Assembly (NCBI RefSeq): GCF_030685535.1
Contig: NZ_CP131601.1
Location: forward strand, 806,001-870,000
DNA: 64,000 nucleotides
Reading direction: 5' to 3'
Origin: Photobacterium leiognathi
Lineage (GTDB): Bacteria > Pseudomonadota > Gammaproteobacteria > Enterobacterales > Vibrionaceae
Below, piece after piece: positions 1 through 64,000 of this stretch; position 1 is the first letter of the stretch, and each line of letters begins with the position of its first letter. The notes under the pieces were generated by a model, which was given only the letters and a program-made list of their open reading frames with translations, searched no databases and had not been told where the DNA came from. The position numbers were made by a program, and so were the translations under genes.

Positions 1-54
1 GATATTCTCTGGAAATTGATAGATCTGATGTTTATAATCGCGCTCGAATTGAGA

Positions 55-70
55 ACGCAAACGTTTTCTA
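55..70. promoter_or_regulatory. PurR operator upstream of the purine permease
   Basis: The 16-mer ACGCAAACGTTTTCTA fits the PurR consensus ACGCAAACGTTTNCNT. It lies 47 bases before the permease start codon. PurR with hypoxanthine or guanine as corepressor normally represses purine synthesis and uptake genes, so the permease, and perhaps gpt behind it, should be repressed when purines are plentiful. Confidence 0.8.
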
Positions 71-116
71 TTTTTGCTTAATACCTAACGTGTCTATCTC
101 CAAGGAACTGAGAAAC

Positions 117-1406
117 ATGCTTGAGAAGTTATTTAAACTGAAGGAACACGGCACTGACGTGCGTACCGAGTTACTTGCTGGCTTAACGACATTCCTAACT
201 ATGGCTTACATCATTTTTGTAAACCCTACTATGCTAGCCAATACAGGAATGGATAAAGGTGCAGTATTTGTTGCGACGTGTCTGGCGGCAATGATTGGCT
301 GTTTTGTTATGGGCTTTTTTGCAAACTATCCTGTGGCTCAAGCGCCGGGGATGGGGCTAAATGCCTTCTTTACTTATACCGTTGTGCTAGGTATGGGTTA
401 CACATGGCAAGTTGCATTAGCGGCAGTTTTCTTATCAGGCCTATGTTTTATCGCCCTGAGTTTATTAAAGGTGCGAGAGTGGATCATCAACTCGATCCCC
501 TTGGCGCTAAGAACAGGGATCTCGGCAGGTATTGGCTTATTCCTTGCGTTTATCGCGTTACAAACTTCAGGCATCGTTGTTGATAACCCAGCAACGTTAG
601 TGCAAGTAGGCGATTTAACCAGCTTTCCCGTGCTCATGGCAGCGCTTGGTTTCTTCTTGACTATAGCGTTAGTGCATCGTGGTTTTAAAGCGGCAGTATT
701 AATTGCGATTTTAGTCGTGACTGTTATTAGCGTGTTAGTTGGTGAAGTGACCTACGGCGGCATTATGTCGATGCCACCAAGTATTGCACCAACCTTCATG
801 CAATTAGATTTTGCAGGTGCAATGGAAGTTGGTTTGATTTCAATTGTATTTGCTTTCTTGTTTGTCGATTTATTTGATACAGCAGGTACGTTAGTTGGCG
901 TAGCAACCAAAGCTAATTTAATTGGCGAAGATGGTAAGCTGCCGCGTTTGAACCGTGCACTACTTGCAGACAGTACTGCAACATCAGTTGGTGCATTATT
1001 GGGTACATCGAACACCACTTCTTATGTCGAGAGTGTGTCCGGTGTCGCAGTCGGAGGACGAACTGGTCTTACCGCGGTAACGGTTGGTGTACTATTCCTG
1101 CTTGCTCTATTTTTTGCACCGCTTGCGGGCATGGTTCCAGCTTACGCAACGGCAGGTGCATTGTTCTACGTAGCTATTCTTATGATGTCAGGCCTTGTGG
1201 CGATTGATTGGCGTGATCTAACAGAAGCAGCACCAGTTGTTGTGGTTTGTTTATTGATGCCATTAACTTACTCAATTGCTGAAGGTATTGGCCTTGGTTT
1301 CATCACTTACGCTGCAGTTAAAGCGATGAGTGGTAAGGGACGTGACGTGAATATCAGTGTTTGGGTAATTTCCGCACTGTTCCTTTTGAAAATTATTTTT
1401 CTTTAA
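117..1406 (+). CDS. NCS2-family purine permease (AdeP-like)
   Basis: Inner-membrane purine/proton symporter of the NCS2 AzgA-like group, 430 residues and about a dozen hydrophobic segments. The N-terminal stretch VRTELLAGLTTFLTMAYII, the GMGLNAFF segment and the SGVAVGGRTGLTA segment near residue 310 are hallmarks of the adenine/guanine/hypoxanthine permeases, and overall it most resembles E. coli adenine permease AdeP. I chose the ATG at 117 because AAGGA at 102-106 precedes it; an upstream GTG at 90 has no ribosome site. It is preceded by a PurR box and followed after 69 bases by gpt with no terminator between, so uptake and salvage are probably cotranscribed. Exact purine specificity cannot be read from the sequence. 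Confidence 0.9.
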   Translation: MLEKLFKLKEHGTDVRTELLAGLTTFLTMAYIIFVNPTMLANTGMDKGAVFVATCLAAMIGCFVMGFFANYPVAQAPGMGLNAFFTYTVVLGMGYTWQVALAAVFLSGLCFIALSLLKVREWIINSIPLALRTGISAGIGLFLAFIALQTSGIVVDNPATLVQVGDLTSFPVLMAALGFFLTIALVHRGFKAAVLIAILVVTVISVLVGEVTYGGIMSMPPSIAPTFMQLDFAGAMEVGLISIVFAFLFVDLFDTAGTLVGVATKANLIGEDGKLPRLNRALLADSTATSVGALLGTSNTTSYVESVSGVAVGGRTGLTAVTVGVLFLLALFFAPLAGMVPAYATAGALFYVAILMMSGLVAIDWRDLTEAAPVVVVCLLMPLTYSIAEGIGLGFITYAAVKAMSGKGRDVNISVWVISALFLLKIIFL

Positions 1407-1475
1407 GTTTTAGATTAATAAAGCTTTACTAATTTATGGCGATTTTCGAATCGTTGATCCAGAGGTTCTTTGTTT

Positions 1476-1934
1476 ATGAGTAATAAATTCATCATCACTT
1501 GGGATAACATGCAAACTTACACCCGTCAGCTAGCTGAAAAGCTACTTCCAGCTGATCAGTGGACAGGTATTATTGCTGTTAGTCGTGGCGGTTTGGTTCC
1601 TGCTGCTATTTTGGCGCGTGAGCTAGGTATTCGTCACGTAGATACGGTATGTATCTCAAGCTACGATCATGATCACCAACGTGATATGCGTGTGATCAAG
1701 AAAGCAGAAGGTGATGGTGAAGGCTTTATCATCGTTGATGATTTAGTTGATACTGGCGGTACTGCTGAAAAAATTCGTGAAATGTACCCACGTGGCAAGT
1801 TTGTAACCGTATGTGCGAAACCTGCTGGTAAACACCTTGTTGATGATTACGTTGTTGATATTCCGCAAGAAACGTGGATTGAACAACCATGGGATATGGC
1901 AGTAACGTTTGTCGATCCAATCGCTAAGCGATAA
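1476..1934 (+). CDS. gpt: xanthine-guanine phosphoribosyltransferase
   Basis: Transfers phosphoribosyl from PRPP to guanine, xanthine and less well hypoxanthine, giving GMP, XMP and IMP in purine salvage at the membrane face. The 152 residues equal the E. coli Gpt length. The PRPP-binding motif [14 protein letters not shown] (about residues 82-95) and the SRGGLVPA loop (about 36-43) are intact. ATG 1476 is preceded by AGAGG at 1461-1465. It follows the permease directly and is closed by a strong hairpin terminator at 1994. Confidence 0.95.
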
Positions 1935-1993
1935 GCATTTTTCCTTTATCAAGGTTTATTGCTTTGCTGCTGTAAACTAAGATTGATTAATAA

Positions 1994-2017
1994 GACGCCG
2001 ATAAGGCGTCTTTTTTT
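1994..2017 (+). terminator. rho-independent terminator after gpt
   Basis: GACGCC (1994-1999), loop GATAA, GGCGTC (2005-2010), then seven T. It ends the permease-gpt unit. Confidence 0.9.
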
Positions 2018-2091
2018 GTTTTAAATCGACATACGTAAGTGATTTTGGGTATATCATCACTACACATCATCAAGACCACGTGGAGAGTGCC

Positions 2092-3351
2092 GTGTCTGAG
2101 CCATCCCCTGAAAATTTGTCCGAAAAGTTATTTGCCCCAAGACCAACCTCTAAAGAAACATCGAGTTTGGTTAAAATTGCTCATGTGCGTAGTGGGCGAG
2201 TGAACAATGCGCTGGATGGTGAGAGTAAGGCTGGCTGGTACCGTGTTTTACGTCGTCCACAATGGATTTGGCAAGGTGTTGATCCCATTCAACTTGAAGC
2301 GGTATTAGCACGTATTGCGAGTTCAACGGCGCAGCGTACTGATGAAAACTTATTAGATACCGTGATTGGTTATAAGCCGGGCAACTGGAGTTATGAATGG
2401 TCACAGCTGGGCGCGATTTACCAAAAACAAGCACGCTTGCTATTAAATGATGGCGAGAAATTAAAAGCCTCAGAGCTATTATTAAAAGCCAGTACTCATT
2501 ACAGCATTGCAGCATATCCTTATATTAAAGGGGATCAATTGGCCGATCAGGCAGAGCTGCAAGCCAATCAAAGTTATCGTGAAGCCATTGAATTACGTCC
2601 GCATGATATGCGTACTATCAATGTCAAATATGAAGGCAAAACCTTTGAAGCTTTCATTCATTTACCACGTACCGATAAATTATTACCAACCGTCATTGTA
2701 AGCGGTGGCCTAGATACACTGCAGTGCGATTTATGGCGCTTATACGAAGATTATTTAGGCCCAGCAGGTTATGCCATGGTCACACTCGACATGCCATCAG
2801 TAGGGCATTGTGATCGTTGGAACTTAACGGAAGATACTAGCCGACTACACCAAGCACTATTACAACAAATTCGTGATGTACCTTGGGTCGATCATCATAA
2901 AGTAGCTATGTTGGGTATTCGCATGGGCGGTAATGCAGCCATTCGTTTAGGCTTTATGGAGCCAACACGTTTAAAAACATGCATTAGTTTAGGTGGTGCG
3001 ATTAATAGTGTGTTGACTCAGCCAAAGCTGATTGAGCAAATTCCGCGTATGTTCTTAGATGTTTTAGCATCACGCATGGGCAAAAATGGTCAATCTGAAG
3101 CGAGTATTATTTCACACTTACCTGCTTGGTCATTAAAACATCAGGGGATTTTAGGCCGACGCCGTATTGATATGCCGATGTTAGGGATCAGTTTGAAAAA
3201 CGATCCGGTTTGTCCTGAGATGGATAATCAGTTGATTGCGTTATCAAGCTATGGCGGTAAAGCACTGACCTTACCTGAAAAGCCACTACATGATGGTTAT
3301 CACCGCTCAATGACTGAAGTCGTGAAATGGCTAGACGAGAAACTCGCCTAA
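2092..3351 (+). CDS. frsA: FrsA-type alpha/beta hydrolase (fermentation-respiration switch protein)
   Basis: DUF1100/FrsA family, 419 residues. In enterics FrsA binds unphosphorylated EIIA-Glc and shifts metabolism toward fermentation; esterase activity has been reported and a claimed cofactor-free pyruvate decarboxylase activity in Vibrio is disputed. The usual GxSxG nucleophile elbow reads GIRMGG (about residues 281-286), with Arg for Ser; E. coli FrsA also has Arg there, so this is a family trait, not damage. GTG 2092 is preferred, with GGAG six bases upstream; a GTG at 2080 is the alternative. Its partner EIIA-Glc (crr) is also in this window. Order gpt-frsA-crl matches E. coli. Confidence 0.9.
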   Translation: MSEPSPENLSEKLFAPRPTSKETSSLVKIAHVRSGRVNNALDGESKAGWYRVLRRPQWIWQGVDPIQLEAVLARIASSTAQRTDENLLDTVIGYKPGNWSYEWSQLGAIYQKQARLLLNDGEKLKASELLLKASTHYSIAAYPYIKGDQLADQAELQANQSYREAIELRPHDMRTINVKYEGKTFEAFIHLPRTDKLLPTVIVSGGLDTLQCDLWRLYEDYLGPAGYAMVTLDMPSVGHCDRWNLTEDTSRLHQALLQQIRDVPWVDHHKVAMLGIRMGGNAAIRLGFMEPTRLKTCISLGGAINSVLTQPKLIEQIPRMFLDVLASRMGKNGQSEASIISHLPAWSLKHQGILGRRRIDMPMLGISLKNDPVCPEMDNQLIALSSYGGKALTLPEKPLHDGYHRSMTEVVKWLDEKLA

Positions 3352-3494
3352 TTGTTGGTAAATAAATAATAGAGCCAAAAATATGACGGAATAATGCATT
3401 AAGTATTGTTCCGTTTTTTTATACTGCTTTGATATTGTTAAAAAATACGTATACCTACATTGGCATTTTACCAAACATCAACCATAATATAACA

Positions 3495-3513
3495 AATAAT
3501 GATAATGATCTCG
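3495..3513. promoter_or_regulatory. possible Fur-like site before crl
   Basis: AATAATGATAATGATCTCG matches the 19-bp Fur consensus at about 13 positions and contains one clean GATAATGAT unit. It lies about 100 bases before crl. The second half is poor, so this is only suggestive of iron control. Confidence 0.3.
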
Positions 3514-3613
3514 TTGCACATCATGATGATGAAGTAATGAGATCGTTGATCTGTACTTCTTTCGTTGAGTATGCGCTTACTCATAACTGCAGTTGACTAT
3601 GGATGGATTAGTA

Positions 3614-4018
3614 ATGACGACGACAACTCTGTTTCCGCCTCACGGGCGTTTAATGACAAAATTAACTGCACTAGGACCTTACTTACGAGAAAAAAAATCC
3701 CAAGAAGGTTATTTCTTTTTTGATTGTTTAGCGAGCTGTGTGAATGCAGAAAAGGAGCCTGAAGAGCGTGAATTTTGGGGTTGGTGGTTAGTATTAACCG
3801 CAACTGATAACGGCTTTGAATACAGCTATGACTTTGGGCGTTATGATCTTAGTGGTGAATGGAACGAAGGGAAATTACCAGCCAAGCACAAAGATGCAGT
3901 GATGAAAACCTTGGTCGATTTCCACGAAAAGCTAACTCCTTTTATTGTTGATGAATGCCAATTAACGCTTTCAGCATCTTCTAATTTAACGCAAACCCAA
4001 TTAACTGAATTAGCATAA
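3614..4018 (+). CDS. crl: sigma-S-binding protein Crl
   Basis: Crl binds RpoS and helps it capture core RNA polymerase, boosting sigma-S transcription. The family core is intact: LTALGPYLREK (about 17-27), YFFFDCLASCVN, REFWGWW (about 52-58) and FEYSYDFGRYD. 134 residues, close to E. coli Crl (133). ATG 3614 gives an N-terminus of family length; an in-frame ATG seven codons upstream is less likely. It stands alone between frsA and proB, as in enterics, and ends in a terminator at 4041. Confidence 0.93.
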   Translation: MTTTTLFPPHGRLMTKLTALGPYLREKKSQEGYFFFDCLASCVNAEKEPEEREFWGWWLVLTATDNGFEYSYDFGRYDLSGEWNEGKLPAKHKDAVMKTLVDFHEKLTPFIVDECQLTLSASSNLTQTQLTELA

Positions 4019-4040
4019 ATAAAGTTAGATATTTTATAAA

Positions 4041-4068
4041 ACCCATAAGATAGCTTATGGGTTTTTTT
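4041..4068 (+). terminator. rho-independent terminator after crl
   Basis: ACCCATAAG (4041-4049), four-base loop, CTTATGGGT (4054-4062), then a T run. Preceding A residues pair with the Ts, so it may also work on the other strand. Confidence 0.88.
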
Positions 4069-4271
4069 GTGTCTTTTTTTTACAAATTGTTGTTTGAGAC
4101 GACGGAATTTACTGGTGTTAATGGCAATTTGTGTAATTTATGGGCGTTTCAGCGTGTTAATTAAATATTTGCCTATTTATATTCATTTCGTAACGGTTTT
4201 TCTCTTGTGCTTTGTCAGCGGTATTGATAAAACAAAGTACTTTTTATTTCTTTTTATTTTGTTTGATCCCC

Positions 4272-5426
4272 ATGGCAGATACCAAAAATACCAATGCTCG
4301 AGAGCAAGACCTTGCAGCATCTGCTGCATCACAAACAATTGTTGTTAAGTTGGGCACCAGCGTTCTAACTGGCGGTACGCTAAAGTTAGATCGTGCTCAT
4401 ATGGTTGAGCTTGTCCGTCAATGTGCGATGCTTCGTCGCCAAGGACATAAAGTGATTATCGTGACATCTGGCGCAATTGCGGCAGGCCGCGAGCATTTAG
4501 GTTACCCCGAACTGCCCAAAACAATGGCAAGTAAGCAATTGCTTGCCGCTGTTGGTCAAGGTCGCTTGATCCAAGAATGGGAAACCTTGTTTGGTATCTA
4601 TGGGATCAATATCGGTCAAATGTTGTTAACTCGTGCTGATTTGAATGACCGTGAGCGTTACTTGAATGCTCGTGACATGATCGTTGCACTATTAGATAAC
4701 GGCATTGTTCCTGTTGTGAATGAAAACGATGCGGTTGCGACAACTGAAATCAAAGTGGGTGATAACGATAACTTATCAGCACTTGTAGGTATTTTAGGTG
4801 GCGCAGATAAACTGTTATTAATGACAGATCAACCGGGTTTATTCACCGCAGATCCTCGTAGCAATCCTGATGCAGAGTTGATCCGTGAAGTTCACACGAT
4901 TGATGAGACATTACGTAAATTAGCTGGTGGTAGTGTAGGCGGTTTAGGTACTGGCGGTATGGCAACCAAGCTGCAAGCAGCAGATGTGGCGCGCCGTGCA
5001 GGTATTGAAGTAATTATTGCTGCTGGTCGTCGTCCTGATGTGATCATTGAACTAGCAGAAGGTAAATCTGTAGGTACACGTTTCTTACCACTAGAATCAC
5101 CACTTGAAAGCCGTAAGCGTTGGATTTTGGCAGGTCCTCCTCCAGCAGGTGATATCGTGATTGATGACGGTGCTGTCACTGCTGTGCAACAACGAGGTAG
5201 TAGTTTACTTGCGAAAGGGATCACCATGGTAAAAGGTGATTTTGAACGTGGTGAAGTTGTGCGTATCTTTGACAAAGATAATAACCTATTAGCGCGTGGT
5301 ATTTGCCGTTACTCAAGTGTAGATATGGCAAAAATAGCAGGAAAGCACAGCCAAGAAATCCATCAAGTATTAGGCTATGAATATGGTCACGTGGCGATCC
5401 ATCGTGATGATATGGTAGTGATTTAA
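4272..5426 (+). CDS. proB: glutamate 5-kinase
   Basis: First step of proline synthesis: ATP-dependent phosphorylation of glutamate to gamma-glutamyl phosphate, feedback-inhibited by proline. The amino-acid-kinase fold begins at [12 protein letters not shown], with [40 protein letters not shown] and the [15 protein letters not shown] segment; the C-terminal PUA domain runs from about residue 285. ATG 4272 matches the family start with a short extra lead of about 12 residues; the 20 residues upstream are hydrophobic and improbable. No clear Shine-Dalgarno precedes it. proA follows after 67 bases, so the two form the usual operon. Confidence 0.95.
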
Positions 5427-5493
5427 AACGACATGTATCTATAAATACAGATAAGCATTGGCTACACGACAGGGATTAGAACGAGGAATTATT

Positions 5494-6750
5494 GTGAATC
5501 TTGAATTAATGGGACAAGCAGCACAGCAAGCTGCTTTCGAGTTAGCAACGACCGCTACAGCAATTAAAAACAAAGCACTAGCTATTATTGCGGATGAATT
5601 AGAAAGTAATAAAGACATTATTTTAGCGGCAAACAAGCAAGATATTGATGCGGCTGTTGAGTCTGGCATGTCTGAAGCGCTGGTTGATCGTCTATTGCTA
5701 AATGAATCACGTTTAGCGGGTATCGCCAATGATGTGCGTAACGTGATTAACCTAAACGATCCCGTCGGTGCTGAGCTTGATAGCCGTGTACTAGAAAACG
5801 GTATGCGCTTAAGCCGCCGTCGTGTGCCACTTGGTGTGGTAGGCGTTATTTACGAAGCGCGTCCAAACGTGACGATTGATATTGCCGCGCTATGTTTGAA
5901 AACAGGTAACGCTAGTATTTTGCGTGGTGGTCGTGAAACCTTCCACTCAAACATGGCACTGGTAAAAGTGATCCAAGTGGCATTAGAAAAAGCAGGTCTA
6001 CCAGCATCTTCTGTGCAATACATTGAGCAGCCAGATCGTGATCTAGTATCACAGCTACTTAAGTTGGATCAATACGTGGACATGATCATTCCTCGTGGTG
6101 GTGCGGGTTTACATAAAATGTGTAAAGAAAACAGCACCATTCCTGTGATCATTGGTGGCTTTGGTATCAGCCATATTTATGTTGACGATAGTGCAGATTT
6201 AACACGCTCTTTAGATGTGGTTGAGAATGCAAAAGTACAGCGTCCATCAGCATGTAATGCGTTAGATACACTATTAGTTCATGAGAAAGTAGCTGAAGCG
6301 TTCTTATCTCGTTTAGTTGAGCGTATGAATAAGGCAAAGGTAACGCTTGTTGCCGATGACACTGCTTATAATTTACTTGAAGGTAAGGCATCTTCACTGC
6401 GTAAAGTGGCGGAAGGTGACTTTGATACTGAATGGTTAAGCTACACGCTAGGCATTAAAGTTGTTAATAATGTGGATGAGGCTATTTTCCACATGCGTAA
6501 ACATAATGCGAGCCACTCAGATTCGATCCTAACTAACAACTTACAAGCGGCTGAGCGTTTCGTAAATGCGGCAGGCTCTGCGGCAGTTTATGTGAATGCG
6601 TCAACACGCTTTACGGACGGCGCGCAATTTGGTTTAGGTGCGGAAGTTGCGGTATCAACCCAAAAGCTACATGCTCGTGGTCCAATGGGCTTAGAAGAGT
6701 TAACAAGTTATAAGTGGGTGGGTGTGGCTGATTACTTAAGCCGTGATTAA
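5494..6750 (+). CDS. proA: gamma-glutamyl phosphate reductase
   Basis: NADPH-dependent reduction of gamma-glutamyl phosphate to glutamate semialdehyde, second step of proline synthesis, acting with ProB. 418 residues, aldehyde-dehydrogenase fold. The catalytic Cys lies in [14 protein letters not shown] (about residue 255), and the [11 protein letters not shown] and [22 protein letters not shown] segments are typical. GTG 5494 is chosen because AGGA lies six bases upstream and the start matches relatives; the frame is open 12 codons further up. Ends in a terminator at 6768. Confidence 0.95.
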
Positions 6751-6767
6751 TGACTAAATGAAATGTA

Positions 6768-6794
6768 AAAAGCTGCCATTGGGCAGCTTTTTTT
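6768..6794. terminator. terminator between proA and the DUF2897 gene
   Basis: AAAAGCTGCC, short loop, GGCAGCTTTTTTT. A and T tracts on both sides let it serve proA on the plus strand and the convergent DUF2897 gene on the minus strand. Confidence 0.88.
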
Positions 6795-6809
6795 ATGTCT
6801 GTGATACGC

Positions 6810-7001
6810 TTATGCTTTGTCGTCTTTATCTTGAGGTATAGAGTCTTCTTTTTTACTAAGAGGATGCTTATCGTCAAATAACTTGTGCTTTTTCTGCATC
6901 CCAATTTTCATATAAGCGGTATATTTGAGCGCGGCAATATTACTGGCAATGACAGCAACAATAATAAAAGAAATTACCCACGGATTAAAAAGCCATTCCA
7001 T
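6810..7001 (-). CDS. small membrane protein, DUF2897 family
   Basis: 63 residues. One hydrophobic segment (about residues 8-27, ISFIIVAVIASNIAALKYTA) is followed by a lysine- and acid-rich tail. The NPWVI...SNIAALKYTA pattern is that of DUF2897, a family of unknown function in vibrios and relatives. It is downstream of dapE on the same strand but separated from it by a strong dapE terminator, so it probably has its own promoter within 7002-7090. Confidence 0.75.
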   Translation of the reverse strand: MEWLFNPWVISFIIVAVIASNIAALKYTAYMKIGMQKKHKLFDDKHPLSKKEDSIPQDKDDKA

Positions 7002-7089
7002 ATTAGCCTCACTGATTGAGTGATAAAGAGTATTTTCAGCATATCACTGTTCTTGAGCACTTGGCTTAATATTCGTCATAAAAGCGATA

Positions 7090-7138
7090 ATAAAAAGCAG
7101 CCAGTTATTTAGCTCATGAAGAAAATAACTGGCTGCTT
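7090..7138 (-). terminator. terminator after dapE
   Basis: A long perfect stem: AAGCAGCCAGTTATTT (7095-7110) against AAATAACTGGCTGCTT (7123-7138), followed on the minus strand by a T-rich tract. Confidence 0.9.
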
Positions 7139-7159
7139 ATGTATTTCATTGTGATGTGA

Positions 7160-8654
<1,495 letters not shown>

Positions 8655-8900
8655 AGAAGGCTCTGACTTGTTATTGTTGTGATCAATGGTCTTTTATAAC
8701 GAGATTACACAATGACCGCAAGCATTGATACTTTGCTAAAAAGGGAGAATGGATTGAAACGTTAAATTTAGAAATAAATTTACGGAATATTGTTACTTCT
8801 TTTTACGCTTGAGAAAGTAAAGATTGAGCTGGTTTGATCGAACTCAACATAAAATTTTCTTAGCAGTTAATAATAAGTAAAGTATTTTATGGAGGCCTCA

Positions 8901-9182
8901 ATGGAACTGAATCCGGTTTTTGCCCGTCGACTTTACCTAGCATTATTAGTGGAATATACCGAGCGACCTAATGTCCCTCGCTTAATTGAACAAACAGGTT
9001 GGCCTCGTCGCACCATTCAAGATGTCTTAAAAGCTTTACCTAGCATTGGTATCGAGCTGAGTTTTATTCAGGATGGGCGTCGTCATAATGATGGTTACTA
9101 CACCTTGAGTGATTGGGGACCGTTTGACTTAGAGTGGATTAAGGCAAGAGAGCCTGATTTATTGGCTGCATTAGCATCCTAA
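8901..9182 (+). CDS. winged-helix DNA-binding protein (HTH_43 type)
   Basis: 93 residues forming one predicted winged-helix unit: the RLYLALLVEYTERPNVPRLI helices, then WPRRTIQDVLKALP as the likely recognition helix, and a wing around DGRRHNDGYYTL. This matches the small HTH_43 family of uncharacterised proteins. ATG 8901 is chosen because a perfect GGAGG (8891-8895) lies five bases upstream; an ATG at 8889 would overlap that site. It is divergent from yffB. Target unknown. Confidence 0.7.
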   Translation: MELNPVFARRLYLALLVEYTERPNVPRLIEQTGWPRRTIQDVLKALPSIGIELSFIQDGRRHNDGYYTLSDWGPFDLEWIKAREPDLLAALAS

Positions 9183-9184
9183 AC

Positions 9185-9223
9185 AAAAAACCGCATTCGC
9201 TATTAGTAGCAATGCGGTTTTTT
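9185..9223. terminator. bidirectional terminator between the HTH gene and narP
   Basis: AAAAAACCGCATT (9185-9197) pairs with AATGCGGTTTTTT (9211-9223), and an inner GCTA/TAGC extends the stem. A and T tracts on both sides suit the two convergent genes. Confidence 0.9.
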
Positions 9224-9257
9224 GTTAGTGAAAGTAGGTTGGTTGAACTACTTGAGT

Positions 9258-9884
9258 TTATTGGCCTTGCGATTCTAAATACAAGATGGTTGCAGCTGTG
9301 CGAGACTTAACTTGTAGTTTTTTGAGCAAGCTTTTCATATGCACTTTCACAGTTGCTTCTGAAATAAATAATTGCTCAGCAATCTGACGATTTCGTTGAC
9401 CTTTGGCGACTTCTTGGAGAATCTGTAGCTCACGTTCGGTAAGTTGACTAAGCATATCATCAGTTGAATGCTGCTCTGCCAAACATTCTTTCACTACGGT
9501 ACTGTAAGCTTTGCCACCACACAGTGCAGATTTTAATAGTTCAATGAGTTCATCTGGCTCGGTATCTTTGAGCAAGTAACCATCAGCACCAGCATTGAGT
9601 AGGGTTTTAATATCACTACGACTATCAGAAACGGTTAACACCACAATACAGGCTAAAATACCTTCATTACGCATAGCATTTAACGTATCTAAGCCTGACA
9701 TGCCTTTCATGTTTAAATCGAGCAAAATCAAATCTGGTGATTGTTCATGGGCAAGAGCAATTGCATCATTACCGTTACTGGCTTCACCGACTAATTGAAA
9801 GTCTGATTCCATGCTGAGCAACTGACCGATCCCTCGACGCATCAGAGGGTGATCGTCGACAATCATGACTTTCCAACATGTCAT
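9258..9884 (-). CDS. narP: nitrate/nitrite response regulator NarP
   Basis: NarL/FixJ-type response regulator, 208 residues. The receiver has the acidic pair DD (residues 10-11), the phospho-acceptor Asp in LILLDLNMKG (about 57), T in VLTVSD and K in YLLKD. The C-terminal LuxR-type HTH (about 145-205) contains LTERELQILQEVAKGQRNRQIA. It follows narQ by four bases with its ribosome site inside the narQ end. Pairing with NarQ next to nap identifies it as NarP; a 7-2-7 heptamer site of the kind it binds lies before napF. Confidence 0.92.
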   Translation of the reverse strand: MTCWKVMIVDDHPLMRRGIGQLLSMESDFQLVGEASNGNDAIALAHEQSPDLILLDLNMKGMSGLDTLNAMRNEGILACIVVLTVSDSRSDIKTLLNAGADGYLLKDTEPDELIELLKSALCGGKAYSTVVKECLAEQHSTDDMLSQLTERELQILQEVAKGQRNRQIAEQLFISEATVKVHMKSLLKKLQVKSRTAATILYLESQGQ

Positions 9885-9888
9885 ATTG

Positions 9889-11586
9889 TTATCCTTTCTG
9901 TAGTGGAAATATCAGGCTGATAGTACTGCCTTGATGGGGATGTGAATCTATTTGTAATTCACCATTAAGCCGAGATGTACGCTCTTGCATAATGCTTAAA
10001 CCATAATGATCCCGTTTGCTTGCTGTTGGGTCAAATCCTTTACCATCATCACCGATCGCCACATGAACATTCTGTGCAGTTTGATAACAAGTGACGGTGA
10101 TTTCATCAGCATCTGCGTGTTTAATTGCGTTAAGTACTGCTTCACGAATGATTTGTAGTAAATGCACTTGGTTATGGGCATCTAACGCCATGGATGGTAA
10201 GTGGTTATCAATCACTAACAGTGCATCGGTTTGCTCTTCCAGTGGTTCAAGCATTTGGTTTAATGCTTCACCAAAATTAGCATCTTTAATGGTGAGACGG
10301 AATGTACTAAGCAGCTCACGTAATTGAGTATAGGCACTACTTAGCCCTTGCTCGATATCTTGCACTGTATGGTTGATATTGTCACCGTGCTCAATCTGAT
10401 TTAACTCTCTTTTTAAGATGGTTAATTGGATTTTTAAATAAGACAGTGATTGCGCCAGCGAATCATGCAGTTCTCGGGCGATAGTGGCACGCTCTTCCAT
10501 CAACAATAAGTGCTCGGCTTGTTTTTGAGCGCGGTTGTAATAAATACCACGGGCGAGAATTTGTGAAATATTATCGATCAATGCCTGATCTGGACATGGC
10601 AAAGTATATTGCCACCATAGTTTCCCCATTAATTCGCCATCAATATAGAGATCATTACTGTGCCAGTTTTTATCAAGGCGATTACCCACATGGATCTCAG
10701 TTGTGCTACCTGTTGTTTCTTCGATGATAAGCCGAGCACCTGTTAACCCATCAATCGCAATCATGGTTTCTAACATGTTAGTAAATTGCTCAGTGGTCAG
10801 GCGGCTAACTGATAGCTGTTGTGAGCAGTTGTAAAGCACTTGCAGTGATTCATTAGCATGACGTAAACGGCGGGTTTTCTCTGTAACGCTACGTTCTAAC
10901 CCATCATAAAGTTGCTCTAATTCACAGGACATTTTGCTAAATGTCTGCGCTAAGATCCCCAATTCATTTTTACTGTCATTACAAACACGGAACTGAAAGT
11001 TTTTACGTTTTACTTGCTTACAGGCATTCACTAAATCATTGAGTGGCGCGACGATTTGTAAACGTGTGTAGCGAATGGTGTAGAACACAATCAGTAATAT
11101 TGTGGTCAGCCCCATGGCACCGATAGTTGCTAATCGTTGAAGTTTAATTTCAGAAGATTCTTGTAGCTCAGCGACAAATTTATCAACCCGATGAACAAAA
11201 GGGGCGACATGCTGAATGAAAGATTTGTTGTCTTCTGTTTCTAAGATGGGGTGTAGCTCGTCCCAGCGTAGTACTAACTGGTTGTATTGTTGTTGGATAT
11301 CGTTAGGGACAAACCAATGATTGAGCTCTTTCATAGAAGATGAATGTAACGACTGTTCAAATTGCTCAATGTGCTCAGACAGTAATGGCGAATGTGTCTC
11401 AACATCAAAAGCTAAGCGATAACTTTGCATACGCATTGAACCTGCGATGTTGATGGCTTCGGCATCATTTAAACTAGACGTCAGTGTCATCAATGCGAGT
11501 GAGGTTGTCGAAATAGAGATGAATAAAATCAGTACCATTGAACGAGCGATGGTGCTTGTTACCGAATTTGTTTTTTTCTTTGCCAC
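9889..11586 (-). CDS. narQ: nitrate/nitrite sensor histidine kinase NarQ
   Basis: Senses periplasmic nitrate or nitrite and phosphorylates NarP. 565 residues, close to E. coli NarQ (566). Order: TM1 (about 14-38), periplasmic sensor with the P-box around NIAGSMRMQSYRLA (about 46-60), TM2 (about 150-170), HAMP, GAF-like region, then HisKA_3 with the phospho-acceptor His in ERATIARELHDSLAQSL (about 370) and HATPase with GDDGKGFDP. GTG 11586 is chosen, AGG six bases upstream; a TTG six codons earlier is unlikely. narQ-narP is divergent from napF. Confidence 0.93.
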   Translation of the reverse strand: MAKKKTNSVTSTIARSMVLILFISISTTSLALMTLTSSLNDAEAINIAGSMRMQSYRLAFDVETHSPLLSEHIEQFEQSLHSSSMKELNHWFVPNDIQQQYNQLVLRWDELHPILETEDNKSFIQHVAPFVHRVDKFVAELQESSEIKLQRLATIGAMGLTTILLIVFYTIRYTRLQIVAPLNDLVNACKQVKRKNFQFRVCNDSKNELGILAQTFSKMSCELEQLYDGLERSVTEKTRRLRHANESLQVLYNCSQQLSVSRLTTEQFTNMLETMIAIDGLTGARLIIEETTGSTTEIHVGNRLDKNWHSNDLYIDGELMGKLWWQYTLPCPDQALIDNISQILARGIYYNRAQKQAEHLLLMEERATIARELHDSLAQSLSYLKIQLTILKRELNQIEHGDNINHTVQDIEQGLSSAYTQLRELLSTFRLTIKDANFGEALNQMLEPLEEQTDALLVIDNHLPSMALDAHNQVHLLQIIREAVLNAIKHADADEITVTCYQTAQNVHVAIGDDGKGFDPTASKRDHYGLSIMQERTSRLNGELQIDSHPHQGSTISLIFPLQKG

Positions 11587-11686
11587 ATGAATCCTTTCTA
11601 ACAATCGTTATTCACAATTTTTCATAAACCATATGAATGCAATGCGTGAAATCATCGAATAATGTGAGTTTTATCCTGTCTGTTTA

Positions 11687-11700
11687 TTGATCTAGAACAA
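11687..11700. promoter_or_regulatory. FNR box upstream of napF
   Basis: TTGATCTAGAACAA differs from the FNR consensus TTGATNNNNATCAA at one position. It lies about 29 bases (centre to centre) upstream of a NarP-type site, the order of activator sites seen at nap promoters. Expected effect: anaerobic activation of nap. Confidence 0.75.
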
Positions 11701-11714
11701 ATAACACTATCAAT

Positions 11715-11730
11715 TACCCCTAAGGGGGTA
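11715..11730. promoter_or_regulatory. NarP 7-2-7 heptamer site upstream of napF
   Basis: TACCCCT-AA-GGGGGTA is an inverted pair of TACYYMT heptamers two bases apart, the arrangement NarP requires. With the FNR box it predicts nitrate- and oxygen-controlled nap expression. The A/T-rich bases about 35-45 downstream could hold the -10 element. Confidence 0.8.
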
Positions 11731-11880
11731 TTTAAGCAATTATTTCATTATTTAAAATTGATATGTAAAAAAATGAACAAGATATTAGTATTTGTGATTC
11801 CAATGAATTAAATAAATATATCTTAATACTGCGATTTTTTATGTTTTTTAATCATTTATATTCCAAAGCGAGAGGTGAAG

Positions 11881-12378
11881 ATGGTGGATCGTTCTCGACG
11901 ACAATTATTTACTCGTCGAAGTCAGCCTAGCCTACCACGTTTGCCTTGGCTGAAGAATGAAGCTGAATTTACGGATATTTGTTCTCGCTGTGAACGTTGT
12001 ATCAAAGCATGCGAAACAAACATTCTTGTTAAAGGCGATGGTGGTTTTCCACAAGTGGATTTTAGCCAAGGCGAAGGGGAGTGCACATTTTGTTATCAGT
12101 GTGCCGATGTTTGCCCTGAACCATTGTTTTTAGCCCAAACAGAACAACCGTGGGCAACCACCGCAACTATCAATGAGGGTTGTATGGCATCGAATAATAT
12201 CGAATGTCGCAGTTGCGGTGATATGTGTGAACCACAAGCGATCCAATTTCAACTTCAAGTTGGAAAAGTCGCAATGCCTACGGTGTCTAGTGATGATTGC
12301 AACGGATGTGGTGCTTGTGTTTCAGGTTGTCCTGTTTCAGCCATCACCATGACACGTGTGGATGCAAGCACCCAGTAA
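11881..12378 (+). CDS. napF: NapF ferredoxin-type maturation protein
   Basis: 165-residue cytoplasmic Fe-S protein that assists NapA maturation. Three cysteine clusters of ferredoxin type are visible: CSRCERCIKACE (about 36-47), CTFCYQCADVCPE (about 69-81) and CNGCGACVSGCPVSA (about 140-154), plus CRSCGDMC. An arginine-rich start (RSRRQLFTRRS) is usual for NapF. ATG 11881 follows AGAGG at 11871-11875; an in-frame GTG at 11875 overlaps that site. First gene of napFDABC. Confidence 0.93.
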   Translation: MVDRSRRQLFTRRSQPSLPRLPWLKNEAEFTDICSRCERCIKACETNILVKGDGGFPQVDFSQGEGECTFCYQCADVCPEPLFLAQTEQPWATTATINEGCMASNNIECRSCGDMCEPQAIQFQLQVGKVAMPTVSSDDCNGCGACVSGCPVSAITMTRVDASTQ

Positions 12379-12400
12379 TACGTTTTAAAAGAGAGTCTGT

Positions 12401-12673
12401 ATGTCTTTACAAGAAGTTCATATTTCCAGCCTTGTGGTGCATGTAAAACCTGCATATTTACAAGAGATAAAGCAACAGATCTTAGCGATGCCGAATACTG
12501 AAATACCAGGCGACAGTGAAGAAGGGAAGATCATTGTAGTACTTGAGACAGAGAACCAAGGCTACGTGACCGACACCATAGATAAAATTAATAACTTAGA
12601 AAATGTGTTAACGACTTTTTTGGTGTATCACCAAATTGAGCACTTTGAGACGCAACCTGAGGGCAACTCATGA
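12401..12673 (+). CDS. napD: NapD chaperone
   Basis: 90-residue Tat proofreading chaperone that binds the NapA twin-arginine signal peptide until the molybdenum cofactor is loaded. It has the family pattern [21 protein letters not shown]...IPG near the N-terminus. Its TGA overlaps the napA ATG (12670-12673), consistent with translational coupling to its client. Confidence 0.92.
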
Positions 12674-15156
12674 AGATGACAAGACGTGCATTTGTTAAAG
12701 CAAATGCTGCCGCATCAGCCGCCGCTGTTGCAGGTATTACCTTACCCGCGTCAGCAACTAACTTAATTGTTAGTTCTGATGAAACAAAAATTAAATGGGA
12801 TAAAGCGCCTTGTCGTTTTTGTGGTACTGGCTGTTCTGTTTTGGTGGGTACCCAAAATGGTCGAGTTGTTGCTACTCAAGGTGATCCTAAAGCGCCAGTA
12901 AATAAAGGTCTTAACTGTATTAAAGGTTATTTCCTTTCAAAAATCATGTACGGCAAAGATCGTCTACAAACGCCAATGCTTCGTATGAAGAACGGTCAGT
13001 ACGATAAAGAAGGTGAGTTCACTTCAGTATCGTGGGATACCGCATTTGATGTAATGGCTGATAAGTGGAAGGCGGCACTGAAGAAGCAAGGTCCATCGGG
13101 CGTGGGCATGTTTGGTTCAGGTCAATGGACGGTGATGGAAGGTTACGCCGCATCAAAAATGATGAAGGCTGGTTTCCGTTCTAACAATATCGATCCCAAT
13201 GCTCGTCACTGTATGGCATCTGCGGTAGTGGGTTTCATGCGTACTTTTGGTATTGATGAGCCGATGGGGTGTTATGACGATCTAGAGAATGCTGATGTGT
13301 TCGTCCTATGGGGTTCTAACATGGCAGAAATGCACCCTGTATTATGGACGCGTATGACGGATCGCCGTTTAAGTCACCCTCACGTTAAAGTGAATGTCCT
13401 TTCAACCTATCAGCACCGTTCATTTGAATTAGCTGATAACGGCATGATCTTTAAACCGCAAACCGATTTAGCCATTGCCAATTTTATTGCGAATTACATT
13501 ATCCAAAACGATGCGGTGAACTGGGACTTTGTTAACAAGCACACCCATTTCAAACGCGCGCAAACAGATATCGGTTATGGTCTACGTGACGATAACCCAC
13601 TACAACAAAAAGCAGCAAATCCAAACTCGGGTGATATGTTCCCAATGACATTCGAGGAATACAAAGCTTCTGTTGCGGAATACACAGTAGAAAAAGCGTC
13701 AGAAATGTCAGGTGTTGCGCCTGAAAAACTGATTCAGCTTGCGAAATACTATGCCGATCCAAAACTAAAAGTGATGTCACTTTGGACGATGGGTATGAAC
13801 CAACATACCCGTGGTGTTTGGATGCAAAGCTTGGTTTATAACCTGCACCTACTAACTGGTAAAATTGCAACGCCGGGTAATAGTCCGTTCTCACTAACAG
13901 GTCAACCATCAGCATGTGGTACTGCTCGTGAAGTGGGTACGTTTGCTCATCGTCTTCCTGCAGATATGGTAGTTGCTAATCCGAAACACCGTGAAATCGC
14001 AGAAAAGATTTGGAAACTGCCTGAAGGTACTATTCCGCCAAAGCCTGGTTATCACGCAGTCTTACAAGATCGCATGTTAAAAGATGGCAAGTTAAATGCG
14101 TATTGGGTGATGTGTAATAACAATATGCAAGCTGGGCCAAATATTAACGAAGAGCGTTTACCGGGTTACCGTAATCCAGAAAACTTCATTGTTTGTTCTG
14201 ATCCGTACCCAACGGTGACAGCGCAAGCTGCCGATCTGATTTTACCAACAGCAATGTGGGTAGAAAAAGAAGGGGCTTACGGCAATGCTGAGCGTCGTAC
14301 ACAAGCTTGGTATCAACAAGTTGAAGCACCAGGTGAAGCAAAATCAGATTTATGGCAAATCATGGAATTCTCTAAACGCTTCAAAGTAGAAGAAGTGTGG
14401 GGAGAAGAGCTGATCAATAAAATGCCTCAGTATCGTGGTAAAACCATGTATGACATTTTATTCCGTAATGGTCAGGTTGATAAATTCCCATTAAGTGAAA
14501 CACAAGAACTAAATGATGATGCCAAAGCACAAGGCTTTTATGTCCAAAAAGGCTTGTTTGAAGAATATGCGTCATTTGGTCGTGGTCATGGGCATGATTT
14601 AGCACCGTATGATACTTACCACCAAGTACGTGGTTTACGTTGGCCTGTAGTTGATGGCAAAGAAACCTTGTGGCGCTTTAAAGAAGGTTCTGATCCTTAT
14701 GCTAAAAAAGGCACTGACTGGGACTTCTACGGCAAACCTGATGGTAAAGCGTGGATCATTTCAGCGCCTTACGAAGCACCACCGGAAGTGCCAGATAACG
14801 AATACGATATGTGGCTATGTACAGGTCGTGTACTTGAGCATTGGCACACAGGTACCATGACCCGCCGTGTACCTGAGCTGTATAAAGCAGTTCCTGATGC
14901 ACTGTGTTATTTACATCCAGAAGATGCGAAAAAACGTGGTTTACGCCGTGGTGATGAAGTGAATGTGGCTTCTCGTCGTGGCGAGATCCGCTGCCGTGTT
15001 GAAACCCGTGGTCGTAATCGTCCACCTGTTGGACTGGCATTTGTCCCATTCTTTGATGCACGTATTTTGGTCAATAAACTGATTCTTGATGCGACTGATC
15101 CGCTATCGAAGCAGACCGATTTTAAAAAGTGCCCAATTAAAATCAGCAAGGTTTAA
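12670..15156 (+). CDS. napA: periplasmic nitrate reductase, catalytic subunit NapA
   Basis: Reduces nitrate to nitrite in the periplasm with bis-MGD molybdenum and one [4Fe-4S] cluster. 828 residues, standard length. The Tat signal [16 protein letters not shown] leads to an SATNL-type cleavage region; the cluster motif [13 protein letters not shown]...CIKG is at about residues 48-88, and the molybdenum-ligating Cys lies in [13 protein letters not shown] (about 181). It receives electrons from NapB/NapC. The start overlaps the napD stop by four bases. Confidence 0.96.
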
Positions 15157-15223
15157 CCCTGCCTATGGCGAGTGAATCAACCACTCGCCTCATTTCAGAA
15201 TTAGCCTGTTGGCGGAGAACATC

Positions 15224-15733
15224 ATGAAAAGAATCTTATTGGCTGTATTAGCGGTGAGTGCATTAATGGCTGGGGTTGTGCAAAGCGAAGAATCAACACC
15301 GGCGAAACCTGTATCAGAAGCAGTAGCGAAAACAGAAATATTAAATCCGGGCGGTATTGGTGGCCTTGAATCATTACGTGGTTCAGCGGAATTAGAAGAT
15401 ACACGCCCTGCTGATCCAATGAAGCATTATCCGAAAGATCAAGGTGTGATTGATAACGATTATGTGTATCAGCCACCGTTGATCCCACATACGATCCGTC
15501 ATTACGAAGTGTCACTAAACGCAAACAAATGCCTTGCTTGTCATAGCTGGAAAAATGCCAAAGAAATGGGCGCAACCAAGATCAGTATAACGCACTATGT
15601 GTCACCGCAAGAAGGACAGGTGCTATCCGATGTATCACCAAGTCGTTACTTCTGTCAGCAGTGTCACGTTCCACAAGCGGATGCTAAGCCATTAGTAGAG
15701 AATGACTTCAAACGTGTTAGTGCATTGCAGTAA
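15224..15733 (+). CDS. napB: diheme cytochrome NapB
   Basis: Small electron-transfer subunit of the NapAB complex, 169 residues, with a Sec signal peptide (about residues 1-18, ending near VVQS) and two c-type haem motifs, CLACH (about 105-109) and CQQCH (about 145-149). ATG 15224 is chosen because GGAG precedes it; the frame opens at a TTG five codons earlier. Lies between napA and napC. Confidence 0.93.
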   Translation: MKRILLAVLAVSALMAGVVQSEESTPAKPVSEAVAKTEILNPGGIGGLESLRGSAELEDTRPADPMKHYPKDQGVIDNDYVYQPPLIPHTIRHYEVSLNANKCLACHSWKNAKEMGATKISITHYVSPQEGQVLSDVSPSRYFCQQCHVPQADAKPLVENDFKRVSALQ

Positions 15734-15752
15734 CCAAAGTAAGGAATGATAT

Positions 15753-16328
15753 ATGAAGTTATTAAAAACGTTTTGGTTACGCTTAAAAACACCGAGTAAA
15801 GTGGCTGTGGGTTTAGTGCTATTCATGGGTTTTATTGGCGGCTTATTGTTCTGGGGCGCATTTAATACTGCGATGGAAAAGACCAATACCGAAGAGTTCT
15901 GTGCTGGTTGTCACGCACCAATCGTTGAAGAAATTCAAGAAACGATCCACTTTTCTAATCGTTCTGGTGTTCGTGCTATTTGTTCGGATTGTCACGTTCC
16001 TCACAATTGGACAGACAAAATCGTTCGTAAAGTACAGGCATCGAAAGAAATTGTGGCTCACTTGATGGGAACGATTGATACCCCAGAAAAATTTGCTGAG
16101 CGCCGGGGGCATTTAGCAGAACGAGAATGGAAGCGAATGAAGGACAATAACTCACAAGAGTGCCGTAATTGTCATGAGTTCAATTATATGGATTTCTCAG
16201 AGCAAGCGCCTCGTAGTGCTAAACTACACTCAACAGCGTTAGCATCGGGGGATAAAACCTGTGTAGATTGTCATAAAGGCATCGCACATAAACTTCCTGA
16301 TATGAAAAATATTGAAGGCTGGCAATAA
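15753..16328 (+). CDS. napC: membrane-anchored tetraheme cytochrome NapC
   Basis: Quinol dehydrogenase of the NapC/NirT family, passing electrons from menaquinol or ubiquinol to NapB. 191 residues: one N-terminal membrane helix (about 14-36) and four CxxCH haem motifs, CAGCH, CSDCH, CRNCH and CVDCH. Followed after 15 bases by the small TIGR02808 gene. Confidence 0.94.
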   Translation: MKLLKTFWLRLKTPSKVAVGLVLFMGFIGGLLFWGAFNTAMEKTNTEEFCAGCHAPIVEEIQETIHFSNRSGVRAICSDCHVPHNWTDKIVRKVQASKEIVAHLMGTIDTPEKFAERRGHLAEREWKRMKDNNSQECRNCHEFNYMDFSEQAPRSAKLHSTALASGDKTCVDCHKGIAHKLPDMKNIEGWQ

Positions 16329-16343
16329 ACCTAAGGAGAGACG

Positions 16344-16484
16344 ATGAGTACACTTGAGTCGGTGATCTGGCATGTACTGGGTTACGCAGCGATGCTGGTG
16401 ATTATTTTATCTGGGTTTGTTGCAGTTGCAGCTATTTGTATTTGGCTGTTATCGCTCGGTAAAGATAAAAACATGACTAAGTAA
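16344..16484 (+). CDS. 46-residue membrane protein, TIGR02808 family
   Basis: A short gene with a good ribosome site (AAGGAGAG about eight bases before the ATG). The product starts MSTLESVIWHVLGYAAML, is almost entirely one membrane helix (about residues 10-38) and ends in GKDKNMTK. The length, single helix and position after napC match TIGR02808, a tiny family reported only near nap genes in Photobacterium and Vibrio. Role unknown; a small accessory subunit of the NapC module is a reasonable guess. Last gene of the nap operon. Confidence 0.8.
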   Translation: MSTLESVIWHVLGYAAMLVIILSGFVAVAAICIWLLSLGKDKNMTK

Positions 16485-16512
16485 TGTAATAGCATTCATG
16501 ATCACCAGAACA

Positions 16513-16549
16513 AGCCACCTTTAGCTGATACCTAAAGGTGGCTTTTTTC
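16513..16549. terminator. terminator of the nap operon
   Basis: AGCCACCTTTA (16513-16523) pairs with TAAAGGTGGCT (16533-16543), followed by T6. The convergent gene ends inside this stem, so it probably serves both strands. Confidence 0.88.
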
Positions 16550-16742
16550 TTTTTTGTGGCTGCCATTGTTGGTAACTGATAGCCAGCATAGCACCCCAAA
16601 CAAGATAAAGAGGTAGCCACTCAAACATAAGATGGGTTAACGCTAACGATTGTTTTAAGTTAGTCGCAAGCTCAACTATGTGTAATACGAGGGTAATGGT
16701 TACACCAAGCAGACTGAATAATTGCAAACTGTTTCTGTTCAT
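16521..16742 (-). CDS. small two-helix membrane protein, iron-regulated by context
   Basis: 73 residues with two hydrophobic segments (about 8-27 and 40-60), then a basic tail QKRKKPP. I do not recognise a family. The case for a real gene is its promoter: minus-strand TTGATA and TATACT boxes 18 bases apart with a strong Fur box lying across them, about 30 bases before the ATG. A role in iron or haem physiology is plausible but unproven. Its stop lies within the nap terminator stem. Confidence 0.55.
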   Translation of the reverse strand: MNRNSLQLFSLLGVTITLVLHIVELATNLKQSLALTHLMFEWLPLYLVWGAMLAISYQQWQPQKRKKPPLGIS

Positions 16743-16773
16743 AGTGGGTAATTCTCAAAAGAGCTTTTACCTT

Positions 16774-16803
16774 AGTATAAATCTAAATGATAATCATTAT
16801 CAA
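16774..16803 (-). promoter_or_regulatory. sigma-70 promoter overlapped by a Fur box
   Basis: On the minus strand TTGATA (16803-16798), 18 bases, TATACT (16779-16774). The 19-mer at 16783-16801 reads CTAAATGATAATCATTATC on the plus strand and matches the Fur consensus at 16 positions. Bound Fur-Fe(II) would block polymerase directly. Confidence 0.8.
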
Positions 16804-16807
16804 ATAA

Positions 16808-17254
16808 TTATTTGTTTACGATTAAACCATTCTGAATGAGTCGTTCCCGCAACATTTCAGCGCGCTTTCTATTTACCCCAAAATCATAATAACCAATACG
16901 TGAAGCTGAACGGACATCGAGATGATCGCCAGTTTGTACTATCTCCAGATCATCAACAAAACGGAAGACTTTGCTGGTGGCTTCAATATGTAAATAGTGG
17001 GTCGCTTGATCTGCTAATTGAGCTCCAGGCAATGTTAACGCTGCTTGTTTTATTGCTTCCCAATCGTCCATGCCTTTAGGTGTAAGCACAAATGGCGAGA
17101 GTGTAAAGTCTTCACGCTTATCAAGGGTCGACACACAATTGGGTTTATCGCCACAAGGGAGTGCAATTTGGCTCATCCAAACATCTGCACTCCGCTCACT
17201 ACAACCAGTAAGCAAAAGCGATAAGAAAATAAGTGAAGCGCGAAAGTGAGCCAT
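16808..17254 (-). CDS. DUF1499 lipoprotein
   Basis: 148 residues with a lipoprotein signal ending LLLTGC, then a DUF1499 domain: PNCVST, FTLSPFVLT, the HYLHIEATSKVFRFVDDLEI core and the SASRIGYYDFGVNRKRAEMLR ending. Function of DUF1499 is unknown; the signal predicts a membrane-anchored periplasmic protein. ATG 17254 is chosen, with AGAAGG about eight bases upstream; the open frame extends further but that part does not look coding. Directly downstream of the DUF2956 gene, probably one operon. Confidence 0.8.
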   Translation of the reverse strand: MAHFRASLIFLSLLLTGCSERSADVWMSQIALPCGDKPNCVSTLDKREDFTLSPFVLTPKGMDDWEAIKQAALTLPGAQLADQATHYLHIEATSKVFRFVDDLEIVQTGDHLDVRSASRIGYYDFGVNRKRAEMLRERLIQNGLIVNK

Positions 17255-17267
17255 TAGCAATACCTTC

Positions 17268-17612
17268 TTATTTGAATGTTGGCAGTAGTAAATAAGCAAT
17301 AAAGCCGATCCATGATGCAACCAGCAATCCCCACGCTAACTTACTTTGCTGGTAAATCGTTTCTGTGACGACTTCAGGTGCATTATCCGCATCATTTGAG
17401 GCTTTGGTACGCGCAATCTTCTTTTTCAGCTTGTCGTGTTCACGGGCTTTAGCTTTTTGTTGTTTTTTATATTGCTCGATCCCTTTTTGAATCCCGAGGG
17501 CAATAAGTCGTGTTTGTTCCTTTGTTTGCCCTTCTTTTTGTGTACCTTTAGCAATACGCATCGCTTCAGCTTGTGTTTCAGGAGAAGGTGTTGATTGCTT
17601 TCTGTTTGCCAT
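17268..17612 (-). CDS. DUF2956 family membrane protein
   Basis: 114 residues: a hydrophilic, lysine-rich N-terminal two-thirds with the conserved-looking ETQAEAMRIAKGTQKEGQTKEQT and GIQKGIEQYKKQQKAK stretches, then one C-terminal membrane helix (about 92-110). This pattern is DUF2956, of unknown function, in vibrios and shewanellas. Thirteen bases separate it from the DUF1499 lipoprotein start. Confidence 0.75.
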   Translation of the reverse strand: MANRKQSTPSPETQAEAMRIAKGTQKEGQTKEQTRLIALGIQKGIEQYKKQQKAKAREHDKLKKKIARTKASNDADNAPEVVTETIYQQSKLAWGLLVASWIGFIAYLLLPTFK

Positions 17613-18037
17613 AGTAGCGTCCCTGATAAATAGAATGTATTCGATGATTATATCCTAGAAATGCTGAGGGTGATGTTGTAGTAACTCAATGGCAAGAAAG
17701 ATAAGGCTTTTATCTTACTGATTACGTAGGAAAATTTCAGAAATGGGTAAATGGATTGTTAACGGTGTTTTATATGTGTAACGTTATGTTTTTAAAGAAT
17801 TTAGTTATACCTTTTACTGTCTGTGATCTGTGTATAAAAAACGCTGTTTTTGTTTCTTTTAGATCAAAAACTGTGATGTTTACGGCATTATAAAAAACTG
17901 AAAAGTGCGTTTCAGCACAAAACGCCGTCCTTATTATTCAAAAATCGAAAGAATAGATTAGAGTCGTTTGTGAACTACAGAGATGTTTATTAAGCTCTGA
18001 TCTAAATTTCATTGGATAGTACTTTGAGGGAAGTGAC
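17613..18037. other. 425-base intergenic region with a structured leader
   Basis: Lies between divergent genes and should hold both promoters. A nested structure is visible at 17882-17928: ACGGC (17882-17886) can pair with GCCGT (17924-17928) around a CTGAAA/TTTCAG hairpin (17898-17915), with GTGC/GCAC as an alternative pairing. I see no gene or recognised riboswitch. Confidence 0.4.
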
Positions 18038-18484
18038 TTGTTATATCCGATAGATGCTTATGATCAGCATGGACAATTAAAAATTAATACGATGCTGTGG
18101 TTCGTGTTGCTCTTTAACGCCAAAGCTTGGTTAGTGTTTGTAATGGCGGGTGTAAGCAGAACGCAAGGGGGAGAACTTCTTGAGCTGATTTACCCAATAC
18201 GCGAAACCTTATACCTAGGCATGGTAATTGGTAGCCCTGCAATTTTATTAATGTGGTTATCAGGGCAACGAAATAAAAATAACAAATTAATAAATTTTCT
18301 GTGGCGGCAGGGAAAGAGAACATTACTCGCGGCCTACAGTATTGATATTTTAATGCAAATACATCACTTAGTTATCAGCCATGGTGCCTTTAACTGGATT
18401 GGAGCCATAACCTTGTTGTTAACCACGTGGCTTGGACTTTACCTTCTACGAAGCTCACGGGTGAGGGATTTATTTGCAGATTAG
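18038..18484 (+). CDS. yfeZ: DUF2919 inner-membrane protein (YfeZ-like)
   Basis: 148 residues, about four membrane segments. The start region YPIDAYDQHGQLKIN and the following FVLLFNAKAWLVFVMAGVSR are typical of DUF2919/YfeZ. TTG 18038 is used as start: GAGGG lies seven bases upstream and no ATG fits. In E. coli yfeZ sits with yfeY and yfeX; here a YfeX-like DyP peroxidase lies two genes on, so the grouping is preserved. Function unknown. Confidence 0.75.
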   Translation: MLYPIDAYDQHGQLKINTMLWFVLLFNAKAWLVFVMAGVSRTQGGELLELIYPIRETLYLGMVIGSPAILLMWLSGQRNKNNKLINFLWRQGKRTLLAAYSIDILMQIHHLVISHGAFNWIGAITLLLTTWLGLYLLRSSRVRDLFAD

Positions 18485-18503
18485 CCTGTGAAGGGGAAGT
18501 GTA

Positions 18504-18917
18504 ATGAATGATTTCGGTCGAGGACAATTGCTACTAAGTACGTTGCTAAGCCCGCTAGCGATGGCGGATTGGCTACTTGATGTTAGCTTTGAGCTGAGTA
18601 GTTGCTGTAAATCAAAACAGACAGTGAACACCTCACTATCATTATTACCGGGTGAAGAAACCGTATTCTTTAATGGCTTAAGTCAAAGTCAGCATCACTT
18701 ATGTCGTGAAGTGGTAGGTAGTGCGCAATTACTTGATGTTTCTCCTGATGAAGTGAAGATTGCTTTTCAAATTCAAGAGCGTCTTGATGATGGGGGGTGG
18801 CGTACTATTTTAGCGAAAACCTTATCGACAGGGCTAAATATGCCAATCCGATTTGAAAGTGAAGACAGTGAACTTGGAGAGCGTGTTAAGCTACAAGTTG
18901 AAGTGATGACGGCGTAA
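18504..18917 (+). CDS. unrecognised protein in the yfeZ-yfeX interval
   Basis: 137 residues. The start (GRGQLLLSTLLSPLAMA) could be a weak signal peptide; the rest is hydrophilic and rich in beta-type patterns (TSLSLLPGEETVFFNGL, VKIAFQIQERLDDGGWR, RVKLQVEVM). A clear ribosome site (AAGGGGAAG) precedes it 20 bases after the YfeZ stop, so it is coexpressed. It occupies the place of E. coli yfeY (a DUF1131 lipoprotein) but has no lipobox and no resemblance I can see. Function unknown. Confidence 0.6.
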   Translation: MNDFGRGQLLLSTLLSPLAMADWLLDVSFELSSCCKSKQTVNTSLSLLPGEETVFFNGLSQSQHHLCREVVGSAQLLDVSPDEVKIAFQIQERLDDGGWRTILAKTLSTGLNMPIRFESEDSELGERVKLQVEVMTA

Positions 18918-18946
18918 TTTCCGTACATTTATTACACTCCTATTTA

Positions 18947-18978
18947 AACAACGCCTTCTTTAATAAGAGGGCGTTGTT
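18947..18978 (+). terminator. weak hairpin after the yfeZ unit
   Basis: AACAACGCC (18947-18955) pairs perfectly with GGCGTTGTT (18970-18978). It lacks a proper T run, so termination may be partial. Confidence 0.45.
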
Positions 18979-19113
18979 GTCTCTATTGACCAATAATATG
19001 GTAAAAATGCGTAAAAACTGGAAGTGATGCATCAGGATCAAATGATTTACGTAATTATATAGTTATAATTACTTTTCATTATTGATTAGAAATCCTGTTA
19101 GGAGAAGACACCT

Positions 19114-20010
19114 ATGAGTATTGCCCAACCAGCAATTGTTCCAGATCGTGGCGCCTTTGCCCTTTATGTTGTAATGAATGTTGTTGGTAATAAGCAAAAT
19201 GTTATTGCTCAATGCCAGTCTATTCATCAATTACTTGCTGATTTGAATGCAGAGCAGCAAGACGCCAAACTACACGCCAGCGTTGCTTTCGGTAAAGGAT
19301 TTTGGGAGTCTTTGGGTCAGCAAAGCCCTGCTGAATTAACAGAGTTTCGTCAGTTAGGTAAGGGTGATACCGTTGCTCCTGCAACCAGTGGTGATGTGCT
19401 ATTACATATCCACTCTAATCGTCATGATCTTAACTTCTACGCATTCCGTGTATTCTTCGAAAAAATGGCACAGGATGTAGAAGTATTAGATGAAACATAC
19501 GGTTTCCAATACTTAGATCACCGTGACATGACAGATTTCATCGATGGTACTGAGAACCCACAAACAGCGGAAGATCGTGCTAACGTGGGTGTGATTGCAG
19601 AAGGTGAGTTTGCAGGTGGTAGCTATGTAATGGTACAGCGCTATGTTCATAACCTACCAGCATGGCATCGTTTGAATGTTCAAGCTCAAGAGAAAGTGAT
19701 TGGTCGTACCAAAACAGATTCTGTAGAGCTAGAAGATGTTCCAGCTGCATCACACGTAGGTCGTGTTGATATTAAAGAAAATGGTAAAGGTTTAAAGATC
19801 TTACGTCACAGCTTGCCATATGGCTCTGTAACCGCTGATCACGGATTGTTATTCATTGCTTACTGTCAGCGTCAGCATCACTTTGATGCGCAGCTTGAAA
19901 GCATGTTTGGTGAAACTGATGGCAAGACAGATCAGATGCTACGTTTCTCAAAACCTGTCACTGGCGCATACTTCTTTGCACCATCAATGGCAATGTTAAA
20001 TAGCCTATAA
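19114..20010 (+). CDS. DyP-type haem peroxidase (YfeX-like)
   Basis: 298-residue dye-decolourising peroxidase, B-type by length. The signature GxxDG lies in TDFIDGTENPQ (about 148-158), the proximal haem His in HVGRVDIKENG (about 215), and the distal Arg in LRHSLPYG (about 233-240). Cytoplasmic, haem b. E. coli YfeX oxidises porphyrinogens; a claimed deferrochelatase activity is disputed. Own ribosome site TTAGGAGAAG. Ends in a terminator at 20032. Confidence 0.9.
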   Translation: MSIAQPAIVPDRGAFALYVVMNVVGNKQNVIAQCQSIHQLLADLNAEQQDAKLHASVAFGKGFWESLGQQSPAELTEFRQLGKGDTVAPATSGDVLLHIHSNRHDLNFYAFRVFFEKMAQDVEVLDETYGFQYLDHRDMTDFIDGTENPQTAEDRANVGVIAEGEFAGGSYVMVQRYVHNLPAWHRLNVQAQEKVIGRTKTDSVELEDVPAASHVGRVDIKENGKGLKILRHSLPYGSVTADHGLLFIAYCQRQHHFDAQLESMFGETDGKTDQMLRFSKPVTGAYFFAPSMAMLNSL

Positions 20011-20031
20011 TGATCTGCTGATTATTTGAAT

Positions 20032-20070
20032 AAAAGCACGCTATAAACCTTGTTTGTAGCGTGCTTTTTT
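20032..20070 (+). terminator. terminator after the DyP peroxidase gene
   Basis: AAAGCACGCTATA with TGTAGCGTGCTTTTTT; strong stem with a terminal T run. Confidence 0.88.
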
Positions 20071-20086
20071 ATTGGTTCAGATAAAC

Positions 20087-20114
20087 AAAAAGCGCTACCG
20101 AAATAGCGCTTTTT
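20087..20114. terminator. terminator of the ptsHI-crr operon
   Basis: AAAAAGCGCTA (20087-20097), six-base loop, TAGCGCTTTTT (20104-20114). It follows crr on the minus strand and is symmetric enough to work both ways. Confidence 0.88.
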
Positions 20115-20133
20115 ATCAGCTATAAAACTGAGC

Positions 20134-20643
20134 TTATTTCTTAACGCGTAGAACTGGTGTTTCACCAACGTTTACTGCGCCAGAAAGCTTAGTTAGCTCT
20201 TTGATCTCGTCCATGTTAGAGATAACAACTGGAGTCAGAGTTGACTTAGCTTTCTCTTCTAGTAGTGCAAGATCGAACTCGATGATAGTGTCGCCAACTT
20301 TAACAGTTTGGCCTTCTTCAGCGATGCGAGTGAAACCTTCGCCTTTAAGTTCAACAGTATCAATACCGAAGTGAACGAAAAGTTCGATGCCATCGTCAGA
20401 CTCAATAGAGAAAGCGTGGTTAGTTTCAAAGATCTTACCGATAGTACCGTTTACTGGTGCAACCATTTTGTTGCCAGCTGGTTTGATAGCAATACCGTCA
20501 CCAACGATTTTTTCAGCAAATACTACATCTGGCACATCTTCGATGTTAACGATTTCGCCAGAAAGAGGTGCGATGATTTCAATTGCACCAGCTTCATTGC
20601 TGTCGTCAGAAACCAGTTTCTTCAATTTGTCAAACAGACCCAT
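20134..20643 (-). CDS. crr: glucose-specific PTS enzyme IIA (EIIA-Glc)
   Basis: 169 residues, same length as E. coli EIIA-Glc. Takes phosphate from HPr, passes it to EIIB-Glc, stimulates adenylate cyclase and, when unphosphorylated, inhibits permeases and binds FrsA. The phosphorylated His lies in [17 protein letters not shown] (about residue 91) and the companion His in [11 protein letters not shown] (about 76). Third gene of ptsH-ptsI-crr, 42 bases after ptsI. Confidence 0.96.
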
Positions 20644-20685
20644 ATCGATGCTCCTAAGCGTTGTTATATTATCTGCAGCTATTAA

Positions 20686-22410
20686 TTAGCAGATGGTCTT
20701 TTCTGCGATGAATTTTTCTACGTGCTCTTCGATTTCAGCAGCAGTAGGTAGAGACAATGCGTGCTCTGCCATTGCTTTAACATCAGCGAAGTTAGCGTTA
20801 CGGATAACTTTCTTGATGCGAGGGATAGAAATCGCACTCATACTGAATTCGTCAAGACCCATACCTAAAAGCAGTAGAGTTGCACGTTCGTCGCCAGCAA
20901 GCTCACCACACATACCTGTCCACTTACCTTCAGCGTGAGAAGCATCAATTACTTGCTTGATCACTGTAAGTACAGCAGGAGATAGCGGGTTGTAAAGATG
21001 AGAAATCAGCTCATTACCGCGGTCAACTGCTAGAGTATACTGGGTTAAGTCGTTGGTACCAATACTAAAGAAAGAAACTTCTTTCGCTAGATGGTGTGCA
21101 ATAGCTGCAGCTGCTGGTGTTTCAACCATAACACCGATTTCGATGTTAGCGTCAAAAGCCAAGCCTTCAGCAGTTAATTCTGCTTTAAACTCTTCAATAG
21201 CAGCTTTAAGTGTGCGAACTTCTTCAACCGAGATAATCATCGGGAACATGATGCGGATCTTACCGTGTGCAGATGCACGAAGAATAGCACGGAATTGATC
21301 ACGTAGGATTTCACGACGGTCAAGGCTGATACGAATCGCACGCCAACCCAAGAATGGGTTCATTTCTTTTGGTAGATCTAGGTATGGAAGATCTTTATCA
21401 CCACCGATATCCATAGTACGGATAATCACTGGCTCACCGTGCATTGCTTCTGCTACTTCTTTGTACGCTTGGTATTGCTCTTCTTCTGTAGGTAGAGCAT
21501 CGCGATCCATGAACAGGAACTCAGTACGGTATAGACCAACGCCTTCACCACCATTACGGTTTACGCCGTCACAGTCTTTAACTGTACCGATGTTACCGCA
21601 AACTTCTACTTGCTTGCCATCAAGCGTGATTGCAGGAAGATCTTTTAGCTTAGCTAGTTCTTCTTGCTCAGCTTTGTGTGCATCGCTAATAGCTTTGAAT
21701 TTGTTTAATTCATCATCAGTTGGATTGATAACAACCTGGTTGTTGATTGCATCAAGTACTAGCATGTCGCCAGATTTAACTTTTGATGTGATATCGTTTG
21801 TACCCACAATCGCTGGGATCTCAAGAGAGCGTGCCATGATTGAAGTGTGTGAAGTACGACCACCGATATCTGTGATAAAGCCACGAACGTAATCAAGGTT
21901 GATTTGTGCAGTTTCAGAAGGCGTTAAGTCGTTAGCAACTAGGATAACTTCTTCGTTGATTGCACTTAGGTTGATTACATTGATGCCTAATGCGTTTTTA
22001 ATGAAACGGCTACCGATATCACGGATATCTGCAGCACGTTCTTTAAGGTACTCGTCATCTAAAGACTCAAGCGTTTGTGCTTGCTCTTCGATCACAGAGT
22101 AAATCGCATAGTCAGCCGATGTTTTGTCTTTAATAAGGGCTATGATTTCTTCTTCTAGCTCCTCATCTTCAAGCAACATGATGTGACCTTCAAAGATCGC
22201 TTCTTTCTCTTCACCAAACGTGACTCGTGCTTTTTCTTTGATTACTTCTAGTTGCTCAGACGATTTCTTTCGAGCGTCGAAGAAACGTTGAATTTCGTTA
22301 TCGATTTGGTCAGCAGAGATTGGTGTTTTGTTTAGAACAATCTCTTCTTCTTGCAATAGTAGTGCTTTAGCAAAAGCAATACCTGGAGATGCCAAGATAC
22401 CTGAAATCAT
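20686..22410 (-). CDS. ptsI: PTS enzyme I
   Basis: 574-residue phosphoenolpyruvate-protein phosphotransferase that starts the PTS relay by phosphorylating HPr. Active-site His is in [18 protein letters not shown] (about residue 189); the PEP-binding C-terminal domain carries [28 protein letters not shown] and the acid/base Cys in GMCGELAGD (about 502). Lies between ptsH and crr on one transcript. Confidence 0.97.
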
Positions 22411-22464
22411 AGCTTTACCTTTAATTAACTAAAAACTGAAAACCCGTTTGTATATAAACGTAGC

Positions 22465-22752
22465 TTAGATTTCGCGGAACATTGCAACTGGAGAACCGTC
22501 GTGATCTTCTTTTAGCTGAATTAGAGCGTCAACAGCTTCTTGAGCTTGAGCACCTTCACCAGAGATAGTGATTTGTGCGCCTTTGATTAGGCCAAGAGTT
22601 TGAAGCTTGAATAGGCTTTTCGCGCTTGCGCTTTTACCGTTAGCAGTTACAGTCACATCTGCATCGAATGATTTAGCTTCTTTAACGAACTGAGCCGCTG
22701 GACGAGTGTGTAAACCATTTGGTGCTGTGATTTCAACTTGCTTCTGATACAT
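22465..22752 (-). CDS. ptsH: phosphocarrier protein HPr, with an extended C-terminus
   Basis: Relays phosphate from enzyme I to EIIA proteins. The phosphorylated His15 region [20 protein letters not shown] and the Ser46 region [16 protein letters not shown] are intact. At 95 residues it is about ten longer than E. coli HPr (85); the extra C-terminal stretch [13 protein letters not shown] has no counterpart there. The frame and codon use give no sign of a frameshift. First gene of the operon; promoter within 22753-22999. Confidence 0.93.
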
Positions 22753-23061
22753 AATTCACCCCGATAGATATAGTATTTTATTTAATAATTACTTTATTTA
22801 TGACAAGCATAAGTTTATATCTTTGCTTGTTCCGCTACATTATAAACTACCTAATAGCATCATGTCTTAGCTTTAATCCAAGTCAAAGTTTTTTGAGAAA
22901 CTTGCTTGTAATCGACAAATGCGCGGTTTTTGCTCCTTTATTTCGGAGCTAAAAATAAAGCGTGCGAGTTTTATATTAAAGCTCAGTTCAAAATGCAACA
23001 AAAAAGCCCTCTATGGGGCTTTTTTCATGGTTTTATGCCTGTTTGGTATTACAAAGTGTGA
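22753..23061. other. intergenic region between cysK and ptsH
   Basis: Must contain the ptsH promoter on the minus strand. The cysK terminator lies at 23000-23025. I see no convincing riboswitch or additional gene, and no clear CRP or Cra site. Confidence 0.4.
23000..23025. terminator. terminator after cysK
   Basis: AAAAAAGCCC with GGGCTTTTTT around a six-base loop. It lies past the cysK stop on the minus strand; the Ts on both sides make it symmetric. Confidence 0.85.
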
Positions 23062-24030
23062 TCACTGTTGTGTTTCTTTTTCTGTGAAAATGCCCGCAAA
23101 TAACGCTGTTGATAGGTAACGTTCACCAGAACTTGGTAGCACAACAACAATATTTTTATCAGCAAACTCAGGGCGAGCTGCAATATTATTAGCAGCGACA
23201 ACAGCGGCACCTGATGAGATACCAGCAAGGATCCCTTCTTCTTCCATTAGACGACGTGCCATTTCAATTGCATCATCAGAGCTTACTTTTTGAACTTCAT
23301 CAATCAGTTCTAGATCTAGGTTGCCAGGGATGAAGCCTGCACCAATACCTTGGATCTTATGCGGAGCGGGTTGAACTGTATCACCATTTAGTGTCTGAGT
23401 GATCACTGGAGATTCTAGTGGCTCAACAGCAACAGTGGTAATCGCTTTACCTTTTTGTTGTTTAATAAAACGACTTACACCCGTTAATGTGCCGCCAGTA
23501 CCAACACCTGACACGAATACGTCAATCTCACCATCAGTCGCATCCCAAATTTCAGGACCTGTTGTCTTTTCGTGAATTTCTGGGTTTGCCGGGTTATTAA
23601 ATTGCTGTAGCAGAAGGTACTTGCTTGGATCTGAATTTACGATTTCTTCTGCTTTATCAATCGCGCCTTTCATACCTTTAGGTGCTTCGGTTAGCACAAG
23701 GTTAGCACCAAGTGCTTTTAGTAGTTTACGACGCTCAAGACTCATGCTTTCAGGCATTGTCAGCGTTAGCTTGTAACCACGAGCAGCAGCGACGAAAGCC
23801 AGAGCGACACCTGTATTACCACTGGTTGGCTCAACGAGTTCAACGCCTTCCTTTAATAGACCTTTTTTCTCTGCATCCCAAATCATATTGGCGCCAATAC
23901 GACATTTAACGCTAAAGCTTGGGTTACGAGCTTCAACTTTTGCGAAAACTTTGCCATTACTGACACGGTTTAGACGTACTAGTGGAGTATTACCGATGGT
24001 TAGCGAATTATCTTCGTAAATCTTGCTCAT
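23062..24030 (-). CDS. cysK: cysteine synthase A
   Basis: O-acetylserine sulfhydrylase, 322 residues, PLP enzyme making cysteine from O-acetylserine and sulfide. The PLP lysine is in [14 protein letters not shown] (about residue 42); the phosphate cup [10 protein letters not shown] (about 69-78) and [12 protein letters not shown] (about 177-188) are intact. Beside cysZ, as in E. coli, but 275 bases and a terminator separate them, so each has its own transcript. Confidence 0.96.
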
Positions 24031-24251
24031 GCTTCGTTCCTTCGTGACACGTTAAAAGTAATATGAATTAAGCATATACTGGATAAGTGATTTGAAAAGT
24101 AATAAATGGTTATATCTTATTGTTATCAATATGTGAATTGTATTGAACTTAAGATATATAGCGGGAGTAAAAGCGTCAAGTGCCTAATTTACAAATATCT
24201 TTTACTTAAAAAAGGATAATAAAGAGGAATTTATTGGTTGCTATCAAAAAT

Positions 24252-24278
24252 AAAAAAGAGCACAAAAAAGTGCTCTTT
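24252..24278 (-). terminator. terminator after cysZ
   Basis: AAAGAGCAC (24255-24263), six-base loop, GTGCTCTTT (24270-24278). The minus strand then continues into a T-rich tract. Confidence 0.87.
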
Positions 24279-24304
24279 GAATTAAGTGAGTAAATAATGC
24301 TTGT

Positions 24305-25066
24305 TTAGTAGCGTTTAAATTGCTCGCGATAATGATCGACCCACATAGCTGTTGCACCACAAACTGCAAACGGCATGACAAGCAAATTAATGATTGGTGT
24401 CATGGTAAAAAACATGACGATAGCTCCGAAACTCAGTGCACGACCTCGATTCTCTTTTAGTGCATCTCTCATATCAATGAACGGCACTTTATGGTTATCA
24501 AAAGGATAGTCAACGTACTGGATCGTCATCATCCAAGCACTAAATAAAAACCAAAGTACAGGAGCTACGGTTTGACCAATTGCAGGGATCCACATCAAGA
24601 TCAATAAGCCGATTGCTTTTGGTAAATAGTACTTTAATTTTGTCCATTCTCGTCCCATGGTGCGAGGCAAATCTTTTATCAAAGCTTTAAAGCCATCGTC
24701 AGGTGCTTCTTTGCCTGTTAATTTAGCTTCTAAATATTCAGCTAATAGTCCATTAAAGGGAGCTGCTATCCAGTTGGCAATGGTGCTAAAGAAATAGGAA
24801 AAGGTCACTAAGGCTGCTATAGCTATAAGTGACTATAGTACATAAGACAACCATTCTAGCCAGCTTGGTAAATAGCTAAGCCAACCATCAATCCAACCAC
24901 TTAAATGCGTCAACAAGGTTGCAAATGCACCTCCTAATAAAAGGATGTTGATAATGAGTGGAATGATAACAAAACGACGGATCCCTGGTTGGGTCACTAG
25001 TTTTAACCCTTGAAAAAAGTAGCCAGCACCGCTGGTTGTTGATTTGATGACATGCTGTTGTGACAT
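24305..25066 (-). pseudogene. cysZ: cysZ interrupted by one in-frame TAG
   Basis: CysZ is an inner-membrane sulfate-uptake protein. The full frame has 253 sense-length codons, equal to E. coli CysZ, but codon 78 is TAG (24835-24833). The part before it ([20 protein letters not shown] to LEWLSYVL) and the part after it ([20 protein letters not shown] to [10 protein letters not shown]) lie in the same frame and both look intact, with the membrane segments and [16 protein letters not shown] motif in place. Relatives usually have Trp at this point, so TGG to TAG is the likely change. It could be a true recent pseudogene, an amber codon read through by a suppressor, or a sequence error. Confidence 0.85.
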
Positions 25067-25421
25067 TCATTTCTCCTTAACGGCTTTTCCTTGACTATTC
25101 TATTGTCGAAATAAGGAAGAGGATATAGGCTGCATGTTAACGGGCGAGATAGGATGGAATCAAATTTGAATATGGTTGTCACAGTTTTGACACGCCACTA
25201 AATCCTTTCATTCATAATGAAAAGTGGTGTAAAAGTGTGCAAAACTCACGTTGTAAAGACTATCTTGACTGAATAGCGATATTCAACTTCTCATTCTCAT
25301 TTGAGTTTTGGTACAGTAAGTCATCGGCGAGAAATTCTAACTAGAGATTTTGTCTGCCTAGTAGATTTTTTTCTATTATTAACCCCGTCTAGGGATAACG
25401 AGTTAATTTCAGAGTATTCGT
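25067..25421. other. divergent cysZ-zipA promoter region
   Basis: 355 bases without a gene. One palindrome stands out, TGTCA-N6-TGACA at 25177-25192. I cannot assign a regulator to it. Promoters for cysZ and zipA are expected here. Confidence 0.35.
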
Positions 25422-26789
<1,368 letters not shown>

Positions 26790-26819
26790 TCCTTAATATA
26801 AGGATAAGAAATTAATAAT

Positions 26820-26847
26820 CAGGCTCCTTTAAGGAGCCTGTTTTTTT
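26820..26847 (+). terminator. terminator after zipA
   Basis: CAGGCTCC (26820-26827), loop TTTAA, GGAGCCTG (26833-26840), then T7. Confidence 0.93.
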
Positions 26848-26933
26848 ATTTATATTTAGGTGCAATTAACACGTATCGTGTAACTAATATTATGATTGCG
26901 CACTAAAACAATCATCAAGATTTTGTTAGGTAG

Positions 26934-28955
<2,022 letters not shown>

Positions 28956-28988
28956 CAGCGTAAAAGTCGAGAACATACTTAGTTACAA

Positions 28989-29020
28989 AAAACGCCCACC
29001 GTTTGGACGGGCGTTTTTTT
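28989..29020 (+). terminator. terminator after ligA
   Basis: AAAACGCCC with GGGCGTTTTTTT around a short loop that can itself pair (CCG/CGG). Confidence 0.9.
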
Positions 29021-29493
29021 ATGAATAAAATGAAACAGTGTATAAAACTATGTGATCAATATGTTCGGTTCAATCAGAGTAAGCAAAATATAAATAAAAA
29101 TGTTAATAAAATGTTTGTTATTTTTGTGGCGTTTTTTTATTGAAATTCAAAATACGATCAGCATCACACTAAGTGTCTTTTTGTTTTTAAGATATTGATT
29201 TTAAATGGTTTCAATGTTGCTTTTTGACGGAGTTAAAACATTTGAACTTGATCACTATAGGAGAGAAACTTTGCACTGAATCAAATTTTTAACACAAGAA
29301 ATTAAGTTCTTATTGATGTTTTGCGCTGCGAAAGTAGTCTTAATAACGAAGTTAAACAAAGTTCAATTTTGAACGAAAAAAATATGAATTGGTCGAAATG
29401 ATTCGGCTAACATATGGGAGATTTACTTGTAGCCTTCGGCGGCCAACCTTTCAGGTTACAGGTAAACAGCTTATATCTTTTAGGAGTTATTCC
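29021..29493 (+). other. long AT-rich leader and promoter region of the porin gene
   Basis: About 470 bases with no gene. Near the 3' end (29430-29465) two small hairpins are possible, GCC-TTC-GGC and AACCT-TTC-AGGTT, just upstream of the ribosome site AGGAG (29482-29486). A long leader suggests post-transcriptional control, as known for outer-membrane porins, but I see no certain sRNA target. Confidence 0.4.
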
Positions 29494-30843
29494 ATGGAAT
29501 CAAAGTTTTTTAAAGTTTCTGCTTTAACAGCAGCAATGTTAGGTGCAGTAGCAATGCCTGCTACAGCAGAAGAAATGGACGTTTCTTCTCCAGTAATTCA
29601 AGAAGAAATCGCATTTTTCAACGATTCAACTATTAGTGGTAATGTGAACTTTTGGTTCCGTGACCGTGAGCGTGGTAATGTAGACGCTGATGGTAATAAC
29701 ACTCCAAAAGAAACGAACCTAAATCACGGTTCTGTATTCATGAATCTAGGTTTTAACTCAGGTTATGTTGCAGACGTGGTTGGTTTAGATCTTGTTGTTT
29801 ACTCAACGTGGGATCTGTTCAATGATGGCGGTACTTACCATGAGATGAACTTCCTACCATGGGATCGTACATGGGATACTGCTGACTGGTCTAAGAAAGA
29901 AAAAGGTGGCATCTCTGTTTCAACAGCAGCTCTTAAATTCAAGCTTGGTGCTAATGCAAACGCTAAGTTAGGTTACTTCCAACCTTCTGTACCTAGTGCT
30001 CTAGGTGTTAACTGGTCATTCGCTCCTGGTACATACTTAGGTGGTGAAATCGGTGCAAACTTTGGTGATCTAGCTCTTGGTTTAGTTGTTGCTGACCAAT
30101 ATAAAGCACCATGGTACAAGTACACTGATGAAATGCGTTCATACGCTGATGGTGAAGGTTCAACGCTTTACTCTGTAGGTCTACGTTACGGCTTTGGTAA
30201 TGGCATGAGCATTGATACTGCTTACGCTAATCTTGATGAGCGTTCAATCGCACACTTCAAGTTTAAAGCAACAACTGAAGGCGGCTTCTACTACTCTCCA
30301 CAGCTTTACGTAGTTAAAGATGACAAGCAATACGAAGATGATTACGGCTACCAGTTAGCGATGTTAACATCTTGGGCTGCAGGCCCTTACTCAATGCGTC
30401 TTGAAGCAACATACACTGACGCTGGTGAAGATGGTAACTGGTTCGCATACCGTCCAACTCAAGGTTACGGCCAATCAAATGGTGCTTACGAGATTTGGTG
30501 GAACAACCGTTCTGACTTCAACCACGATGGCGAATTTGCAGGTTTCGCATCTGTATCTCGTGACTTCTCTGACATCGGTGCTACTGGTCTAAACGCTGGT
30601 ATTAGTGGCGCATTCGGTTTAGGTGCTGAAGTTGCTGATTACAAAGAGCTTAAAGAATACGCTGCAAGTGTATTTGCAAGCTACGCAATCCAGGGTGGTG
30701 CGCTTAAGGGTGCTAACCTAGGTATGCACTACACCAAATACTACAATGATTCAGATGCTCCTAACTGGACTGGTTACACTAACGCATTCCAAGACGAGTC
30801 AGATATTAAAGTTACTCTAACGATTCCTTTCTCTGTAAAGTAA
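29494..30843 (+). CDS. outer-membrane porin, OprD/ChiP (chitoporin)-like
   Basis: 449-residue beta-barrel protein. A Sec signal (about 1-22, VSALTAAMLGAVAMPATA-E) is followed by FNDSTISGNVNFWFRDRERGN and many alternating amphipathic strands, ending in the aromatic/hydrophobic final strand IKVTLTIPFSVK. The layout, with LGYFQPSVPSALGVNWSFAPG and an internal Asp/Trp-rich loop region, suits the OprD-like group that includes Vibrio chitoporin. Substrate is not certain from sequence. ATG 29494 is set by AGGAG seven bases upstream; the open frame begins 35 codons earlier in the leader. Confidence 0.7.
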   Translation: MESKFFKVSALTAAMLGAVAMPATAEEMDVSSPVIQEEIAFFNDSTISGNVNFWFRDRERGNVDADGNNTPKETNLNHGSVFMNLGFNSGYVADVVGLDLVVYSTWDLFNDGGTYHEMNFLPWDRTWDTADWSKKEKGGISVSTAALKFKLGANANAKLGYFQPSVPSALGVNWSFAPGTYLGGEIGANFGDLALGLVVADQYKAPWYKYTDEMRSYADGEGSTLYSVGLRYGFGNGMSIDTAYANLDERSIAHFKFKATTEGGFYYSPQLYVVKDDKQYEDDYGYQLAMLTSWAAGPYSMRLEATYTDAGEDGNWFAYRPTQGYGQSNGAYEIWWNNRSDFNHDGEFAGFASVSRDFSDIGATGLNAGISGAFGLGAEVADYKELKEYAASVFASYAIQGGALKGANLGMHYTKYYNDSDAPNWTGYTNAFQDESDIKVTLTIPFSVK

Positions 30844-30869
30844 TTCGTAACTAAAATTAGTTAAATTAG

Positions 30870-30904
30870 AAGCTAGCACCTAAAGGTGCTAGCTTTTCTT
30901 TTTT
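30870..30904 (+). terminator. terminator after the porin gene
   Basis: AAGCTAGCACC, loop TAAA, GGTGCTAGCTT, then a T-rich tail. Confidence 0.92.
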
Positions 30905-30997
30905 TTAAGAATAAAGAAAAATTGTCACTTTAGAAGACGATAAGACATTTTCCCATTTCTATAATTAATGTGATTTAACTCACGTATGGGGAAAATA

Positions 30998-31243
30998 ATG
31001 AAAATATTTGTAATTATTTCGTTTTTTACTTTATCAGTTTTCTCGTCGTTAGCTCATGCTAGTGGAGGCGGCAGTGCTGGTGCAAATGGTGGTAATGGTG
31101 CACAAAGTGTTCCGATTTATCGTTGTGTTTATACCGATCGCAATGTTACCAACAGCAAGATGTATTTGTACCGCAATACTTCTGTGATAGTAATGGTGGA
31201 AAAACTATCCTGTAGATTTAGCTATGGCATAAGTCGTGAGTGA
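30998..31243 (+). CDS. small glycine-rich exported protein, unrecognised
   Basis: 81 residues from ATG 30998 (GGGGA upstream). A convincing signal peptide (MKIFVIISFFTLSVFSSLAHA) leads into a glycine/alanine-rich stretch (SGGGSAGANGGNGAQS) and a short domain with two cysteines (YRCVYTD...KLSCRFSYG) that could form a disulfide. No family recognised. Stands alone between the porin and gltX with no terminator of its own visible. Confidence 0.6.
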   Translation: MKIFVIISFFTLSVFSSLAHASGGGSAGANGGNGAQSVPIYRCVYTDRNVTNSKMYLYRNTSVIVMVEKLSCRFSYGISRE

Positions 31244-31358
31244 GTTATGCCATTTTTATTTGAATATTGTAGATTTACCCCACAGTGCTAAAATACCTCC
31301 CATTAGATAGAACACAGTAGTCCTTACTGTGTAGCTCTTCATTCATAAGGTAATTTCA

Positions 31359-32783
31359 ATGACGGTTAAAACTCGTTTTGCACCAAGCCCAACTGGCTTT
31401 TTGCATGTAGGTGGTGCTCGTACTGCACTGTACTCATGGCTGTACGCTAAACACATGGGCGGTGAGTTTGTACTACGTATCGAAGATACGGATTTAGAGC
31501 GTTCAACTCAGGAAGCTATTGATGCCATTATGGAAGGTATGGAATGGCTAGAGTTAAACTGGGATGAAGGTCCTTACTACCAAACAAAACGTTTTGATCG
31601 TTACAATGAAGTAGTTGATCAACTACTAGCAGAAGATAAAGCGTATAAGTGTTACTGCCCTAAAGAGCTACTTGACGAGATCCGTGAAGAGCAAATGGCG
31701 GCAGGTGTTAAACCTCGTTATGATGCAAACCACCCGAAAGTAGTTGCGGCCAACGCTGCGGCTACAGAAGATTCTCCGTTCTGTATTCGTTTCCGTAACC
31801 CGAAAGAAGGTACGGTTGTATTTGACGATAAAATCCGTGGTCGTATCGAAATTGCTAACAGTGAGCTTGATGATCTGATCATCCGCCGCACTGATGGTAG
31901 CCCAACATACAACTTCTGTGTTGTTATCGATGACTGGGATATGGGTATTACTCAAGTTGTTCGTGGTGAAGATCACATCAACAACACACCTCGCCAGATC
32001 AATATTTATGAAGCATTAGGTGCGCCAGTTCCTGAGTTTGCACACTGTGCAATGATCCTTGGTGATGACGGTGCTAAATTATCTAAGCGTCATGGTGCTG
32101 TAAGCGTAATGCAATACCGTGATGAAGGTTACCTACCTCAAGCGCTACTAAACTACTTAGTTCGTTTAGGTTGGTCTCACGGTGACCAAGAGATCTTTTC
32201 ACTACAAGAGATGATCGATCTATTTAGCCTAGAGTCAGTAAGTAAGTCTGCATCAGCATTCAATACTGACAAGCTATTATGGTTAAACAACCATTATATT
32301 AAAACAGCAGAGCCTGAGTACGTTGCAAAATACCTGCAATGGCACCTAGATCAAAAAGAAATTTCACTTGAAAATGGCCCTGCGATTGCAGAAGTTATTA
32401 AGCTTGTAGGTGAGCGTTGTAATACGCTGATCGAACTTGCTGAGCAATCTCGTTATTTCTACCAAGACTTCAACGAGTTTGAAGCTGGTGCTGCGAAGAA
32501 ACACCTACGCCCTGTAGCAAAAGAAGCGCTAGAGCTTGCACTAGCTAAAGTTGAAGCTCTTGATGAGTGGACAACTGAAAATCTACACGGTGTGATTGAA
32601 CAAGTTTGTGAAGAGCTTGAGCTAGGTATGGGTAAGGTGGGTATGCCACTACGTGTTGCTGTAACAGGTCAAGGTCAATCACCTTCGGTTGATGCAGTAA
32701 TGCAGCTTATTGGTAAAGAGCGCGTTGTAGCTCGCATCAAGATGGCACTTGCATACATTGCAGAGCGTGAAGCAAACGCATAA
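31359..32783 (+). CDS. gltX: glutamyl-tRNA synthetase
   Basis: Charges tRNA-Glu. 474 residues, class I fold. The HIGH-type motif reads [14 protein letters not shown] (about 10-23), the KMSKS-type motif reads [12 protein letters not shown] (about 237-248), and the C-terminal anticodon-binding domain runs from about residue 320. Ribosome site AAGG upstream. The TAA is followed by a strong terminator. Confidence 0.97.
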
Positions 32784-32801
32784 GTTTGTTGTGCTTAAAC
32801 G

Positions 32802-32830
32802 AAAAACGGAGCATTGATGCTCCGTTTTTT
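32802..32830. terminator. terminator after gltX
   Basis: AAAAACGGAGCAT, TG, ATGCTCCGTTTTTT; a long perfect stem likely used also by the convergent repeat-protein gene. Confidence 0.93.
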
Positions 32831-32841
32831 ATATCTAGTAT

Positions 32842-33378
32842 TTAGAATCTTGCATTCACAATAGGGAAAACAGGAAGATCTTTGCTGACGAAAGTACCGG
32901 AACGGTCGTAGTTAATTAAACCTATTTGAATACCTTTATTAATATGAACGGTAGCATTCATAAAGCCAAATTGAAGACCATTCAAGCTTCCTGCATAGTT
33001 AAACAGCCCAAATTGACCACCAGTGAAATTATTTGCGGTGTAGTTTATCAAACCAAAATCAGCCCCTTTTGCTGTACCCTCATTAAGGTTAGCAAGACCA
33101 AATTCAACCCCTTTCATGCTATTACGCGTTCGGTTTGCACCATAAAACATACCAAGGTTAAGACCTGTAAAGTTATCAATATCAGATAGCCCTAATAGTG
33201 AGATGTTTAAACCTTTTACGTTGTGGCTTCGACCATAAAGAGCACTTAAACGAACCCCAGATACATCACCAGCTGGTAAATTCAGACCAGGAACTGACAC
33301 TTGAACTGGCGTTGCTGCATATGCAGAAGACGCGCAAACAATAGTGGTGAGGAGAAGAGAGGTTAGTGGGAACTTCAT
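32842..33378 (-). CDS. exported glycine/asparagine-repeat protein, copy 1 (LA_2272-like)
   Basis: 178 residues with a signal peptide (to AYA-ATP). The mature part is a run of about ten imperfect repeats of the type G-(L/V/A)-x-(F/I/L)-G-(L/M)-x-N, e.g. VKGLNISLLGLSD, MKGVEFGLANLNE, AKGADFGLINYTA, LNGLQFGFMNAT, NKGIQIGLINYD. This resembles the LA_2272-type surface repeat. A beta-solenoid is plausible. A close paralogue lies at 33788-34327 beyond tRNA-Ala; the C-terminal 60 residues are nearly the same. Function unknown. Confidence 0.65.
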   Translation of the reverse strand: MKFPLTSLLLTTIVCASSAYAATPVQVSVPGLNLPAGDVSGVRLSALYGRSHNVKGLNISLLGLSDIDNFTGLNLGMFYGANRTRNSMKGVEFGLANLNEGTAKGADFGLINYTANNFTGGQFGLFNYAGSLNGLQFGFMNATVHINKGIQIGLINYDRSGTFVSKDLPVFPIVNARF

Positions 33379-33587
33379 GTAAATAATCCTTAATGTTAGT
33401 GCTTCTATTAAGGTTATTTAACCGTACATGCTTATTATTGGTGTCAATGATAGGTGAATAAATAATATTTAATATTAATATATGAAGCTTGTGATACGGC
33501 AATTATGTTGAGCTAATTCACAAAGCGAGTAATAACTAATTTGAGATATTGACACTAATAGGACGAGATTTTATTGTAACTGCGTTT

Positions 33588-33663
33588 GGGGCTATAGCTC
33601 AGCTGGGAGAGCGCTTCGCTGGCAGCGAAGAGGTCAGCGGTTCGATCCCGCTTAGCTCCACCA
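33588..33663 (+). tRNA. tRNA-Ala(GGC)
   Basis: 76 bases with encoded CCA. The acceptor GGGGCTA pairs with TAGCTCC; D-arm GCTCAGCTGGGAGAGC; anticodon stem CTTCG/CGAAG with loop CTGGCAG, anticodon GGC at 33621-33623; T-arm AGCGG-TTCGATC-CCGCT. A G at position 1 opposite a T gives one wobble pair in the acceptor, as normal for Ala. Confidence 0.97.
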
Positions 33664-33670
33664 AATTCTT

Positions 33671-33697
33671 AAACCTTGCGTAAGCGAGGTTTTTTTA
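33671..33697 (+). terminator. terminator after tRNA-Ala
   Basis: AACCTTGC-GTAA-GCGAGGTT followed by T6. Confidence 0.85.
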
Positions 33698-33718
33698 TAC
33701 CTGTTATTTGATAAAGAA

Positions 33719-33768
33719 AAGCCTCGCATTACGTTTCTTTTATGCTGAAAGAAATTGGTGCGAGGCTT
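33719..33768 (-). terminator. hairpin terminator of the second repeat-protein gene
   Basis: AAGCCTCGCA (33719-33728) pairs with TGCGAGGCTT (33759-33768); the loop holds a second TTTC/GAAA pairing. The minus strand continues into TTTTCTTT. Confidence 0.8.
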
Positions 33769-33787
33769 CTTTGTTTACGCGAGTGAA

Positions 33788-34327
33788 TTAGAATCGTGCG
33801 TTAACAATAGGGAATACAGGTAAGCTCTTGCTTACGAAAGTACCAGATTTGTCGTAGTTAATTAGACCAATCTGAATACCTTTATTGATATGATCGGTTG
33901 CGTTTACTAAACCAAACTGAAGGCCATTTAGTGAGCCTGCGTAGTTAAACGTACCAAATTGTGCGCCAGTGAAGTTACCAGCAGTGTAGTTTACAGCACC
34001 AAAGTCAGCACCTTTCGCATTACCATCGTTCCAGTTAGCTAGACCGAATTCAAGACCTGTCATCATTGAGCGAGTACGGTTTACACCGAATGCAAGACCA
34101 AAGTTTAAACCCTTAAACGTATCGATATCAGAAAGACCTAATAGAGAAAAGTTCACACCTGTTACAGAACTAGTGTGACCGTATAAAACGTTTAAACGAG
34201 CGCCAGTGACGTTACCTGAAGGTAAATTAACGCCAGGTACAGAAAGCTGAACTGGAGTATTAGCCATTGCTGCAGCAGGGGCAAGAAGAGCAGCAGAAAC
34301 AATAATCGATGCTAATTTCATTTTCAT
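33788..34327 (-). CDS. exported glycine/asparagine-repeat protein, copy 2 (LA_2272-like)
   Basis: 179 residues, signal peptide to AMA-NTP, mature repeats as in copy 1 (SLLGLSDIDTFKGLNFGLAFG, MTGLEFGLANWND, AKGADFGAVNYTA, LNGLQFGLVNAT, NKGIQIGLINYD). It and copy 1 are a duplicated pair separated by tRNA-Ala and their own terminators. Ribosome site AGGAC lies before the ATG. Upstream about 300 bases are AT-rich and hold its promoter but no other gene. Confidence 0.65.
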   Translation of the reverse strand: MKMKLASIIVSAALLAPAAAMANTPVQLSVPGVNLPSGNVTGARLNVLYGHTSSVTGVNFSLLGLSDIDTFKGLNFGLAFGVNRTRSMMTGLEFGLANWNDGNAKGADFGAVNYTAGNFTGAQFGTFNYAGSLNGLQFGLVNATDHINKGIQIGLINYDKSGTFVSKSLPVFPIVNARF

Positions 34328-34626
34328 AAAAAAGTCCTAAGCAAATACACAACATGAGAGTTATGAAGTGATTGCAGTATATACACAAAACAATAAAAAA
34401 CAATGTTCAAATGTTGTAAGTTAATGTTTCAAAAAGAGCTTGTCAGATTTATATTACTCTGATTTAAAACAGGAAAATATCGAGTTCTGTAAGAAGTAAG
34501 TGAGTTTTTGTAATGGCAATAAATGTAATTAACAGCAGCTATTGATAGTGTGAATATGGCGTTAATCTAGAGAATGAAATATTCAAAGGATGATAAATAA
34601 GAAGCAGAAATAGTGACTTTAGAAAT

Positions 34627-34647
34627 GAAAAAAGCCAACCTTTCGGC
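34627..34647 (-). other. far half of the old tRNA-Arg terminator, split by an IS
   Basis: Joining 34627-34647 to 36161 recreates, on the minus strand, GAAAAGCCA, a short loop and TGGCTTTTTTC, a terminator that would directly follow the tRNA-Arg 3' end fragment at 36172. The IS insertion separates the two arms. Confidence 0.7.
34638..34647. repeat. target-site duplication, left copy
   Basis: ACCTTTCGGC, identical to 36151-36160. Ten bases, one more than Tn5 normally makes; one base could be coincidence. Confidence 0.85.
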
Positions 34648-36150
34648 CTGTCTCTTGATCACAAGTCATTGTGTTCAAGAGACTTAGCTAGTTCATATCC
34701 TTCAAGGATGGTTTGTAACCTAAACCATCCTTGCCATAATGTCTTTACAGAAGCGCGACCCGTCCGCTTGGTATCTTTCCAACCACCTAACCGTGCAATA
34801 CTTTTGTAAGCCCACGATATATTTGGTGCTTCTTTGGGCAGCTTTTTCTTCTCCAATTTTAACCACATAAGCTTCCACGCTTTACCTTTTAACACCCGTT
34901 CACAACAGCTACTAGATAACTCTTTAGATTCGTTCATAAATCTTAACTGGAGTAAACGAGTAGCAATAAATGCCAAAATAACACTGAGCCTTTCTAAGTT
35001 ATCTTTACTTTGCATTCTCAGTTGTTCAACTTGCGTGCCTTCACTTTTCCAAACCTTGTGAAAATCTTCTATCAGCCAACGACGCTCATAATAACTGACG
35101 ATGTTAAGTGCTTCCTCTTTGTTCGTTACAGGCTCTGATGTCAGTAAATGCCATGCGAGCTTGTCGTCACTCTCACCTTGCTCTATACATCCAACATAGT
35201 AGAGAGAGATATTATCGAACTCTTTTTTATTAGCGGGAGACTTAAGTGTCACGGGAGCATATTTGATGTCTAGATGAGCCGTGCGGGACTTACGACCGCC
35301 TTTTTGCGGTATTTTTAGCTCTTTGCTTCCTGCTGATAACAACTTGGAAGCGTAGTCATAAAGACGATTATCATGCTCCTCGATACAGCGACTTTGCATT
35401 GAGCGAACGATAAATCGTTGTTGTTGCTCGTGCTTGTAAGTGAGGTACTCGAATAAATCGGCTTCTCTATCACATACAGAAATAACCTCTGACATTTTCT
35501 CGCCTAGTCGCTCTGCAACATGGCGAGATGCTTGTTCCCATTTATAACTTTCTTTTTCTTTGTATGGTCGAGTTGCATGCTGGTGTCTTTGACCACGTTT
35601 TTCAATATCTCGGGTCCAGCGTTGTTGTTCGATTAAACCAACTACAGTGTGAGTTTCGGGAGCAAAAAGCAACGTTGAATGAACGAACATTGCTCGGTGT
35701 CGATTACCTTGATTGGAATGCCCGAGTGTATCTTGTATGCTGTGATGTGAGTAACTTAGAGAAGTGGTATCTTCCAATGCAAGCAGTGTTTGTTGTTCAA
35801 AAGCTTCTTGTGCTGTGACATAGAATCCAGCTTCTGCAATATCTTCTGCTTTGATTTGGTCATTACGAATAAAGCGATAAGCCCCTTCCATATCGGCTGG
35901 GGAGATGATGAGTTTTGAGATAGGGATACCAGGTTGTTCAGCCAGAGAGGTAGCTAGAGCAACGAGTCTTTGAGTGCGTCTTGGGTCATTAAGATCGGCT
36001 TGACCGAATTGTTTTTGAGCCCAAAGAGTTGGTTCTATATAGGTCATCATAATCATCCTTATCATTGCTTAGATGATCAGATCATGAAACATAAAATTAG
36101 TTCAAAAAAATCCCCAAGCATTGGCTTAGGGATTTGTGTATAAGAGACAG
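34648..36150 (-). mobile_element. IS4-family insertion sequence, IS50/Tn5 group
   Basis: 1503 bp. The left end reads CTGTCTCTTGATCACAAG and the right end, on the minus strand, CTGTCTCTTATACACAAA; they match at 14 of 18 positions. The left end shares its first 14 bases with the Tn5 inside end, and the right end shares 16 with the Tn5 mosaic end. Flanked by a 10-bp duplication. One full-length transposase gene, so it is probably still active. Confidence 0.93.
34659..36050 (-). CDS. IS4-family (Tn5-like) transposase
   Basis: About 463 residues of DDE transposase resembling Tn5 Tnp along its length: LNDPRRTQRLVALA near the start, catalytic Asp in LALEDTTSLSY (about 92), Asp in SVCDREADLFEYL (about 193), and the YREK signature YERRWLIEDFHKVWK with the catalytic Glu (about 322). 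The C-terminal SWAYKSIARLGGWKDTKRTG dimerisation region is intact. Several ATGs cluster at the start; 36050 has AAGG six bases upstream, and the frame is open to 36065. Confidence 0.93.
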   Translation of the reverse strand: MMTYIEPTLWAQKQFGQADLNDPRRTQRLVALATSLAEQPGIPISKLIISPADMEGAYRFIRNDQIKAEDIAEAGFYVTAQEAFEQQTLLALEDTTSLSYSHHSIQDTLGHSNQGNRHRAMFVHSTLLFAPETHTVVGLIEQQRWTRDIEKRGQRHQHATRPYKEKESYKWEQASRHVAERLGEKMSEVISVCDREADLFEYLTYKHEQQQRFIVRSMQSRCIEEHDNRLYDYASKLLSAGSKELKIPQKGGRKSRTAHLDIKYAPVTLKSPANKKEFDNISLYYVGCIEQGESDDKLAWHLLTSEPVTNKEEALNIVSYYERRWLIEDFHKVWKSEGTQVEQLRMQSKDNLERLSVILAFIATRLLQLRFMNESKELSSSCCERVLKGKAWKLMWLKLEKKKLPKEAPNISWAYKSIARLGGWKDTKRTGRASVKTLWQGWFRLQTILEGYELAKSLEHNDL

Positions 36151-36160
36151 ACCTTTCGGC
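36151..36160. repeat. target-site duplication, right copy
   Basis: ACCTTTCGGC, identical to 34638-34647, directly abutting the IS right end. Confidence 0.85.
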
Positions 36161-36171
36161 TGGCTTTTCAT

Positions 36172-36220
36172 AATATGGCGCTCCCTACTGGAGTCGAACC
36201 AGTGGCCTTCCCCTTAGGAG
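36172..36220. repeat. attL: 49-bp copy of the tRNA-Arg 3' end
   Basis: Identical over 49 bases to 50570-50618. It covers the 3' part of tRNA-Arg(CCT) from the anticodon loop to CCA plus four bases beyond. It is a remnant, not a tRNA: the 5' half is missing. Confidence 0.95.
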
Positions 36221-36431
36221 TCGAATTAAAGCGATATTTCATTTCATTTTATTTAATTTCAATCTGTTTAATAGTCATTAAAAATCATAATCTTACGTTG
36301 ATAATCGTGTTTTATAGTATTACTTTGTTTTGCATACTATTACACGCTAACTACACCTATTACGTCACTAACTGCACAGGTTACTGCACCTAGTTATACG
36401 AAGTTAGCGTTATATTTTATGTGAGGTTGTA

Positions 36432-37724
36432 ATGCTGACTGCTACAAAAATTAAAGGGTTTAAAACAAACAAGTCTTTTGACTACCTGTGGGATAAGACA
36501 AATCAACGTGGATGTGGTCGTTTAGGCGTTCGTTGTTATTCGTCTGGTTCAAAAGTGTTTGTTTTCCGTTTTTTCGTAAATGGTCAACGTTACTTCATCC
36601 AACTGGGCGCATTTCCACAAATGGCATTAGATACAGCCCGTACGCTAGCTCAAAGCTATGGTGGGATGTTGAAAGAAGGACTCAATCCAAAGGAAGAGTT
36701 AGAAAAAGAACGTGAAGCAAAAGAGCAAGCAGAGAAAGAAGTTGAGCGATTAAAGAATTTAGAAAATAAGCTTGGTAGTTTAGAGCAGTTAGTTGATAGC
36801 TATACTAAACAAATGGTGTTAGACGGCAAACGAACAAGTGAGCGGGTAAAAAAGGCTATTCAAACAGATGTTTATCCAGTAATTCCACCAGCAACCAAAG
36901 CTAAAGATATTACACCTCATGATATCAAATTGGTTTTAGCTAAAATGATACAGCGTGGTGCAAGCTCTCAAAGTAACAAGGTTCGTTCGTACTTACATGC
37001 CGCATTTAATCATGCATTAAAGCATGATAATGATCCTGCCAATATGTGCATCGAAACATTATTTAATGTGACATTTAATCCAGTAACTCCCGTTCCTAAA
37101 CAATCACATGCTGATAGAGTTGGTGAGCATTGGCTTAAATGGGATGAATTACGTTTATTATTGAGTTCTGAATCAGCACAGTATTTTGATGAGGACATTC
37201 ACATTCTTATCAAGCTTTGTGTGTATTTAGGCGGTCAACGTCCTTATGAAGTGATGGCTACTCGTTGGAATTGCGTTGATTTTGATAATGCATCATTTGA
37301 AATTGCGAGTGACGTGTCTAAAAACTATAAAGCCAACTTAATACCATTAACGGATACAGCTTATTCACTGTTACGTCGATTGAAAGAGATCAGCGGTGAT
37401 AGTGTTTATCTTTTCCCTAGAGATAGTGCTTCAGGACATTTAGACCCAAATTATCTTTCCAGAAAAATCCGTAAGTTTTGTATGGACACTGAGTTTAATA
37501 AGTTTGTGCCAAGGGATTTACGTCGCACTGTGAAGACACTAGCAGGGGAGCTTGGCATATCAAAAGAGATAAGAGATCGCATTCAAAACCACTCAATGAA
37601 TGATGTTAGCTCTAAACACTATGACCGTTATGATTACTTTAAAGAGAAGCGTGTTGCTCTTGAGCGTTGGGAAGCGAAATTAAATGAGAATGAGGTCAGT
37701 AACGTTATTTCTCTGTTTGGTTGA
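36432..37724 (+). CDS. site-specific tyrosine integrase (DUF4102/P4 type)
   Basis: 430 residues. The N-terminal DUF4102 arm-binding domain (about 1-95) holds GRLGVRCYSSGSKVFVFRF and YIQLGAFPQMALDTAR-like features; a coiled Lys/Glu stretch follows (about 95-125), then core-binding and catalytic domains. Catalytic Arg is in GGQRPYEVMATRW (about 275); box II reads PRDLRRT, with Arg in place of the first His, a common variant in this family; then QNHSMNDVSSKHYDRYDY with His and the nucleophile Tyr. It sits 212 bases inside attL and is the obvious recombinase for the tRNA-Arg att sites. Confidence 0.93.
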   Translation: MLTATKIKGFKTNKSFDYLWDKTNQRGCGRLGVRCYSSGSKVFVFRFFVNGQRYFIQLGAFPQMALDTARTLAQSYGGMLKEGLNPKEELEKEREAKEQAEKEVERLKNLENKLGSLEQLVDSYTKQMVLDGKRTSERVKKAIQTDVYPVIPPATKAKDITPHDIKLVLAKMIQRGASSQSNKVRSYLHAAFNHALKHDNDPANMCIETLFNVTFNPVTPVPKQSHADRVGEHWLKWDELRLLLSSESAQYFDEDIHILIKLCVYLGGQRPYEVMATRWNCVDFDNASFEIASDVSKNYKANLIPLTDTAYSLLRRLKEISGDSVYLFPRDSASGHLDPNYLSRKIRKFCMDTEFNKFVPRDLRRTVKTLAGELGISKEIRDRIQNHSMNDVSSKHYDRYDYFKEKRVALERWEAKLNENEVSNVISLFG

Positions 37725-37756
37725 TTGTTACTTAGGTCACTTTTGTTGATGTAAAT

Positions 37757-37802
37757 AAAAAGCCAGACGATAAGTCATAAAGACAAATGGTCTGGCTTTA
37801 CC
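37757..37802. terminator. hairpin terminator after the integrase
   Basis: AAAGCCAGA (37759-37767) pairs with TCTGGCTTT (37791-37799) with a 23-base loop. Confidence 0.6.
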
Positions 37803-38033
37803 CACCCCTATCCCATATTACTAAGGATTGTTTCGGTTACTTGGCTCACCGTTTTCACCTAGCCAGTGGCAAATCACTTAGTACCAGAAATGCCATAACA
37901 CGACCAAGTACCATTTAGGTGACTTGGTGGTGCAGCTCATGCTTTAGCATTTAAGTAAAGTTGCGTATCCAACTTTGTGTAGGAGATAAGTTCTCCTCGA
38001 ACTGTTTGAATTCTTGATTATCACCCAATTAAT
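37803..38033. other. gene-free stretch between the integrase and the XRE gene
   Basis: About 230 bases. Two small hairpins are possible, AAGTTG/CAACTT near 37970 and GGAGA-TAAGT-TCTCC near 37985, the latter just before the XRE stop on that strand. Arm-type integrase sites may lie here, but I cannot define any. Confidence 0.3.
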
Positions 38034-38720
38034 TCAAAGGTCAATAATATCGTTAGAGCAATAACCACGTTTAAGTAATAGCTGTCTGACAATGAACTTT
38101 AATGGAATGGTATCGTGATGTACTAATTTATCGATGTACTCTTCCGAATTGCGGTATGTAGATTCGATTGAATCGATCTTATCAATCAGTTGTTGTGGCT
38201 CTAAATTTTTAATCGTTTCGACTAACAGCCAGTTCGCTTCTTGAACACTATGCGAATTTTTCTTATTTAATAAATCACGAAAATTTGAACCATCATTATT
38301 GAGACCAACTTTCTTTTGTTTTATAAGATGAAATTTATTACCTGAGTTGACAATTATAATTCTAAATAAGCCTGTTTTTTGCATTGGCTGTGGATTGTAT
38401 CTTCTGTAATTTAGTGTGTGAGTTAAGACAATTTCACCTTCTATTTTGTGATACGTAAATTCATGCTGATTTTCACTTTCACTATAAAAAAGATGTTCCA
38501 TTTTACGTTTAAGTAAATGCTCAAATTCATTAATGAAAAACTGTACTTGCCGTTCTGTTGCCAGTGCTTTTCCATTACGCCACTTAGAAACTTGCCCCTC
38601 AGATGAGAATCCTGCCTTTTCTGCTATATCTTTATTTGTATAACCATTTTCGATAGCCAGTCTGATTAATTGCTTTGTGTAGCGGTACTTTTTTTGGGGC
38701 TTTTCTTTTTGTTCTGTCAT
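38034..38720 (-). CDS. XRE-type DNA-binding regulator of the island
   Basis: 228 residues from ATG 38720 (an ATG at 38735 is also possible). N-terminal helix-turn-helix of XRE type: TKQLIRLAIENGYTNKDIAEKAGFSSEGQVSKWRNGKALATERQ (about residues 15-57), in which KAGFSSEGQVSKWRNG is the recognition part. The rest is unrecognised and mixed alpha/beta; it may be an effector-sensing or dimerisation domain. Last gene of a three-gene minus-strand unit with two tiny genes. A perfect GCTGGTGG-N7-CCACCAGC palindrome lies just upstream, and the same half-sites recur before hsdM and the HGG gene, so this protein is the natural candidate to bind them. Confidence 0.75.
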   Translation of the reverse strand: MTEQKEKPQKKYRYTKQLIRLAIENGYTNKDIAEKAGFSSEGQVSKWRNGKALATERQVQFFINEFEHLLKRKMEHLFYSESENQHEFTYHKIEGEIVLTHTLNYRRYNPQPMQKTGLFRIIIVNSGNKFHLIKQKKVGLNNDGSNFRDLLNKKNSHSVQEANWLLVETIKNLEPQQLIDKIDSIESTYRNSEEYIDKLVHHDTIPLKFIVRQLLLKRGYCSNDIIDL

Positions 38721-38743
38721 TGTCTTACTAATCATTGAAAATG

Positions 38744-38766
38744 GCTGGTGGATTGATGCCACCAGC
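38744..38766. promoter_or_regulatory. palindrome GCTGGTGG-N7-CCACCAGC
   Basis: Eight-base perfect arms at 38744-38751 and 38759-38766, between the 44-residue gene and the XRE gene. No T run follows, so it is more likely an operator or translation-control hairpin than a terminator. Confidence 0.6.
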
Positions 38767-38773
38767 AAAGTGC

Positions 38774-38908
38774 TTAATCACCTAAATAATCATCATTGTT
38801 TGGGTTATGAGCGTCAGCCCAATCATCCATATCAGCATCATTATTTGGGTTGTTGATATCTGACCAAAGATCCAATTCATCTTGTGACATATCAGAAGAA
38901 TCTAGCAT
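38774..38908 (-). CDS. 44-residue acidic protein
   Basis: Too short for most gene callers but preceded by AAGGAG six bases before the ATG. The product is highly acidic, has no cysteine, and carries two copies of an NPNND unit: LWSDINNPNNDADMDDW and ADAHNPNNDDYLGD. It follows the 46-residue gene by 10 bases, whose stop overlaps this gene's ribosome site. I recall similar paired tiny proteins in Vibrionaceae islands but can name no function. Confidence 0.7.
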   Translation of the reverse strand: MLDSSDMSQDELDLWSDINNPNNDADMDDWADAHNPNNDDYLGD

Positions 38909-38918
38909 ACCGTACTCC

Positions 38919-39059
38919 TTATTTTTTGCCTTGGAAACGTGAATTATTGGGATTTAGCTGATTGCTACGGTTATCTAATACTTTTTGATATGAGCTGTTC
39001 GTTCCTGATGTGCCTTTGTTGCTGTTACTTTGATTTGCTTTGTGATTATTATTTGCCAT
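38919..39059 (-). CDS. 46-residue basic Asn/Ser-rich protein
   Basis: Starts MANNNHKANQSNSNKGTSG, continues with SSYQKVLDNRSNQLNPNNSR and ends FQGKK. It is basic and low-complexity, and shares the NPNN element with the acidic 44-residue neighbour, so the two may interact. Start ATG at 39059 with AGG ten bases upstream. First gene of the unit; five helically phased GTGAT repeats lie 58-107 bases upstream. Confidence 0.65.
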   Translation of the reverse strand: MANNNHKANQSNSNKGTSGTNSSYQKVLDNRSNQLNPNNSRFQGKK

Positions 39060-39116
39060 GGTTTGTTACCTAATTGATTTCTTGGCGGTAACTTTATGAC
39101 TTTCAAAGATAAATGT

Positions 39117-39166
39117 TCAGTGATGATGTGGTGATAAATCAGTGATATTTAGTGATTATCAGTGAT
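39117..39166. repeat. five helically phased GTGAT repeats
   Basis: GTGAT begins at 39120, 39131, 39142, 39152 and 39162, spacings 11, 11, 10, 10; three copies are the longer TCAGTGAT. Same-face phasing is typical of cooperative operators or iterons. Located upstream of the tiny-gene/XRE unit. Confidence 0.7.
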
Positions 39167-39194
39167 ACGTAATCAACTAGCTGAAAAATGAACA

Positions 39195-39227
39195 ATAAAA
39201 AAGGCTATAGGTAAGTGCCTATAGCCT
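39195..39227 (-). terminator. terminator after hsdR
   Basis: GGCTATAGG (39203-39211), six-base loop, CCTATAGCC (39218-39226); the minus strand continues TTTTTTATTG. Confidence 0.92.
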
Positions 39228-39254
39228 CAAATATTATGATGTTCGGGTTTATTA

Positions 39255-42200
39255 CTACCCCTTCAACATATCAAACACGACACGGGCAAAGCCTTTCGCC
39301 AGTTCTGGGTTTGATAGGTACTGCATCATCATTTCTTGTTGTGCTTCATTGCTATCCATTACCGCATCATCAATTGCTTGAGGGAAGTCACCAAGCATGG
39401 CTTGTTCACGGGTATTGTTAGCAATCTGCGTCATCACAGCTTCGTTTTCAGATAACTTATCACGCACCGTAAAGGCATAGTTGATCATATCCTTATCGGT
39501 GAGGTTATCAGTAACGAAAAGCTCGTTTAAACGCTCTAGGATGCGAGATAAGAAGTCTTCTTTCTTATCCTTAGGCTTAGCTGTACCTACATCAGTTGTT
39601 GGCTCTAGCTTGTAATCCTCGGCATCTTCTTTGAGTTTGATGTCTTGTTCACGGATCTTTGATAAGCGGTAGTGGCTCATTTCCACGTTGCTTAAATCAA
39701 TCTCATCTTCTTGCACGTTTTGCTCATGCAGTAGGGGACGTAGATAACGGGCGAACAGGCTCAGTTTCTCTAGCTCTTTATCTTCATAATCAACAATCTG
39801 TGACATGAACTCAAAGAAGCGTACAAAGCTACCCAAGTCTTTCTTGAAGATCTCTAGGCGGTCTTTTTCCTGCTTACACTCTTTGAAGGCATTCTCAGCG
39901 TTAGCAATCAGTACTGCATCTTTGGTTTTCTTGGTGCGCTCGAACATCTCTTTAGATTGAATGTATGCTTCAATCGCTGATTTATAACGATGCTGCCAAC
40001 GTTCAACGGCTGGTTTACAGATGTTACTGACTGCTGCATTAGATTTTTTCTTGGTCAGGAAGGCAACACAGAATTGCTCGACTTCATTCCATAAGAAAAT
40101 ACCGCTTGAGCGTAGCTTCTCAAACAAATCAAACACAAGATTAGGGTTGGTAACATCCACCAGCTCAGCGGTTTGATAGTAAGGCTGGAACGCATTTAAG
40201 ATGTCGTCAGGCTCATTGAAGAAATCTAAAACGAATGTGCCGCATTCGGCTTTACCTGCATAGGTACGGTTCAAACGAGATAAGGTCTGAACACATTCCA
40301 CACCACCTAACGGTTTATCGACGTACATGGCACAAAGTTTTGGTTGGTCAAAGCCCGTTTGGAACTTGTTCGCCACCAGCATCACTTGGTAATCATCACT
40401 ATCAAACGCTTTACGCATATCCCGTTTTTTTAAGTTCGGGTTCATGTTGTTCTCAGTGAATTTCTGATTGAGTAATGCAACGCTGTCTGGATCGTTTTCG
40501 TTAAATTCCACTTCACCAGAGAATGCCACCATTGCTGCAATACGCTGATAACCATGCTCGGTAATGTATTTATCAAATGCCAGTTTATAGCGTACCGCTT
40601 CTTTACGAGAGCTCGTCACCACCATGGCTTTTGCCTGACCACCTAATAAGTGCATCACATGGTTTTTGTAATGCTCAACAATCACTTTTACTTTCTGTGA
40701 AATGTTGTAATCGTGCAAGCGTACCCACTGGTTAAGCTTGGTTTTGGCTTTCTTGCTGTCTACCTCTTTATCTGCGGCTTCCATCTTCTGAACCAGCTTA
40801 TATGCCACTTGATAGCTGGTGTAGTTCTTGAGTACGTCTAAGATAAAGCCTTCTTCGATTGCCTGACGCATAGAATACACATGGTAGGCGTGTGGCTTGT
40901 TGGTTTTCGACGCTGGTTCATCAGGATTTGGCAAGCGACCAAACAACTCTAAGGTTTTCGCTTTAGGTGTTGCAGTGAACGCATAGTAATTAAGATTATT
41001 ACTGTTCTTACGTGCCGCCATAGTTGCATCAAGAATATCTTCTGACGATAACATCACATCATCATCGGCTTCTTCGGTCATCAACACTTCTTTAAGCTGA
41101 CGAGCGGTAGAGCCGCTTTGTGATGAGTGGGCTTCATCGGCAATCACCGCATACTTACGCTGCTTTAAGCTCACGCTGTTTTCAATCGCACGCAGTACAT
41201 ACGGGAAGGTTTGAATCGTCACAATGATAATAGGTTGTGAGTTCTCTAGCGCAGCCGCCAGCTTTTCAGATTTAGAGCCGTCACCTTCTTTGTTGTTGAT
41301 GCGTCCTACCACACCATCAGCATGTTCAAACTGATAGATAGTATCTTGAAGCTGATCATCTAATACTGTGCGGTCTGTTACCACAATTACTGAATGGAAC
41401 TGCTTTTCACCTTGATCATCATAAAGGGTAGAGAGTTGGTGGGCTGTCCATGCAATGGAGTTTGATTTCCCCGAACCCGCACTGTGCTGAATGAGGTATT
41501 TATTACCTGTACCTTCAGCAATGGCTGCACCGATAAGTTTACGCACCACATCCCACTGATGGTAACGAGGGAAGATCAGGGTTTCTTTCTTGTACTTGCG
41601 TCCTTCCCAATCTTCTTTTTCTTCAATTTGCAAGTGAATGAAACTACCTAAGATTTTTAGTAAGTTCTCAGGCAGTAATACTTCATTCCACAGGTAATCA
41701 GTAGCGTAGCGGTTTTCATCTTCAGGTACATCGTTACCTTTACCACCTTCTTTTGTACCTTTGTTAAACGGCAGGAAGAAGGTGTCATCACCAGCGAGCT
41801 TGGTTGCCATGAAGACTTCGTATTGGCTGACAGCAAAGTGTACCAATGCACCACGTTTGAAGGTCAGTAATGGCTCTGGCTTTTTGGTTTCAGGATCTTT
41901 AGGTAAACGAGTTTGCTTGTATTGCTTAATGGCGTTGTGTACCGCTTGTTTGAACTCAGATTTCAGCTCAAGGGTTGAGACAGGTAAGCCATTGACAAAC
42001 AGCACCAAATCAATGCGCCACGCTTTAGCTTTTTTGCCCGTTAGGGCTAGGTGATCGGCAGTAGCATAAGGGCTATAAACTAACTCTGGCACAATACGGC
42101 AGATGTTTTGCTCATAACGAGCCAGTGTTTCAGGGTTGAGGTTGTGCTCTGGCTTAAACTGACACAGTGAGAAACGGGCATTACGAATCTTCAAGCCATG

Positions 42201-42500
42201 ACGAAGCACGCCTAATGTGCCGTAAGTGCGAGAAACTGCATCGGTGGCGTTGTTATCGGCTTTTTTCAGTTGTGCCACCAGCGCATCAAGGAAGTGACGC
42301 TCGGTGTCATTGGGGTACACTTTGGCAAACTTTTCCCATTCTTTGGGTTGGGTGGTTTGCACAAAGTGAAGTGTATCTTCGCAATATAATGCACGCTCAC
42401 GATCATAACGGTCAGGTTTACCAAGTTTCCAACCGTTAGCGACCATTTGAGCTATCATCTCATCCTGAAAAATACGTTCTTGAGTGGTGTCATTAGTCAT
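39255..42500 (-). CDS. hsdR: type I restriction enzyme, R subunit
   Basis: ATP-dependent translocase and nuclease of the HsdRMS complex. 1081 residues: N-terminal nuclease domain with WRIDLVLF...STLELKSEF (about 164-186, the D...ExK core), SF2 translocase with Walker A QHSAGSGKSNSIAW (about 341-354), DEAH box ADEAHSSQSG (about 459), TATPKAKTLELFG and a C-terminal motif VI region SRLNRTYAGK, then the HsdM-binding C-terminus. It is complete. Stop is TAG followed at once by TAA TAA. Its start overlaps the DUF262 gene by eight bases. Confidence 0.95.
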   Translation of the reverse strand: MTNDTTQERIFQDEMIAQMVANGWKLGKPDRYDRERALYCEDTLHFVQTTQPKEWEKFAKVYPNDTERHFLDALVAQLKKADNNATDAVSRTYGTLGVLRHGLKIRNARFSLCQFKPEHNLNPETLARYEQNICRIVPELVYSPYATADHLALTGKKAKAWRIDLVLFVNGLPVSTLELKSEFKQAVHNAIKQYKQTRLPKDPETKKPEPLLTFKRGALVHFAVSQYEVFMATKLAGDDTFFLPFNKGTKEGGKGNDVPEDENRYATDYLWNEVLLPENLLKILGSFIHLQIEEKEDWEGRKYKKETLIFPRYHQWDVVRKLIGAAIAEGTGNKYLIQHSAGSGKSNSIAWTAHQLSTLYDDQGEKQFHSVIVVTDRTVLDDQLQDTIYQFEHADGVVGRINNKEGDGSKSEKLAAALENSQPIIIVTIQTFPYVLRAIENSVSLKQRKYAVIADEAHSSQSGSTARQLKEVLMTEEADDDVMLSSEDILDATMAARKNSNNLNYYAFTATPKAKTLELFGRLPNPDEPASKTNKPHAYHVYSMRQAIEEGFILDVLKNYTSYQVAYKLVQKMEAADKEVDSKKAKTKLNQWVRLHDYNISQKVKVIVEHYKNHVMHLLGGQAKAMVVTSSRKEAVRYKLAFDKYITEHGYQRIAAMVAFSGEVEFNENDPDSVALLNQKFTENNMNPNLKKRDMRKAFDSDDYQVMLVANKFQTGFDQPKLCAMYVDKPLGGVECVQTLSRLNRTYAGKAECGTFVLDFFNEPDDILNAFQPYYQTAELVDVTNPNLVFDLFEKLRSSGIFLWNEVEQFCVAFLTKKKSNAAVSNICKPAVERWQHRYKSAIEAYIQSKEMFERTKKTKDAVLIANAENAFKECKQEKDRLEIFKKDLGSFVRFFEFMSQIVDYEDKELEKLSLFARYLRPLLHEQNVQEDEIDLSNVEMSHYRLSKIREQDIKLKEDAEDYKLEPTTDVGTAKPKDKKEDFLSRILERLNELFVTDNLTDKDMINYAFTVRDKLSENEAVMTQIANNTREQAMLGDFPQAIDDAVMDSNEAQQEMMMQYLSNPELAKGFARVVFDMLKG

Positions 42501-44178
42501 TTAATTTCCAAACCTGACAGAGTTTTTCTAATAATATTTGTTGTCGAGTCTCGATAATATCGGGAGTCCATGTTTCATAGCTCAATACTTGATTGGTGAG
42601 AACGAAAGGCGTTGATGAACCATGCTGTAAAAAGTAAGCATTTTTCTTTTTCTCAAAATCGTAATTACTGGCTGCTGAATTTTTGTTGCGAGATAACAGT
42701 ACAAGATTACCTAAACGGTGAACCCATTGCTGGTGGGTTTCATTCATTGGACACCATGAGCGCCATTCTGATTGATCTGCAATTTTTTGCGGCATAACGT
42801 GCTCTACACTGATTTTTGGTAGGTCATAACTGGCTGTACCATCCGATAGTTCAGCGTCTAAGCGCAGTAATACCATCGAGCGAATACGAGACGACAGGTA
42901 TAAATCACCGTCTAATTGTTTTCGAGCATCGGATTTATCTTTGTCTGTAAGTTGTAATGCGGATTGTTCAAACTCTGAGCCTAAATCAATGGCATCAAGG
43001 ATCGCTTTATAACGAATTAAGCGATGGTTGACAGCAATACGGTTAATCATTTGTACCGAAGCAACGCATTCTAATTGTTTTAAGAACTCAGCTAATCGTT
43101 TTCCGTCTTGACGGTATTTCGCAATGTAATAAATGGCAACGGGCATCCAGTCATTATTGTCAATGCTACTAAGCCATTTTAGGGAATGGTTAATTTGCTG
43201 GCTGTATTCGGGATGTGAAAAACTGCGAGATAAAATATCACTAAAAGCATCACTGTAAGGCGTGAGTTTTTCATCAATAAATTGTTCTGGTTTCTCGTTG
43301 GGTTTGATATGAGTTTTAAAATCAGCAACTAAATTAGAACGGGATTTTGTGCGCATTTCAATCATACGAATATGAGCAAACAGAGCATTAAAGGCATTGC
43401 GTCCTAAGTCTTCTTCTATGTCTTCCCACTTTTTGGTGTAGATTTCTTGTTTGTCATTCGTTGGCGTGATCTCACTGGTAATCAGTGACTTTAAAATGTC
43501 AGTAGCACTGAGATCTAACCCTCTATCATTCATAACCGAAAAAATACGATATGCAGAGTCCACATCCAATGTTTTCACGACAACTAAAAAACATTTAACT
43601 AATAATAACTGACAAAGGCGTTTTAACGTCTCTGGTGATTCGTTCTCAAGACGCTGTTTGATAGCTAATGCGTTTCTTCGCATGTTCTTTTGACTGTCGT
43701 TAAGTATCTCTTGATAGGCTTGTAGATCATTTAATTGGTCTGCTTGCTGAATGTATTGATTAAAGAAAGCTTGATCACGAGAGCGTGTTTTTAAACGAGG
43801 CTTATCTTCAGTCATTAATATAGGATCACCCTTTTGAAAAATGGCATTTTCAAGCGCACTTTTTAATTCTGGTGATACTAAAGAACGTAAGACTGAAAAT
43901 ACAATGGTGAGTGTTGTGATACGTTGTTGACCATCAACAATTTGTGACAGTACGCCATTGGGTTTAATTAATACAATACTGCCGAGAAAATAGGGATTAG
44001 CGTGCTGTATCTCTTGTGGTTGTTCTTCTAAGAATTGCAGTAAGTCGTCCACCAGCGTAACGGCTTGTTCTACTTCCCATGAGTAAGGGCGTTGGTATCG
44101 TGGTATTTCAAAAGAATAGCTATCGCAAAATATTTCTTTGAGTGGGTATTCGTTTGCTTCTAGCGTTTTTGTGGTCAT
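42493..44178 (-). CDS. DUF262/DUF1524 protein (GmrSD-like) within the hsd operon
   Basis: 561 residues from ATG 44178 (GGGAAA upstream). The N-terminal DUF262 domain, a ParB/Srx-like NTPase fold, has FEIPRYQRPYSW (about 24-35) and the DGQQRITTLT motif (about 83-92). The C-terminal DUF1524 HNH nuclease has ISVEHVMPQ and HRLGNLVLLSRNKNSAASNYDFEKK. This is the layout of GmrSD, a type IV enzyme that cuts glucosylated or modified phage DNA. It lies between hsdS and hsdR and overlaps hsdR, so it is coexpressed with the type I system, presumably to catch phages whose modified DNA escapes HsdR. Confidence 0.9.
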   Translation of the reverse strand: MTTKTLEANEYPLKEIFCDSYSFEIPRYQRPYSWEVEQAVTLVDDLLQFLEEQPQEIQHANPYFLGSIVLIKPNGVLSQIVDGQQRITTLTIVFSVLRSLVSPELKSALENAIFQKGDPILMTEDKPRLKTRSRDQAFFNQYIQQADQLNDLQAYQEILNDSQKNMRRNALAIKQRLENESPETLKRLCQLLLVKCFLVVVKTLDVDSAYRIFSVMNDRGLDLSATDILKSLITSEITPTNDKQEIYTKKWEDIEEDLGRNAFNALFAHIRMIEMRTKSRSNLVADFKTHIKPNEKPEQFIDEKLTPYSDAFSDILSRSFSHPEYSQQINHSLKWLSSIDNNDWMPVAIYYIAKYRQDGKRLAEFLKQLECVASVQMINRIAVNHRLIRYKAILDAIDLGSEFEQSALQLTDKDKSDARKQLDGDLYLSSRIRSMVLLRLDAELSDGTASYDLPKISVEHVMPQKIADQSEWRSWCPMNETHQQWVHRLGNLVLLSRNKNSAASNYDFEKKKNAYFLQHGSSTPFVLTNQVLSYETWTPDIIETRQQILLEKLCQVWKLND

Positions 44179-44311
44179 GTGATTTCCCTTTGTCTGCTGC
44201 TCAGTTGATTGGGCTTCAATCAGTCGAACTGCCAATCCTATTGTTTAATTCTTAATCATATTACATTGCCCTTTACAGTGACTGTGAAGGGCAATCTGTA
44301 CTAGAGGTTTC

Positions 44312-45700
44312 TTAGACGCTGACTTCCTGCTGTACCTCTGTGGTGTTACTGCTGGTGGTTGGTGCTACCCAGTGGCGAACGTCAATCTTGCCTGTTACAG
44401 CTGCTGAAATAAGAGCGGTGCGGCGTTCTTGCATTAGTTGGATAGCTTGTTGTGCTTGTTCTTCTAATGTATTGAACGTAACTGTAATTGACTTGATATG
44501 CTCTATGATCGAGTTAATTTCATTTAGTGGTGGTAAGGTAAATTTAAGTTTTGCAATCTGCTCAAAATTCAACCCCTCTCTGTTTCCACCTGTTTGAAAC
44601 GCATCTATTTGTTCTTTAATTGAATTTGATTTCATAACGAATGAGATAAATTCACGAATAGATGTAGGTAATCGCAAAATACACACGTGTTGGTTAACGT
44701 TAGCGTCAGGGAAATTAGTAGGAACTAGACAACTTCTGCCTATAGAACCTCCCGTTATATTCAATAGTACATCACCATCTTGGACACTTGTTCCAGCCAT
44801 TTCATGGTGAATTGATTCATTAATATAAACGGACTCTGACTTTGCTATTCGTAGTCCATCATCGTAGACATTCTGACTTCTAAGAAATAGAACCCCAGAG
44901 TCTTGATAAATTTCAGCTCCACCTTTTGGTGTTTTACCACTACCAATTTTTGTCGCATGGAAACCTAAACGAGATACACCCCAATGCTCAGGCACTTCAC
45001 CCAACCACTCAACACCCGAATCTTTCATTGGTGCGTCAGGGTTTAGCCCTTTTGTGACCGCATTGCTAATCACCGCTTGGCGTTTTTCTTTAAGCAGTTC
45101 GATAAGTTGCTGCTGCTTTTCGATAAGCGTGTCGATTTTAGCTGTTTCGTGATCGAGAAAGGCTGCAATAGAAATACTTTCTTGTATACGAGGCAAAGGA
45201 CATTGAATGCTTCCCAAATGTTCTAAATTAAGCCCATCTCGTAAGTCACCACCAGCCATATTACGAATATTTTGATAATTTGACTTGAGCCACCAAAATA
45301 AATAACGAGCGTACTCCAACTGATTCGGAACAATAGCAGCCATAGATTGGTTACAAGTAGAATCTATGCCTAGTTGGGCTACCATTCCTTTAGTCTTCCC
45401 CTGTCCTGCAAGGGCGACTACTAGTGAATCTTTTGGTATCCACTTAGCACTGCTATTTTTATAGGCTTGATCTGTAATGTATGTGGATGGTTTTATAATT
45501 AATCTTTGATTAACAGAGCCAGAGTTAAGCCAAGGTACAGTACCATTTTCCCAAAAGCTTAAATTGGTTTTAGATGGAGTACCACCAGCATAGATAGTTG
45601 AAATCCAGCGAAGACTAACTGATTCCCAATGAGTTGGTAAAACGTCACTCCATTCGATAGATGACTCTTTATAAGTTTCATATGAATGATATGTATTCAT
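44312..45700 (-). CDS. hsdS: type I restriction enzyme, S subunit
   Basis: Sets the target sequence. 462 residues with two target-recognition domains, each starting from a similar WLG/LPTHWE element (PTHWESVSLRWIS near 20; VEWLGEVPEHWGVSRLGF near 230), separated by helical spacers with LIEKQQQLIELLKEKRQAVISNAVTKGL (about 190-215) and EEQAQQAIQLMQERRTALISAAVTGKI near the end. Start ATG 45700 overlaps the hsdM stop in a TAATG arrangement. Target cannot be predicted. Confidence 0.94.
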   Translation of the reverse strand: MNTYHSYETYKESSIEWSDVLPTHWESVSLRWISTIYAGGTPSKTNLSFWENGTVPWLNSGSVNQRLIIKPSTYITDQAYKNSSAKWIPKDSLVVALAGQGKTKGMVAQLGIDSTCNQSMAAIVPNQLEYARYLFWWLKSNYQNIRNMAGGDLRDGLNLEHLGSIQCPLPRIQESISIAAFLDHETAKIDTLIEKQQQLIELLKEKRQAVISNAVTKGLNPDAPMKDSGVEWLGEVPEHWGVSRLGFHATKIGSGKTPKGGAEIYQDSGVLFLRSQNVYDDGLRIAKSESVYINESIHHEMAGTSVQDGDVLLNITGGSIGRSCLVPTNFPDANVNQHVCILRLPTSIREFISFVMKSNSIKEQIDAFQTGGNREGLNFEQIAKLKFTLPPLNEINSIIEHIKSITVTFNTLEEQAQQAIQLMQERRTALISAAVTGKIDVRHWVAPTTSSNTTEVQQEVSV

Positions 45701-48066
45701 TACGAACGTACCTCTTGCAGTAGGCTCATAATCTCATCGCTGACCAGTGCCAAATCTTCATCAATCGCTTCGAGCGCACGAGGTGGTTGATACACGTAAA
45801 AATGGCGGTTAAACGGAATTTCATAACCCACAATGCCAATATCACCATCTTTTTCATCACGCTTATCGGCGTTGATCCACGCATCGCTAACGTGTGGCAA
45901 TACTTCACGCTTCACGTAGCTCTCAATCAACTCTGTGGTGGTGACGTTTGAGTCTAACTGCACGTTTTCGTTATCACGTAGGTCGCCATCTTGTTGGAAC
46001 TCAACCACTTTACCGTTGTAGTTAAATGATCCGTATAGTGGCTGTGCCGTTTCTTTTAGTACTTTCTTAACTACAGGCTCGGCGTCTGGATTCTTGAACG
46101 TTACGGCATCAAAGAATTGCTTCTTCTCTTTGGCATCAAATTTAATACCCGTCGCTTTGAATGCGCCTTTCATGGTGATGTCGAATTGGTTGAAATCGTT
46201 GCTTACTACATCTCGACCACCAGCCATCTTTTCACCAACAGACATAGCAGATACTGCGGTTTGTAGTTGTTGAGCTTTATCCATTAGCGAGCGTTGGAAT
46301 AACCATAACTTGCTGTCTAACAGGTCTTTGATTTGTTTTTCTTTCAGTTCGCTAAACTCAGCTTTGATAAGAGCACGTACTTCAGTTTCAACTTCCGCAA
46401 GGTAGCCATAATTGTCTTCGTTCCACGCTGTGCCAAACTCGTTATATAAACGCTCCATCGGCGCATTGAGTGGCTTTGGTGCAAAGCGTAGGCTTTCAAT
46501 CGCTGCATCGGTGATTTGTGCCGATAGACGCAATGGACGTTCAATGGTTAAGCGGCGGTAACCAAAGTCAGTGCTGTTGAAAATCTTACTGGCGAATGTC
46601 TTTGGTGCTTCTGTTTTGCTGATGGACGATTGACGACCACGGTTGGATTTTTGCTCAGCAGGCTTATCAAGCTCACGGGCATCAACCACTTCAAAGTTAC
46701 CAAAAGTACGGGTGATGAGTTTGATGTCGTCTTCGCTCATTAGGTTACGTTTAGAGCCTAACGATTTACGCATCTTGCCACACAGGTTAGAGCCATCAAT
46801 CAGTTGAACTTTGTCTTTTCGCTCAGACGTTTTCTTGTTGGACAGTACCCACACATAGGTCGCAATGCCCGTGTTGTAAAACATATCGGTCGGTAGGGCG
46901 ATGATGCCTTCTAATAAATCGGCTTCAAGGATGTAACGACGGATCTCACTTTCACCGCTACCTGCACCGCCTGTAAACAGTGGAGAGCCATTTAGGATTA
47001 TACCGATACGACCGCCATCATTTACGCTGCCATCAACGTTATGAGTGTCACGCATCTTGCTGATAAGGTGCATCAAGAACAGTAATGAGCCATCAGATAC
47101 ACGGGGTAAACCTGCACCAAAGCGACCATCAAAACCTTTTAGAGTATGTTCGTCTTTGATTTCACCTTCGATTTTCTTCCAATCGACACCAAACGGTGGG
47201 TTAGACAGCATGTAATCGAATTGATCGGCAGGCAGTTGGTCGTTCGATAGGGTGTTACCTAGCTTGATACGGCTAACGTCTTGCCCTTTGATGAGCATAT
47301 CGGCTTTACAGATAGCGTAAGACTCTGGGTTTAACTCCTGACCAAAGGCACGCATCACCGCTTTAGGGTTTAATTCGTGAACGTATTCCATACCTGATGA
47401 TAAGAAACCGCCTGTACCTGCTGTTGGATCGTAGATAGTACGAATGATGCCGTCTTGGGTAAGGGCTTCATCGTCTTCCATGAATACCAGCGATGTGGTT
47501 AAGCGAACGATGTCACGAGGGGTAAAGTGCTCACCTGCGGTTTCATTTGAGCTCTCTGCAAAGCGACGGATTAATTCTTCAAACACTAAGCCCATTTCAT
47601 GATTAGATACTTTGCTTGGGCTAAGGTCTGTTGTTGCGAATTTCTTCACCACTTTAAACAGTAAGTTTGCATCATCCAATAAACCAACAAATTCATCAAA
47701 CTTGAAGTGTTCAAAGATTTCACGGGCATCGGTAGAGAAACACTGAATGTAGTTTTCTAGGTTATCTTTAATGTCACTTTGACCCATCTTGCCTAGGTTC
47801 ATCGGTGAGGTATTGAAGAACGACAAGCCATTGGTCGCACGTAGGATCATTTTTTCCTGTGCTTCTTCTGGTAGGTTCATTGCTTTCACTTTGTCAGCTT
47901 GAGCAACAACAGCATCTTTGCTTTCTTCCAGTACACACTCAAGGCGACGTAACAGGGTGAATGGCAGAATTACACGACCGTATTGGGATTGTTTGAAATC
48001 ACCGCGAAGTAGGTCTGCTACAGACCAAATGAAGGCAGCGGTTTGGGTAAAATTAGAATTAGGCAT
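45700..48066 (-). CDS. hsdM: type I restriction enzyme, M subunit
   Basis: N6-adenine methyltransferase, 788 residues, with a long C-terminal extension beyond the usual 500. The HsdM N-terminal helical domain (about 5-140), AdoMet motif [18 protein letters not shown] (about 215), catalytic NPPF in [12 protein letters not shown] (about 289) are intact. First gene of hsdM-hsdS-DUF262-hsdR. An inverted repeat with CCACCAGC/GCTGGTGG arms lies about 70 bases upstream. Ribosome site weak. Confidence 0.95.
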
Positions 48067-48135
48067 GAGAAAATCTTCATCAAAGTGACAAGAATAGAAT
48101 TGTGCGCATTGTAGCAGAAGGTTACATGGTGAACA

Positions 48136-48172
48136 TCCACCAGCATCTCGAATTGGACGGTTGGCTGGTGGA
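48136..48172. promoter_or_regulatory. inverted repeat upstream of hsdM
   Basis: TCCACCAGC (48136-48144) and GCTGGTGGA (48164-48172), 19-base spacer, perfect nine-base arms. Same half-site as at 38744-38766 but in the opposite order. No T run. Candidate operator for the hsd operon. Confidence 0.6.
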
Positions 48173-48179
48173 CGAATAA

Positions 48180-48752
48180 TTATTGGTTGGTATCGAAGAA
48201 TGTGCCTTTTAATGGGTTATGTTTGTTAAGCCAATTATCAAGGTATTCTCGTTGAGGTTTACTTAACTCACTGCTGTAGCTATTGGGTGTTAGCTGTGGC
48301 AGATAAACAGTAAAGCTAAGGTGTACGCTGTGTTGTTCTTGGTAATAACGGTCTAGGGCGACTTGTAGCATCAATAACTCATTGGCTGATGTTAATTCCA
48401 TGATTTGATACTTGAGCATTTCAAGCGGTATACGGTCTATATCAATTAAATGAAATACCTGTTGCCAGTTGATAGGCTGGGTTGTCATTAGTGTGTATAG
48501 CCGTTCAAAGCATCTGTACGCTCGCTGTTGGTAGTGCATGGGGATAGACTCACCAAAGTACCAACTAGGGAACTGTTTTAACGCATTAAGGCGAGATGCC
48601 ATCTTTCCTTGTTCTGTTTTCGCACCTGTTGAATTACCGCCATGCAGTTTGCATCTTCCATTACGTTTATTGCCTCTACGCTTACAAGGCTCACCACTAC
48701 GGGTTTTCGCACCACACAAAGGTAATGATTCAAGGTTAAACCGTGTGTTCAT
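48180..48752 (-). CDS. HGG-motif protein of mobile elements
   Basis: 190 residues. The N-terminal 50 residues carry [12 protein letters not shown]9[19 protein letters not shown], a short Cys/His, probably zinc-binding element (C13, C23, C33, H36) found in small proteins of phages and islands. The rest is helical with no family I recognise ([45 protein letters not shown]). Function unknown. A nine-base inverted repeat containing the island half-site lies 12-51 bases upstream. Confidence 0.75.
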
Positions 48753-48763
48753 TGTTAGCTCCT

Positions 48764-48803
48764 ATAAGTGCGAATGATGCTGGTGGGCTAATTGCGCACT
48801 TAT
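48764..48803. promoter_or_regulatory. inverted repeat upstream of the HGG gene, enclosing GCTGGTGG
   Basis: ATAAGTGCG (48764-48772) pairs with CGCACTTAT (48795-48803); the 22-base interior holds GCTGGTGG at 48779-48786, the third occurrence of this half-site in an island promoter region. Confidence 0.55.
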
Positions 48804-48855
48804 CGGTTCGGTTCATGGGGTTTGTTTTGTAGGATTACTTTGGGGCAAGGGCGTA

Positions 48856-49434
48856 TTATTTATGATGCCTAGTATGAAACCTCTTTGTTTTAGGTTCTCT
48901 TAATGTTTTTGAATAGCGTTTGGCATAGTAGCTAAGGCGTAAAATAACGGTTTGTATTGATACGTGATCTTTGCGGTACATCGAATACAGTCCATTTTTT
49001 ACATAATGTATTGTTCCAATCTTTTGTATGTTTTGGCATAAATCTATAGCAAGATTTACAGCATACCAACTATTTAAACACATCCTCGCACTAATAAATA
49101 ATGCGATATGATAATGTTGTTTATCTGATTTAGCTTGCTCTCTTACCCATATATATCCAATGTGCGTCTTATATTTGCGTTCTAATCTATTTATATAGCT
49201 TCTCATGAATCTAGATATGATTTTATTATCATCACTATAACAATTTACATGCATGTGAAATAATATTGTTCTTATTCTACAATATCTATTAATCATATAA
49301 CTTACTTCACGACATATTGCATTTTGTATTTTATCAATTATTCCAGCGTACTGATTAAACACAAGCCAAACAGTTTCATCATATAAATAATAAGAAACAG
49401 ATGGATACTTTTCATGAACAGATAATAGTGACAT
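48856..49434 (-). CDS. inovirus Gp2/YagK-like replication protein
   Basis: 192 residues, very AT-rich. The C-terminal two-thirds match the inovirus Gp2/YagK-YfjJ type: ISRFMRSYINRLERKYKT, IGYIWVREQAKSDKQHYHIALFI with the HxH pair (H107, H109) expected of HUH-type rolling-circle initiators, and LRLSYYAKRYSK with candidate catalytic Tyr (about 169/170). Such genes pair with AlpA regulators in satellites and P4-like islands. It probably starts rolling-circle replication of the excised element. Start chosen at the ATG; no strong ribosome site. Confidence 0.75.
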   Translation of the reverse strand: MSLLSVHEKYPSVSYYLYDETVWLVFNQYAGIIDKIQNAICREVSYMINRYCRIRTILFHMHVNCYSDDNKIISRFMRSYINRLERKYKTHIGYIWVREQAKSDKQHYHIALFISARMCLNSWYAVNLAIDLCQNIQKIGTIHYVKNGLYSMYRKDHVSIQTVILRLSYYAKRYSKTLREPKTKRFHTRHHK

Positions 49435-49566
49435 TGTCTAATAGTTTAAGGTACATATTATAATATACCCCCCTTAATATTGATGGGTTATGAGGTTTAA
49501 GTTGTTGTTTTAACAGTGATAAGATAGGGATTTGGGGTGTTTTTCTATCTACCAAATGATGTTAAA

Positions 49567-49827
49567 TTACAAAAGTTGAAATCTGTTTAAGTCATTGTTT
49601 TTAAATGGTTTGTTGTTTTTGAACCATTCTTCGAGGCAGTCTTCCATCCAACCTACAATACGTTCATTTCGTCTCATTGGTTCGGGTAATTCTGATGATT
49701 TAATCTTATTATCAACTGTTCCTACACACACATTAAATCTTTTTGCTAATGCACTTTTTCTAATTAGTTTCTTCGAGCCCGTTTCCCATGAAACATGACG
49801 AGAAAAATCAAATGTTTTATCTTTCAT
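49567..49827 (-). CDS. AlpA-like regulator 1
   Basis: 86 residues. A MerR/AlpA-type helix-turn-helix reads LIRKSALAKRFNVCVGTVDNKIKSSELPEPMRRNERIVGWMEDCLEEWF (about 21-69). AlpA proteins activate integrase or excision and replication genes in islands. Its arrangement (LPEPMRRNxRxVGW) parallels the neighbour at 49875, suggesting duplication and divergence. Confidence 0.7.
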   Translation of the reverse strand: MKDKTFDFSRHVSWETGSKKLIRKSALAKRFNVCVGTVDNKIKSSELPEPMRRNERIVGWMEDCLEEWFKNNKPFKNNDLNRFQLL

Positions 49828-49874
49828 TTTTTATTTTCCTTAAGTTGTTATTTAAAAATAGATACTAATTAGTG

Positions 49875-50063
49875 TTATTTGTTTTTTGATGAGTAAAGAC
49901 TTTTAAACCATTTATTAATAGTTTCGTTATCCCAACCGAGTACTACACCATTAATCCGCATAGGTTCAGGAAGTATGCCTTCTTTTATCCATCGCCATAT
50001 TGTTATACGACCTTTACCTGTTAGTTCACATAAATCATCTTGAGTAATAAGAATCTTATTCAT
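49875..50063 (-). CDS. AlpA-like regulator 2
   Basis: 62 residues, nearly all an AlpA/MerR-type helix-turn-helix: LITQDDLCELTGKGRITIWRWIKEGILPEPMRINGVVLGWDNETINKWF. First gene of the leftward alpA2-alpA1-rep module and nearest to attR. Likely controls excision or replication of the island. Confidence 0.8.
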   Translation of the reverse strand: MNKILITQDDLCELTGKGRITIWRWIKEGILPEPMRINGVVLGWDNETINKWFKSLYSSKNK

Positions 50064-50530
50064 TATTAAATGGCCTTCAAATTTGGTATCTCATTTAAGG
50101 TGCGGTGAAATCATATAAAATAGTTTGAAAGCTTGTAAATAGCCTGATGTAAGGCCTGATATGTATGCGCTTAAACATATCAGTATTTACTGGTTTCGGA
50201 TTGCTGGTTGAAATAGTTAGTTAGCATTTTTATTTTTATGATTTGTTTACCGAAAAAAATTTAATTTTTTTTCATGATGTTTAAAAACAATACGGAAGGG
50301 TGTATGAAAATTATGCAGGTAGAGTGTCATTTTGAAGTGAAAAGGGGAGCAAATGGAAAAATGACGAAGCCGTTTAATCTTCATTCATTCTTGAGTGAAC
50401 GGAAATTTGCGCCCTAATTGACACAAATAAAAAAGAGATGAAAAAATTCTGCTTCTAGCCGTAAGGTGTTATTTGTTATCTATGGATATTGCTAACTACA
50501 CCTATAACTACACATGATTTCGCTGAAACG
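50064..50530. other. noncoding right end of the island
   Basis: About 465 bases between alpA2 and the tRNA terminator. It holds a perfect palindrome CTGATATGT-N10-ACATATCAG (50156-50183) with a preceding GCCTGATGTAA/GCCTGATATGT near-repeat (from 50142). It is the natural place for the AlpA operator, arm-type integrase sites and possibly the rep origin. No gene seen. Confidence 0.5.
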
Positions 50531-50568
50531 AAAAAGGCTTAGCAATAGAAAATCGCTAAGCCTTTGAA
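50531..50568 (-). terminator. island-borne terminator for tRNA-Arg
   Basis: AAAGGCTTAGC (50533-50543) with GCTAAGCCTTT (50555-50565); the minus strand continues in T. It lies just outside attR on the island side, so it came with the island and replaces the terminator now stranded beyond attL. Confidence 0.85.
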
Positions 50569-50569
50569 A

Positions 50570-50618
50570 AATATGGCGCTCCCTACTGGAGTCGAACCAG
50601 TGGCCTTCCCCTTAGGAG
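50570..50618. repeat. attR: 49-bp att repeat within tRNA-Arg
   Basis: Identical to 36172-36220. Runs from four bases past CCA through the T-arm into the anticodon loop. Because the island carries this segment, the tRNA gene is restored intact. Confidence 0.95.
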
Positions 50619-50650
50619 GGGGACGCTCTATCCATCTGAGCTAAGGGAGC
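50574..50650 (-). tRNA. tRNA-Arg(CCT)
   Basis: 77 bases with encoded CCA. Acceptor GCTCCCT/AGGGAGC, D-arm GCTCAGATGGATAGAGC, anticodon stem TCCCC/GGGGA with loop CTCCTAA (anticodon CCT), T-arm CTGG-TTCGACT-CCAG. It is the integration site; its 3' half is island-derived. Confidence 0.96.
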
Positions 50651-50696
50651 ATGTGAGTATTATACGGTATATTCTTAAAAAATTAAGGAAATACTC

Positions 50697-51830
50697 CTAA
50701 GGCCTTGTTTGCTTGGTTAGTAAATCACCAGGTTGAATGCTTGCCGCTAATTGTGGTTGATTAACGATAAGTTCTGATGATTTTTCATAAACTCTATCAA
50801 CAGTTAAACTGATATCCGTTTCTACCATACGATTTCTTGGTATCCCTTTTTGATCGATAAAGCCAGCACTGTGCCAAAGTTTTAATCTGTCACCTTGCCT
50901 TACGCCATGGACACGACCTACGTTCATTTGAGCGATGTTGTTATGAATGTTGATCACTTCAGGTAGACTAGCGCGGCAAGATAATGCACTTTCAATATCT
51001 AACATCATGTTTTGGCTTATACGTTGAATGCTTTGACCGTAAGGAGAAACCCAAAAGCGCGCTGATTGTGTATCAACATGGCTCGAACGTGAAAACGGCC
51101 ATAAGCCAATTTCTCGGTAATTGTTTTGATAGATTATCTCACCCGTTTTGCCATCCATGATTTCGAGGTTAACGGCAAACTGACGGTTTACTTGTTCTTT
51201 TTTTAATTTTCCATCAGTGGTGGCTGTTAAATCAGTAATTTCGCCACCAATGAGATATTGTGCATCGTGATCTTCAGCAAGCATGGTCATTGCAGAAGCA
51301 TCAGTTGCGCTAAAAGGTACAGTCGTCGTGCCTGTTACAATAAAGCTTTGTGAACGTTTTTGTATTTGTTTACCTAGAATAGCTGCAAAGTCTTTCCCTA
51401 TTTTATAGACACTACCCATTGCTGCTTGCTGTGGCTCGGCGATCGAGAAGCTCCCTAGCAAGATCCCCTTTTTATATTGGGTCTTGTGGCAACTTTTTGC
51501 CGATGGATAAATATCAATACGGCTAGTGATGTACATCTTGCCGCCAGCTTTCTTTTGTTCAAGGATAGTAATATTACGAACTTCGTTACCGCTGAATCGG
51601 TATTGCTGGCGAGATTCTGACAAATAAGGCTTTAGTGACGATAGGCTCGCGATCTCACCGCCTGCATGTTTCATTGCTTGGAACACCGCATCTTCCAGCG
51701 CATTCACCCGTGCAGTTTCTTCACTTTCTAAAATGACGGCTTCACCAGTGACTTCTACCCATTGAGCTGAACTGTAACTGGAAAATAGCAGGCAAAATAC
51801 GCCTAAGTAACGAGAAAATTTTTTATTCAT
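50697..51830 (-). CDS. flgT: flagellar assembly protein FlgT
   Basis: Periplasmic H-ring component of the Vibrio sodium-driven flagellar motor, stabilising the basal body. 377 residues: Sec signal (to YSSA-QW), N-terminal domain with WVEVTGEAVILESEETARVNALEDAVFQA (about 24-52), middle domain (about 105-265) and C-terminal domain (about 275-375). Divergent from flgOP; a sigma-54-type promoter lies about 55 bases upstream. First core gene after the island. Confidence 0.92.
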   Translation of the reverse strand: MNKKFSRYLGVFCLLFSSYSSAQWVEVTGEAVILESEETARVNALEDAVFQAMKHAGGEIASLSSLKPYLSESRQQYRFSGNEVRNITILEQKKAGGKMYITSRIDIYPSAKSCHKTQYKKGILLGSFSIAEPQQAAMGSVYKIGKDFAAILGKQIQKRSQSFIVTGTTTVPFSATDASAMTMLAEDHDAQYLIGGEITDLTATTDGKLKKEQVNRQFAVNLEIMDGKTGEIIYQNNYREIGLWPFSRSSHVDTQSARFWVSPYGQSIQRISQNMMLDIESALSCRASLPEVINIHNNIAQMNVGRVHGVRQGDRLKLWHSAGFIDQKGIPRNRMVETDISLTVDRVYEKSSELIVNQPQLAASIQPGDLLTKQTRP

Positions 51831-51884
51831 AGCAGTCCGTTTAGGTATGTTTTTTGCTTTTTATTAATGCGATGAAAATAAGAA

Positions 51885-51902
51885 TGCAAAGAGTGTTCCC
51901 AA
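51885..51902 (-). promoter_or_regulatory. candidate sigma-54 promoter of flgT
   Basis: On the minus strand TTGGGAACACTCTTTGCA has GG and GC separated by 10 bases and a TTTGCA -12 box; the -24 part is GGGAAC rather than TGGCAC. Suits FlrC-type flagellar control. Confidence 0.5.
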
Positions 51903-51976
51903 TTAGGCACTCACATTAAAGAATTTGAGTTTTGAAACGATATAAAAGAAAACATTATTTGAAGGCGGGTTTATAA

Positions 51977-52612
51977 ATGAAGAAATGGATCGTAATTGTG
52001 TTGTCGTTAGCGCTGACAGCCTGTACCACGCCTCCGGTTTATAATGGTAAAGAGCGATATTCTTCAGGGACGTACTCTTTAACTGATACCCCTCGCCATA
52101 CGGTTGATTACTTTGTTGAAGGGCTAGCCAATCAGCTTGTCACTTCTAATCAATATCTCACTGCAAGTACACCATTAGCCGTGACGTCTTTTGTTGATCT
52201 GCAAGATATGACAGAAACTAACTGGTTAGGTAACGTGGTGAGTGAAAACTTCATGTACCAGATGCAGCAACGTGGTTTCACTGTTGTGGATTATAAATCG
52301 ACAGGGGTGATCAAAGTGACCAGTGATGGTGATTTTAGTATTAGCCGCAATTGGAGAGAGTTAGCCTCACAGCAGCCTGTTGATTATGTGCTAACTGGCA
52401 CCATGTTGCGTCAAAGTGGTGGTGTACTGGTGAATGCTCGCATTATTGGTATGCGATCGAATGTTGTGATTGCGACAGCACAAGGCTTTTTACCAGCTGA
52501 ACGTATTGGTCGCGATTTAGATTTTATGAATAAGATCCAACTGCGAAATGGTGTGATCATGCGCTCTGATGTGCGTAATCGACCTGATAATAATGTGATT
52601 TTAAAGCCTTAG
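51977..52612 (+). CDS. flgO: outer-membrane flagellar lipoprotein FlgO
   Basis: 211 residues with a lipobox (LSLALTAC). FlgO-family domain: VDYFVEGLANQLVTSNQYLTASTPLAVTSFVDL and NWLGNVVSENFMYQMQQRGFTVVDYKSTG. In Vibrio FlgO and FlgP form outer-membrane parts around the flagellum base and are needed for motility. flgP starts 10 bases after its TAG. Confidence 0.92.
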   Translation: MKKWIVIVLSLALTACTTPPVYNGKERYSSGTYSLTDTPRHTVDYFVEGLANQLVTSNQYLTASTPLAVTSFVDLQDMTETNWLGNVVSENFMYQMQQRGFTVVDYKSTGVIKVTSDGDFSISRNWRELASQQPVDYVLTGTMLRQSGGVLVNARIIGMRSNVVIATAQGFLPAERIGRDLDFMNKIQLRNGVIMRSDVRNRPDNNVILKP

Positions 52613-52622
52613 GGAGTAAGGA

Positions 52623-53084
52623 ATGAAACTGTATGTAGCCGTTGCTGCCGCTATCTTGTTATTGTCTGGTTGTAGTAATACTTCCTCTGGTGGAACAAAG
52701 CCGCCAGGCCCAGATTTAACGCAAAGTAAAGATGTGATTCAAGCTGTGGGTTACGCATCTATCAGTGAGCAAAAAGGCAGAACCAAGGAAGAGAAAAGTA
52801 TTCGAGCGATGCGAGCATCAAAACTTGATGCTTATCGTGAACTGTCTGAGCAAATTTATGGTCTTCGTATTAGTGCGACTACATCTCTTGATGATCAGCA
52901 ATTAGGTTATGAGAATACCGACGGTGCGGTTGATGGGGTGATCCGTGGAGCAAAAGTGATCCGTAGCTACCCTGTCGGCGATAGCTATGTGACAGAAATG
53001 GAGCTCAATATCGGTTTAATGGAACGTATGAAGCAACACGGAGAAGTATTCCATATGCCGAATAAACAAGAAGTGATGTTCTAG
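52623..53084 (+). CDS. flgP: outer-membrane flagellar lipoprotein FlgP
   Basis: 153 residues, lipobox LLLLSGC (Cys about 17). The LPP20-like core has VIQAVGYASISEQKGRTKEEKSIRAMRASKLDAYRELSEQIYGL (about 38-81). Cotranscribed with flgO. In relatives FlgP forms an outer-membrane ring or disk around the motor. Confidence 0.92.
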   Translation: MKLYVAVAAAILLLSGCSNTSSGGTKPPGPDLTQSKDVIQAVGYASISEQKGRTKEEKSIRAMRASKLDAYRELSEQIYGLRISATTSLDDQQLGYENTDGAVDGVIRGAKVIRSYPVGDSYVTEMELNIGLMERMKQHGEVFHMPNKQEVMF

Positions 53085-53087
53085 TAA

Positions 53088-53516
53088 TTATGCTTTGAGA
53101 TTGGTGCCTAATGACCGAACATTTTGTGCGATACCTTCGCTGTTATAGGTCATTTGGTGCCGTCCACGGCTTTGTTGGAATAGGTTATTGAGTTTATGAA
53201 AACTCAAGTGGGCACGCTGTAAAACCTCACCGTTAATATCATTATATTGCTGACATTCTTGTACGAGATTTTGGATTGCAGCAACCTGTGATTGGTATTC
53301 TTCAATCTGCGTTAATTGTTCACGTTCTTCATGGGAAGAAAGCAAGTAATCGTGCTGTTGGATTTTGTAGATCAGATCAAGCTTCTCTTTGGCAATTTGT
53401 TCGATTTCTAATGCCTTGCGGCGAGTAATTGCCACTCTTTCTTGTTTAAGAAGATCGATTAAAGACAATAAGGTTGTTTGTTGTACTTCAAGCAGTTGCC
53501 CAAGTGTCTGTTTCAT
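53088..53516 (-). CDS. flgN: flagellar chaperone FlgN
   Basis: 142-residue helical export chaperone for hook-associated proteins FlgK and FlgL. It is nearly all coiled-coil-prone helix (LLEVQQTTLLSLIDLLKQERVAITRRKALEIEQIAKEKLDLIYKIQQHDYLL). 35 bases after flgM, so an operon. Its end is four bases from that of flgP. Confidence 0.85.
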   Translation of the reverse strand: MKQTLGQLLEVQQTTLLSLIDLLKQERVAITRRKALEIEQIAKEKLDLIYKIQQHDYLLSSHEEREQLTQIEEYQSQVAAIQNLVQECQQYNDINGEVLQRAHLSFHKLNNLFQQSRGRHQMTYNSEGIAQNVRSLGTNLKA

Positions 53517-53551
53517 TGCACTGATCTCAGTCGTAATATGCAGGTACTATA

Positions 53552-53863
53552 TTAAAGCCCGTTAAGCTCGTCTTCGAACTTTAACATGTTTGCTGCAAGT
53601 TTATCGGCATCAATAGTATATGAGCCATTGGCAATCGCTTGTTTGATCTCTGCCACTTTTCCAGCATCAAAGCTTGGCTCAGTTGCTAATTGTTGATGGA
53701 TCTGACCTACCGCTTTACCTTGCGAGCTAAGTGATACCTCATCATGTTGCTCTTTGGCAACGCTAGCTGCTGCAGATGTTTGGTTATCTGATGATGTTTT
53801 TTGTTGGCTAATACGTGTGGTGTTAAGCGGTTGCCCACCACGCAATTGATCTATATTTGCCAT
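53552..53863 (-). CDS. flgM: anti-sigma-28 factor FlgM
   Basis: 103 residues. The N-terminus is disordered (MANIDQLRGGQPLNTTRISQ); the C-terminal sigma-28-binding half has DEVSLSSQGKAVGQIHQQL and KVAEIKQAIANGSYTIDADKLAANML. Holds FliA inactive until the hook is complete and FlgM is exported. First gene of flgMN. Confidence 0.92.
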   Translation of the reverse strand: MANIDQLRGGQPLNTTRISQQKTSSDNQTSAAASVAKEQHDEVSLSSQGKAVGQIHQQLATEPSFDAGKVAEIKQAIANGSYTIDADKLAANMLKFEDELNGL

Positions 53864-53972
53864 AATAATTACCTTGAATAATTAACTGTGATACCTAACT
53901 ATCGGCAAAGTAGGTTAAGACTTTAGCGATTATTATGCAGATAAAATGATTTATTTTCAGCAATAAGAAAAG

Positions 53973-54680
53973 CTAGTATTTGACTGTTACTTCACCAACC
54001 GCAGTAATAATAGCATCAATCATACGTCGAGACTTTGTGTTCTGTACCCGGATCTCATCACCAATAGCACCATCAGATAATGCTTTGCCTTTCGTGACAA
54101 TATTTAGTCCGCCTGTTCCTGCACGAATAATGACACTGTCATTGCGGCACACTAAGCAAATATCACGCGCTTGTACCATTTCACCAGCTTTGACGGAGCG
54201 CTTTACTTTAGAACCGATAATTTCTCTCGGGTCATCAAAACTGCTACCTCGTTGGAAGCGACTTTCAATCATTTGCACAGAAAGCTTATCAGGAGTGAGC
54301 ACCATTCCTCGCCCTAAAGCAACAGCAGCCACAACCTTTGGCAAGGTCAGTTGTACATTCACAGGGACATATAATTGCCAATTTTCTGTCGGGCACTGAA
54401 CTAATACGGTGACATTACCACTTAACGTTTGTTTTCCCGGAAGAGAAGCTGCAAGTGGGCTAGAGCAAGAAGAAAAACGCAGGCGGTTATCAAGCTTGGC
54501 TGCTTCAATTTTTAATTTCCCTTTTTCTGGTAAGGAAATTTGCTGTTTTATCAGCTCTTCAGCGGCATTCTGCACCGAATCTAGCACACTATCATTTGAT
54601 GCGAAGATATTTGTGCTAAAGAAAAACAGTAAGAAGCCGATAACTGTCGGCAAGAGTTTTTGATCTCTGTGGCTTGTCAC
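53973..54680 (-). CDS. flgA: P-ring assembly chaperone FlgA
   Basis: 235-residue periplasmic chaperone for the flagellar P ring. Signal peptide (about 10-27, to NIFA-S), then the SAF-type C-terminal region AVALGRGMVLTPDKLSVQMIESRFQRGS...DPREIIGSKVKRSVKAGEMVQARDI (split here by a short gap) and QNTKSRRMIDAIITAVGEVTVKY. Start taken as GTG 54680. Transcribed away from cheV. Confidence 0.92.
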   Translation of the reverse strand: MTSHRDQKLLPTVIGFLLFFFSTNIFASNDSVLDSVQNAAEELIKQQISLPEKGKLKIEAAKLDNRLRFSSCSSPLAASLPGKQTLSGNVTVLVQCPTENWQLYVPVNVQLTLPKVVAAVALGRGMVLTPDKLSVQMIESRFQRGSSFDDPREIIGSKVKRSVKAGEMVQARDICLVCRNDSVIIRAGTGGLNIVTKGKALSDGAIGDEIRVQNTKSRRMIDAIITAVGEVTVKY

Positions 54681-54828
54681 GGTAAATGCTCTTTGGTCAT
54701 GATTAGAATTACTATAACATCCGCTATGATAGGTAGATATTCTAATAACTTGATTATTTATCAGATGTGATCGTGAGTGGAGAACTTGTGTTCGCGGGCG
54801 GACTTAAATACGACAGGGAGTTAATCCA

Positions 54829-55764
54829 ATGACAGGTATTTTGGATTCAGTGAATCAGCGGACACAGTTAGTCGGTCAAAACCGATTAGAACTGCTGACA
54901 TTTCGATTAAACCGACGTCAGCGTTACGGTATTAACGTTTTTAAAGTGAAAGAAGTGCTGCAGTGTCCACAGTTAACTGCAATGCCAAACTTACATCCTC
55001 TTATTAAAGGTGTGGCTCATATCCGTGGGCAAACTATTTCCGTTATTGATATGAGCTTGGCAACAGGTGGGCGTCCAATTACGGATTTGACGAACTGCTT
55101 TATTATTATTTCTGAATTTAACCGCTCAGTGCAGGGGTTTCTGGTTTCATCTGTCGAGCGCATTATTAATATGAACTGGGAATCGATTTTGCCACCACCA
55201 CAAGGTGCAGGGCGCAGTAATTACCTTACTGCTGTAACAGAAATCGATGGTGAATTGGTTGAGATTTTAGATGTAGAGAAAATCCTTGATGAGATCTCAT
55301 AGGTTAATACCAATATCTCAGGTACGGTATTAGAAGATTTAGTTGAAAATGGCCCTGCAGTTCGCCGCGTACTGGTTGCTGATGATTCAACCGTTGCACG
55401 TAAGCAGGTTCAACGTGCGATTGAAGCGATCGGTTGCGAGTGTGTATTGGTAAAAGATGGTAAAGAAGCCATCATGAAATTGCGTGAAATGGCAGAGCAA
55501 GGTTCGATTTATGAGCAGTTGTCATTGATTATTTCTGATATTGAAATGCCAGAAATGGACGGTTACACCTTAACGGCTGAAATTCGAAACGATCCAAAAT
55601 TAAAAGATCTGCATGTGATTTTGCATACATCTCTCAGCGGTGTTTTCAACCAAGCCATGGTTGAGCGCGTTGGGGCTAATGCTTTTATTCCTAAATTTAA
55701 CCCTGATGAGTTAGGCCGCGCTGTTAAAGGTGCGATGCCAGATGTGCCAGCAACATCAGCGTAA
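54829..55764 (+). pseudogene. cheV: cheV interrupted by one in-frame TAG
   Basis: CheV couples a CheW-like domain to a response-regulator receiver. The full frame has 311 codons before the TAA at 55764, but codon 158 is TAG (55300-55302). Before it is a complete CheW domain (TFRLNRRQRYGINVFKVKEVL...GHIRGQTISVIDMSLAT-type) ending VEKILDEIS; after it, in the same frame, VNTNISGTVLEDLVENGP and a complete receiver with DD in VLVADDSTVARKQ and the phospho-Asp in IISDIEMPEMDGY. If the stop is real, only a CheW-like half is made, since the receiver has no good ribosome site. CAG to TAG is the simplest origin. Located between flgA and cheR as in vibrios. Confidence 0.85.
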
Positions 55765-55831
55765 TTACCCAAAATTATTATAAATTATTGAGCATTTAAT
55801 GCCGAAACGTACTGACAAAGAAGAGTTGTAA

Positions 55832-56659
55832 ATGACAGCAGTAACTGTAAATGATCAAGAATATCGTGAGTTTTGCCGATTTCTTGAAACTCAATGTGGC
55901 ATCGTGTTAGGCGATAGCAAGCAATACTTAGTGCGTAGTCGTTTAAGTCCGTTAGTGAATCGTTTTTCTTTATCATCGCTTTCCGAATTACTACAAAATG
56001 TGATCGCTGGACGTAATCGTGAATTACGTATTGCGGCTGTAGATGCGATGACAACCAATGAAACGTTGTGGTTCCGTGATGGTTATCCATTTACTGTGTT
56101 AGCAGAGAAAATTTTACCTGAATTAGCGGCAAACAAGCGCCCAATTAAAATTTGGTCCGCTGCGAGCTCTTCAGGACAAGAGCCGTATTCGATGGCAATG
56201 ACGGTATTAGAAACACAAGCTAAGCGTCCAGGGTTCTTACCTTCCATTCAGATCACGGCAACAGATATTTCTCAGACCATGTTAGAAACTTGTCGTGTAG
56301 GCGTGTATGACAACTTAGCGTTAAGCCGAGGGTTATCCCCAGAGCGTCGTCGGATGTTTTTTGAAGACAACGGTGATGGTAAAATGAAGGTGAATGCAAA
56401 AGTTAAGCAAATGGTTAACTTTAGGCCGCAAAACTTAAAAGACAGCTATGCACTGCTGGGTAAGTTTGACGTTATTTTTTGTCGTAATGTACTGATTTAT
56501 TTCTCACCTGAAATGAAAGCCAAAGTGTTAAATCAATTGGCGGCAAGTTTAAACCCAGGCGGATACTTATTCCTTGGGGCATCGGAGTCGTTAACGGGAT
56601 TAACCGAACAATTTGAGATGATCCGCTGTAATCCAGGTATCATCTACAAACTGAAGTAA
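55832..56659 (+). CDS. cheR: chemotaxis protein methyltransferase CheR
   Basis: Methylates glutamates on chemoreceptors with AdoMet. 275 residues: N-terminal helical domain (about 10-65), methyltransferase domain with KIWSAASSSGQEPYSMAM (about 108-125), TATDISQTMLETCR, FDVIFCRNVLIYF (about 212-224) and the GYLFLGASESL end. Normally followed by flgB; here about 6.4 kb of foreign DNA intervenes. Confidence 0.95.
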   Translation: MTAVTVNDQEYREFCRFLETQCGIVLGDSKQYLVRSRLSPLVNRFSLSSLSELLQNVIAGRNRELRIAAVDAMTTNETLWFRDGYPFTVLAEKILPELAANKRPIKIWSAASSSGQEPYSMAMTVLETQAKRPGFLPSIQITATDISQTMLETCRVGVYDNLALSRGLSPERRRMFFEDNGDGKMKVNAKVKQMVNFRPQNLKDSYALLGKFDVIFCRNVLIYFSPEMKAKVLNQLAASLNPGGYLFLGASESLTGLTEQFEMIRCNPGIIYKLK

Positions 56660-56717
56660 TTAAAAGAGCGCTACACCAGCTATTTCTAGTTAAAAACGTA
56701 TAAGAGTCTGGATGGTG

Positions 56718-56766
56718 AGTGAATTTAATAATCCTTACATGGACTTATCAGATTCACTTTTTTTTA
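56718..56766 (+). terminator. terminator downstream of cheR
   Basis: AGTGAAT (56718-56724) and ATTCACT (56752-56758) with a 27-base loop, followed by T8. May be the working cheR terminator after the insertion. Confidence 0.6.
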
Positions 56767-56829
56767 TATGTGTATAAAAAAAGCATATAAAAAATAGAAC
56801 TACCAAAAGGTAATAAAAACTAATCCATA

Positions 56830-56853
56830 TGAGTTAGCCGAATAGCTAACTCA
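56830..56853. repeat. palindrome TGAGTTAGC-N6-GCTAACTCA
   Basis: Perfect nine-base arms (56830-56838, 56845-56853). TGAGTTAGC differs by one base from TGAGGTAGC at the right edge (63061-63069). Could be an end structure of the island or a weak terminator. Confidence 0.55.
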
Positions 56854-56961
56854 GTTTTGGACAGAAGTGTTTTAGTGCTAATAGCGATTCAGAATATAAA
56901 ATCGGTTATGACTGCATTTAAGAAAGGCATTAATGAAAGTATTGAAGTAAATTGAAGCGAT

Positions 56962-57001
56962 AAAAAACCCCTATCACCTTTGAATACGATGAAAGGGGTT
57001 T
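56962..57001 (-). terminator. terminator of the GMT cargo gene
   Basis: On the minus strand AAACCCC, an inner CCTTT/AAAGG stem, then GGGGTTTTTTA. It lies about 150 bases past the cargo stop. Confidence 0.8.
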
Positions 57002-57148
57002 CAATGTACAACCTAGACCTAACTATTATAGCTACCACTTACCATTAATCAATAAACATCAAACCTTTTGATTTCGATATTGGTTAACTTAAAAGACTGG
57101 TTATGACACGAAAATTTGTGTTCTAGGACATTTATGGACAAAAACGTG

Positions 57149-57793
57149 TTATATAGATATTCTCTGCCACTGGAATTCAGAGCCATTCAGCATTGCTCCA
57201 TAGATGATTTTTATGCTGACCTGAATTTCTTTTAATAGATACCAATATGCCCCATTTTGGTTCATGAACCTTTGTCTTAGTGAAGCAAGAGTGTCGTCTA
57301 ATTTACCTTGATAAAACACTGGTCGAATCAGATCATGATATTTTTCATATGGTAAATTTTTAGAAACAATCTCACCATTTTCAAGATACTTTACTTTTAT
57401 TGATTCCGAATGCACACCGTTTAAGTGACTGTGTACCCATTGGTTTCTAATGTTTTGAATGAATATCTGTTCTTCTTTTGAGTATTGCTGCAACAAAGCC
57501 TTTACAGCATCACAAAAAACATTTGCTTGAGCCAAGTACCTAGGTATGTGAATTAGTCCAAGTTCATTTGCTTCCTGTTCGTATTTTTTTATTAACCTAC
57601 TTTGAGCTACAACAGTATCAAATAGAGAAGCTAACCATATGATACTTAGTTTGTTTTTTAGTTCTTGTTCACGTTCTAACTCATCACTGAAAATGTAAAA
57701 GCCCCAAGCTTCAATGCATCGGAGGTTATCTTGAAACAAAGAGTGCACTTTATTTATCAATTTCAATTCTTTACCTTGATACTTCGTTTCCAC
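57149..57793 (-). CDS. HEPN-motif protein, GMT cargo gene (candidate RNase)
   Basis: 214 residues, GTG start at 57793 with GAGAGG five bases upstream (an earlier GTG overlaps that site). Almost wholly helical. Residues 114-125 read NIRNQWVHSHLN; R116-N-x3-H121 is the R-x4-H motif of HEPN ribonucleases, where Asn often follows the Arg. Aromatic and acidic residues around residues 28-45 (IEAWGFYIFSDELEREQELK) and a long helix SIIWLASLFDTVVAQSRLIKK precede it, as expected for a four-helix HEPN bundle. I recognise no named family. HEPN proteins are common effectors in toxin-antitoxin and abortive phage defence. No antitoxin-like nucleotidyltransferase partner is next to it, so it may act alone. 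Confidence 0.65.
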   Translation of the reverse strand: METKYQGKELKLINKVHSLFQDNLRCIEAWGFYIFSDELEREQELKNKLSIIWLASLFDTVVAQSRLIKKYEQEANELGLIHIPRYLAQANVFCDAVKALLQQYSKEEQIFIQNIRNQWVHSHLNGVHSESIKVKYLENGEIVSKNLPYEKYHDLIRPVFYQGKLDDTLASLRQRFMNQNGAYWYLLKEIQVSIKIIYGAMLNGSEFQWQRISI

Positions 57794-58148
57794 TAACACC
57801 TCTCTATATGACAGTATATTAATAAGTATTCTTACTTTTATGAAAAAATATACTTATAAAATACCGATATTACACTCGATATAATCTATTAATATTATAA
57901 GGTTAATGGCACTTTCTTACACCTGCCGATTTGAAAAAGAGTGTGAAAAGTAAGAAATGAATTTAATCAGTCTTATTAAAAACAGAACTCATGCGATAAA
58001 TCACTGCGGATCATTAATCTGTTTATATATAAAGTAACTAAAACTCATCCCAAATCATATTTATAATATATGAATGAGTAAAAGGTCTAACGCACAATGG
58101 GGCAGTTATGAGTTAGGAAGCTAGGCATTAAGCTTCCTACATCAACCT
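57794..58148. other. gap between gmtX and the cargo gene
   Basis: 355 bases. Contains TTTCTTAC/GTAAGAAA (57913-57920 and 57950-57957) and, just past the gmtX stop, the perfect palindrome TAGGAAGCT-N8-AGCTTCCTA (58114-58139) without a T run. The AT-rich part before 57794 should hold the cargo promoter. No gene seen. Confidence 0.45.
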
Positions 58149-58820
58149 CTATACCTGAGCCAAAACTTTCTGAATAGCCAACACGAACCCATTCTTAAAC
58201 AGAGGACGACCATCTTCGTCTTTGACCGCTCCATATTTGGATACTGTCCAACCTCGCTGTGCCATTTTGTCTTCGTCGATGGCATCTTCTAAAGCCTCAA
58301 TGTCACCTTGCAGTAGAACACCATCTAACGACGGTAACACTTCAACGTCTTGATGAACCTGTTCAGCATGGATGACTTTATTGGGGCGCATATCGACAAC
58401 GACTTCCGCATTTTGTTTAAGGATACGGTTTTCAGCTTTTAGCTTATTTTTTTCAGCAATGATTTGACCAAAGACAGCTCTCATAGCAGGGTCATCTAAT
58501 CGCTTTAACAAGTCCATATCAGACGGTGTATCGAGCTTTCTGGACTGAGGTAAAGGCGGCTTTTTCATTGTGGTATTGGCTTTGGTCGCCCATGCATCAA
58601 TCAATAAACGAAAATGCTCACCCGTTTTGTTACGGATGCTAACTGTACCAACACCACCTTGGGCTTTTGATACTCGACCAATCGTGGCAATTGAGTAATC
58701 TTTTTCACCTGCATTAAATCGAGTTTCTAATATAGCATTTAGCTTATCTAAAGATTCTTGTGTACGGCTGGTTTTACCCGTTTTAAGGTCATTTAAAATA
58801 ACGTTAATATCAACCTGCAC
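58149..58820 (-). CDS. gmtX: gamma-mobile-trio protein GmtX
   Basis: Third core GMT protein, function unknown. 223 residues from GTG 58820 (AAGGAG nine bases upstream; an ATG at 58844 is also open). N-terminal half VDINVILNDLKTGKTSRTQESLDKLNAILETRF and SIATIGRVSKAQGGVGTVSIRNKTGEHFRLLIDAWA may be a DNA-binding helical unit; a coiled-coil stretch (IIAEKNKLKAENRILKQNAE) follows and the end is RGWTVSKYGAVKDEDGRPLFKNGFV. The overlap with gmtZ (11 bases) and place after gmtY-gmtZ support the name. Confidence 0.8.
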   Translation of the reverse strand: MQVDINVILNDLKTGKTSRTQESLDKLNAILETRFNAGEKDYSIATIGRVSKAQGGVGTVSIRNKTGEHFRLLIDAWATKANTTMKKPPLPQSRKLDTPSDMDLLKRLDDPAMRAVFGQIIAEKNKLKAENRILKQNAEVVVDMRPNKVIHAEQVHQDVEVLPSLDGVLLQGDIEALEDAIDEDKMAQRGWTVSKYGAVKDEDGRPLFKNGFVLAIQKVLAQV

Positions 58821-61452
58821 TTGGGAAGTCTCCTTTAACCACATTGGAAGTCAACGATTTAATTGAAATGCCATCTACAGGTGTATTGATGCTGTTTTCT
58901 AAAGCATGAATACCTGTTTCGAGTAGCTTGCTGTCTGCCATAAATTGCCCTAGCTCTAGGTAATTAGCGACTTGTTTATATCCATCCAATTTATCTGTTG
59001 GATTGGCTTGTAGAGCCATTTGGCGCATCATGGCGTTGGCAGCAATAAGTTGCTGGTCTTTATCAAGCATGAGTAGTTGTGGCATATAGCCCTTACGCAT
59101 CATAAAGCGGCTTAGGCTCTGCGTTCTACGTTCGATAGTCGGTGTTTTCTTAACATCATCGAGCATGTCAGGGTAAAACTCGGCATCCTCACAGAGTAAA
59201 GCAAGTTGCAATAGTTCTGATTCGGTTTCCATGAAGCCCACTTTAATGTCGCTTTCTGAGCCAACCGCAACGAGTTTATTGGCGGTATCGCTCTCAGTGC
59301 GACCTTGCTCGATTTCGATAATGCGACGAATCAAACCAAAGGTCGCAATCCAATCTTTCGTGTATTCATCAGCTTCAACCAATTGCTTCTCATATCGACG
59401 TTGAAGTGCTTGTAATTCATTATGTTGAGTAAACGGCTTGCCCTCAGATTCCGCTTCGTATTTGAGTTCATCCATTTTCTCAATTTCGCCCTCTAACTTG
59501 ACCGCTAAATTAGCCGCTTCGTGAGATTTATAACTCATAAAGTTCAGGTGAGCATTGAGTTCAGGAAGATAGCGCGCATCGGTAATGAACCAACGACAAC
59601 GCACACAGTTTTCAAAACCGTGAGGGACTGAGCCATAAACTCGTTTTGCTACATTGCTTGAGTCTATTAATAACTCACCGCCATTCCAACAGCCTGCAAC
59701 TGTTCTAGTTTCATCAGAGCGAACTGTATTACCACCCGCTAAACACATACCAATATGACGTTTTTCCCACCCCATCGGGTTTCGATTAACGAGTGCTGCT
59801 TCAACGGATTGACCATCGTTATACGCCATCTTGCATTTAATTTGACGCATTTCCGCATCTTTTAAGAATGCGCGAACACTCTTTTTTGATTTATCCTCAC
59901 ATCGCTTATCCGCTTCGGTCATTTTCTCTTTCATCACCGCAGGGGTAATCTTGTTGTAATAGACGGTCATAATCATGCGTGAGTGACCCGCTAATAACTT
60001 TGATACCACAGGCAAGGGTAAATTCGCGTCCATAATGTAACAGGTAATCAGAGAGACTCGGAGGCTGTGTAAGGGAAACTCTGTTTTTGTCTTATTTCCA
60101 CTTTTACTATAATCTTCACCATAGTCATGGACTAACCGCAGTGCTGTCCCGTCAGATAAGATATCACCAGATGCAAAAAGATGTTGCTCAAGTTGATGGA
60201 GTAGTTTGTACCACAATTTACCAATTACAATGTCTTGAACAGGCTTACTTCTATCGTCTTGTTTTTTTGCTGGGGCATCACGAAACAGAAAACAACTGTG
60301 ACCCATTGCGCTTAAATAGGCTTTCGACTTCATGTCTTTAGTGTGCTTTACCTCTAACGTAGTCCAGTCCGTCGGTTTGCTGATGGGGTTGTATTTTTCT
60401 TGCCAATTACGCAGTTTTTCGAGCCAATACAGCACATCTTCATTCTGCCAAGGGATTTCATAACCCCGCTCAAATTCATCCTTGTTTTGGTCTGCGGTTT
60501 TGTTTGTGCTGATGTACAAGCCCGTTGATTCAAGCCCTGTCGCATTGTCTTTAAATTGGCGGAATACGCCTTTGCTGTAATGATTTAAGGCAAAGCCATG
60601 CGGGTTTTTAATCCAGTTTCCCTTTTCATAGCGAAGTGTATCGGCTTCGCCACTATCGAGCATTCGCACCTGATAGGTACGCAGTGGTAGATGCAGCTTA
60701 ATGAGCAGTACCATACTGACGACAGGCGACCAGATTTGATGGATAACCGTGGAAACAGCAGATTTCCCCCCTTTAGGTGTACGTAAAACTTCTTTGCTGC
60801 GCCACACACAATCAGGGTCGGCTTTATCAATCAGGCTTTCATCCACCTCACACCAATCGCCATGTCTAGCACCTTGCCCTGTCTGCTTTTGCGCCCACGT
60901 CCAATCCGAAAAATGTCCTCTTGGCTTGGGGCATAAGATATGGCGCAAATCACAAATATAACGGTACGGCAGTGGGTTATAAACAGTTTCAGTGTTTTTA
61001 AGTTTGTGTTTTACTTGCTCAAAAGGATTGTTGTACAAGGGGATAGCTATGCCGTTATCGTCTATCTCGCTGAAATGAGCCTTTACTACCCAGTCGATGA
61101 ATTCTTTGCAGTAATTTAGCAACACTGATGTAGACTTGTTATCACTTCGGTTAGTCTTTTCCAGCAGAACACGCTTCAATTCATCGGTTGATGCTTGCCA
61201 GCCATTTTTACCCTCAAATAGACTCTTAACGTCTGATGTAAAAGGCACTGTGTCTACAAGATAAAGCTCGAAAAACACACACAAAGCATCAAGTTTTAAA
61301 TTCGTTCCTGAATCTTGAGCCTTAATCCATTCCTCAGCCAGTTGTCGCCATGTTTCCCATTTTTGACCATGATTATTTACCAACCACTGTAAGGTTAAAT
61401 CACTAGAGCGACCATCATTCTTTTTCTTTGTTTGTGTTACTTTAGTAGCCAT
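58810..61452 (-). CDS. gmtZ: gamma-mobile-trio integrase GmtZ
   Basis: 880 residues, the large second recombinase of GMT islands. A tyrosine-recombinase-like core near residues 430-500 contains HSLRVSLITCYIMDANLPLPVVSKLLAGHSR and MTVYYNKITP, giving HxxR, H and Tyr positions. A Cys-rich part (GMCLAGGN, VAGCWNGGELL, ENCVRCRWFIT, about 575-635) could bind zinc; the C-terminal third is helical. Its start overlaps the gmtY end by 11 bases. Presumed to work with GmtY in insertion or excision. Confidence 0.85.
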   Translation of the reverse strand: MATKVTQTKKKNDGRSSDLTLQWLVNNHGQKWETWRQLAEEWIKAQDSGTNLKLDALCVFFELYLVDTVPFTSDVKSLFEGKNGWQASTDELKRVLLEKTNRSDNKSTSVLLNYCKEFIDWVVKAHFSEIDDNGIAIPLYNNPFEQVKHKLKNTETVYNPLPYRYICDLRHILCPKPRGHFSDWTWAQKQTGQGARHGDWCEVDESLIDKADPDCVWRSKEVLRTPKGGKSAVSTVIHQIWSPVVSMVLLIKLHLPLRTYQVRMLDSGEADTLRYEKGNWIKNPHGFALNHYSKGVFRQFKDNATGLESTGLYISTNKTADQNKDEFERGYEIPWQNEDVLYWLEKLRNWQEKYNPISKPTDWTTLEVKHTKDMKSKAYLSAMGHSCFLFRDAPAKKQDDRSKPVQDIVIGKLWYKLLHQLEQHLFASGDILSDGTALRLVHDYGEDYSKSGNKTKTEFPLHSLRVSLITCYIMDANLPLPVVSKLLAGHSRMIMTVYYNKITPAVMKEKMTEADKRCEDKSKKSVRAFLKDAEMRQIKCKMAYNDGQSVEAALVNRNPMGWEKRHIGMCLAGGNTVRSDETRTVAGCWNGGELLIDSSNVAKRVYGSVPHGFENCVRCRWFITDARYLPELNAHLNFMSYKSHEAANLAVKLEGEIEKMDELKYEAESEGKPFTQHNELQALQRRYEKQLVEADEYTKDWIATFGLIRRIIEIEQGRTESDTANKLVAVGSESDIKVGFMETESELLQLALLCEDAEFYPDMLDDVKKTPTIERRTQSLSRFMMRKGYMPQLLMLDKDQQLIAANAMMRQMALQANPTDKLDGYKQVANYLELGQFMADSKLLETGIHALENSINTPVDGISIKSLTSNVVKGDFPSAG

Positions 61453-62929
61453 TGCGTTTTCCTAATTTTGGGGTTTTACCTGTGAACAATCCATCGGGGT
61501 CAATATCGTTAAAACCATGCTCGGTTAACACTTCCCAACTCGGTGTGCCGACTTGCTCAACGGGTTCTGTTGGGTTTAGGAGTTGTTGCGTTGCTGCATT
61601 TAAGCAACTTGTTACTTCTTTTGCTGTTGGTGTGGTATACACAGCTTGCGACTCTAAAGAGGCATGGTGTAAACATTTCTTAATCACAATTTCTGATACG
61701 CCAGCTTTACGTAGCCGTCTGCCGTAGCTGTGTCGGTGTGAGTGAGGGGATAAGCCATCGGCTTTACACGGCTTTAGCCCAATACGCTTTAAGCCATTAC
61801 GGTAGCTATCGTGGAACGCATTAAGCGTATAGGGATTGCCTGTATGTTCACGGTGGAAGCTCACAAAGGCATAAGGATGATTGCGCTCAACACCCGTCAG
61901 AAATCGAGTGTAGTCTTGCCAAAGTTTGGCAAAGACTTCACCAAAGACAGTCGGAAACCAGTGAACGTCCAGATATTCATCTTTGCTGTCGGTGACTCGA
62001 CTTTTCCAGCCCACACGTTTCTTACCCATGAGATCATTGCGGGGACTTAGTGCGTATTTCTCTTTAAGATAAGCAGCACGAGTTGTTTTACCTGAGCGTC
62101 CACGCCAGTTATTTGGGGCTTTACCGTCCTCTGGATGATAGATACGAACCATTACGCTATCAGGGTTAGACGGGTCGATTAAGACATCTTCAAGCCACAG
62201 GTGTAAAGCCTCTGACTCTCGCAAACCACCGCCATGCATGAGCAGTAAAATTAATTGGTCACGTAATGCAACCCTACGGTCTACTGCACCGCCTAAACCA
62301 TCGAAGTAAAACGCTTCAAAATAACGCTCAGGAAACTCTATCGCATCTTGTGACTGCTTACCCAACGGACGTTTTCCTTGAACGCTACGAGCATAACGAA
62401 CGGTTGAATTGATGTGCTTATCTTTGATATGACCGAGGAAGTTATGTTGATTTTTACGAAACCAAGCAGCGTAGTTAAGGCGTTGTGTCAAACTGTCAGC
62501 CTTAACCAGTGGATTCATGGAGATCGCACCGTGTTTCTCAGCTAACCAGTCAGTCACTTTACTTAGGGCATTAATGTGTAATCGGGCAACTTGCTTGCTG
62601 CAAGGCAACCAATACAACCCCGACGGATCTAAACCATCATCACCAATCGTGCCTGTGTATAACCGACTACTGAAATTCTCAAATAAGGATTGTGGAGAGT
62701 CAAAACCACTAGTGTTAGCAGCCATGTACTCAAGTAGAAGTTGCGTTGCCTTAACGTAATTACTAATGGTTGATTGACTCATACCATCACGTTTCAACTT
62801 CAAAACAAATTCAACCAATGGTTTTACTGGTTCTTTATTCTTATCAAGCAATACAGGTATCTCAGTAAACACCCCTGAATCATCCTGAACTACCTTTGCA
62901 TTAACCTTTACAACCTCCACTACACTCAC
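61442..62929 (-). CDS. gmtY: gamma-mobile-trio tyrosine recombinase GmtY
   Basis: 495 residues, first gene of the trio. N-terminal core-binding domain with MSQSTISNYVKATQLLLEYMA (about 50-70); catalytic domain with Arg in MHGGGLRESEALHLW (about 240), the HSHRHS box (HxxR, about 398-403), the second His in KKCLHHASLESQ and the nucleophile Tyr in AVYTTPTAKEV (about 432). All catalytic residues are present, so it should be active. GTG start at 62929 near the right edge of the island; promoter within 62930-63060. Confidence 0.87.
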   Translation of the reverse strand: MSVVEVVKVNAKVVQDDSGVFTEIPVLLDKNKEPVKPLVEFVLKLKRDGMSQSTISNYVKATQLLLEYMAANTSGFDSPQSLFENFSSRLYTGTIGDDGLDPSGLYWLPCSKQVARLHINALSKVTDWLAEKHGAISMNPLVKADSLTQRLNYAAWFRKNQHNFLGHIKDKHINSTVRYARSVQGKRPLGKQSQDAIEFPERYFEAFYFDGLGGAVDRRVALRDQLILLLMHGGGLRESEALHLWLEDVLIDPSNPDSVMVRIYHPEDGKAPNNWRGRSGKTTRAAYLKEKYALSPRNDLMGKKRVGWKSRVTDSKDEYLDVHWFPTVFGEVFAKLWQDYTRFLTGVERNHPYAFVSFHREHTGNPYTLNAFHDSYRNGLKRIGLKPCKADGLSPHSHRHSYGRRLRKAGVSEIVIKKCLHHASLESQAVYTTPTAKEVTSCLNAATQQLLNPTEPVEQVGTPSWEVLTEHGFNDIDPDGLFTGKTPKLGKRNGY

Positions 62930-63120
62930 TCTCTCTACCTTAATAACCTATATTAATTATAGTAAAGCAACTAGATTTAACAGTTAATAATAAACAAAAA
63001 AAAGACCTAAACTAATAGATCTTTTATAAGTCTTATATACTAATAGTCACTAGTAATAACTGAGGTAGCGTTTTTTGTTTTTATCGCGTTTTCATCTCAT
63101 CGTATTCTCATTTCTTAAAA

Positions 63121-63137
63121 TTGGCACTGTCTTTGCT
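63121..63137 (+). promoter_or_regulatory. sigma-54 promoter of flgB
   Basis: TTGGCAC-TGTCT-TTGCT: GG (63123-63124) and GC (63135-63136) are separated by exactly 10 bases, matching the sigma-54 consensus. It lies outside the island's right edge, so flgB keeps its FlrC/sigma-54 control. Confidence 0.88.
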
Positions 63138-63169
63138 TTGTTACTGCTAAGTAATTGTGGAGGCAAGAT

Positions 63170-63565
63170 ATGTCCATTTCGTTTGATAAAGCATTAGGGG
63201 TTCACCAGCATACGGTTGGCGTACGTGCAAAGCGTGCAGAAACCCTTGCGAGTAATATCGCCAATGCCAATACCCCAGGTTATAAAGCTAAAGATATAGA
63301 CTTTCAGCGTGCGCTTAATGCGGCAACATCTGGGGCAAATATTGGCCTAAGTCGAACGAATGGGCGGCATATTAATGCCACAACCCAAGTCACAGGTGAG
63401 CAAAAGTTCCGTGTGCCAACCCAACCTGATACTGGTGATGGCAATACCGTAGATGCACAACTTGAGCAAAACATGTTTATGCAAAACAGTATTGAATACC
63501 AAGCATCATTAGACTTTCTAGGTTCGAAGTTTAAGAACCTGAGCAAGGCACTGAAAGGGGAATAA
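63170..63565 (+). CDS. flgB: flagellar proximal rod protein FlgB
   Basis: 131 residues. Rod protein with the flagellar rod N-terminal motif ETLASNIANANTPGYKAKDIDF (about 24-45) and C-terminal helix EYQASLDFLGSKFKNLSKALKG. ATG 63170 is set by GGAGG upstream; the open frame starts 15 bases earlier. flgC follows after three bases. Confidence 0.95.
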   Translation: MSISFDKALGVHQHTVGVRAKRAETLASNIANANTPGYKAKDIDFQRALNAATSGANIGLSRTNGRHINATTQVTGEQKFRVPTQPDTGDGNTVDAQLEQNMFMQNSIEYQASLDFLGSKFKNLSKALKGE

Positions 63566-63568
63566 TAA

Positions 63569-63985
63569 ATGAGTTTATTTAATGTATTTAATGTAACGGG
63601 ATCGGCAATGAGTGCGGAATCTGTTCGTTTGAATACCACATCAAGTAACCTTGCTAACGCCAACAGTGTCAGTAGCTCAGCAGAAGAAACTTATAAAGCA
63701 CGTCATCCTATCTTTGCTGCCGCATTAGAATCGGCGTCTTATAACCGTGAAGACAGTGTTGCAGTACAAGTAAAAGGTATTGTGGAAAGTGAACGTCCGT
63801 TAACAGCGGAATACAATCCTGATCATCCAATGGCGAATGCGCAAGGCTTTATCTATAAGCCAAATGTGAATGTGATGGAAGAGATGGCGAACATGATCTC
63901 AGCTTCTCGTTCATACCAGAATAATGTTCAAGTAGCCGATGCCAGTAAGCAAATGCTAATGAAAACCTTGCAGATGGGTAAATAA
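63569..63985 (+). CDS. flgC: flagellar proximal rod protein FlgC
   Basis: 138 residues, N-terminal FNVTGSAMSAESVRLNTTSSNLANANS, C-terminal VNVMEEMANMISASRSYQNNVQV. AAGGGG upstream. After its TAA the sequence AAGGAG (63989-63994) begins the ribosome site of the next gene, expected to be flgD, cut by the window end. Confidence 0.96.
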   Translation: MSLFNVFNVTGSAMSAESVRLNTTSSNLANANSVSSSAEETYKARHPIFAAALESASYNREDSVAVQVKGIVESERPLTAEYNPDHPMANAQGFIYKPNVNVMEEMANMISASRSYQNNVQVADASKQMLMKTLQMGK

Positions 63986-64000
63986 GGTAAGGAGTTGACA

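Follow-up and report, generated by a model that had tools for sequence, protein, structure and literature searches.

In the window, the 64,000-nt stretch of Photobacterium leiognathi DNA analysed here, cheR and flgB are separated by 6.5 kb (from the end of cheR at 56659 to the start of flgB at 63170), as a first-pass annotation made from the letters alone had estimated. Between them lies a 6,380-bp element whose leftward genes gmtY, gmtZ and gmtX overlap by 11 bp (gmtY/gmtZ) and 35 bp (gmtZ/gmtX), accompanied by one further gene (Table 1). When judged against the curated cut-offs of NCBIfam, each of the three proteins scored well over the threshold of its family, and Pfam placed a Phage_integrase domain in GmtY and an Integrase_2 domain in GmtZ. 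The element is a compact Gamma-Mobile-Trio (GMT) island, in which short imperfect inverted termini enclose gmtY, gmtZ, gmtX and one orphan gene; GMT islands were reportedly described by Mahata et al. (Nat Microbiol, 2024). The first-pass annotation had proposed such an island in near-minimal form with a single cargo gene, and had seen recombinase motifs in the first two genes. Both points were borne out by the family and Pfam matches, by the single ORF outside the trio and by the lack of the insert in testable relatives. Its lengths of 495 and 880 residues were also right, while the third protein, put at about 223 residues, has 231. The host belongs to the genus Photobacterium rather than to Vibrio sensu stricto, and a record of Photobacterium sp. 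SKA34 holds a GmtY 98% identical to that of the window.

Table 1. Features of the cheR–flgB locus of the window, and GMT insertions in other genomes that are given by position or handle.
Feature	Position	Strand	Evidence or remark
cheR, left-hand neighbour, with the target terminator	55832..56659	+	ORF; CheR profile 164 bits, under the curated cut-off of 435
Split cheR terminator, 5' half (..AAAAGAGCGCTA)	56660..56673	+	contiguous with the other half in G033
Foreign 6 bp CACCAG, distal end	56674..56679		absent from the empty site
GMT element, 6,380 bp, trio transcribed leftward	56680..63059	-	termini placed by terminus motif and by alignment with the empty site
Distal terminus CTATTTCTAGT, an imperfect inverted copy of the gmtY-side terminus	56680..56690	+	
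Terminator-like inverted repeat (AAACCCCT..AGGGGTTT) between distal end and cargo gene	56965..57001		by eye
Cargo gene, 214 aa (216 aa from an upstream GTG, 57149-57799)	57149..57793	-	RNQWVH motif (RNxxxH, HEPN-like)
gmtX, 231 aa	58149..58844	-	NF040692 244 bits, cut-off 40
gmtZ, large integrase, 880 aa	58810..61452	-	NF047926 1027 bits, cut-off 600; PF13009
gmtY, tyrosine recombinase, 495 aa	61442..62929	-	NF040693 550 bits, cut-off 340; PF00589
Inner hairpin (weak) AAAAGA..TCTTTT, 34 bp in from the gmtY-side end	63000..63025		
gmtY-side terminus (ACTAGTAATAA on the + strand)	63049..63059	-	
CTGAGG, the 6 bp of the target itself, retained at the gmtY side	63060..63065		identical in the G033 empty site
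Split cheR terminator, 3' half (TAGCGTTTTTT)	63066..63076	+	empty-site comparison, terminus motif
flgB, right neighbour	63170..63565	+	TIGR01396 112 bits, cut-off 59
CRISPR-repeat GMT ends of Psychrobacter G719	G719:C12 about 19366 and G719:C46		
greB-branch elements examined: G237, G247, G024, G152, G321, G023	L170-L181		split near codon 47/48

The best 30 cheR loci, taken from 53 genomes with a match, were compared with the window. In 28 of these flgB starts 151-356 bases past an anchor near the end of cheR, the remaining two being the window itself and one contig end, and the insert is absent from the cheR–flgB interval of all 28 testable relatives. In one sister genome (G033) the site is uninterrupted: alignment of the left flank runs to L031:7938 and that of the right flank begins at L031:7937, with 95.4% and 96.8% identity to the window, respectively, which gives an exact empty site. 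The borders proposed in the first-pass annotation (56675..63064) lie within 5 bases of those found here (56680-63059, plus the foreign 6 bases at 56674-56679). It had named a lack of GMT family matches, or presence of the genes at this locus in all relatives, as findings that would speak against an island, and neither was seen. Another member of the genus, G071, carries a stretch 94% identical to the window, which begins at the gmtY-side end and stops a little beyond gmtX, at another location and without the cargo gene of the window; its distal end has been lost beside an ORF that resembles, by eye, an IS3-type transposase. That the island is a fixed feature of the genus and no mobile insert at all is therefore extremely improbable, given the 28 relatives without it, the exact empty site at 95-97% identity in the sister and the G071 copy elsewhere; nothing was found in favour of this explanation. 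The empty site, the foreign 6 bp and the near-identical trio at another place in G071 are indirect signs that the element is mobile. As a separate observation, cheV, which lies beside cheR (54829-55767, + strand), is interrupted by a stop codon in frame, which separates a CheW-like part from a receiver part (both named by eye), and is open in the sister genome.

The empty target site lies directly behind cheR and reads GAGCGCTA CTGAGG TAGCGTTTTTT, an intrinsic terminator. The element stands at the centre of the dyad of this terminator, between its two halves. This insertion into the cheR terminator is absent from the first-pass annotation, and we judge it more interesting than the island itself. 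By analogy with other elements, the CACCAG at the distal end would be a fingerprint of an earlier site: in SEs, according to passages of PMC10214605, the 6 bp of the target lie beside the recombinase gene and the 6 bp of the donor at the far end, and Tn554 is said there to behave likewise. Just inside the gmtY-side end lies a further hairpin, which is weak in the window (6 pairs) and stronger in many relatives. Of the 19 elements examined, 17 have a perfect inner stem of at least 6 bp that starts 34-40 bp in from the gmtY end, a raw count that has no chance control and includes some elements near-identical to each other. The inner hairpin may restore termination after insertion, or it may belong to the recombination site. 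An inverted-repeat scan returned neither this hairpin of the window nor the terminator-like repeat at 56965..57001.

Outside the trio, the cargo gene is the only ORF that reaches 80 aa; any other ORF this long listed for the insert overlaps the trio genes. HEPN RNases carry an R-x4-6-H motif in an all-helical domain. A protein search returned four homologues of the cargo protein besides itself (45-61% identity), and RNxxxH is invariant in all five, the window's included. Profile searches gave no family match above cut-off; against the PADLOC model CARF_HEPN the match was weak (E 0.012). The AlphaFold (AF2) model is mostly helical with one strand pair (mean pLDDT 83, pTM 0.82). It had no Foldseek match at E<=0.001, and no HEPN-named entry was present among the 50 matches listed in each of two fold searches. 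Going by its motif, our guess, at about even odds, is that the cargo could be a HEPN-type RNase acting in defence or as a toxin. The competing view, that it is a neutral passenger or part of the mobility module, we consider possible at slightly less than even chance. It is favoured by the small number of homologues (four besides the protein itself), by the lack of the gene in any other genome among 329 of the family and 369 sampled from the class, and by the unrecognised fold. The invariant RNxxxH argues against it, as does the absence of the gene beside the 94% identical G071 trio and from other Vibrionaceae genomes with GMT islands, from which it follows that the gene is probably not needed for mobility. 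The first-pass description of the island as clean for assigning function thus holds in part: there is a single cargo gene, one with four homologues, no recognised family and no confident fold.

We found that the hairpin predates the insertion at all five sites checked, namely the window, eno-ygcG, cspE-crcB, an IncC plasmid and G165. The eno-ygcG and cspE-crcB hairpins are empty in E. coli K-12. In the island-free IncC plasmid the site reads AATAAGGGGGC CTGCTG GCCCCCTTATT, of which the Providencia island retains the gmtY-side half and the 6 bp. The G165 site is empty in five relatives, where the 6-nt loops vary and the stem stays paired. No empty site was found for G227, the relatives looked at being without that stretch. 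The target's 6 bp are found at the gmtY side in four cases (window, eno, cspE-crcB and IncC). The window and E. coli eno and cspE-crcB show the full arrangement, in which the far end carries a foreign 6 bp and the recombinase end the 6 bp of the target.

GmtY scored over its cut-off in 34 of 329 family genomes and 3 of 369 class-drawn genomes, the window's own genome being counted in both. Further GMT loci came from named genome contigs and from E. coli and plasmid records, with part of all loci examined. Both ends were read in 14 insertions, the distal end being located by the terminus motif in 13 and by a split CRISPR repeat in one; ends were not resolved in G071, G153 and further GMT loci such as L051, L113 and L047. 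The first search for distal ends used pairing of the arms, which is circular, and the terminus motifs were derived from those ends, so the motif-based ends are only partly independent; in G227, which has two motif matches, the pairing one was taken. Since the motifs go back to ends found by pairing, it is the five empty hairpins that constitute independent evidence.

The flanks of 12 of the 14 insertions are compatible with one dyad centred on the crossover. As a measure of the stem we counted contiguous Watson-Crick pairs around the 6 bp, keeping the highest count among three registers (shifted by 0 or 1 base). Nine of the 12 have 9-12 contiguous pairs: 12 each at G030, G209, G253 and eno, 11 at G332, 10 each at G272, G165 and cspE-crcB, and 9 at G227. 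The window has 5, and a longer stem when G-U pairs are allowed; the CRISPR insertion, whose halves lie on two contigs, has 4 (7/10 pairs overall), and pL280 has 1 (9/10 overall). When right halves were swapped between loci (182 pairs), the maximum was 5 contiguous pairs, reached by three, which leaves the nine insertions far above the swapped range and the window, pL280 and the CRISPR insertion within it by contiguous stem. In the other two insertions, G304 (stem 3) and the Providencia IncC plasmid (stem 5), the flanks come from two different sites. A reading of the Providencia insertion as a single site was ruled out, as the empty plasmid shows that its distal flank is from elsewhere. Such mixed flanks, noted in two elements (L144 and L105), suggest that GMT copies have recombined with each other or that the DNA was rearranged once the element had inserted.

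A run of T or A, defined as at least 5 T in the right 20 bases or at least 5 A in the left 20, lies beside 10 of the 14 insertions, as a raw count with no chance control. In these 20-base flanks there is no such run at G030, G209, G253 or the CRISPR repeat. The first three sites are palindromes, so 'terminator' is not the whole rule. Among loci read at the gmtY side only, a T-run is present in L097, L102, L039, L040 and L145/L120 (one plasmid kind) and was not found in G071, G153 or L143. A GMT island in the eno terminator, L117:19992-30451 of E. coli O111:H8 TW05614, carries genes annotated as multiubiquitin-domain and ThiF-family.

In Psychrobacter G719 the gmtY end joins one half of a CRISPR repeat that has the pattern TTTCTAAGTCAC CTATGC GGTGAGGAAG and that we take to be I-F-like; 15 intact repeats come next. 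On another contig of the same genome an array ends in TTTCTAAGTCAC CTATGC, followed by what is by eye a GMT-like distal terminus. If both ends belong to one element, its foreign 6 bp would equal a CRISPR-repeat centre, and its last home was probably a CRISPR repeat as well. The same gmtY-side junction in a CRISPR repeat is present in P. glacincola (G720:C25, about 10284). Matches to the CRISPR motif in Acinetobacter G722 were set aside as unrelated by eye.

In a GmtY tree of 47 rows, those labelled terminator (15), palindrome (4) and CRISPR (2) fall on one branch together with 10 unlabelled rows (support 95/98), and 12 greB rows with one unlabelled row form a separate branch (100/99). Labels were assigned by eye from gmtY-side flanks, including L083, which was called a palindrome and whose distal end was not found; so labelled, target type requires 3 changes on the tree, the least possible, against a mean of 15.1 for shuffled labels. 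Target type thus tracks GmtY phylogeny. In five of the six greB-branch elements examined, greB residues 1-47 lie at one end and residues from 48 onward at the other, with a full copy of greB between them, and the sixth has the full copy and the second greB part only, as if the element replaced the gene that it splits. GMT islands therefore have at least two targeting habits, replacement of a split gene and landing in a hairpin.

Elements of the same GmtY branch as that of the window sit likewise in terminators, plain palindromes and a CRISPR repeat, and the 6-bp rule, the centring on a dyad and the differing arms among related recombinases are all observed. Our main reading, to which we give a probability of roughly three in four, is that a compact GMT island has inserted across the dyad of the cheR terminator, that elements of its GmtY branch occupy many hairpins, and that the dyad is chosen over the sequence of its arms. 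For the mechanism we infer that GmtY and GmtZ, with GmtX, would cut 6 bp apart around the centre of the dyad and insert a circular copy carrying 6 bp from its previous home, in the manner of SEs and Tn554. The target would be picked more as a hairpin or dyad than by its arms, and such a choice would offer many landing places that cost no gene.

How the dyad is recognised is a matter on which the evidence divides. It is possible, at somewhat less than an even chance, that this branch is a structure-guided integrator which reads a folded hairpin, as a cruciform or single strand, at the centres of terminators and other dyads, and which in Psychrobacter has turned to CRISPR repeats, as if hopping from one to another. 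Dyad symmetry alone is no proof of this, as a folded hairpin and a palindromic duplex look the same in sequence. Ordinary site-specific integration, in which a loose core is read as double-stranded DNA and the hairpins are merely the usual dyads of recombinase sites, is a serious contender that we would hold at a little under an even chance. Tyrosine recombinases in general use inverted arms around a spacer of 6-8 bp, which the 6-bp crossover fits, and the sister branch aims at one gene, greB. In addition, 99% identical elements in Leclercia (L039) and E. coli (L117) have different flanks and similar right arms (GCTGGCC and GCTGGCA), and the common GCTGGC hints at some sequence preference. What such sequence reading does not readily accommodate is that right arms differ among Vibrionaceae elements close in the GmtY tree (GCGCTG, GCGGTC, GAAGCC, CTCCC and CTGCC), and that the targets of SE-6945 and SE-6283 are reported, in passages of PMC9345347, to be without inverted repeats. 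A selection artefact, in which insertion is random and only copies in intergenic terminators survive since no gene is broken there, agrees with the intergenic position of the terminator sites; survival explains neither the centring on dyads nor the insertion into a CRISPR repeat nor the split by GmtY branch, and we regard it as very unlikely.

Under our main reading, insertion across a dyad chosen over its arms, a simple landing rule could be used to find the exact ends of GMT islands, to trace a previous home through the foreign 6 bp and to predict targets. If the structure-guided version of it is true, very many terminators in any host would be usable as landing sites. Such a rule would also make the three genes a tyrosine-recombinase system for testing directly whether DNA structure or sequence is read, and at 6.4 kb the window element is small enough for work on the whole element. 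GMT islands move anti-phage and antibacterial genes between bacteria, according to excerpts of PMC12039261, and landing in hairpins suggests how islands that carry defence genes choose harmless landing places. Insertion of GMT islands into terminator hairpins is not described in the literature passages covered, which do not extend to the original GMT paper, and a search by title, itself no proof of absence, returned none on GMT or tyrosine-recombinase elements entering terminators. Provisionally, and within that literature, we regard the window element as a member of a known family and the hairpin-landing branch as an undescribed variant.

The window element resembles GMT islands in its three defining proteins, scoring over the NCBI cut-offs, in gene order and overlap, and in cargo beyond gmtX; unlike the islands as described, it is compact and has one orphan cargo gene. 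Tn554 has one preferred site, radC, whereas the GMT branch uses hairpins. The Tn554 family (TnpA, TnpB, TnpC) is similar by description in having three proteins and a 6-bp footprint (excerpts of PMC10214605). With SEs the element shares an operon of overlapping genes that encodes an ordinary and a large recombinase, termini that are imperfect inverted repeats, and the 6-bp rule (passages of PMC10214605), and the GMT inner hairpin may be compared with the putative terminator motif that a supporting-information legend of PMC9345347 marks in the attL of SE-6945. The two SE targets studied differ from that of the window, being those reported in the same passages to lack inverted repeats. Compared by organisation and not by protein homology, SEs, with their four core genes (intA, tfp, intB, srap), also differ from the three core genes and orphan ORF of the window. 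Group IIC introns and Tn7 land beside or in intrinsic terminators and spare genes, as the GMT branch does, but their enzymes are a reverse transcriptase and a DDE transposase with a target protein, respectively. The integron integrase is a tyrosine recombinase that acts on folded attC sites by structure over sequence. GMT recombinases may resemble it in reading structure more than sequence, which for GMT we only infer, and differ from it in that the integron integrase acts on attC cassettes.
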